Below are positions 1 to 27,323 of a stretch of 27,323 nucleotides of DNA, one piece after another. Origin of the DNA: a virus; IMG/VR virus record IMGVR_UViG_3300046675_000146, positions 1 to 27,323 of that record; one strand, 5' to 3'. The notes under the pieces were generated by a model that worked only from the letters and a program-made list of their open reading frames with translations, was not told the DNA's origin and searched no databases. The translations under genes were made by a program, and so were the position numbers. Positions within the stretch are counted from its first letter, which is position 1, and every line of letters begins with the position of its first letter.

Positions 1-33
1 TTCCTCGCCTCCGCCCTCGTCACCATCTCCTAA
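1..33 (+). CDS. 3' end of a capsid-module gene (partial)
   Basis: Only the last ten codons and a TAA stop are inside the window, in frame 1, ending in a short hydrophobic tail (residues ALVTIS). The stop overlaps a strong AAGGAG ribosome binding site for the next gene, as expected in a tightly packed late operon. By position, just before small head proteins and the connector genes, the major capsid protein is the most likely identity. The fragment itself is too short to show any family feature, so the product is inferred from gene order only. Confidence 0.5.
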   Translation, partial: FLASALVTIS

Positions 34-45
34 GGAGCCTGAATC

Positions 46-408
46 ATGGCACGCACCGCTGTACCTGTAACCGACCTGACCGCCGCGACCTCTGTCGCGG
101 ACCCGGCAGGCACGACCGCCGACCCGACGAACGGGCACACCATCACCGGTGTCCGCCCCGAAGTCCTCGCCATCCGGGTGAAGAACACCACCGGCGGGGC
201 GCTGAACGCGATCCTGCGCGCCGGCACGTTCCCGCTCGCCCCCGCCTCCGGGCAGGGCGACCTGACCGTGTCCGTGGGCGCCGGCGCGACCGTGTTCATC
301 TCCCCGGCCGAGTCCGCCCGCTACCTGCAGGCTGACGGCTCGATCAGCGTGGACCTGCAGGCCACGTTCACCGGCACGGTCACCGCGTTCAAGGTGAACC
401 GCCGCTGA
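46..408 (+). CDS. small head protein, possible capsid decoration protein
   Basis: A 120-residue protein rich in Ala, Thr, Gly and Val with no cysteine, membrane segment or signal peptide. Alternating hydrophobic and polar residues suggest an all-beta fold. It starts at the ATG that follows AAGGAG with an 8-base spacing and ends in TGATG, overlapping the next gene by one base. It lies between the end of the presumed major capsid gene and the connector genes, where actinobacterial siphoviruses often carry a small decoration or head-fibre protein. I do not recognise a named family, so the structural role is inferred from position, length and composition. It acts in the virion if this is right. 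Confidence 0.6.
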   Translation: MARTAVPVTDLTAATSVADPAGTTADPTNGHTITGVRPEVLAIRVKNTTGGALNAILRAGTFPLAPASGQGDLTVSVGAGATVFISPAESARYLQADGSISVDLQATFTGTVTAFKVNRR

Positions 409-734
409 TGGGCGACACGGTTCACATCCTCGGCGAGGGCGGGGGCATCTTCGAACTGTCCCTGCCCCTGCACGAGACGATCGCGGAGAAGCTCGCCAAG
501 GGCCACCTGCGCCGTGTCCAGCCGGACGGTACCCCGTACGTGGAGGGTGACCGGCCCGAGGGCGTCCCGTCCCTGCCGGAGTCCCGCCCCGCACTGAACG
601 CGGTCAAGGCCGAATGGGTCGGCTGGGCCGTGGTCCAGGGTCTCGCCCCGGATGATGCCGAGGCGCTGTCGAAGGCTGACCTGATCGAACGCTTCGGCCA
701 GCCCAAGGAAGAGCCGGAAACCCCGGCCGAGTAG
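408..734 (+). CDS. small head-region protein, unknown function
   Basis: A 108-residue acidic protein that starts in the TGATG overlap with the gene before it. The middle is Pro- and Glu-rich (about residues 33-60). Residues about 62-97 look helical, with a segment reading NAVKAEWVGWAVVQG and then KADLIERFG, reminiscent of the short helix-extended-helix ends seen on many small head proteins. The C-terminus is a Glu/Pro tail (PKEEPETPAE). Such proteins sit just before the head-to-tail adaptor in many actinobacteriophages, usually without a proven role. It may bind capsid or connector, but this is positional inference. A strong hairpin follows the stop. Confidence 0.6.
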   Translation: MGDTVHILGEGGGIFELSLPLHETIAEKLAKGHLRRVQPDGTPYVEGDRPEGVPSLPESRPALNAVKAEWVGWAVVQGLAPDDAEALSKADLIERFGQPKEEPETPAE

Positions 735-741
735 CACCACC

Positions 742-770
742 GCCGGCGGCGCACACCCTGCGCCGCCGGC
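742..770 (+). promoter_or_regulatory. perfect 12-bp RNA hairpin between head genes
   Basis: GCCGGCGGCGCA and TGCGCCGCCGGC form a perfect 12-bp inverted repeat around a 5-nt loop (CACCC). No T-run follows, so it is not a classical intrinsic terminator. An AGGAG ribosome binding site for the adaptor gene begins 13 bases downstream. It could be an mRNA processing or stability element that sets different expression on its two sides. Confidence 0.6.
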
Positions 771-794
771 ACCCCCACACTTTAGGAGCACCGC

Positions 795-1247
795 ATGGCT
801 GGCTTGTTCGGCAACTTCGTCGTCCCCGACGCCCTCGCCGCCCCGGCGGATCTCGCCGCCTGGACCGGCACCGCGGCCCCGGCGAACGCGGTGCCGTTGC
901 TGCGCTCCGCCACCACGCTGGTGCTTGCCGCGACGAAGGGCGCCTACTACGCCGTGGACCCGCTCACGGGGCTCGCGACCGACCCCGTCACGGCGAAGGT
1001 GCTCAATGACGTGACGTGCATCCAGGCCGCCGCGTGGGCCGCCCTCGGGGTTGACCCGCTCACCGGCGGCGTTGCGGTCGAAGGCGTCGAGTCCCAGACC
1101 GGCATCGGCTCGGCCCGCATCACCTACGCCGACGCCTCCCAGGCGTCCGCGGCGAAGGCGGCGTCCCTGACCGACCTCGTCCCCGAGGCGAAGATGCGCC
1201 TGTCCCAGAACAACCTGCTCGCCACGAACGTGTGGGTGTACGGGTGA
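795..1247 (+). CDS. head-to-tail adaptor (connector) protein
   Basis: A 150-residue mostly helical protein. The pattern of an N-terminal hydrophobic helix (PLLRSATTLVLAAT), a segment YYAVDPLTGLATDPVTAKV, a helix around CIQAAAWAALGVDP, and a C-terminal region ending in a helix (PEAKMRLSQNNLL) fits the gp6/gp15-like adaptor that docks under the portal ring. In this family the subunits form the first ring of the neck. The start is the ATG nine bases after AGGAG. The stop overlaps the stopper gene start by 4 bases (GTGA). The assignment rests on sequence pattern plus the order adaptor, stopper, tail completion, terminator. Confidence 0.75.
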   Translation: MAGLFGNFVVPDALAAPADLAAWTGTAAPANAVPLLRSATTLVLAATKGAYYAVDPLTGLATDPVTAKVLNDVTCIQAAAWAALGVDPLTGGVAVEGVESQTGIGSARITYADASQASAAKAASLTDLVPEAKMRLSQNNLLATNVWVYG

Positions 1248-1561
1248 GGGGCATCGGGCGGTTCTTCGTGCACACCGTCACCGTGGAGACACGGACCGGG
1301 ACCGGCGCGGCCGGGGACGTGTACGCCGCCCCAGTCACCGTGTCCGGCTTCCTCGAAGGGAAGGTCCAGCTCGTCCGGGATGCCACCGGGCAGGAGGTCA
1401 CCGCGAACTCCACCCTCTACTGCGCCGTGGCCGACGGGGCACGCTTCACCCCCGACACGAAAGTCACCACCGGCGGGCGCGTGTCGAGAGTCATCTCGCA
1501 GAACATCAACGACGCCCCCGGCCTGAACCTCCCCGACCACGCCGAAATCTACCTCAAGTAA
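1244..1561 (+). CDS. head-to-tail stopper
   Basis: I chose the GTG at 1244, which forms a 4-base GTGA overlap with the adaptor stop and gives 105 residues. An upstream in-frame GTG at 1232 is possible but has no better ribosome binding site. The protein has the stopper pattern: an opening HTVTVETRTG strand, a conserved LVRDATGQEV stretch, a middle loop on DGARFTPDTKVT, and a closing strand with PDHAEIYL. Stoppers form the second neck ring, close the DNA channel after packaging and join the head to the finished tail. Gene order on both sides supports this. The end is a TAATG overlap. Confidence 0.75.
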   Translation: MRGIGRFFVHTVTVETRTGTGAAGDVYAAPVTVSGFLEGKVQLVRDATGQEVTANSTLYCAVADGARFTPDTKVTTGGRVSRVISQNINDAPGLNLPDHAEIYLK

Positions 1562-1893
1562 TGGGCGAGACATTCAGCATCCACCTTGACGAGGTCACCG
1601 ACGCGGTCCTCGCCGCCATCCCCGCCGCCAGCTTCAAGGCCATGACGCACGTCCACGGCGTGGCGGTCAACCGGACCCCGCTGCAGGACGGCAACCTCCG
1701 GGGCGAGTCCTACGTGGAGAGCACCCCGGCTGGGGCGGACATCGTCTACCCCGGGCCGTACGCGAGATGGCAGCACTATGAAATCCTGCGGCACGACGTC
1801 GGGGAGCGGCTCTACCTCACCACCTCCGTGGTGCAGGAAACCCCCAAGGTCATCGAAATACTGGCCCAAGAATTACGCAAGGTCATTGAGTAG
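1561..1893 (+). CDS. neck/tail completion protein (HK97 gp10 or minor capsid type)
   Basis: A 110-residue protein starting in the TAATG overlap. It shows the usual order of this family: an N-terminal helix (TDAVLAAIPAASFKAM), the motif RTPLQDGNLRGESYVE (normally P-x-D-x-G-x-L-R followed by a beta strand), then VYPGPYARWQHYEIL and a C-terminal helix. Proteins like this sit in the neck between the stopper and the tail terminator of siphoviruses. Its neighbours are exactly those genes. The family is well recognised, but the exact structural position of the protein varies between phages. Virion component or assembly factor. Confidence 0.7.
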   Translation: MGETFSIHLDEVTDAVLAAIPAASFKAMTHVHGVAVNRTPLQDGNLRGESYVESTPAGADIVYPGPYARWQHYEILRHDVGERLYLTTSVVQETPKVIEILAQELRKVIE

Positions 1894-1905
1894 GATGGGG
1901 AGCGT

Positions 1906-2358
1906 ATGAGCTACGAAAAAGACCTGCTCACCGGGATAGCGCAGATGATCTCGGATTCGTCGATTGCCGTGTACCGGCCCGTCGGCGCATACGACCCTGC
2001 CGAGAACGCTATCGTGTTCGGCGACTACCCGACATCACCCGACACCTGCGTGGTCCTGAACTACACCCCCGTCACGGATGCGACCATGATCCCGATGGGC
2101 CGGGGCATCCTCGAAGTCCACTGCCGCGGAGCACAGGGCGACCCGTTCGGAGCGACCGAACCCGCCGTCGCGATCTTTGAGCTCCTGCACGGGATGCGGA
2201 ACCAGCCCTTCGGGACGGCGAACGTCATCCAGCTCCTGCGGGACCACACCGCCCCGCTGGAGCAGGACACCTCCCGCCGGTCCAAGCGGGTCGACATCTA
2301 CTTCGTGGACGTCGACGCACCCCCGACCGCCAACCGCCCCGACGGCGGGGAATGGTGA
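1906..2358 (+). CDS. tail terminator protein
   Basis: A 150-residue protein with a GGGGAG ribosome binding site just upstream of the ATG. It has the mixed alpha/beta pattern of phage tail terminators and 'minor capsid 3' type proteins: an N-terminal helix (DLLTGIAQMIS), a central strand ending MGRGILEVHCRG, a helix around AVAIFELLHGM, and a final strand RVDIYFVDV. Tail terminators form the ring that stops tube polymerisation and docks to the head. This is the last neck gene before the inserted lipoprotein cassette. Normally the tail tube gene follows directly, so the following 480 bases interrupt a conserved order. Confidence 0.7.
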   Translation: MSYEKDLLTGIAQMISDSSIAVYRPVGAYDPAENAIVFGDYPTSPDTCVVLNYTPVTDATMIPMGRGILEVHCRGAQGDPFGATEPAVAIFELLHGMRNQPFGTANVIQLLRDHTAPLEQDTSRRSKRVDIYFVDVDAPPTANRPDGGEW

Positions 2359-2382
2359 CTATTAAAACGCGGCCTTCCTCGG

Positions 2383-2394
2383 TACGATGAACCC
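2383..2394 (+). promoter_or_regulatory. leaderless promoter of the lipoprotein cassette
   Basis: The hexamer TACGAT (TANNNT -10 type) lies at 2383-2388, exactly six bases before the ATG at 2395, so transcription would start at or next to the start codon. No Shine-Dalgarno sequence is present, which fits a leaderless mRNA of the kind common in actinobacteria. The surrounding stretch (2358-2395) is less GC-rich than its flanks. No convincing -35 box is seen at the usual distance. Confidence 0.6.
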
Positions 2395-2712
2395 ATGAAG
2401 AAACTTTGGGGGACACTCGCCGCGCTTACACTCCTGACGGGATGCGCCGCAACCCCTAACCCGGCGCCATCACCCACACCGGATGACAGCATCTTCCTTT
2501 CCCAGTACCGGGAACGGTTCCCAGGCGGCACGGACGCCGGCGGCATCCGGATCGGCAAAAGCATCTGCGACGACTACCGGGCCGGTACCACGTTCGCCGG
2601 GGAAGTCGCGTACATCATGGCCCAAAACTCGGCCATCACCGCAGCCAACGCCGGCTTCCTCATCGGCGCCTCGACTGCGACGTACTGCCCGGAGTTCAAC
2701 AACCGGCACTAA
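2395..2712 (+). CDS. DUF732-like lipoprotein, likely lysogenic-conversion (moron) gene
   Basis: A 105-residue secreted lipoprotein. Residues 1-17 are a type II signal peptide: two Lys, a hydrophobic stretch, and the lipobox LTGC with the lipidated Cys17. A short Pro/Thr/Ser linker follows (residues 19-30). The rest fits the small actinobacterial DUF732 domain, with two cysteines (58 and 98) in the contexts SICDDY and YCPEF that could form a disulphide. It would sit on the outer face of the host membrane. It has its own leaderless promoter and its own terminators, unlike the genes around it. This structure suggests expression from the prophage, for example superinfection exclusion or another change of the host surface. 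That role is inference. Confidence 0.75.
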   Translation: MKKLWGTLAALTLLTGCAATPNPAPSPTPDDSIFLSQYRERFPGGTDAGGIRIGKSICDDYRAGTTFAGEVAYIMAQNSAITAANAGFLIGASTATYCPEFNNRH

Positions 2713-2732
2713 CCCAGACCCATAACTGAATA

Positions 2733-2758
2733 GAGGCCCCCGCCGCCACGGGGGCCTC
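2733..2758 (+). terminator. strong hairpin after the lipoprotein gene
   Basis: GAGGCCCCCG and CGGGGGCCTC form a perfect 10-bp stem around a 6-nt loop, 20 bases after the stop codon. There is no T-run directly after it, so it may act with the next hairpin as a double terminator or protect the 3' end. Confidence 0.55.
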
Positions 2759-2776
2759 ACTCGTTCCACCCCTTCT

Positions 2777-2804
2777 AGCCTCACGAACCCGTGGGGCTTT
2801 TTTT
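2777..2804 (+). terminator. intrinsic terminator closing the lipoprotein cassette
   Basis: AGCCTCACG and CGTGGGGCT pair over 9 bp (one T-G wobble) with a 4-nt loop, followed by seven Ts (2798-2804). This is a textbook Rho-independent terminator on the forward strand. It lies between neck and tail tube genes, so full-length late transcription would have to read through it or restart. Confidence 0.8.
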
Positions 2805-2838
2805 GTACCCAAAATCAGCCCCGTAGGAGGCACCCCGA

Positions 2839-3540
2839 ATGTCAGTTTCCCTTGCCCGCCGCTTCAAGGTGGACGTATCCACCGACGGCACCACCTGGCT
2901 GCCCTTCAAGGGCATGCAGGACTTCTCCCCCAAGGAGAACTCCACCACCCAGTCCACCGCGACGTACGACAACGCCGGGTACGACTCCTTCGAGAAGACC
3001 CTCACCGCGTGGGAAGTCACCATCAAGGCCAACCGCCCCACCACGGCGGGCGTGTTCGACCCGGGCCAGGAGCTTGTCCGGGCCGCGCAGTTCCAGTTCG
3101 GCGATCAGGCCCGCGTGTACATCCGCTGGTATGACCGCAACGGCGCCGCCGGGGCGAAGTCCGGCCGGGCACTGGTGGACTGGAACCAGTCCAAGACCGG
3201 TGTCGCGGACGTTGAGGAGGTCACCGCGTCCTTCAAGGGCGACGGCGTCCTCTCCGACATCTCCAACCCGTACGCTGCCGCCGCGGTCCCGGTGATCGCC
3301 TCCGCGACCCCGTCCGGTGCCTCCGTGGGCCAGCTCGTCCGGATCACGGGCGCGAACTTCACCGGCACCATCTCCACCACGGGCGTCAAGTTCGGTGCGG
3401 TCAACGCCACGACCTGGGACGTCATCTCCGACTCCCTTATCGAGGCTGTCGTCCCGGCCGGCACCGCTGGTGCGGCGAACATCACGGTCACGAACGCCGC
3501 CGGCGTCTCGACCGCGTTCTCCTATGTCCGGGGTGCGTAG
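2839..3540 (+). CDS. major tail protein with C-terminal IPT/TIG Ig-like domain
   Basis: A 233-residue protein with a very strong AGGAGG ribosome binding site (2825-2830), as expected for an abundant virion protein. Residues 1 to about 145 form the tail tube domain, opening with ARRFKVDVSTDGTTWLPFKGM, a pattern typical of actinophage tube proteins. From about residue 150 to the end there is an added Ig-like domain of the IPT/TIG type, seen in the stretch GQLVRITGANFTG, KFGAVNATTW and the closing strand ANITVTNAAGVST. Such add-on domains decorate the outside of the tube and may bind the cell surface weakly. It comes right before the tail assembly chaperones, the standard order. Confidence 0.85.
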   Translation: MSVSLARRFKVDVSTDGTTWLPFKGMQDFSPKENSTTQSTATYDNAGYDSFEKTLTAWEVTIKANRPTTAGVFDPGQELVRAAQFQFGDQARVYIRWYDRNGAAGAKSGRALVDWNQSKTGVADVEEVTASFKGDGVLSDISNPYAAAAVPVIASATPSGASVGQLVRITGANFTGTISTTGVKFGAVNATTWDVISDSLIEAVVPAGTAGAANITVTNAAGVSTAFSYVRGA

Positions 3541-3547
3541 TTAGTTA

Positions 3548-3637
3548 GCCCCCAAGACCCGGGGGCGGGTTGCGTGAGAGTGGCCCGCCCCCGCACCACC
3601 CCAACTCTCACACCTCACTCTCACAAAGGACTCTCAC
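3548..3637 (+). promoter_or_regulatory. structured leader of the tail chaperone mRNA, possible RNA switch
   Basis: GGGGGCGGG (3561-3569) can pair perfectly with CCCGCCCCC (3584-3592), or its first part with GCCCCC (3548-3553), so two exclusive hairpins are possible. The 14-nt loop of the first contains GTGAGAGT (3574-3581). Its exact complement ACTCTCAC occurs three times downstream, at 3604-3611, 3617-3624 and 3630-3637, with a precise 13-nt period. The third copy lies between the AAAGGA ribosome binding site (3625-3630) and the ATG at 3639. Pairing of the loop with that copy would mask initiation, while pairing with the first would leave it open. The regulatory role is inference from this layout. 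Confidence 0.5.
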
Positions 3638-3638
3638 C

Positions 3639-4097
3639 ATGGCTTTGCGCCCTTACGAAGACATCATCGGCCCCCTGATCATCCCGGTCCGCGGCAAGGA
3701 ATACACCCTGCCCACTATCTCCCTCCAGGACGGGCTGAGGATTCACGCCGCCGCATCCAAAGGCGAAGACCTCTCCCTCAACGAACTCACCGAAATCATC
3801 CTCGGCGACGCGAAAGACGCGATGCTCGCCGACGGCGTCCCCCCATCCGTGGTCGACCGTGCCCTCTGGGCGGGCATCGCCGACTTCCAAGCGGGCCGCG
3901 AAAAGGCAGAGCAGGTCTGGGAGCACGGCGTCCCAAAAGAAGTGCTGGAGGAACTGGCAACAGTCCTTCAGGCCCAGATGACCCCCACGGACGCGGCGAC
4001 TACGACGCCGCCACCGGCCTCTGGGACTGGTACGAACGCCCCGAAGACACCGGCACCCCGGTCGCGTGGGAAGAAATCCTCACCCACCACACCCTGA
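3639..4097 (+). CDS. tail assembly chaperone, short form (G-type)
   Basis: A 152-residue protein read without frameshifting. I chose the ATG at 3639 because it has AAAGGA eight bases upstream and opens with the typical MALRPYEDIIGP. A longer frame from 3570 would run through the leader hairpin. The protein is mainly helical (SLQDGLRIHAAASKG, LNELTEIILGDAKDAML, DRALWAGIADFQAG), as in siphovirus G proteins, which coat the tape measure and recruit tube subunits and are absent from the virion. After the slippery site at codons 99-100 the zero frame runs into a low-complexity Thr/Pro/Ala tail, as expected for a frame not under strong selection. Confidence 0.85.
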   Translation: MALRPYEDIIGPLIIPVRGKEYTLPTISLQDGLRIHAAASKGEDLSLNELTEIILGDAKDAMLADGVPPSVVDRALWAGIADFQAGREKAEQVWEHGVPKEVLEELATVLQAQMTPTDAATTTPPPASGTGTNAPKTPAPRSRGKKSSPTTP

Positions 4098-4255
4098 TCG
4101 TCGCGGACTTCGCCTCCGAGTACGGAATCCGCCTCCACCGCGAAAGCATCTCATGGGCCGAGTTCCGCGACTTTGTTAATGGTCTCCTGCACTCGGATTC
4201 CAGGCTGTGGCGCGCCCTCCGACCCGACGACGAACCGACACAGCAGGGAGAGTAA
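3639..4255 (+). CDS. tail assembly chaperone, -1 frameshift fusion (G-T type)
   Basis: A second reading frame, in the -1 phase relative to the gene starting at 3639, is open from the slippery site to a TAA at 4253-4255, three bases before the tape measure start. Slippage at 3932-3938 gives a fusion of about 205 residues: 100 from the short form and 105 new ones. The new part has a Gly-rich linker and then a segment typical of T proteins (GLWDWYERP, WAEFRDFVNGLL, SRLWRALRP). There is no good independent start for it, which supports synthesis by frameshift. In lambda the G:GT ratio sets correct tail assembly. Confidence 0.8.
3932..3938 (+). promoter_or_regulatory. programmed -1 frameshift slippery site CCCAAAA
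   Basis: In the zero frame the bases read C CCA AAA, an exact X-XXY-YYZ heptamer. Both tRNAs can re-pair after a one-base backward slip (CCA to CCC, AAA to AAA). The -1 frame is open from here to the tape measure gene. I found no other canonical heptamer in the overlap of the two frames. Confidence 0.8.
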
Positions 4256-4258
4256 CCC

Positions 4259-7024
4259 ATGAGCGGGCCCACCACCACCGGCAGCATCGACGCGAAACTC
4301 ACCGTTGACGACTCCGACTTCAAGCGGGGCATGGACGAAGCGAAGGTCCAGGCCAAAGAGGTCGGAGCGCTCGAACCAACGGTCAAGGTCGACGCGAACG
4401 TCGGGTCCGCCATTGCGAAGCTGGACGAAGTTGCCGTCGCGGAGCGCCGCTTGGAAGTGGCGCAGCGGCAGGCGGCGAACTCGGCGTCTACCGCCTACAT
4501 AGCCTACGAACGCTTGAACGCGATGAAGGAAAAGGGGGGCCGCACCGATCTTCAGCTCGCGGCCGCCACGGAGGCATCGGCCCGCGCTGACCGGAACGCG
4601 GAAGCGTCCGAGAAGCGGCTCATCGTCGCCACGGAGGCGCTGAACGCGGTCAAGGCCGAAGCGATCCGCAAAACCCAGGAACAGGCCCTCGCGAACGAGG
4701 AAGAAACCGCTTCCACAAACCGTTCCACGCAGGCGAACAAGCAGCGCATCGCCGGGTGGCAGATCCTGGTCGCACTCGCCCCGGCGCTCCTTGGGCCGGC
4801 GGCGGCGATTACTGGCGCCGCTGTCGGGCTTGGCGCCGCGTTCGGCGTAGCAGGCGTTGCCGGCGTCCTGGCCATCAAGGGCATCAAGGACGAGATGGCG
4901 TCAGGTAGCGCGGCAGGCAATGTCTACGCCGCCGGGCTGTCCACCCTGAAGGGTGATCTTGACTCCCTCGCGGGGACCTCCGCGAACGCGATGCTGTTCT
5001 CATTCAACAAATCTGTTGGCGACATCAACCAGGCCATGCCGTTCCTAACCACCATGGTCGGGACCGCGTCCGCAGCCCTCGGCACCATGGGGAACACCGC
5101 CCTGCGCGGGGTCCTGAACGGGCTCCAGACCATGAACCCGCTCCTGCAGGCCGGTGAGGCCGAACTGTCCAAGTTTGTGACTTGGCTGTTCAGCTTCAAC
5201 GGAACGAACGGGTTCACCGAGTTCATCAACTACTCCATCGACAACCTGCCCTCCGTGATGCACCTGATTGAGAATCTGGTCATCACGGCGGGGCGGATCC
5301 TGTCAGCTTTTGCCCCGCTCGGGCCGGTCGTCATTGGTGTTCTTAATGGCATCACGGATGTACTGAATGGTTTCCCGTTGCCGGTCCTCGCCGGGATCGT
5401 CACTGCCGGAACCCTGATCGGGCCCGCCTTGCGGCTGGCGTTCGCCCCCGGCGTGTCGGCCCTCATCGTCTCCGTCGGTGAGGCGATGGGCTTCGCCGGG
5501 GTCATGGCGAACCTCGCAGTCCCCGTCGTTGGCATCCTGACCGCGGCCCTCGCCGGCGTTGCCGTCATGTCCGTCACCTCGGCGATGTCAACGAACGCCC
5601 AGGCTGACGCGACCAGGAGCGCGACCGAAGCAGCCCAGAACTATGCGACGGCGTTGCAGCAGGACAACGACGCTATCGGCGAGAACGTCCGCCGCGTGGC
5701 GGCCAAGGCCTTGCAGGACTCCGGCGCACTTGCCGCAGCCAAGACGCTCGGCATCGAAATGGGCACCGTCACCGACGCCGCGACAGGCAACAGCGCCGCC
5801 ATGGCTAAGGTCCAAGGCATCATGACCGCCGTGTCTGGCGCCTGGGGTGACGCTGTGGCGTCCGGCCGGAAGATCCCGGGGGTGCTGCAGGATCAGTTCA
5901 ACGCCATGCAGGTCCTGTACCCGGCGCTGGGTTTGCAGTCGCAGGCTCTCGGTGACGCGAAGGTCAAACAGGATGAACTCGCGGCAGCGTCGCGAGGGCA
6001 AAACACGGCCACGGCGCAGCTCGCGGCGTCCTACGGGACCACCGTCGCAGGGCTCCAGTCCGCACAGGCAGCCGAGGAAAAGACGGGCCAGTCCACCGCT
6101 GACACGACGCTCAAGATGCAGTTGCAGAACGACGCGGCTGGCTTGCTGAAGATGACGCTCGATGGCCTGAACGGCAAGGCAATCTCCGCCGCGCAGGCGC
6201 AGAACGCGTTCGATTCGTCACTGGCAAACATGGGCACCCATGTCGACAAAGTCGGCAAGCAGATTACATTCACCACGGCCAACATCGGGGACATGTCCGC
6301 GGCATCTGTCGCCTTGCGGGGCCAGCTCAACGGGCAGGTCTCCAACCTCATGCAGGTCGTGGAGGCCAATGGCGGTCTGGCGAACTCGACGGGCAAGGCC
6401 CGCGAGCAGATGGTTACCATGCGCCAGCAGATCATCGACAACGCGGTCGCCCACGGGGTCGACAAGGATGCCGTCACGGCGTACATCGACAAGCTCATGG
6501 CCGTCCCGGCATCCGTCCCGCCGACGAAACTTGACGTGGACAATGCCGCGGCGAACGCCAAGATCGCGTACACGAAGTTCCTGCTCGACTCCCTGCGGAG
6601 CAAGACAATTTTCGTGGACGTGCAACGCTCCGATTCGGTGAATACCGGTTTGGGTGACGCGAAGGGCTCCGACAAGGTCACCGCGCACGCGACGGGCGGG
6701 CGGATCAACTATCTGGCCTCCGGCGGCGTCCCGGACTTCAAGCCGGTCGGCACGGACACAGTCCCGGCGATGCTCACCCCGGACGAGTTCGTCATGAAGC
6801 GCGCCTCGGCGTCGTCCATCGGGTACGACACCCTGGACTACATGAACCGGACCGGGCAACTCCCGCCCACCGGGCAAGCCCAGCAGGGCGGGCCGGTCAC
6901 GGTGAACCTGATCCTGGACGGCAAGATCATCGACACCCGCATCGTGGACCTCGCCGCAGGGGTCGCCGACCAGCGCATCCACGCCGCCGACACCAGTGTG
7001 CAGTACCAACGGAGGGGACGCTAA
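4259..7024 (+). CDS. tape measure protein
   Basis: By far the longest gene in the window (921 residues), in the standard place after the chaperones. Residues about 70-150 are strongly helical and charged, likely coiled coil. Hydrophobic blocks lie at about 165-210, 340-390 and 405-440 (for example VGLGAAFGVAGVAGVLAIKG) and fit membrane-inserting segments used during DNA injection. The long Ala/Gln/Asn-rich helical middle sets tail length in this family. The C-terminus has the common actinophage pattern ATGGRINYLASGGVPDF followed by DEFVMKRASA. No lytic domain is visible. No clear Shine-Dalgarno is seen next to the ATG. The stop is immediately followed by the next ATG. Confidence 0.92.
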   Translation: MSGPTTTGSIDAKLTVDDSDFKRGMDEAKVQAKEVGALEPTVKVDANVGSAIAKLDEVAVAERRLEVAQRQAANSASTAYIAYERLNAMKEKGGRTDLQLAAATEASARADRNAEASEKRLIVATEALNAVKAEAIRKTQEQALANEEETASTNRSTQANKQRIAGWQILVALAPALLGPAAAITGAAVGLGAAFGVAGVAGVLAIKGIKDEMASGSAAGNVYAAGLSTLKGDLDSLAGTSANAMLFSFNKSVGDINQAMPFLTTMVGTASAALGTMGNTALRGVLNGLQTMNPLLQAGEAELSKFVTWLFSFNGTNGFTEFINYSIDNLPSVMHLIENLVITAGRILSAFAPLGPVVIGVLNGITDVLNGFPLPVLAGIVTAGTLIGPALRLAFAPGVSALIVSVGEAMGFAGVMANLAVPVVGILTAALAGVAVMSVTSAMSTNAQADATRSATEAAQNYATALQQDNDAIGENVRRVAAKALQDSGALAAAKTLGIEMGTVTDAATGNSAAMAKVQGIMTAVSGAWGDAVASGRKIPGVLQDQFNAMQVLYPALGLQSQALGDAKVKQDELAAASRGQNTATAQLAASYGTTVAGLQSAQAAEEKTGQSTADTTLKMQLQNDAAGLLKMTLDGLNGKAISAAQAQNAFDSSLANMGTHVDKVGKQITFTTANIGDMSAASVALRGQLNGQVSNLMQVVEANGGLANSTGKAREQMVTMRQQIIDNAVAHGVDKDAVTAYIDKLMAVPASVPPTKLDVDNAAANAKIAYTKFLLDSLRSKTIFVDVQRSDSVNTGLGDAKGSDKVTAHATGGRINYLASGGVPDFKPVGTDTVPAMLTPDEFVMKRASASSIGYDTLDYMNRTGQLPPTGQAQQGGPVTVNLILDGKIIDTRIVDLAAGVADQRIHAADTSVQYQRRGR

Positions 7025-7867
7025 ATGGCTGTCGCAATCACCGCCGCATCACTGGCCGGCGGGCCCTGCCCCCGGGCCGGTGTCACCATCACCGGGCTCG
7101 GGGCAGTGTCGGGGTCCGTCGTGTCCGTCTGGCGGAACACCCCGGACGGGCGGGAAGCGGTCCCCGGGTACCGGCGCGTCGCCATGGTCGACTCGTCGTA
7201 CCTGGTGGACTTCTACCCGCCACTCGGGGTGCCGGTCACCTACGAGCTGGAGGTCATTTCCGGCCCGTCCGGGGTCGCCCGATACACCACCGCACCTGTG
7301 ACGGTCGCCTCGGACACCGGCTGGCTGATGGATGCCCTCGTCCCGCAGACCGCGATCCCCGTCACGGGCCAGCGAGTGGCGGACGGTTTCGAACTCATGG
7401 CCTCGTCCATGAAAGAGCTGGAGTACGCCGCGGACGTGTCGGTGTTCACCATTATGGGCTCCGACAAGCCCCTGGCCCTGTTCGGGCAGCGGCAGGCGGC
7501 CCGCGGCGTGAACACCAAGATCGCGACCCGGTCCGTGGAGCAGAACGCGAAACTCGCGGACCTGCTGCAATCCACCGCGCAACTGCACTTCCGTCCCGCG
7601 CCGGGCTGGGCGAACCTGCACGCCGGCGGGTCGCTGTTCATCGCGAACCCCTCCGCCCGGCAACTGCCCGTCACCCCGCACTGGGGCGGCAAGCTCACCT
7701 GGTGGGACCTGAAGAGTGACGTCGTCGCCGCCCCGGTGATCAAGGTCCTCACGGCCACGTTCTCCTACGGGGATGTGGCGCTGATGTTCAGCACCTACCA
7801 GCAGAAACTCGACGCCCTGTCGGGGAAGAAATACCTCGATGACCTGAAGAACCCGCTGGGAGGCTGA
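7025..7867 (+). CDS. distal tail protein (Dit-like minor tail protein)
   Basis: A 280-residue protein whose ATG directly abuts the tape measure stop. The N-terminal half is beta-rich (SGSVVSVWRNTPDGREAVPG, VTYELEVISGP), and the C-terminal half contains short strands and a final helix (TYQQKLDALSGKKYLDDLK). The gene right after the tape measure normally encodes the distal tail hub that starts the baseplate, and the size fits. I see no catalytic motif. Assignment is mostly positional. It would be a structural part of the tail tip, and the next gene begins two bases after its stop. Confidence 0.65.
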   Translation: MAVAITAASLAGGPCPRAGVTITGLGAVSGSVVSVWRNTPDGREAVPGYRRVAMVDSSYLVDFYPPLGVPVTYELEVISGPSGVARYTTAPVTVASDTGWLMDALVPQTAIPVTGQRVADGFELMASSMKELEYAADVSVFTIMGSDKPLALFGQRQAARGVNTKIATRSVEQNAKLADLLQSTAQLHFRPAPGWANLHAGGSLFIANPSARQLPVTPHWGGKLTWWDLKSDVVAAPVIKVLTATFSYGDVALMFSTYQQKLDALSGKKYLDDLKNPLGG

Positions 7868-7868
7868 T

Positions 7869-9164
7869 GTGCGCCTGATCGACCCGGTCACCCTGGCCGC
7901 CCTGAACGGCTCCCGCCCCGCCGACACCCTGACCGTGTGGGCGTGGAGGAACGGCACCCTCGTCGTCCCCGACCCGTTGCAGATCCTGTCCTGGTCCGCG
8001 GACGACGCGGCCGGGGACAGTGTGAAGGTCGCGCAGAAGCTCACCCTGACCATCGCCGACCCGGACGGGTCGTTGGGCGCGTGGCTGTTCGAGGACCCCC
8101 TGTCCGTGGCCGGGACCCGGCTGCAGGTCATCTACCGGGTCGGCGGGTCCGGGGCGGTGAACTTCGGCTGGTACCGGGTCGTCGCCAACGACCCCACCGC
8201 CCGGACCGACTCCCGGGTCGTGAACGAATACGGGCTCGTCGAACCCGACGCGGTCCTCGCCCCGCACTCACGCCGCAAATACGTCCTGACCGGCACCGTG
8301 CAACTGGACCTTGTCGACCTGACGTTCAACGTCGACCAGGACCGGTTCGAGGCGCCGGAGTCGGCGTCCACCGCGACCGTCCTGACCGAGATCGCCCGGC
8401 TCACGGCCAACCACTTCCCCGTCGTCACCGACCCCGGGGTCACGGACGTGAACGTGAACCGGCTCCTCGTGTTCGACCGGGAACGCCTCGAAGCGGTCCA
8501 GGATCTGGCCTCCCGGCTCAACGCCCGGTACCGGATGGGCGGGGACGGCGAATGCCACATCTACCCGCGCACCACGGCCCCGGTGTGGCGGGTCGAGCCC
8601 GGTGCCGGGCTGGTGAACGTGACCCGGAAGCAGTCCGTGACCGGGCTGTACAACCGGTGGGTTGTGGAGGGCAAGGACTCCGGGGACGGTTCCCCCGTCC
8701 GGGCCGCCGCGTCCATCGACACCGGCCCGCTGCGCTACGGCCGCGCCCACGGCCGGGTCCCGTTCTTCTACTCCTCCGAAATGATCACCACCTACGGGCA
8801 GGCCCTCGCGTACGCGATCCGGCTCCGGGATGAGTTCCTGTCCACCCTCGCCGTCGAACTGGCCGTCGACACGATCCCGCGCCCGGAGTTGCAGGCCGGG
8901 GACTGGGTCGAGGTCGGCTGCCCCCTCACGGACGGGCACGTCGCCTACCTCCCCGGGCAGGTCACCGGGATCCGCCGCACCGGGGACCCCGTCCCGAAGC
9001 AGACGACCCTGACCGTGGCGTGCACGTACACCGACGTGACCGCGGCCCTGTCCCGCACCGACTGGGCGAAGAACCTCACCACCACCCTGCCGGCCCTGAC
9101 CTGGGACCGGGTACCCGGGCAGTGGGGTCAACTCCCGGACCTGACGTGGAGCAACCTTGCCTAG
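7869..9164 (+). CDS. tail tip hub protein / minor tail protein (Tal-like position)
   Basis: A 431-residue protein with a GTG start one base after the previous stop codon. The sequence is beta-rich with many acidic turns. Residues about 25-130 have the look of a hub barrel (DTLTVWAWRNGTLVVPDPLQ, NFGWYRVVANDP), and later parts resemble the DUF5047-like minor tail proteins of actinophages. No peptidase motif is visible, so any cell-wall activity must come from elsewhere. Position after the Dit-like gene suggests a baseplate hub that contacts the tape measure end. The C-terminal segment with repeated TW residues (LTWDRVPGQWGQLPDLTWS) is a short surface-like tail. Confidence 0.65.
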   Translation: MRLIDPVTLAALNGSRPADTLTVWAWRNGTLVVPDPLQILSWSADDAAGDSVKVAQKLTLTIADPDGSLGAWLFEDPLSVAGTRLQVIYRVGGSGAVNFGWYRVVANDPTARTDSRVVNEYGLVEPDAVLAPHSRRKYVLTGTVQLDLVDLTFNVDQDRFEAPESASTATVLTEIARLTANHFPVVTDPGVTDVNVNRLLVFDRERLEAVQDLASRLNARYRMGGDGECHIYPRTTAPVWRVEPGAGLVNVTRKQSVTGLYNRWVVEGKDSGDGSPVRAAASIDTGPLRYGRAHGRVPFFYSSEMITTYGQALAYAIRLRDEFLSTLAVELAVDTIPRPELQAGDWVEVGCPLTDGHVAYLPGQVTGIRRTGDPVPKQTTLTVACTYTDVTAALSRTDWAKNLTTTLPALTWDRVPGQWGQLPDLTWSNLA

Positions 9165-9173
9165 GAGGCCGAC

Positions 9174-10115
9174 ATGTTGAAACGAACCATGGCGCAGATC
9201 CCGGGCGGCACGACCCGCCGCACCTACGGGACCGCGTTCTGGGACGGGAGTACCTGGTTCGCGAACGTCGGCGGGAACCTGCTCACGGCCCGGTGGGCGG
9301 ACCCGTTCACCGCCCTGCAGGGCCAGAACATCATCGTCGACATCACCACGGACGAACACGGCCAGTCGAGCGCGTTCGTCGCCGGCGGCTACAACGACCA
9401 GCCCCGGCCCTCCACCGGCACCATCCTGACCCTGACCCCGGACGCGGTCATCGCGGGCGCGTTCGGAGGGTCGGTGATCGCCGCAGGGCTCATCGGCACG
9501 TACTCCCTCGGTGACAACGTGTACCTGGACTGGGAGTCACCCCAGCCCATGGTCATCGGGCCCGCCCCGGCCCTCGCGGTCATACCGCCGGCAAACACCC
9601 CCACCCCCCCGGCGGCCGGCGGCCCTCTGACCGGCACCCAACGGACCCCGGCGACGAAGTCCGACACGTGGATGACGGGCGGCTGGGGTGAGTGGGCGCC
9701 CGCGCAGCAGGCCGGCGGGGAGAACGTCTACTCCGGCACCCTCTACGGCACCACCGTGACCGGGTCCTGGTTCTACGGGCTCGGCAACACGTCCCTGGCG
9801 GGCAAGACGATCACGGCGGTGAGGTTCCGGCTCCCGCAGCGCATCGACCAGGGCGCGACGGGGACGGCGACGATCCACCTGTACGCCCACACCTCCACCG
9901 CCGCCCCGGGAACGGACGTTTCCCGCACCGTGGGCCCGTTCGACGTGTCCGTGGCGCAGAACGCCCCGCCCAAATGGATCACCCTGCCCTCCACCTTCTA
10001 CTCCGCCCTGGTGGCCGGGGGCGGCATCTCCCTCGCCGGGGACCCGTACGTCGGGTTCGCGTCCCGACTCAAAGACCCCGACGCCGGCAAACTTGAAATC
10101 GATTGGATGTCCTGA
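9174..10115 (+). CDS. minor tail protein, two domains joined by a Pro-rich linker
   Basis: A 313-residue protein with an AGGAGG ribosome binding site upstream of the ATG. Residues 1 to about 128 form a small beta domain (TYGTAFWDGSTWFANVGG, VYLDWESPQPMVIG). A Pro/Thr/Ala linker follows at about 135-155. The C-terminal domain (about 160-313) is beta-rich with the look of a carbohydrate-binding jelly roll (KTITAVRFRLPQR, GTATIHLYAHTST, KWITLPSTFYSALVAGG). It could bind cell-wall sugars at the tail tip. No enzyme motif is seen. The stop overlaps the next start (TGATG). Confidence 0.6.
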   Translation: MLKRTMAQIPGGTTRRTYGTAFWDGSTWFANVGGNLLTARWADPFTALQGQNIIVDITTDEHGQSSAFVAGGYNDQPRPSTGTILTLTPDAVIAGAFGGSVIAAGLIGTYSLGDNVYLDWESPQPMVIGPAPALAVIPPANTPTPPAAGGPLTGTQRTPATKSDTWMTGGWGEWAPAQQAGGENVYSGTLYGTTVTGSWFYGLGNTSLAGKTITAVRFRLPQRIDQGATGTATIHLYAHTSTAAPGTDVSRTVGPFDVSVAQNAPPKWITLPSTFYSALVAGGGISLAGDPYVGFASRLKDPDAGKLEIDWMS

Positions 10116-10744
10116 TGTCCCAGACCCTCTACAACGGCGCCGTCATCCCCACCAACGGCGACTCCTATAACTTGACCACCGACCTCGCCACGATGGGCGC
10201 GTCCCTGAACCTGCCCATCCCGGTCTCCTCCAAGTCGGCCCGGGACGCCCTCGCCGCGGCGGCCGGCGGGACCCTGCCGATCGGGACCATGGTGACCCGC
10301 AGGGACCAGTCCATGTTCATCGAGACGTGGGACGGGACCAACTGGAAAACCGGCGGGCACGTCGAGTGGGTCCATGCCGGATCCGTCGTCCCGAACATCA
10401 CCGTCTGGGGTGTCGGCGCCCTCACCCAGGACTCGGCCCAGACCACGGACACGGCGTTCATCACCCACCCCGCATCGGATCAGTTGAAGTTCCGGGACGC
10501 CGGGACGTATGCGCTCACCCTCACCGCGAAGGCGTCCGCTTCGTCGGCGGGCCGGTCCTTCGTGGAGATCCAGTCGGCCGGGTCCGCGGTGATCCGCACC
10601 GTCATGACCGGCGAGGACCGGGGCGCCGCGGTGATCCCGAACTACCGGGCCGCCGCGAACGAAATCCTCACCTTCGACGTCTACCAGACGTCCGGCGGGA
10701 ACCTGACGTACGACTTCCGCATCCGCGTCACCCGGGTCGCGTGA
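10115..10744 (+). CDS. minor tail protein with C1q/TNF-like jelly-roll C-terminus
   Basis: I start this gene at the ATG in the TGATG overlap (209 residues). An in-frame ATG 12 bases upstream would only add four residues. Residues about 30-85 include a serine/alanine-rich helix and the segment PIGTMVTRRDQSMFIETWDG, often found in phage fibre shafts. Residues about 100-209 show regularly spaced beta strands (DAGTYALTLTAKASAS, GRSFVEIQSAGS, NEILTFDVYQTSGG, DFRIRVTRVA), the pattern of a trimeric C1q-like head used for receptor binding. The fold is inferred from spacing of strands. It is coupled to the next gene by another TGATG overlap. Confidence 0.6.
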   Translation: MSQTLYNGAVIPTNGDSYNLTTDLATMGASLNLPIPVSSKSARDALAAAAGGTLPIGTMVTRRDQSMFIETWDGTNWKTGGHVEWVHAGSVVPNITVWGVGALTQDSAQTTDTAFITHPASDQLKFRDAGTYALTLTAKASASSAGRSFVEIQSAGSAVIRTVMTGEDRGAAVIPNYRAAANEILTFDVYQTSGGNLTYDFRIRVTRVA

Positions 10745-11097
10745 TGGACGACGACCTCACCCCCCGCGCCGCGGAAGCCATCCCCGTGGTCCTGGCCCGC
10801 ATGGAGGGCAAACTCGACCGGGTCAACGACAAGGTAGACAACATCGTGCCCCGCGTCGGCAAGCTCGAAGACCGGGTTGACGCCCTCGAAAACGACACGC
10901 TGGTGCTCACTAAGAACGCCGAAGCGGAAGAGGCGAAGAAGATCGCCCTCGCCCTCGCCCTCAAAGAGGCCGACGAGACGCGCCGGAACCAGTCCGAGCA
11001 GACATGGACGCCGATCCAACGGTTCATGGCGATCCTCGCCTCCGGCGGCGCCCTCGCGGCGCTCGTCATCCAGTACTTTTCCAGCCCCCACGGATAG
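10744..11097 (+). CDS. coiled-coil membrane protein of the lysis module (XhlA-like)
   Basis: A 117-residue protein starting in the TGATG overlap. Residues about 15-55 form a coiled coil with heptad pattern (LDRVNDKVDNIVPRVGKLED), residues 58-85 are a highly charged helix, and residues about 95-112 (MAILASGGALAALVIQYF) form one transmembrane helix at the C-terminus. This order, soluble coiled coil then single membrane helix, is that of XhlA-type holin partners. It lies immediately before the endolysin and near the holin. It likely sits in the inner membrane with the coiled coil in the cytoplasm. Role in lysis is inferred from topology and neighbours. Confidence 0.6.
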   Translation: MDDDLTPRAAEAIPVVLARMEGKLDRVNDKVDNIVPRVGKLEDRVDALENDTLVLTKNAEAEEAKKIALALALKEADETRRNQSEQTWTPIQRFMAILASGGALAALVIQYFSSPHG

Positions 11098-11106
11098 GAG
11101 CGCGCC

Positions 11107-12024
11107 ATGAGGCCCGTCGACGCGCAGTTCACCGACTCCCAGCAGTTCGGCTCCTACGCCACCGCCGGCGTGACCGGGAACGAGTACGGCACCGAAGTGC
11201 AGCAGCTCGTCGCCCAGTACGGGAACTACCAGCCCTACGGCCACGCCGGCAAGGACATCGCCTGCCCGACCGGGACCCCGGTGCACGCCATCGCGGACGG
11301 GACCGTGTTGTGGGCGGACTGGGGCACGAACCTGCCCGGGGACGACTCGTGGGGACCGTCCGGGTACTTCCGCCGCTGGGCCCTGTACAAGACGTTCCCG
11401 GGCATCGTGACGGTCATCCAGCACGACGGGTGGATCAGCGTCTACGCGCACCTCTCCGACGCCCCGCTGAACCCGGGTGACGCCGTTACGGAGGGCCAGC
11501 AGATCGCGCTCTCGGGCAACACCCGCTCCCCCGGCGTGTCACTGGGCGCGCACCTCCACGTCGAAGCGCTCGTGGATCTCACCTACTCCACCGGCAACGG
11601 CCTCATCTACGGCCGCACCGACCCCACGCCATACTTCGGCGGCATCACCGCCCAGGGCGCCATCACACCGCAGGAGGACACCTTGTCACAGGCAGAAGTC
11701 GACCAGATCTACAAGTTCACCATGACCCGCATCCAGCAGGCCCAGGACGCCACCATCAAAGCCATCCTGGACGAGCTGAAGCCGTGGATCCAGGGCAGCG
11801 ACAACAAGACCGGGGACCGGGTCATCATGGACGCCCGGGCCCAAATCTCCGCCGTCCCCAATGCGGTCCTGAACGCCCAGTTCAAACTCTCCGACGGGAC
11901 CGTGACGAACCTCGCCGGGATCCTCTCGGCCATCAACGCCAAACCCGTCACCGGGCAGGCCGCGGTCGCGTCCGACCCGCAGGCCGTCGTCACAGCCCTC
12001 GCCATCCAGCTCGCCAAGAAGTAA
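11107..12024 (+). CDS. endolysin, M23 family zinc metallopeptidase
   Basis: A 305-residue protein with an AGGAG ribosome binding site. Residues about 40-160 form an M23 (LytM-type) peptidase domain. The zinc ligands are visible as H46 and D50 in GHAGKD, and H151 in HLHVE, with catalytic histidines H115 (YAHL) and H149. The conserved GTPVHAIADGTV also matches. M23 enzymes cut peptide cross-bridges in peptidoglycan. The C-terminal half (about 190-305) is helical and of unknown family, perhaps a wall-binding or multimerisation part. No signal peptide is present, so it needs the holin encoded just downstream. Its place between a coiled-coil membrane protein and a holin supports a lysis role over a tail-tip role. 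Confidence 0.85.
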   Translation: MRPVDAQFTDSQQFGSYATAGVTGNEYGTEVQQLVAQYGNYQPYGHAGKDIACPTGTPVHAIADGTVLWADWGTNLPGDDSWGPSGYFRRWALYKTFPGIVTVIQHDGWISVYAHLSDAPLNPGDAVTEGQQIALSGNTRSPGVSLGAHLHVEALVDLTYSTGNGLIYGRTDPTPYFGGITAQGAITPQEDTLSQAEVDQIYKFTMTRIQQAQDATIKAILDELKPWIQGSDNKTGDRVIMDARAQISAVPNAVLNAQFKLSDGTVTNLAGILSAINAKPVTGQAAVASDPQAVVTALAIQLAKK

Positions 12025-12034
12025 GGAACCCCTC

Positions 12035-12418
12035 ATGAAAACCACCATCTCCCCCAAGGTCTGGGCCGGCGCCAACGTGGCGACCATTCTCGCCCTCGTC
12101 GTCACCCTGTGCGGCGCGTTGACTCCTGACTCGCTGGACTTCCTGGGCAAGTGGGCGCCGCTGGTCTACAGCCTGATCACGATCGCCGCGTTCGCCATCA
12201 CGGCCTACCTGAAGACCGACTCCCTCCGGGACGCCGGGGTCGCCGCCTTGCAGAAGGCCGCCGACGAAGCCGCAGCCGCCGCGCTGGCATCCAAGCAGAC
12301 CTCCCTTGCCGCCACCGCCGTTGACCCCGCAGCCCCCGTGTCGTTCGCCTCCACCCAGGCCAAGGTCGACGCCCTCCCGGCCGAGGTCACGCCCGTGTTC
12401 ACCCCGCCCGCAGCCTGA
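12035..12418 (+). CDS. holin, two transmembrane segments
   Basis: A 127-residue protein with AAGGA upstream of the ATG. Two hydrophobic segments are clear: about residues 10-29 (AGANVATILALVVTLCGAL) and 40-60 (APLVYSLITIAAFAITAYL), joined by a short loop. The rest is a long Ala-rich, largely soluble C-terminal tail with many Lys and Asp. This is the topology of actinophage two-helix holins that release the endolysin. It directly follows the M23 gene and precedes a terminator, so the lysis set is 10744-12418. The long tail (about 65 residues) is somewhat larger than in minimal holins. Confidence 0.8.
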   Translation: MKTTISPKVWAGANVATILALVVTLCGALTPDSLDFLGKWAPLVYSLITIAAFAITAYLKTDSLRDAGVAALQKAADEAAAAALASKQTSLAATAVDPAAPVSFASTQAKVDALPAEVTPVFTPPAA

Positions 12419-12435
12419 CCTAGCCAACCATTCGC

Positions 12436-12459
12436 GGCGTCCCCCTGGGGCGCCTTTTT
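12436..12459 (+). terminator. intrinsic terminator after the lysis module
   Basis: GGCG-T-CCCC pairs with GGGG-CGCC (one bulged T), followed by five Ts. It ends the lysis genes and separates them from the two fibre/spike genes. Confidence 0.7.
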
Positions 12460-12480
12460 CATGCCCCAAGGAGACGCCGC

Positions 12481-14604
12481 ATGGCTATTACAACCACCCC
12501 GCTAGGCTTCCAGAAGCCCGACGGAAACGAACTGCTCCGCAACGGCGACAACGTCATCGCCGCGAACGGTCAAAAGGCCGAGGATCTCATCGCCGCGGAC
12601 CGGTCCCGGATCTCCGCCAGTGAGGGCAGGCTCGCCGCGGACGAGGCCCGGATCTCCGGGGTGGAGGCCCGGACGACCGCCGCCGAAGGCACCCTCGTCA
12701 CGCACGATGCACGGCTGAGCGCGCTTGACGTCCTGGGCGGCCTCGCCCCGGGGAGCCTGACCGACGCCACAGCCGCCGGGGTGCTCTCGGACCCGGCGTC
12801 CCTGTCCCACGCGGCACTCCTCGCCGCCCTCGCCGCCGCCTACCCCGCCGTCATCGCCCCGGCCCCCTCCGGAGGGGACGACACGGCGGCGCTCAACGCC
12901 TGCCTGTCCGGCAACCCCGGCGCGACCGTGTTTCTGCGCAACGGCGCCACCTACATCATCACGGACGCCCTGACCGTCCCGACGAAGACCACGTTCGACC
13001 TGAACGGGGCAACCCTGGACGCCCGCACCATCCCGGCGGGCACGGCCCTGTCGCAAAGGTTCGCCATCCGCTCCGACGGCGCCCTCGGCATGGCAGCCGC
13101 GATCTCGACCGCCCTCACGCAGTGGACGAAGACCGTCACCGGCATCTCCTCCACGTCAGGGCTGGCCGCCGGGGACATGGTGCTGATCTCCAACACCGAA
13201 GTCGTCGTGCCGGGCATGAACCTGTCCACCCGTGTCAAGGGTGAGCTGAACGTCATCTCCTCCGTCGACTCCGGCACGGCCGTCACCCTCATGCTCGGCA
13301 TGGTGCTCGCCTACGGCACGACGGGCCTGACGATCCGCAAGGTGACACCGGTCGAAAACGTCACGGTCCGCAACGGCAGCATCCTCATGGGCGGGGTAGG
13401 GTCGGCACACAACGGTGTGCAGATCCAGTACGGGCGCAACGCCCGCATCGAGGGTATGAGCTGCGACGGGGCCGAGGATGTCGGCTTCGGGGTGAAGGCG
13501 ATGCTCGGCGGGAAGATCACCCGCAACACCGCGATCAACTGCACCTCCAGCCCGACCCTTGGCCCGACCGGGTACGGTGCGTGTGTGTGGGACGGCTCCC
13601 GCCACGTGCAGGTCAGTTCCAACTACTTCGAGAACAACCGTCACCACGTCGCCGGCGGCGGCATCTACCCTCCCATGTTCGTCGATGTCACCGACAACCA
13701 CGGGCGCAAGTCGCTCTCCGCATCCTATGACTGCCACGAGCCCTGCCACTACTGGAAGTTCAAGAACAACACGGCCGAGGGCGGCACGCACGGCATCTTT
13801 GTCCGCGGGCAGTACATCACGCTCGAAGGCAACCACGTCAGCGACATGAGCGCCGAAGCGTACGCCGTCCACGCCTACAACACGGTGGCCGAGCAGTGGG
13901 GCATCAAGATCAAGAACAACACCGCCACGCACTCCGGCTACGGCCTGTCCGTGGGGAAGGCCTCCGGCGAAACCCTGGAGTACGTGTCCCGGCAGCTTGT
14001 CGTCACCGGCAACGACTTCACCGACTGCGGCACGAACCCGGTCCGGGTCCGCATGTTCAACGTGGCGAAGGTCGGCTGGAACACTGTCAACGGCGGCCTG
14101 GCGGCCGGGATGCTCCTGGAGGGCGTGGACGCGACAACCCGGTCCAGCAACCTGACATTGGACGGCAACGACGTGAACCTGGCCGGCACCCACGGCGTGC
14201 ACATCCGGTACGTCGATGACGTGAAGGGTGTCGGCGGGCAGATCCTGAGCCCGGGCCAGAACGGCTACCTCGTGGAGCAGTGCAACCGGGTGGACATCGG
14301 GCCCAAGGTCCTGAATCCGACACAGATCGGCATCCAGTTCACGGGGGGCACCGGGCACGTCCTGAGCAACGCCAACGTCTCGGGCGGCACGGACGGCGCC
14401 TACGACGCGCTGCGCTCCTCCCTGGACGGGGGCACCCTGAACGTGGTGGGCGGGTACTTCGCCTCGGCCCGGTACGCGATCTACCAGACCACGACCACGA
14501 CCTCCAAGCTGAACGTGACGGGCTCGCACGTCTCCGACACGGTGCACGCCACGAAGGTCAACGACGACGCCGGGACGACCTACACGTTCGCCGGCCTGCT
14601 GTAA
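12481..14604 (+). CDS. tail spike with right-handed beta-helix (pectate-lyase-like fold)
   Basis: A 707-residue protein with an AAGGAG ribosome binding site. Residues about 1-85 are a helical stalk with regular heptads (AADEARISGVEARTTAAEG), likely a trimeric shaft. At about 123 the segment SGGDDTAALNACLSGNPG and then GATYIITDALTVP start a parallel beta-helix domain. From about 290 to 700 there are many short repeats with N-x-V/I and G-N-x-T-type turns (EGMSCDGAED, KFKNNTAEGGTHGIFV, ITLEGNHVSDMSAEAYAV). Such spikes bind and often cut surface polysaccharide. I cannot place catalytic carboxylates with confidence. Together with the next gene it forms the host-recognition module. Confidence 0.8.
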   Translation: MAITTTPLGFQKPDGNELLRNGDNVIAANGQKAEDLIAADRSRISASEGRLAADEARISGVEARTTAAEGTLVTHDARLSALDVLGGLAPGSLTDATAAGVLSDPASLSHAALLAALAAAYPAVIAPAPSGGDDTAALNACLSGNPGATVFLRNGATYIITDALTVPTKTTFDLNGATLDARTIPAGTALSQRFAIRSDGALGMAAAISTALTQWTKTVTGISSTSGLAAGDMVLISNTEVVVPGMNLSTRVKGELNVISSVDSGTAVTLMLGMVLAYGTTGLTIRKVTPVENVTVRNGSILMGGVGSAHNGVQIQYGRNARIEGMSCDGAEDVGFGVKAMLGGKITRNTAINCTSSPTLGPTGYGACVWDGSRHVQVSSNYFENNRHHVAGGGIYPPMFVDVTDNHGRKSLSASYDCHEPCHYWKFKNNTAEGGTHGIFVRGQYITLEGNHVSDMSAEAYAVHAYNTVAEQWGIKIKNNTATHSGYGLSVGKASGETLEYVSRQLVVTGNDFTDCGTNPVRVRMFNVAKVGWNTVNGGLAAGMLLEGVDATTRSSNLTLDGNDVNLAGTHGVHIRYVDDVKGVGGQILSPGQNGYLVEQCNRVDIGPKVLNPTQIGIQFTGGTGHVLSNANVSGGTDGAYDALRSSLDGGTLNVVGGYFASARYAIYQTTTTTSKLNVTGSHVSDTVHATKVNDDAGTTYTFAGLL

Positions 14605-14633
14605 CCCGCCACCCCACCATAAGGAGCTAAACC

Positions 14634-16307
14634 ATGCCCACTCTCCGCCGCGACAACACCTCCGCGGGCTTCATCTCAGGTAACCCTGTCCTCGCGGCCG
14701 GGGAGCACGGCTACGAAACCGACACCGAAGCGTCCAAGATCGGCGACGGCGTCACCGCCTGGGCCGACCTGCCCTACAGCGGCGCCAACCCCACGTTCGC
14801 GGCACTTAATGCCACCTATGCCACGCAGGCGAAGCAGGCCAACGTAACACGCCGACTTGGCGCACTGCTGAACAACCCGCCCGTCGCTAACCGTGGGCTT
14901 TGGCCGATGACGCTCTCCAATGGCACGGACACCGCCGAGAATAGCTGGTCACGGCATATCCTCACCAGCGACGTCACAGAGGTTCGGCTGGTGTACGTGA
15001 ACGCCAATACCCCCGCAGGCGTGGAAGCCGGCCCTGGCAACCCGATCACGGTCACGTCCTCGATCGAGCTGGCTGACGGCTCGATCCTGCCGGTTCCGTT
15101 CCGCGGCCTTCGCGCCGTCGTGATCGAGTCCGGAGGGTTTGCCGTCTCGGACCCTGTCACACTCGACCTCCCCAAGGGAACAGCCATCCGTTCCCGGACC
15201 TACGTCACCGTAACCTCCGGCAAGTGGCCCCGAGGCTGGAACGGCTCCTATGTTGGCACGCTCGGTGACTCTGCTGAAGTCGGGGCATCGGGCACCATCA
15301 CGGACAAGACCCTCACTGGCTCCGTTGGGTCCGCATCATCGACGGCAATGTACGGCCCTTCCGCCATTATCGGCAAGGGCTCGACCGTGTACGACGTGCC
15401 ATCCATCGGGCTCGTGGGCGACAGCATCATGTGGGGGCAGGGCTCCGAAGGCAACACCCGCGTCTCGCAGGCAGGGTCAGGGTTCGGCGCTGTCGCGCTG
15501 AACAACAACTTCAACTTCGTGAACGTGGGCGACCCCGGCGACCGTGCCACCATCACCAGCGTCCGGGCAAACCACTCACTCCGTTGGCTGATGCTCCAAG
15601 GCTGCACGCACGTCATCAGCAACTTCGGCGTCAATGACCTGTCCAATGGCGTCACGCTGGCGGACTGGCAGGCATCGGCCATCTCGATCTGGACTCAGCT
15701 CGTCGCACGCGGGGCTAAGGTCTGGCAGACCACCATTACGCCCGTCACCACCAGCACGGACGGCTGGCTCACCGCAGCCAACCAGACAGCAGGCAGCTTC
15801 GGCGCCATCAACCCGGCCAACCTCTGGCTCCGGGACGGGGCACCCATGCTGGCCGGCGTCGCAGTCGCCACCGGCTCAAGCGCGGGTGGCACGCTCCGGG
15901 CCGGGGCAGGGGGCCACCCGCTAACCGGCGTGTTCGACACGGCGCTCACGGTCACCACCGTGGATGGCAAGTGGAAGGACGCACTGTCAGTGGTGTCCCG
16001 CACTGGCCTGTCGGGCACTTCCGGCGGAACCACGCTGACCGCAGCAACCAGCCAGTTCACCATCCCGACCGACCGGTACAAGCGCATCATCATCCCCGGT
16101 GCCGGCGCGGCGGGCGGACTCTACGTTGGACAGATCGCCGCATACACGTCCGGGACGTCGGTCACGGTCAGCCCGGCGTTCGGCACCACGGTGAGCGGCG
16201 TGACCGGAACGGTATTCGATCCGATGACCAACGACGGCGTGCACCCGTTCAACCCCGCCGCGGACCTCATGGCCGCCGCCATCAACACCAGCCTGCTGAC
16301 GCTCTAA
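14634..16307 (+). CDS. tail fibre protein with SGNH/GDSL hydrolase domain
   Basis: A 557-residue protein with AAGGAG upstream. The N-terminal 50 residues match the widespread phage fibre attachment motif (TLRRDNT, NPVLAAGEHGYETDT, SKIGDGVTAWADLPY). From about 255 there is an SGNH hydrolase: block I GDSIMWG with the likely nucleophile Ser264, block III GVND with Asn334, and block V DGVH with Asp534 and His537. About 130 residues of beta-rich sequence are inserted between blocks III and V. SGNH enzymes often remove acetyl groups from polysaccharide, so it could deacetylate the host surface. Codons here look a little less GC-biased than in the core tail genes, compatible with module exchange. 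Confidence 0.82.
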   Translation: MPTLRRDNTSAGFISGNPVLAAGEHGYETDTEASKIGDGVTAWADLPYSGANPTFAALNATYATQAKQANVTRRLGALLNNPPVANRGLWPMTLSNGTDTAENSWSRHILTSDVTEVRLVYVNANTPAGVEAGPGNPITVTSSIELADGSILPVPFRGLRAVVIESGGFAVSDPVTLDLPKGTAIRSRTYVTVTSGKWPRGWNGSYVGTLGDSAEVGASGTITDKTLTGSVGSASSTAMYGPSAIIGKGSTVYDVPSIGLVGDSIMWGQGSEGNTRVSQAGSGFGAVALNNNFNFVNVGDPGDRATITSVRANHSLRWLMLQGCTHVISNFGVNDLSNGVTLADWQASAISIWTQLVARGAKVWQTTITPVTTSTDGWLTAANQTAGSFGAINPANLWLRDGAPMLAGVAVATGSSAGGTLRAGAGGHPLTGVFDTALTVTTVDGKWKDALSVVSRTGLSGTSGGTTLTAATSQFTIPTDRYKRIIIPGAGAAGGLYVGQIAAYTSGTSVTVSPAFGTTVSGVTGTVFDPMTNDGVHPFNPAADLMAAAINTSLLTL

Positions 16308-16445
16308 CTACTTGATGGCCTGCTGCCACTCGCGGTCAACCTCGGCGGCTCGGGAGCACTGACGGTCGCAGACCTTTCGGTCCTCGCCGCAGCCGTCGCA
16401 GGTAGTCGAGCGCATGGACTGAAAGAAACTCTTGATGATCCCCAT
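16308..16445 (-). CDS. small Cys-rich (zinc-ribbon-like) protein, reverse strand
   Basis: A 45-residue protein encoded opposite to the tail fibre gene and ending directly next to it. It has four cysteines as C-x2-C and C-x3-C (CDGCGEDRKVCDRQC) and a helical C-terminus (AAEVDREWQQAIK). I prefer the internal ATG at 16445 because a TAGACT -10 box lies 7 bases upstream, giving a leaderless mRNA. A longer reading frame upstream crosses a terminator and is not credible. It sits at the attP side of the late genes, so in a lysogen it lies near the prophage end, where conversion genes are common. Function unknown. Confidence 0.55.
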   Translation of the reverse strand: MGIIKSFFQSMRSTTCDGCGEDRKVCDRQCSRAAEVDREWQQAIK

Positions 16446-16452
16446 GCCCGCA

Positions 16453-16458
16453 AGTCTA
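16453..16458 (-). promoter_or_regulatory. possible leaderless promoter (-10 TAGACT)
   Basis: On the reverse strand TAGACT lies 7 bases before the ATG of the 45-residue protein and no Shine-Dalgarno is present. This is the same layout as at 2383-2394. No clear -35 box is seen. Confidence 0.4.
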
Positions 16459-16502
16459 GGGCAAGTAAGGCCGGTTAAGTGCCCCACCCGAAATAAGACA
16501 TC

Positions 16503-16537
16503 GGCCCCGTCCTCCATCACGGAGGGCGGGGCCTTTT
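16503..16537 (+). terminator. intrinsic terminator of the late operon
   Basis: GGCCCCGTCCTCC and GGAGGGCGGGGCC form a 13-bp stem (one wobble) around a 5-nt loop, followed by four Ts on the forward strand. It lies downstream of the last fibre gene and faces the attachment site, keeping late transcripts out of attP and the reverse integrase operon. Confidence 0.75.
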
Positions 16538-16618
16538 GTCGTGCCCCCGCAACGGCTGCCGGCGCAGATCCCAGGGAGGTTTCAGGGCGGCACGGCTCTC
16601 GCAGGCGACTGTAACAAC

Positions 16619-16740
16619 GGAACACTCCCCGACACTACGGAGCAATTTCCGGGGAACTCACGGGAACACGACACGCCCGACGGGGACGCAAAAACCCCGC
16701 CATTCCGGGGATTATCCGGAGTGGCGGGGCTGGGGAACAC
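16619..16740 (+). repeat. GGAACAC repeats beside attP, possible integrase arm-type sites
   Basis: The heptamer GGAACAC occurs at 16619-16625, 16663-16669 and 16734-16740, with a near copy GGAACTC at 16653-16659, all in the same direction and all on one side of the attachment core. Tyrosine integrases use short direct repeats of this kind as arm sites. The same heptamer also occurs inverted at 18931-18937 and 25357-25363, so a host or phage regulator could be the binder instead. Confidence 0.4.
16690..16729 (-). terminator. reverse-strand terminator beyond attP
   Basis: CCCCGCCATTCCGG and CCGGAGTGGCGGGG form a 14-bp stem (one wobble) with a 7-nt loop. Five As at the left edge become a five-U run on the reverse transcript. 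It ends transcripts coming from the integrase gene through the attachment core. After integration it would instead stand directly behind the rebuilt tRNA gene. Confidence 0.8.
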
Positions 16741-16742
16741 TG

Positions 16743-16793
16743 TGGGTCCTACCGGGATCGAACCGATGACATCCACGGTGTAAACGTGGCGCT
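16743..16793 (-). other. attP: attP core: 3' part of tRNA-Val(UAC)
   Basis: On the reverse strand the sequence reads as the anticodon arm (stem CCACG/CGTGG, loop TTTACAC with anticodon UAC), variable loop, T arm with GGTTCGATC, and acceptor strand AGGACCC plus A of a tRNA-Val. The 5' half (acceptor and D arm) is missing, since the bases upstream do not fit a tRNA. About 51 bases are therefore shared with a host tRNA-Val gene and form the crossover core. Integration would leave the host tRNA intact because the phage supplies its 3' half. It lies 42 bases from the integrase stop codon. Confidence 0.85.
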
Positions 16794-16835
16794 TCTGCCC
16801 GTCACGGCGCGGATTTTTCGGGGTCCAGGGGGGAT

Positions 16836-17933
16836 TCAGGGAGCCTCAGGTTTGAGTAGTGCGTCCATCCGCCCGGCGACGTCGTCCAACTCCTGGTCAA
16901 AGAGCCCGCTGTAAATATCAAGGGTCAACGCGGCGGAGGCGTGCCCCAGCATGCGCTGGACGGACTTCACGGACGCACCGGAGTGCACGGCGAGGCTCGC
17001 GGCCGTGTGCCTCAAGTCATGGACCCACAGCCCCTCCGGGAGCCCTGCCGCCTCGACCGCTGTGTCGTACTCGCGGGTCTTGAAGTTGTTGCTCCGGAGG
17101 TGGTGGCCGCGCTCGGACGGGAACACCAGCACGTCCCTGCCCCTGCCTTCGAGGCGGGTCGCGAGCCGTTCGGCCATGAACGCCGTCAACGGCACGGTGC
17201 GTTCCTTCCCGTTCTTCGGCGGCCCGATCACCATCGCCCCGTCGACCTCGGTCACGGACCGGGCGACCCGCACCCGGCACCGCTTCACGTCGATGTCTTT
17301 GGTCCGGAGTTCGGCGGCCTCCCCGAACCGGAGCCCGGTCGTGGCAAGGAACCAGATGAGGTCCGCGAACTGCGGGGAGATCTCCCGGGCGAGCCGGCCG
17401 ACCTGGGGCACGGTGAGGAAGATGTGTTCCCGCTTGTGGCCCTTGGGCAGGTTCACCCCCTTCGCGGGTGAGGTGACGATGCGGCCCTCGTCGACGCACC
17501 AGTTCAGGAACTTCCGGAACCGGCCATAGATCGTATCGACCGTGCGGGCGGCCTTGCCCATCCCGGACACCCACGTCTGGACGTCGGCGCGGGTGATGTC
17601 GGCGAGGATCTTATCCCCCCAGTACGGCTTGATGGTGGCGCGGACATCCGAGCGGGTGGCCGCCATCGTGGAGGGCTTCAGGTGGACCTGCGTGTCCACC
17701 CACGCGTCGATGAGGTCCCGGACGAACACCCGGCCCCGGTCGGCACTGATGTAGGTCCCGGAGCGCTGGTTGTGCTCCACCCACGTCAGGTGCGCTTTCG
17801 CGGCGTCCTTGACGGCGAAGGAGCGCTTCCGTTCCTTGCCGGCTTCGGTCCACACGGCACGCCAGCGCAGGCCCTTCCCGTACTCCGGGGTCCGGGTCCG
17901 GTCCCTCCTTGTCCAACGGTCCTCGACGCGCAT
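16836..17933 (-). CDS. int: tyrosine-type site-specific integrase
   Basis: A 365-residue integrase. I start it at the ATG at 17933, which forms a TAATG overlap with the upstream gene. A longer frame adds 14 unlikely residues. Residues about 20-60 are an arm-binding-like beta domain (RWRAVWTEAGKERKRSFAVKD), about 65-150 the core-binding SAM-like domain, and about 170-355 the catalytic domain. All active residues are visible: R202 (TTGLRFGE), a Lys around 240-243, H305 and R308 (HDLRH), H331 (LGHAS) and the nucleophile Y341 (DIYSG). It cuts and joins attP with attB in the host tRNA-Val gene. It is translated together with the peptidase gene upstream. Confidence 0.95.
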   Translation of the reverse strand: MRVEDRWTRRDRTRTPEYGKGLRWRAVWTEAGKERKRSFAVKDAAKAHLTWVEHNQRSGTYISADRGRVFVRDLIDAWVDTQVHLKPSTMAATRSDVRATIKPYWGDKILADITRADVQTWVSGMGKAARTVDTIYGRFRKFLNWCVDEGRIVTSPAKGVNLPKGHKREHIFLTVPQVGRLAREISPQFADLIWFLATTGLRFGEAAELRTKDIDVKRCRVRVARSVTEVDGAMVIGPPKNGKERTVPLTAFMAERLATRLEGRGRDVLVFPSERGHHLRSNNFKTREYDTAVEAAGLPEGLWVHDLRHTAASLAVHSGASVKSVQRMLGHASAALTLDIYSGLFDQELDDVAGRMDALLKPEAP

Positions 17934-18241
17934 TAGCGCAGCTCGTGCCCGATGAGGCGCTGCATGATGAGCCACTCGTCCACGTCAAGGCTGGCGAGGT
18001 AGTTCAGGACGTCGGGGCGGGTGACGCACAGGGCCGCGGCGATGGTCATGGTGCAGCACTCGTCTTTCGCGGCGGTGAGCAGTGCCCGCGGGGTGATGAG
18101 CCGCCGCGCCGCCCACCGCCCGGCCCGTTCGCAGGCCGCGCCGTCGTCGCAGGCCGTCCCGTAGTAGGCGTGGCCGCGTTCGTGCATCTGTGCTGAACGG
18201 GTGATCTCGTGCAGTCCCCCCAGGGGCTTTTCTTTCAACAT
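17933..18241 (-). CDS. ImmA/IrrE-like HExxH metallopeptidase (putative anti-repressor)
   Basis: A 102-residue protein with the zinc motif HERGH at residues 20-24 and, downstream, CERAGRWAARRLITP, where E38 could be the third ligand. This pairing of HExxH with an E-x-x-A-x-x-x-A-A-x-x-L helix is the signature of the ImmA/IrrE family, whose phage members cleave or destabilise the immunity repressor. I use the ATG at 18241. The frame is open to 18310, but that start lies inside the predicted promoter. It is smaller than typical ImmA. It sits between the repressor gene and int and overlaps int by one base, so lysogeny control and integration may be linked. Confidence 0.7.
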   Translation of the reverse strand: MLKEKPLGGLHEITRSAQMHERGHAYYGTACDDGAACERAGRWAARRLITPRALLTAAKDECCTMTIAAALCVTRPDVLNYLASLDVDEWLIMQRLIGHELR

Positions 18242-18291
18242 CGGTATGGTGCCCTTGCTCTGAAATCGTCGCCGATGTGGTGACGAGTGAC

Positions 18292-18320
18292 AGGCTACAC
18301 GGTTCCGCACTGTTCCATAA
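18292..18320 (-). promoter_or_regulatory. promoter of the peptidase-int operon with operator
   Basis: On the reverse strand GGAACAGTGCGGAA (18316-18303) is followed after 5 bases by TGTAGCCTG with a TAGCCT -10 box (18297-18292). A weak -35 (TTATGG, 18320-18315) fits a 17-base spacer. The same order, operator then TGTAGSCTGT, is found on the forward strand at 21445-21472. The operator would cover the -35 region, so bound repressor would shut off int and the peptidase. Confidence 0.55.
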
Positions 18321-18364
18321 TTTGTCAGAGGTATGTGCTGTACATGTGAAGCCCGCAGGATCCT

Positions 18365-18793
18365 CTACGATTCACCGAGAAACCTGTTTTTATAGTTACG
18401 GAATCGATATGAAAGCTCCGCGAGCAGTTCCTCATCCGTCAACTGGCTCGCCCGTGTTACGGGCTGTTCCGGCGCCCCGTTAATCTCCTTGTCCAGGTCC
18501 TGCCAGGACGCCTCGCCGGCACCCTCCTGCATGGAGGCGAGCGTCACGGATTCCCTCGGGGTGTCCGCCGCGTTGTCAAGTACTTCCTGTATGGAACCTG
18601 CACGCCAGCCGAGAGCCTTCTCTACCTTGCGCTGGTTGGTTTCCCACGCCACGCGGGTGCCTTTTTCCATAGACGCGAGCGTCTTCGGGTCGACCTCGGC
18701 GAACTTGGCGAACGGGAGCTGCCGGAGGTCTTTGTGGAGGCGGCCTTCTTTGATGAGGGCGCCGATGATTTCAAGTGCTTCTTGGTCAGTCAC
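18365..18793 (-). CDS. XRE-type immunity repressor
   Basis: A 142-residue protein with a GTG start. Residues about 17-65 form a helix-turn-helix of the XRE/lambda type (LPFAKFAEVDPKTLASMEKG with the following RVAWETNQRKVEKALGW helix). The C-terminal part is acidic and has no peptidase or LexA-like motif, so self-cleavage is not expected; the HExxH protein encoded next to it could be the partner that removes it. It is transcribed away from the Cro-like gene across a 190-base control region, the standard lysogeny switch layout. Its DNA recognition motif is probably the 14-mer found at the nearby promoters. No strong Shine-Dalgarno is seen, so expression may be low. Confidence 0.78.
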   Translation of the reverse strand: MTDQEALEIIGALIKEGRLHKDLRQLPFAKFAEVDPKTLASMEKGTRVAWETNQRKVEKALGWRAGSIQEVLDNAADTPRESVTLASMQEGAGEASWQDLDKEINGAPEQPVTRASQLTDEELLAELSYRFRNYKNRFLGES

Positions 18794-18876
18794 AGCTTCA
18801 TCGTGTCTTACGGAAGTTCGGCTTACAAGTGGCGTTTATTCCGGAACAGTACGCGTTTGTGCGGAACTGACTACCT

Positions 18877-18907
18877 ATTCGAAAGTATGTTCGAATCTTA
18901 CATACTT
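18877..18907 (+). promoter_or_regulatory. two interlocked dyads in the control region
   Basis: ATTCGAA (18877-18883) and TTCGAAT (18890-18896) are a perfect inverted repeat with 6 bases between. AAGTATG (18883-18889) and CATACTT (18901-18907) form a second perfect one that overlaps the first. They lie over the predicted start region of the repressor promoter. Unlike the asymmetric 14-mer nearby, these are symmetric, as expected for a dimer such as the Cro-like protein. Confidence 0.5.
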
Positions 18908-18922
18908 GTTATTCATATGCCA
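18895..18922 (-). promoter_or_regulatory. possible repressor promoter
   Basis: On the reverse strand TGGCAT (18922-18917), a 16-base spacer and TAAGAT (18900-18895, preceded by TG) form a plausible promoter reading toward the repressor gene about 90 bases away. It lies in the only AT-rich stretch of the region and overlaps the dyads. Confidence 0.4.
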
Positions 18923-18947
18923 CTTTCGTAGTGTTCCCGTGTCGTCG

Positions 18948-18983
18948 TTGCATTCTTCCGCATTGTTCCCTATTGTTGCTTAT
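18948..18983 (+). promoter_or_regulatory. rightward early promoter with operator in the spacer (leaderless)
   Basis: TTGCAT (18948-18953), a 17-base spacer, then TATTGT (18971-18976) and 7 bases to the ATG at 18984. The start of transcription falls at the start codon and there is no Shine-Dalgarno, so the mRNA would be leaderless. The spacer contains TTCCGCATTGTTCC (18956-18969), so a protein bound there would block RNA polymerase directly. Confidence 0.65.
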
Positions 18984-19253
18984 ATGAATCCTCCACAGAA
19001 GCGGCGCTCCACCCGCCGACACTCAGACGATGACCCCGCCAAGACCGGCCGCCTCATCCGGCAACTCCGGCTCAACAAGGAAATGACCCAGGCCGAACTC
19101 GCCACCGCCGTCGGCTTCAAACACCCCCACAGCATCGCCCACATCGAATCCGGCTACCGCGCCCTCACCGACGGCAAGCTCATCAAGGCCGCCCGCTACC
19201 TCGGGGTCAAGCCGGAGTCCATCCGCAAACCCGCCGTGAAGGTCGGACCATGA
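18984..19253 (+). CDS. Cro-like XRE helix-turn-helix protein
   Basis: I start this gene at the ATG at 18984 (89 residues), set by the leaderless promoter just before it. A much longer upstream frame runs against the repressor gene and is not credible. Residues about 22-75 are a clear XRE domain: GRLIRQLRLNKEMTQAELAT, then a turn and recognition helix in HPHSIAHIESGYR, then LIKAARYLGVKPESI. The N-terminus is basic (QKRRSTRRH) and may add DNA contacts. It is the first gene of the rightward early operon and faces the repressor, so a Cro-type role in opening lytic growth is likely. It ends in an ATGA overlap. Confidence 0.8.
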   Translation: MNPPQKRRSTRRHSDDDPAKTGRLIRQLRLNKEMTQAELATAVGFKHPHSIAHIESGYRALTDGKLIKAARYLGVKPESIRKPAVKVGP

Positions 19254-19456
19254 GCGTCCTTCAGGTCCGTGCCCTAAAGTGCGATCGCGGCGGCTGCGAA
19301 GCGACCATAGTCGACGCTGGCCATCTCGACGCCATTAGCGTCCGAATGGAGGGTGCCCGTAAAGGGTGGACCTACAGGCAGCCCGTCAAGGGGCCGACAG
19401 GCAAAGGCCCGCGGCGAAACTCTGCCGACTTCTGCCCGGAGCACTCCGGTGAGTGA
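19250..19456 (+). CDS. small Cys-containing protein, unknown function
   Basis: A 68-residue protein translated through the ATGA overlap with the Cro-like gene. It has C11 and C16 (KCDRGGCEATI) and a C-terminal C-x2-H (DFCPEHSGE), the spacing of a small zinc-binding protein. Between them lies a segment with GARKGWTY followed by a basic stretch. Proteins of this shape (K-C-D-x-x-G-C and a late F-C-P-x-H) are common in actinobacterial phage early regions, with no known role. Binding of a metal is inferred. Confidence 0.65.
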   Translation: MSVLQVRALKCDRGGCEATIVDAGHLDAISVRMEGARKGWTYRQPVKGPTGKGPRRNSADFCPEHSGE

Positions 19457-19652
19457 GCCGCAGCGCCGCGCTACCCGCCGGAACATGTCCACCCAGCCCA
19501 TCCCCCGCGGCATCATGGGCTCCCCGACTGCCGGGCAGCGGATCCGCTACACACCCCTGACCCCGGACGAACTCGCCCACATCATCACCCAGGCCCGCAA
19601 CCAGCGCACCGAAGACGACATCACCGACTACAGCAGGAGGAAAGCATCATGA
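19449..19652 (+). CDS. small basic protein, unknown function
   Basis: A 67-residue protein. The GTG at 19449 overlaps the previous gene by 8 bases; the ATG at 19485 would give 55 residues. It opens with a basic stretch (PQRRATRRN), continues with Pro-rich sequence and ends in a helix (PDELAHIITQARNQRTEDD). Its own 3' end carries the AGGAGG ribosome binding site (19635-19640) for the HNH gene. I do not recognise a family. Overlaps on both sides support it as a real coupled gene. Confidence 0.55.
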   Translation: MSEPQRRATRRNMSTQPIPRGIMGSPTAGQRIRYTPLTPDELAHIITQARNQRTEDDITDYSRRKAS

Positions 19653-20101
19653 GCCCCCGGTTCTGGAGCAAGGTCGACAAGTCCGGGGAGTGCTGGATCT
19701 GGACTGCTGGGAAGTTCGCCGGCGGCTACGGCTGCTACTGGGACGGCAAGAGCCGGAAAGCCCATCGAGTGTCCTACGAGGAACATTTCGGCCCAATTCC
19801 TGAAGGTATGCAGATAGACCACACCTGCCACAACACCTGTTGCGTCAACCCCGCGCACCTGAGAACCGTGACAGGGAAGCAGAACTGTGAGAACGTCCGC
19901 GGCCCGCAGTCGAACGGCACTTCTGGATACCGCGGCGTGACCTGGCATAAGCGAGACAAGCGCTGGCAAGCAGCTGTGACTCACAACTGGGAACGCGTCC
20001 ACCTCGGATATTTCGAGAGCGCAGAGCAAGCCAATGCCGCGGCCGTCGCTAAGCGCCTCGAACTCTTCACCCACAACGACACGGATAGGAACGCAGCATG
20101 A
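19649..20101 (+). CDS. HNH endonuclease with C-terminal AP2-like DNA-binding domain
   Basis: A 150-residue protein with AGGAGG upstream and an ATGA start. Residues about 5-45 (FWSKVDKSGECWIW, HRVSYEEHFGPIP) are the usual lead-in of this family. The nuclease core reads IDHTCHNTCCVNPAHL: D57-H58, N67 and H70 form the HNH site, and cysteines 60, 64 and 65 lie close by. Residues about 90-135 (SGYRGVTWHKRDKRWQAAVT, LGYFESAEQANAA) form an AP2-like DNA-binding domain. This combination is typical of free-standing homing-type endonucleases that spread among phages. It may be a mobile insertion in the early operon, although it keeps tight overlaps with its neighbours. Confidence 0.85.
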   Translation: MSPRFWSKVDKSGECWIWTAGKFAGGYGCYWDGKSRKAHRVSYEEHFGPIPEGMQIDHTCHNTCCVNPAHLRTVTGKQNCENVRGPQSNGTSGYRGVTWHKRDKRWQAAVTHNWERVHLGYFESAEQANAAAVAKRLELFTHNDTDRNAA

Positions 20102-20361
20102 GAGCCATAGCCCTTGATGACCTTGACTGGAGTGCCGACGCAATGGACGCGCTCATGAAGGTCGCCGCCGAAGGTAGGCCATTCGATGCCTACTCACTCA
20201 CCGAACGCGCCGAACTCCGCAATCCTCCATCCCCGGCGATGTGGGGCCCGCTGTTCCGGCAGGCCGCAACCGACGGCGTGATCCGGCGCGTGGGGTTCAT
20301 CCAGTCCCGCCGCCCCGGACGTAAGAACGGGCTCTGCCGCCTCTGGCAGGTGGCAGCATGA
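20098..20361 (+). CDS. small winged-helix-like protein
   Basis: An 87-residue protein with an ATGA start. The order of a helix (AMDALMKVAAEGRPFDAYSL), a second helix region (MWGPLFRQAATDGVIRRVG) and a basic hairpin (SRRPGRKNGLCRLWQVA) is that of a winged helix-turn-helix. Such proteins are frequent in actinophage early regions next to HNH genes and often resemble replication-associated wHTH domains. It may bind DNA. The target cannot be read from the sequence. Both ends overlap neighbouring genes by 4 bases. Confidence 0.55.
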   Translation: MRAIALDDLDWSADAMDALMKVAAEGRPFDAYSLTERAELRNPPSPAMWGPLFRQAATDGVIRRVGFIQSRRPGRKNGLCRLWQVAA

Positions 20362-20594
20362 GCCGGTCGTACTTCTCATCGGAGCCGGGCCGCTGGCGGA
20401 TGTTCTGCGACATCTGCTTCGCGCACGACGAGGCCACATTCGACGCCGCTCCCCCGCTCCTTCCGTTCCATCAGGCCGGATGGTTCATCGGCCAACGCGT
20501 GGACGCCTGCCCGACGTGCGCCGCCGCCGGACGGCTGCCGGATGACGCACCAAATCAGGTGGTCCTCGCGGCCGCCGCGGAGGTGGCCGCATGA
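20358..20594 (+). CDS. small zinc-ribbon-like protein
   Basis: A 78-residue protein with an ATGA start. It has two Cys pairs, CDIC (residues 17-20) and CPTC (about 51-54), separated by about 30 residues that include HDEATF and PFHQAGWFIG. The arrangement C-x2-C ... C-x2-C is that of a zinc ribbon. The Ala-rich C-terminus (VVLAAAAEVAA) probably has no domain function. No family is recognised. It belongs to the chain of coupled small genes 18984-21382. Confidence 0.6.
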   Translation: MSRSYFSSEPGRWRMFCDICFAHDEATFDAAPPLLPFHQAGWFIGQRVDACPTCAAAGRLPDDAPNQVVLAAAAEVAA

Positions 20595-20761
20595 TCCGGG
20601 TCTTCCAGTGCAAGGACGACTGCTGCGCGGTCCAGGTCCCCTCCCACAGATTCTGGTACGTCAAGACCCCATCCACCACGGCGACGTGGACGAGCTTCGA
20701 GGACGCCATCCGCGACGCTGCCGAGTTCGCCCGATCCATCCCCCAGGAGGTAACAGCATGA
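20591..20761 (+). CDS. 56-residue protein, unknown function
   Basis: A short gene with an ATGA start and an ATGA end. The protein opens with MIRVFQCKDDCCAVQVPSH, a beta-strand-like segment with three cysteines, and ends with a helix (FEDAIRDAAEFARSIP). This is the common shape of small phage proteins with one hairpin and one helix. Its 3' end provides AGGAGG (20745-20750) for the excisionase-like gene. I do not recognise the family. The unbroken overlaps and the typical codon use support it. Confidence 0.55.
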   Translation: MIRVFQCKDDCCAVQVPSHRFWYVKTPSTTATWTSFEDAIRDAAEFARSIPQEVTA

Positions 20762-20949
20762 GTGACGCGAAAGTGTCCGAGGTCGCCGAGCATCTCGGCC
20801 TGCACCCCGAAACGGTCCGGATCATGACCCGCGGCGGGGACTTCCCCAACGCGTACAAGACCGGCAAGGGCAAGCAGTCCAACCACATCCGGATCCCGTG
20901 GGCCGATGTTGAGGACTACCGGAAGAAACAGCCGAGGGCCTCACGATGA
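20758..20949 (+). CDS. excisionase-like helix-turn-helix protein
   Basis: A 63-residue protein. I use the ATG at 20758 (ATGA overlap, AGGAGG eight bases upstream) and not the long upstream frame. Residues 3-50 form a MerR/AlpA-type winged helix: VSEVAEHLGLHPETVRIMTR, then GGDFPNAYKTGKGKQSNHIR and a closing helix WADVEDYRKKQ. Such small proteins are usual phage excisionases, which bend attP or attL and set integrase direction, or early regulators. It lies about 4 kb from attP, in the rightward operon and not beside int, so it would be made only when the early promoter is open. That fits a role in excision. Confidence 0.65.
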   Translation: MSDAKVSEVAEHLGLHPETVRIMTRGGDFPNAYKTGKGKQSNHIRIPWADVEDYRKKQPRASR

Positions 20950-21095
20950 AGCGCTTCACACGTCAGGAACTACTGGCCGAGTGGGCTAGGTCCGCCGCCG
21001 TGACCGGCATCCACGGGCCGTACGTCGAGGGCGCCCGCACCCAGACCCTACTCAGGTTCGCCATACTCCCCCACTACGACGAGGTGGCGTCGTGA
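20946..21095 (+). CDS. 49-residue protein, unknown function
   Basis: A short gene with ATGA at the start and GTGA at the end. The protein is helical and basic at the start (MKRFTRQELLAEWARSAAV) and has GPYVEGARTQTLLRFAI in the middle, without cysteines. No family is recognised. Support comes from the coupled overlaps on both sides and the fit of its length exactly into the gap between two genes. Confidence 0.5.
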   Translation: MKRFTRQELLAEWARSAAVTGIHGPYVEGARTQTLLRFAILPHYDEVAS

Positions 21096-21382
21096 CGCCG
21101 GAGGATGAGCTGCACGCGGCGGTCCGTCAGGCGATCAACGACTCCGAGTCCGCGGCGGGGTCCCCGGATCATCTGCTGGACCTGCAGGCGTCGGCCGCCG
21201 TCGGGGCGTTGCTCCGGCTTGGCTGGATCAAGGCGGCGGGGTGGGAGTTCGCGGTGATGGACGGGGACGTGACCGCGGAGGTCGGCTTCAACACGGAGGG
21301 CCAGGCGCTGGCGTGGGTCGAGGCGCACCCGGGCGTGTATGTGGTGGAGCGCCGGCCGGTCGGCGTGTGGGAGCAACTGTGA
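21092..21382 (+). CDS. 96-residue protein, last gene of the first early operon
   Basis: A GTG-started gene overlapping the previous stop (GTGA). The protein is mixed: an N-terminal helix (DELHAAVRQAINDSES), a second helix (DLQASAAVGALLRLGW), and a beta part (GWEFAVMDGDVTAEVGF, GVYVVERRPVGVWEQL). No catalytic or metal motif is seen. It closes the operon that starts at 18984. An operator-like site begins six bases after its stop codon. Confidence 0.55.
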   Translation: MTPEDELHAAVRQAINDSESAAGSPDHLLDLQASAAVGALLRLGWIKAAGWEFAVMDGDVTAEVGFNTEGQALAWVEAHPGVYVVERRPVGVWEQL

Positions 21383-21387
21383 GGAAC

Positions 21388-21422
21388 TTCCGCACTGTTC
21401 GGCGACTCGCCTATATTTTTTT
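21388..21422 (+). promoter_or_regulatory. operator-like site and weak terminator at operon boundary
   Basis: TTCCGCACTGTTCG (21388-21401) differs from the best operator by one base. It runs into GGCG-ACT-CGCC (21401-21411), a short 4-bp hairpin, and TATATTTTTTT. The hairpin with the T-run could be a weak terminator of the first early operon. TATATT (21412-21417) could also serve as a -10 box under the operator. I cannot decide between these from sequence. Confidence 0.4.
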
Positions 21423-21442
21423 GCCTTTTTTCCCGTAAATGT

Positions 21443-21471
21443 ATGGAACAGTACGGAACATCATGTAGGCT
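21443..21471 (+). promoter_or_regulatory. promoter of the recombination/SSB operon with operator
   Basis: GGAACAGTACGGAA (21445-21458) is followed after 7 bases by TAGGCT (21466-21471), preceded by TG, as -10 box. The operator overlaps the -35 position (TGGAAC with a 16-base spacer). The area is clearly AT-richer than the genes around it. The site reads in the transcription direction like that of the int-operon promoter. Confidence 0.55.
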
Positions 21472-21490
21472 GTTCCCATAGCAACAAAGA

Positions 21491-21520
21491 GAGGCCCGGA
21501 AGCGCGAACTCCCGGACCTC
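21491..21520 (+). promoter_or_regulatory. leader hairpin of the second early operon
   Basis: GAGG-C-CCGG and CCGG-A-CCTC pair around a 12-nt loop, right after GCAACAAAGA. A similar leader (GCAACAAAAAGGCCCG and hairpin) follows the third operon's promoter at 25386-25424. It may be a stability or antitermination element. Confidence 0.45.
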
Positions 21521-21550
21521 GACACCATCACTAGCGATTGGAACCACACA

Positions 21551-21928
21551 GTGACGACATTTCTAGAGTCTACCCGGACCCCCTACCTGTTCGACAAGGA
21601 CCTCGCCGCCCGCATCATCTTCGCCGAGATCAACCACTTCGCCGGAGAGATGAGCCTCCACGGCCCGTCCGAAGAAGAACTCCAGACCCTCACCCGGCGC
21701 CTGTCCTGGCTCACCGACACGGACCTGAAATGGTGCGACGTCGACGGCCTCGTCTCCTACGCCCGGGAACTGCGCACCATCAACGCCGGAACGCACCCGC
21801 TGCTGGCCGTGAACAACGCCGGCACCGTGGACAACACCGGGCACCTGCGCGACTCCCTGCTCCTGACCATGTTCTGGGAAACCTCCCTCACCCTCGGCAC
21901 CATCAAGACCCGCTGGGAACTCTCATGA
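21551..21928 (+). CDS. first gene of the recombination operon, unknown function
   Basis: A 125-residue protein with a GTG start, about 75 bases behind the predicted transcription start, with GGAA nearby. It is largely helical: AARIIFAEINHFAGEM, EEELQTLTRRLSWLTDTDL, VSYARELRTINAG and SLLLTMFWETSLTLG. There is one cysteine and no metal motif, signal peptide or membrane helix. I do not recognise it. As promoter-proximal early gene it may act against a host process, but this is only a thought from position. Confidence 0.6.
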   Translation: MTTFLESTRTPYLFDKDLAARIIFAEINHFAGEMSLHGPSEEELQTLTRRLSWLTDTDLKWCDVDGLVSYARELRTINAGTHPLLAVNNAGTVDNTGHLRDSLLLTMFWETSLTLGTIKTRWELS

Positions 21929-22125
21929 ACGCCTTCCTCCTGATGCTCGCCACGATCGGCGCCGGCGTCTGGCTCGCCTGGGCACTCGCCGCGGACCGTG
22001 CCGATGCCGCCGCGGAGAACCGGGCCCAGGCCGCCCTGAGCCGACGAATCACCCGCCGGGTCCGCCGCCCGCTCCCCTGCACCTGCACCGGCTGCGCCCA
22101 TGACGACGAAAGGCTCGGACTGTGA
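21925..22125 (+). CDS. 66-residue single-pass membrane protein with Cys-rich tail
   Basis: An ATGA-coupled gene. Residues 3-23 (AFLLMLATIGAGVWLAWALAA) form one membrane helix. The rest is soluble, with a basic stretch (RRITRRVRRP) that predicts the C-terminus in the cytoplasm, then a short Cys motif CTCTGCAHDD. This could bind a metal at the membrane surface. No family is recognised. It resembles small early membrane proteins of many actinophages. Confidence 0.6.
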   Translation: MNAFLLMLATIGAGVWLAWALAADRADAAAENRAQAALSRRITRRVRRPLPCTCTGCAHDDERLGL

Positions 22126-22202
22126 ACGAGTGCGAACACCCAGCCACCACGTACGACAAAGGCGCCACAACATGCAACTACTGCGGACAGGACCTCTCAT
22201 GA
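22122..22202 (+). CDS. 26-residue zinc-knuckle-like micro-protein
   Basis: A GTG-started gene fitting exactly between two 4-base overlaps (GTGA and ATGA). The encoded peptide has C-x-H (CEH, residues 4-6) and C-x2-C (CNYC, about 19-22), the minimum for a single zinc knuckle. Reading frame and overlaps are the only support besides the motif. If real, it is among the smallest proteins in the phage. Confidence 0.5.
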   Translation: MNECEHPATTYDKGATTCNYCGQDLS

Positions 22203-22447
22203 ACGCCATCGAAGTAACCACCGAGACAAAGATCAACCACTACCAGCTCGGCCTGTCCGCCGCCAGTGATTGGAACAACGCCGAGCAGGGCGAGTTCCTG
22301 CTGGGCATGGCGGACGGTTTCGCGGACCTCAAGGGTGCCGGTCACATGCAGATCCACTACATCGTCCAAGGAGCCCCGGAGCCCAACCTCCGCGCCATCC
22401 GGCACTTCGTGGAGCTCCTCGCGGAGTACTTCAAGGATGAGTCATGA
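22199..22447 (+). CDS. 82-residue acidic protein, unknown function
   Basis: An ATGA-coupled gene. The protein is acidic with two helices (EQGEFLLGMADGFADLK, RAIRHFVELLAEYFKDE) and a strand between (MQIHYIVQG). There are no cysteines, in contrast to its neighbours. I do not recognise a family. Overlaps at both ends (ATGA) and typical codon use support the gene. Confidence 0.6.
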   Translation: MNAIEVTTETKINHYQLGLSAASDWNNAEQGEFLLGMADGFADLKGAGHMQIHYIVQGAPEPNLRAIRHFVELLAEYFKDES

Positions 22448-22623
22448 GCGCCTGCTACTGCGGCGGCCTGTACCGCTGCGACACGTGCCGGCTGGACGTC
22501 TGCTACTGCCCCGGCCACACCGACCCCACCCCCGACACCCGCGAGGCCGTAACCTCCGGATACGTCAACCCATCCCAAGCCCGCATCGCCGCGTGGCAAG
22601 AACGACAGGACCTGAGACGATGA
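22444..22623 (+). CDS. 59-residue Cys-rich protein
   Basis: An ATGA-coupled gene with six cysteines in the first 28 residues: C4 and C6, C12 and C15, C20 and C22 (CYCGG, CDTC, CYCPGH). This could hold one or two zinc ions. The C-terminal half is helical (NPSQARIAAWQERQDLRR) and basic. It lies directly before the annealing protein and overlaps it by 4 bases. Function unknown; binding of nucleic acid or a protein partner is possible. Confidence 0.6.
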   Translation: MSACYCGGLYRCDTCRLDVCYCPGHTDPTPDTREAVTSGYVNPSQARIAAWQERQDLRR

Positions 22624-23297
22624 GCACCGAGAAGACGACAGGACTGGCCCGGCTCCGCGAACCGTTCGAGCCGCACCAGATCAACAAACTCCCCAAGCCC
22701 TACAAGTCCGACTCCCCGCGCTCGAACTGCCGGGAGTGCGGCGGCTACCACGGGATGCCCGCCGTGCACCTCGACTACGTCGGGCACGCTGCCCTCACCG
22801 ACCGGCTGCTGGAGGTGGATCCAGAATGGTCCTGGGAGCCGATGGCAACCGGCCCGGACGGGCTCCCCGCGTTCGACAAGGACGGCGGCCTGTGGATCAA
22901 ACTGTCCATCTGCGGTGTGACCCGCCTCGGCTACGGGGACGCGCAGGGCAAGCGCGGCGCCAACGCCGTGAAGGAGGCGATCGGTGACGCGCTCCGCAAC
23001 GCCGGTATGCGGTTCGGCGCGGCACTGGATCTCTGGCACAAGGGCGACCTGCACGACGCCGCCGAAGAGAAGGGCCGCGAGGACGTCCGCACCGCACCGG
23101 CCGGGGACGCCGGGGCGCAGGCCCTCGCCGCCCGCCGCCACGAACAGCCCAACTGGGACGAACTCCTGGAAGCCGCCAAGAACAACCGCGACATGCTCCT
23201 GGACCTGCTCGCCAAGGCCCGCGGCATGAACGCATCACAGACCGTCATCGACAACATCACGGCCGCCGGCACCGCGCTGGCCGCCCGGGCAGCATAG
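22620..23297 (+). CDS. Rad52/ERF-like single-strand annealing protein
   Basis: A 225-residue protein with an ATGA start. Residues about 38-145 fit phage annealing proteins of the Rad52/ERF group: GMPAVHLDYVGHAALTDRLL, EWSWEP, the strand LWIKLSICGVTRLGYGD, and the helix KEAIGDALRNAGMRFGAALDLW. A C-x2-C (CREC, residues about 38-41) precedes it. The C-terminal part is a flexible linker and a helix (DMLLDLLAKARGM). Such proteins pair complementary single strands during phage recombination and replication, usually with an SSB. The SSB gene is in the same operon. The exact subfamily is uncertain, so I give no gene symbol. Confidence 0.68.
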   Translation: MSTEKTTGLARLREPFEPHQINKLPKPYKSDSPRSNCRECGGYHGMPAVHLDYVGHAALTDRLLEVDPEWSWEPMATGPDGLPAFDKDGGLWIKLSICGVTRLGYGDAQGKRGANAVKEAIGDALRNAGMRFGAALDLWHKGDLHDAAEEKGREDVRTAPAGDAGAQALAARRHEQPNWDELLEAAKNNRDMLLDLLAKARGMNASQTVIDNITAAGTALAARAA

Positions 23298-23306
23298 GGG
23301 ATCATC

Positions 23307-23873
23307 ATGAGCATCAAGCAGGACAACCAGCGGATTGCATTGATCAAGGCCTACCACGACGCGCTCGGCGCGTTCCTGGCCGACGCCCGCACCCAGCACC
23401 TTGAACAGCTGCTCGAACGCTACGAGGACGAGGGGACGAAATCGTTCGCCATCACCCTTCCGGACGGGACGAAGATCGGCTCCATCACCCTCCCCGAAGG
23501 CAAGCCGTCGGACAAGACCGTGGATGAGGCGGCCCTGTTCGAGTGGGCCGAGCAGAACGACGGTGTCGACGTCGAGCACGTCCCGGCGGTCCCGGCCCGT
23601 GATGTGAAGCGGGTCCGGCCGTCCTGGCTCGCCGCGAAGATCAAGTCCGCGATTGAGGGCGACGACGGGGAACTGATCGACGTCGAGACCGGCGAGGCCA
23701 TCCCCGGCGTGCGACGCGTCCCGGGCAAGGGCCCGTCATCGTTCACTGTTACCTACGCCCCCGGGGGTAGGGAGAAGATCGCGACCGCGTATGTCCGGGG
23801 CGAGTTGAACGACCTCGCCGCCGGGACCGTGCTGCCCCAGATCGAACCCGCCCGGCAGGAGGCCGCAGCGTGA
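23307..23873 (+). CDS. protein of the recombination operon, unknown function
   Basis: A 188-residue acidic protein with AGGGG upstream of the ATG. The N-terminus is helical (NQRIALIKAYHDALGAFLAD), the middle beta-rich (KSFAITLPDGTKIGSITLPE) and the rest contains short strands and charged loops (PSWLAAKIKSAIEGDDGELI, SSFTVTYAPGG). No nuclease motif is visible, though position beside an annealing protein would suit an exonuclease partner. I leave the function open. It is coupled to the next gene by GTGA. Confidence 0.6.
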   Translation: MSIKQDNQRIALIKAYHDALGAFLADARTQHLEQLLERYEDEGTKSFAITLPDGTKIGSITLPEGKPSDKTVDEAALFEWAEQNDGVDVEHVPAVPARDVKRVRPSWLAAKIKSAIEGDDGELIDVETGEAIPGVRRVPGKGPSSFTVTYAPGGREKIATAYVRGELNDLAAGTVLPQIEPARQEAAA

Positions 23874-24028
23874 GCGAGTACTTGCACTGCGGGGTCTGCA
23901 AGCGGATCGAGTGGGAAGTCTCGGAGGAAGACCCTGACGCGACATTCAGCGACGCGGCCGAGCACCTGCAACGCCGACACCCTGGCATCGGGCTTACGCC
24001 GGGCATCAAGGACGGGCGCAAGCCATGA
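23870..24028 (+). CDS. 52-residue zinc-finger-like protein
   Basis: A GTG-started gene (GTGA overlap) ending in ATGA. The protein has C7 and C10 (HCGVCKRIEWE), an acidic middle, and H-x5-H in a helix (AEHLQRRHPG). C-x2-C with two later histidines is a C2H2-type arrangement. It could be a small DNA-binding or adaptor protein. No family is recognised. Overlaps on both sides support it. Confidence 0.58.
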   Translation: MSEYLHCGVCKRIEWEVSEEDPDATFSDAAEHLQRRHPGIGLTPGIKDGRKP

Positions 24029-24387
24029 GCACCCCCACGACCAATCAGGTGATCCTCGAACTGGCGAACCTCGGCCGGCAGTTGGACGCGAAGCAGGTCG
24101 AGATCCGGGACCTTGACGACGCCGCGGTCCGGGCCCGGTCCCGGTACGAGGTGGCCTATGCCCGGGCGTTCATCGCCGCGACCGGTGCGGAGGGGTTGCG
24201 GAAGCAGACGGCCATCCTGGCGACGGAGACGCAGAAGCTGGACGTCGAGATCGCCGACCAGGTGCTGCGGGCGGCGCGGGAGTCCATCCGGGTCCTGCGG
24301 GACCGCCTCGACATCGGCCGCTCCCTCAACTCCGCCATCCGCTCCGAGTGGAGTGCGCAAGGCGCGGCACAAGGACTCGCGGCGTGA
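24025..24387 (+). CDS. coiled-coil protein, unknown function
   Basis: A 120-residue protein, almost entirely helical and rich in Ala, Arg, Glu and Leu, with heptad spacing over about residues 8-100 (VILELANLGRQLDAKQVEIR, TAILATETQKLDVEIADQVL). It has no cysteine. This is the build of a small dimeric coiled coil. Similar proteins occur beside SSB and HNH genes in actinophages. Start in ATGA, end in GTGA. Function unknown. Confidence 0.6.
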   Translation: MSTPTTNQVILELANLGRQLDAKQVEIRDLDDAAVRARSRYEVAYARAFIAATGAEGLRKQTAILATETQKLDVEIADQVLRAARESIRVLRDRLDIGRSLNSAIRSEWSAQGAAQGLAA

Positions 24388-24725
24388 ACGGCCGCCAGTT
24401 CGCCCTGTACCTCGCGAGAGACATGCACTGTCCCTGCGGCTGTGTGGGCCGGGAGGACACGTTCGTCCCCCAGCACCGCATCAACCGCGGCATGGGCGGA
24501 TCCAAGACCCTCGACCGGCCCGCGAACGTCATCGTCATGTGCGCGGAGATGAACGGCCTCATTGAGTCCTCCGCGTTCCACGCCGAACTCGCCCGGGACT
24601 ACGGCTGGAAGCTCTCCCGCTGGGGCAACCCGGAAGATACGCCGTTCTTCGACAGGTCCGACGGCACCTGGAATCTGATCGACAACATCTACAACCGCAC
24701 CGTAACCAACAAGAAAGCAGCATAA
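24384..24725 (+). CDS. HNH-like endonuclease, last His replaced by Asn
   Basis: A 113-residue protein with a GTG start (GTGA). It has CPCGC (residues about 14-18), then [31 protein letters not shown] and a helix ending [14 protein letters not shown]. This matches the small phage HNH group (H-R-x-x-R-G-x-G-G, N-x-x-x-L/M-C-x-x-x-H), but the position of the last histidine of the fold appears to hold Asn (AEMNGL). Either it uses an H-N-N site or it is not catalytic. Small HNH proteins often work with terminase or as homing enzymes. Here it sits between a coiled coil gene and SSB. Confidence 0.65.
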
Positions 24726-24727
24726 CC

Positions 24728-25219
24728 ATGGCTAACGAAACCACCCTGACCATCATCGGCAACACCACCGGCCCCGCCGAGTTGCGATTCACTCCCTCCG
24801 GCGCCGCGGTCGTCAACTTCACAGTTGCCAGCACCCCGCGCACGTTCGACAAGAACGCCAATGAATGGAAGGACGGGACAACCCTGTTCATGCGGTGCTC
24901 GGCGTGGCGCGAGATGGCGGAGAACATCGCCGAGACGCTGGCCGACAAGGGTATGCGCGTCGTCGTCACGGGCCGCCTGACCCAGCGCGAGTACGAGAAG
25001 GACGGGCAGAAGCGGACCGTTGTGGAGCTGGAAGCGGATGAGGTGGCCCCCAGCCTCAAGTACGCCAGCGCCAAGGTGAACCGGACCCAGCGCTCCGGCA
25101 ACGGCGCGGGCGGGCAGGCGCAGGGCAACTGGGGCAACCAGCCGGCGCAGGCCGACACCTGGGGCCAGGCGCCCGCAGGCGGCGGTTTCGCCGGCGCGGA
25201 CAACTCGCCCCCGTTCTAG
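24728..25219 (+). CDS. ssb: single-stranded DNA-binding protein
   Basis: A 163-residue SSB. Residues 1 to about 110 form the OB fold with the family pattern: [70 protein letters not shown] Gly/Gln/Asn-rich linker (about 120-155) leads to the acidic tip ADNSPPF, matching the D-x-x-P-P-F tail that recruits partner proteins. It protects single strands during phage replication and likely works with the annealing protein upstream. It is the last gene of its operon, followed by a strong terminator. The ribosome binding site is weak. Confidence 0.93.
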
Positions 25220-25234
25220 CCCCCGCACCATCTG

Positions 25235-25268
25235 GGACCCGTTCGGCATCACGCCGGGCGGGTCCTTT
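25235..25268 (+). terminator. intrinsic terminator after SSB
   Basis: GGACCCG-TT-CGGC and GCCG-GG-CGGGTCC form a 13-bp stem (two wobbles) around ATCAC, followed by TTT. It closes the recombination operon. A new promoter lies downstream. Confidence 0.75.
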
Positions 25269-25314
25269 CGCGTGCCCGGGGATGAGTAGGTAACTCGGCA
25301 CAAGAAATAAGTAG

Positions 25315-25339
25315 CGACACGCCCAATACTTGCGTGTCG
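25315..25339 (+). promoter_or_regulatory. perfect inverted repeat upstream of third early promoter
   Basis: CGACACGC (25315-25322) and GCGTGTCG (25332-25339) are a perfect 8-bp inverted repeat with 9 bases between. It lies about 10 bases upstream of the operator-like site. It could be an activator or regulator site, or a hairpin. Confidence 0.45.
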
Positions 25340-25349
25340 GATGCGGAAG

Positions 25350-25371
25350 TTCCCGAGTGTTCCGGTAGTAT
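25350..25371 (+). promoter_or_regulatory. promoter of the replication operon with operator-like site
   Basis: TTCCCGAGTGTTCC (25350-25363), 11 of 14 bases like the best operators, is followed by GG and TAGTAT (25366-25371). The order (site, 1-2 bases, -10) copies that of the Cro promoter. Transcription would start near 25378. The area is AT-richer than its surroundings. Confidence 0.5.
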
Positions 25372-25395
25372 GTAGGTATCAGCAAGCAACAAAAA

Positions 25396-25424
25396 GGCCC
25401 GCCCTGCGTCAACAGGAACGGGCC
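25396..25424 (+). promoter_or_regulatory. leader hairpin of the third early operon
   Basis: GGCCCG and CGGGCC, with an inner CCTG/CAGG pair, form a hairpin directly after GCAACAAAAA. The same unit, with different loop, stands behind the second operon's promoter. No T-run follows, so it is not a simple terminator. Confidence 0.45.
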
Positions 25425-25452
25425 CACTAACCACTGATAAGGAGTGGCTTCA

Positions 25453-25665
25453 ATGAATCCTAACGCGCCCACCGTCGATCAGGCAATGGCCCAGATCACC
25501 ACCCTCGACGACCTCCCCGCCGTCGCCGCACAACGCGACCTGTGGAACACTGTCTACCGCCTCGCCGCCCGCAAGCTCCGCGAAGAGGCAAGCGTCCAGG
25601 CCATCGCCGACGCCTACGGCATCCACCGCACCACCGCCCACGTCCTCATCCGGGACGCAGCATGA
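25453..25665 (+). CDS. small helix-turn-helix protein
   Basis: A 70-residue protein. I use the ATG at 25453 with AAGGAG 8 bases upstream; a GTG inside that ribosome binding site is unlikely as start. The C-terminal part (REEASVQAIADAYGIHRTTA followed by HVLIRDA) is a helix-turn-helix like those of resolvases and sigma region 4. The N-terminal helix (VDQAMAQITTLDDLPAVAAQ) may dimerise. As first gene of the replication operon it may be a regulator of that operon or of late genes. It ends in ATGA. Confidence 0.65.
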   Translation: MNPNAPTVDQAMAQITTLDDLPAVAAQRDLWNTVYRLAARKLREEASVQAIADAYGIHRTTAHVLIRDAA

Positions 25666-26363
25666 TCCCGAAGAACGCACGCGTCGTAATCAGCCTCTGC
25701 GACCTGACCGGGAACGCCGTAAAGCCTTGGGTCGAGGCCGGCTACCACGCGTTCCTAGTGGACCCGCAGCACATCACTACCCGCACCGAGGGGAACGTGA
25801 CCAAGTTCGCCGGGACCATCGCCGACGCGATGCCGGTCATCGGTGAACTCATCCGCACCGGTAACGTCGCGTTCGTCATGGGCTGGCCGCCGTGCACCGA
25901 CCTCGCCGTCTCCGGCGCCCGCTGGTTCCAGCGTAAAATGCACGACCCGACCTTCAGCGAGTACCGCGGCCCGAACATGTGGATCGACGCGATGCGGATC
26001 GTCGAGCAGTGCCGGGTCGTCGGCGAGCTCTCCGGCGCCCCGTACTTTGTGGAGAACCCGAAGACGCGGATCTCGACCCTCTGGCGGAAGCCTGACCACA
26101 AGTTCGACCCGTGGCACTTCACCGCATGGGAGCCGAAGGATAACTACACCAAGGACACGTGGCTGTGGACGAACGCCGCGTTCATCATGCCCCAGCCGGC
26201 CGTAGACATGACCCTCGGCGCACCCGACAAAGAGTTCATCCACCACGCATCCCCAACAAAGGTGAAAGGTGAGCGAGGCAATAAGCGCAGCATCACCCCT
26301 ATGGGTTTCGCCCGTGCAGTATTCGACGCCAACCACCGGCCGGCACTGGAGGTGGCAGCGTAA
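25662..26363 (+). CDS. C5 cytosine DNA methyltransferase-like protein
   Basis: A 233-residue protein with an ATGA start. It has a motif I-like region (VISLCDLTGNAVKPWVEAGY), a motif IV-like WPPCTDLAVSG with the possible catalytic Cys78, and FVENPKTR in place of motif VI (ENP at 131-133, normally ENV). It is shorter than full C5 enzymes and lacks a clear target-recognition region. Known phage proteins of this size are called DNA methylases, but activity is rarely shown. It may modify phage DNA against host restriction, or use another nucleotide substrate. Located between an HTH gene and a zinc-binding protein, before the replication initiator. Confidence 0.65.
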   Translation: MIPKNARVVISLCDLTGNAVKPWVEAGYHAFLVDPQHITTRTEGNVTKFAGTIADAMPVIGELIRTGNVAFVMGWPPCTDLAVSGARWFQRKMHDPTFSEYRGPNMWIDAMRIVEQCRVVGELSGAPYFVENPKTRISTLWRKPDHKFDPWHFTAWEPKDNYTKDTWLWTNAAFIMPQPAVDMTLGAPDKEFIHHASPTKVKGERGNKRSITPMGFARAVFDANHRPALEVAA

Positions 26364-26767
26364 TGGCGTACACATGGAACGGCAAGCCCGAGCTGCGCGA
26401 CACGGCCCCGGCGCCCGTCAAGCTCGCCCCCGTCAAGCCCCGCCCCGTCCGCGCCCCGGTCCCCCGGCCCCGCGTGTTTGACCCGTCCAAGTGCGGGAGC
26501 CACGCCGGCTACAAGCAGCACCGCCGCTACGGCACGGACATTTGTGACGCGTGCCGGGCAGCGAACTCCGCCTATCACCGGGCATGGCGTGCAGCGAACC
26601 CCAAGGAACCCGTAATACGTCCCGACGGCCGGTTCAGTCCCGGGCGCTGCGGCACCCCCCAGGGGTACCAGCGGCACCTGCGCGCCGGCACCCCGACGTG
26701 CGTGCCCTGCCGGGCCGCGCACACCGAACGGCACCGCGGCTACCGGACAGCAAAGGCGGCCGCCTGA
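26363..26767 (+). CDS. protein with two tandem Cys/His zinc-binding repeats
   Basis: A 134-residue protein in a TAATG overlap. After a Pro/Lys/Arg-rich start (about residues 9-40) it holds two copies of one module exactly 52 residues apart: C44-H53-C61-C64 and C96-H105-C113-C116, both C-x8-H-x7-C-x2-C with the shared frame CG-x-GY-x-x-H-R/L-R and C-x-x-CRAA. The module is frequent as a single copy in actinobacterial phages, with unknown role. The duplication suggests binding of DNA or RNA in two places. The end is TGATG with the replication initiator. Confidence 0.68.
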   Translation: MAYTWNGKPELRDTAPAPVKLAPVKPRPVRAPVPRPRVFDPSKCGSHAGYKQHRRYGTDICDACRAANSAYHRAWRAANPKEPVIRPDGRFSPGRCGTPQGYQRHLRAGTPTCVPCRAAHTERHRGYRTAKAAA

Positions 26768-27323
26768 TGGCATGGTTCAAGATGGACGACGGCTTCGCGA
26801 ACTCCAAGCCGGTCCTGCGGATCCCGCGCCGCTACCGGTTGCAGGCCGTCGGGCTGTGGGCGCTGGCAGGCACCTGGAGCGCGAAGGAAGAGACGGACGG
26901 ATTCATCCCCGAGTATGTCCTGGAAGAGCTGTGCGGCACCCCCGGCGTCGCTAACCAGCTCGTGCAGGCCGGTCTTTGGGAGATCGTATCGGCATCCTCC
27001 AAGGATCCTGTCGGGATCCTGTCGGCAGTCTCCGACGATCCTCAGTTGCCCGGCTGGGTCTACCGGAACTGGAGCAAGTACCAGCCGACGAAGGCCGAGC
27101 TTGAAGAAAACCGCGAGAAGGAGCGGATCCGGAAGGCTAATTACAGGAAGTCCCAGCGGGACACCAGCGGGACAGGCGCGGGACAGACGGAGGGACGCCA
27201 GCGGGAGTCCGAACACCCCGACCCGACCCGACCCGACCCGACCCCTAAAGAAGAAGCTAAAGCTTCTTCAAGCGAGATCCGGGAAGACGTGAATCAGCTC
27301 TGCACCGTCCTGGCTGACCTTAT
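26767..27323 (+). CDS. replication initiator-like protein (partial, runs off the window)
   Basis: The first 185 residues of a gene that continues past the window. The N-terminal domain (about 1-110) matches phage replisome-organiser proteins: MAWFKMDDGFANSKPVL, LQAVGLWALAGTWSAKEETD, the helix PEYVLEELCG and the late WVYRNWSKYQPTKAELEENR. A basic helix and then a low-complexity linker (DPTRPDPTPKEE) follow. In this family the N-terminus is a winged helix that binds the origin and the C-terminus recruits helicase. The linker-coding DNA holds repeats and a palindrome that could be an origin. Function is inferred from domain pattern and place. Confidence 0.72.
   Translation, partial: MAWFKMDDGFANSKPVLRIPRRYRLQAVGLWALAGTWSAKEETDGFIPEYVLEELCGTPGVANQLVQAGLWEIVSASSKDPVGILSAVSDDPQLPGWVYRNWSKYQPTKAELEENREKERIRKANYRKSQRDTSGTGAGQTEGRQRESEHPDPTRPDPTPKEEAKASSSEIREDVNQLCTVLADL
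27003..27024 (+). repeat. tandem 11-bp repeat GGATCCTGTCG inside the initiator gene
   Basis: Two exact copies stand head to tail (27003-27013 and 27014-27024), and a related GACGATCCT follows at 27033-27041. Repeats inside an initiator gene can be iterons, as in lambda O. Here they also code for protein, so this is only a possibility. Confidence 0.45.
27217..27269 (+). repeat. CCCGA pentamer tandem and 9-bp palindrome
   Basis: CCCGA occurs five times in a row (27217-27241). It is followed by GAAGAAGCT-AA-AGCTTCTTC (27250-27269), a perfect 9-bp inverted repeat in a locally AT-rich stretch. Both lie in the linker-coding part of the initiator gene. They may belong to a replication origin or may simply reflect a Pro/Asp and Glu/Ala-rich linker. 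Confidence 0.5.

Follow-up and report, generated by a model that had tools for sequence, protein, structure and literature searches.

The mRNA leader of a phage tail assembly chaperone (TAC) gene carries a hairpin whose loop is complementary to short words repeated just before the start codon. As predicted from sequence, the layout is that of a canonical H-type pseudoknot whose 3′ strand can be any of one to four alternatives, and the comparison of relatives identifies a conserved design with changing sequence, best described as a cis-acting RNA of the TAC leader. Its likeliest role would be translational attenuation of TAC: from a structure drawn by comparison we infer, at a probability of about 55%, that the pseudoknot, with its reiterated partners for the second stem (S2), holds TAC translation below that of the major tail protein.

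The stretch of DNA analysed, hereafter the window, is a 27,323-base virus record in IMG/VR. It belongs to a siphophage with an integrase, in which head–tail genes are followed by the major tail protein gene, the TAC gene and a large ORF (4259-7024) in tape-measure position. The major tail protein gene, upstream of the element, lies on the plus strand at 2839-3540 (phrog_3884, E 4e-29; C-terminal TIG domain, PF01833), and the first frame of TAC occupies 3639-4097 on the same strand (phrog_3860, E 5e-14; DUF7426, PF24201). Many relatives of the window's TAC or DNA are found in IMG/VR. Among cultured phages no DNA or TAC-protein match to the window was detected, and scans of genome contigs for its relatives returned none. 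The weaker matches of the major tail protein among cultured phages are phages of actinobacteria, and the element-bearing group is a large set of uncultured phages, probably with this host phylum. Elsewhere in the window, a small DUF732 protein with a lipoprotein-like N-terminus is encoded within the structural operon (2395-2712, plus strand) as a candidate cargo gene, with a terminator-like hairpin and T-tract after it (2777-2798), and an ORF at 19649-20101 (plus strand) with an HNH_3 match and a weak AP2-domain match is likely a homing endonuclease.

In the window, the first stem (S1) is a GC hairpin at 3560-3593, present in the minimum free energy fold of the leader, and all its parts lie on the plus strand. 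Its arms (3560-3571 and 3582-3593) pair over 12 bp, including two G·U pairs, and covary in relatives. Linker L1 (3572-3573, 2 nt) precedes the 5′ strand of S2, GTGAGAGT, at 3574-3581, and the 3′ arm of S1 starts directly after it. Linker L3 to the first copy (3594-3603) is C/A-rich and without G; the whole stretch 3594-3624 is devoid of G. The complement ACTCTCAC is found at 3604-3611 (copy 1, upstream), 3617-3624 (copy 2, abutting the Shine-Dalgarno) and 3630-3637 (copy 3, between Shine-Dalgarno and ATG), with successive periods of 13 and 13. The Shine-Dalgarno (SD), AAAGGA, can be read at 3625-3630, 8 nt from the ATG at 3639; copy 3 starts on its final A and ends one base 5′ of the ATG. Immediately before the stem lies an unpaired ACC (3557-3559), which 31 of 33 leaders share at the corresponding position.

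The first-pass annotation, made from the letters of the window, had described the loop word, its three exact complements and their 13-nt period, all of which are confirmed: the four are the sole exact occurrences on both strands of the whole 27 kb. It had also described two mutually exclusive hairpins. Both can be drawn in the window (about −13.5 vs −30.1 kcal/mol), but the weaker one, which lies upstream, is unconserved in relatives. The folding energy of the window leader is unremarkable on its own (z −0.71). None of 3000 dinucleotide shuffles of this leader gave a stem of ≥9 bp with even one copy complementary to the loop, and seven other natural leaders yielded 0 or 1 success in the same test. 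Loop–copy complementarity inside so long a stem greatly exceeds what chance would produce.

The design was followed in 33 distinct TAC leaders from IMG/VR, reaching down to ~37-50% protein identity and mostly fetched through TAC protein similarity, blind to the leader. Each of the 33 possesses the hairpin and a loop word, with between one and four copies complementary to it. Covariation in related phages, proposed at the outset as a check, was measured on this set: the stem covaries and loop types are matched by their own copies. At S1 pairs p1-p9, 153 of 153 pairs are standard (17 distinct stems), against a mean of 115 and a maximum of 139 for shuffled arms, and two or three Watson–Crick types occur at seven of nine outer aligned pairs. 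Counted on the alignment, both sides change in seven of eight tested pairs, this count being limited to the outer eight because MAFFT misplaces one gap in the 3′ arm. The S1 covariation value of 0.504, compared with 0.102 ± 0.035 after shuffling, is reached in 0/500 shuffles, and slid controls remain at or below 0.167. Departures from Watson–Crick pairing in S1 are G·U only, with zero A·C, which is the pattern expected for the sense RNA strand.

The loop words are GTGAGAGT in 16 leaders, GTGAGTG in 16 and GTGAGGGT in a single one (L153), and each type is accompanied by copies of its own complement (16/16, 16/16 and 1/1, respectively). The GTGAGGGT leader contains a single exact complement plus a second copy pairing via G·U, and decayed copies, such as CACTCGC and CGCTCAC, likewise retain pairing through G·U. 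A scan for GTGAGNG...CNCTCACAAAGGA gave no additional loop variant with a hairpin. On the TAC tree, six loop-type switches are needed, at least four of them forced by well-supported branches for the GTGAGAGT type; because leader and TAC could recombine as a unit, these four to six switches are counted as at least two independent coordinated changes. In close relatives, leader identity is 88-99%, as against 64-82% for the genes on either side when third positions are compared at conserved codons. These relatives also show almost no synonymous variation in TAC codons 1-8 (3639-3662 in the window), which suggests that the initiation region is constrained.

Matched changes in loop and copies could also be produced at the DNA level if one inverted and several direct repeats were operator sites of a DNA-binding regulator, since one protein reading all copies would make them covary, and the regular 13-bp spacing of the three window copies has the look of such sites. 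This reading is very improbable: the stem around the loop copy covaries too, with sense-strand G·U and no A·C, L1 and L2 are fixed, the order is always hairpin then copies and always on the TAC strand, no further exact site exists in the window, and copy spacing varies among leaders. A phage-wide repeat or regulon was rejected as well, with one site in the window and one per locus.

The geometry is fixed across the leaders. An H-type pseudoknot is defined by pairing of the S1 loop with a downstream strand, an L1 of 1-3 nt, an L2 of 0-1 nt allowing coaxial stacking, and an L3 that spans S1. Such loop pairing can be drawn in all 33 leaders, alongside S1 covariation and matched loop and copy variants. 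With G·U counted, the layout runs as 11-14 bp of S1, 2 nt, a 7-8 nt S2 strand (consensus GTGAG[A/T/G]G(T)), 0 nt and the S1 return strand, followed by a G-poor linker and the copies. L1 is 2 nt in 32/33 leaders (1 nt in L157) and L2 is 0 nt in 33/33, short enough for coaxial stacking. L3 to at least one copy is 7-45 nt in most leaders; the sole copies of L150 and L157 leave L3 of 5 and 4 nt over an S1 of 11-12 bp, which is tight for a pseudoknot. The loop–copy helices amount to about −9 to −13 kcal/mol, loop costs excluded. When 685 kb of family loci (both strands) were scanned for this geometry without any sequence requirement, 33 hits were returned, all of them this element on the TAC strand, at most one per locus and nothing else; a looser pseudoknot scan covering every locus fetched produced a handful of unrelated background hits.

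The first-pass annotation had emphasized the copy between RBS and ATG, which is present in the window and in 15/33 leaders but missing from 18/33. A copy 5′ of the SD is found, direct or near-direct, in 33/33 leaders, at 0-1 nt from the SD in 29/33 (the exceptions are L011 and L182 with 3 nt, L158 with 5 and L157 with 7). Thus, the universal partner is the SD-abutting copy, not the pre-ATG copy. Spacing between copies is variable among leaders. Since S2 leaves the SD itself uncovered in most leaders, any blockage would be steric.

A copy directly 5′ of the SD, universal and not over it, would also fit activation of translation, by which pairing keeps the SD region open or recruits the 30S subunit, and the region downstream is nearly G-free and unstructured. 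There is a precedent in the repZ/repA leaders of IncIα/IncB plasmids, in which a word shortly before the SD is the pairing partner of a hairpin loop and the pseudoknot activates repZ. In those plasmids the loop has just one partner word, and control involves an antisense RNA and translational coupling, whereas the loop in the TAC leaders has between one and four partners and an antisense gene is not in evidence. Folding of the window leader predicts no strong alternative structure concealing the SD, so there would be little to open, and the optional copies that lie between SD and ATG would obstruct initiation, not assist it; activation is therefore judged unlikely.

The gene served by the element is indicated by insertions. 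A NUMOD4-HNH endonuclease gene (5335-5856 in L018) lies between the major tail gene and the element in L010/L018, an antisense HNH gene (3351-3890, minus strand) does so in L157, and other sequence separates the two in L013 and L153. Because the element stays with TAC despite genes inserted in two lineages, it belongs to the TAC leader. The claim of a cis-acting RNA element in this leader is in this way borne out by compensatory change, fixed geometry and persistence beside TAC past insertions. In L156, an HTH_3 gene (2743-3081, minus strand) is inserted inside the element, leaving the hairpin and a decayed first copy on the tail side and the SD-abutting copy on the TAC side. The gap between the major tail gene and TAC looks like a mobile-gene hot spot, as at the T4 gene 32 pseudoknot with its neighbour segG.

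The same insertions bear on the idea that the structure protects the 3′ end of the major tail mRNA or promotes recoding at the end of that gene. The sizes of S1 and L1 resemble those of known frameshift pseudoknots, and the stem starts 5-20 nt past the major tail stop codon in many leaders. With whole genes intervening in L010/L018 and L157, other sequence in L013 and L153, and the element remaining with TAC, such a role has hardly any likelihood, and the insertions in L010/L018 and L157 led to rejection of a signal for frameshifting or read-through in the major tail gene.

A transcriptional role would place a terminator or attenuator hairpin, or a C-rich, G-free Rho-loading site, between the two genes, and the pseudoknot would adjust how much transcription continues past the major tail gene into TAC. 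In cluster O mycobacteriophages, a terminator-like stem-loop is found right after the major tail gene, with a T-rich tail and no pseudoknot partner described (PMC4351075). Plain GC hairpins occupy the same gap in cultured Microbacterium phages and in L258-261, and the stretch 3594-3624 is without G. The terminator view is weakened because a U-tract, which mycobacterial polymerase needs according to work cited in PMC4351075, is missing after the stem in the window and in nearly all relatives; the stem is followed by CACCACCCC. The terminator scan made no call at the element, and an intrinsic terminator was not retained as a candidate. L010/L018 have a separate terminator-like site, a hairpin plus T-run, ahead of the element, and the SD-anchored copies point to translation. 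A transcriptional role is accordingly considered a poor prospect.

The element has a bounded distribution. In the distant TAC relatives L159-161 and L258-261 the corresponding site is occupied by a hairpin whose loop lacks complementarity, and in several cultured phages the hairpin is plain or the gap is absent altogether. The pseudoknot is thus a lineage trait built on a widespread hairpin after the tail gene. Keeping the gene while losing complementarity, the outcome that would speak against loop–copy pairing, is confined to these distant relatives and to the split in L156, and the 33 leaders keep it. The element is absent from the distant TACs of Keanu, Galactica, GMA1, Dorito and Adora, and from phages with a related major tail gene (Eastland, Mbo4, pMLP1, Blett, Milani, Htur, DelaGarza, Kurnik and Parvaparticeps). 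Distant TACs without a pseudoknot and the split in L156 indicate that it is not essential for TAC as such. In L259-L261, ATGAGC occurs twice ahead of TAC, which starts there with TTG. The pre-TAC gap of the Arthrobacter phages Galaxy, Brynnie, Jamun and Vulpecula (L244, L247, L250 and L251) contains a candidate pseudoknot of another kind, with a 15-bp stem, a GGGGGCC loop and GGCCCCC downstream, in near-identical sequences.

The mechanism proposed for attenuation relies on competition. S2 (7-8 bp) would form with any of the one to four tandem copies. Pairing of the loop with the SD-abutting copy, or with a pre-ATG copy, would place a coaxial S1–S2 stack against the RBS and slow 30S loading, and pairing with an upstream copy would leave the RBS freer. 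Competing copies would then give a basal, self-limiting rate of TAC translation, under that of the abundant major tail protein encoded upstream. We infer from the layout that in vivo S2 forms and impedes 30S loading, with the copies in competition and a low TAC:tube ratio as the goal; because the loop can pair with any copy just before the RBS, the element probably sets the amount of chaperone relative to the tail tube protein. It is tempting to go further and see a multi-state RNA device, whose loop exchanges among copies upstream of, against and behind the SD, and whose copy number and spacing are an evolvable dial of the TAC:tube ratio; this extension is tentative.

Pseudoknots in mRNA leaders are already known, and what is unusual here is the reiteration of the S2 partners. 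The closest phage precedent for a pseudoknot with repeats at the RBS is T4 gene 32, whose 5′ pseudoknot precedes an unstructured region containing UUAAA repeats and the RBS; repression requires the pseudoknot and this region alike (PMC535899). The T4/RB69 gene 32 operator and the TAC leader are alike as phage mRNA leaders with a pseudoknot 5′ of poorly structured repeats that include the RBS (PMC535899), and homing endonuclease genes adjoin both, segG in T4 and HNH genes here. By this analogy, a protein ligand is possible, and the same pseudoknot might be a translational operator to which a phage protein (e.g. TAC or the major tail protein) binds, spreading over the RBS region with its repeats or blocking it, much as T4 gp32 does with the mRNA that encodes it. 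G-less repeats would favour single-stranded protein sites. Sequence and host are unrelated to those of T4/RB69, the gene is a tail chaperone for which no binding protein or RNA-binding partner is known, and the domain search of TAC (DUF7426) gave no known RNA-binding domain. Above all, the repeats complement the loop as alternative S2 strands and change with it, which pure protein sites need not do. An operator of this kind is thus rather doubtful as the explanation.

Another comparison is offered by the SAS/ESAS repeats of cluster K mycobacteriophages, a 13-bp GGGATAGGAGCCC consensus with many copies per genome (PMC3203893). These are also short conserved repeats, with inverted repeats, before actinophage start codons, and a role in initiation is suspected (PMC3203893). 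They are spread over non-structural genes and contain the SD, unlike the TAC element, which is single in each genome, placed only before TAC and marked by loop–copy pairing; word and copy number both differ from SAS/ESAS. No Rfam family matched above the gathering score, a permissive search giving weak unrelated families far below it, and no description of the element was found in the literature searched, in line with the initial remark that no described element of this shape was known in this place.

The low amount of TAC relative to tube protein in siphophages is usually discussed in terms of the G/GT frameshift. A pseudoknot at the TAC RBS would add control at initiation, and the natural variation from one to four partners is a ready-made series for relating partner number and position to translation.
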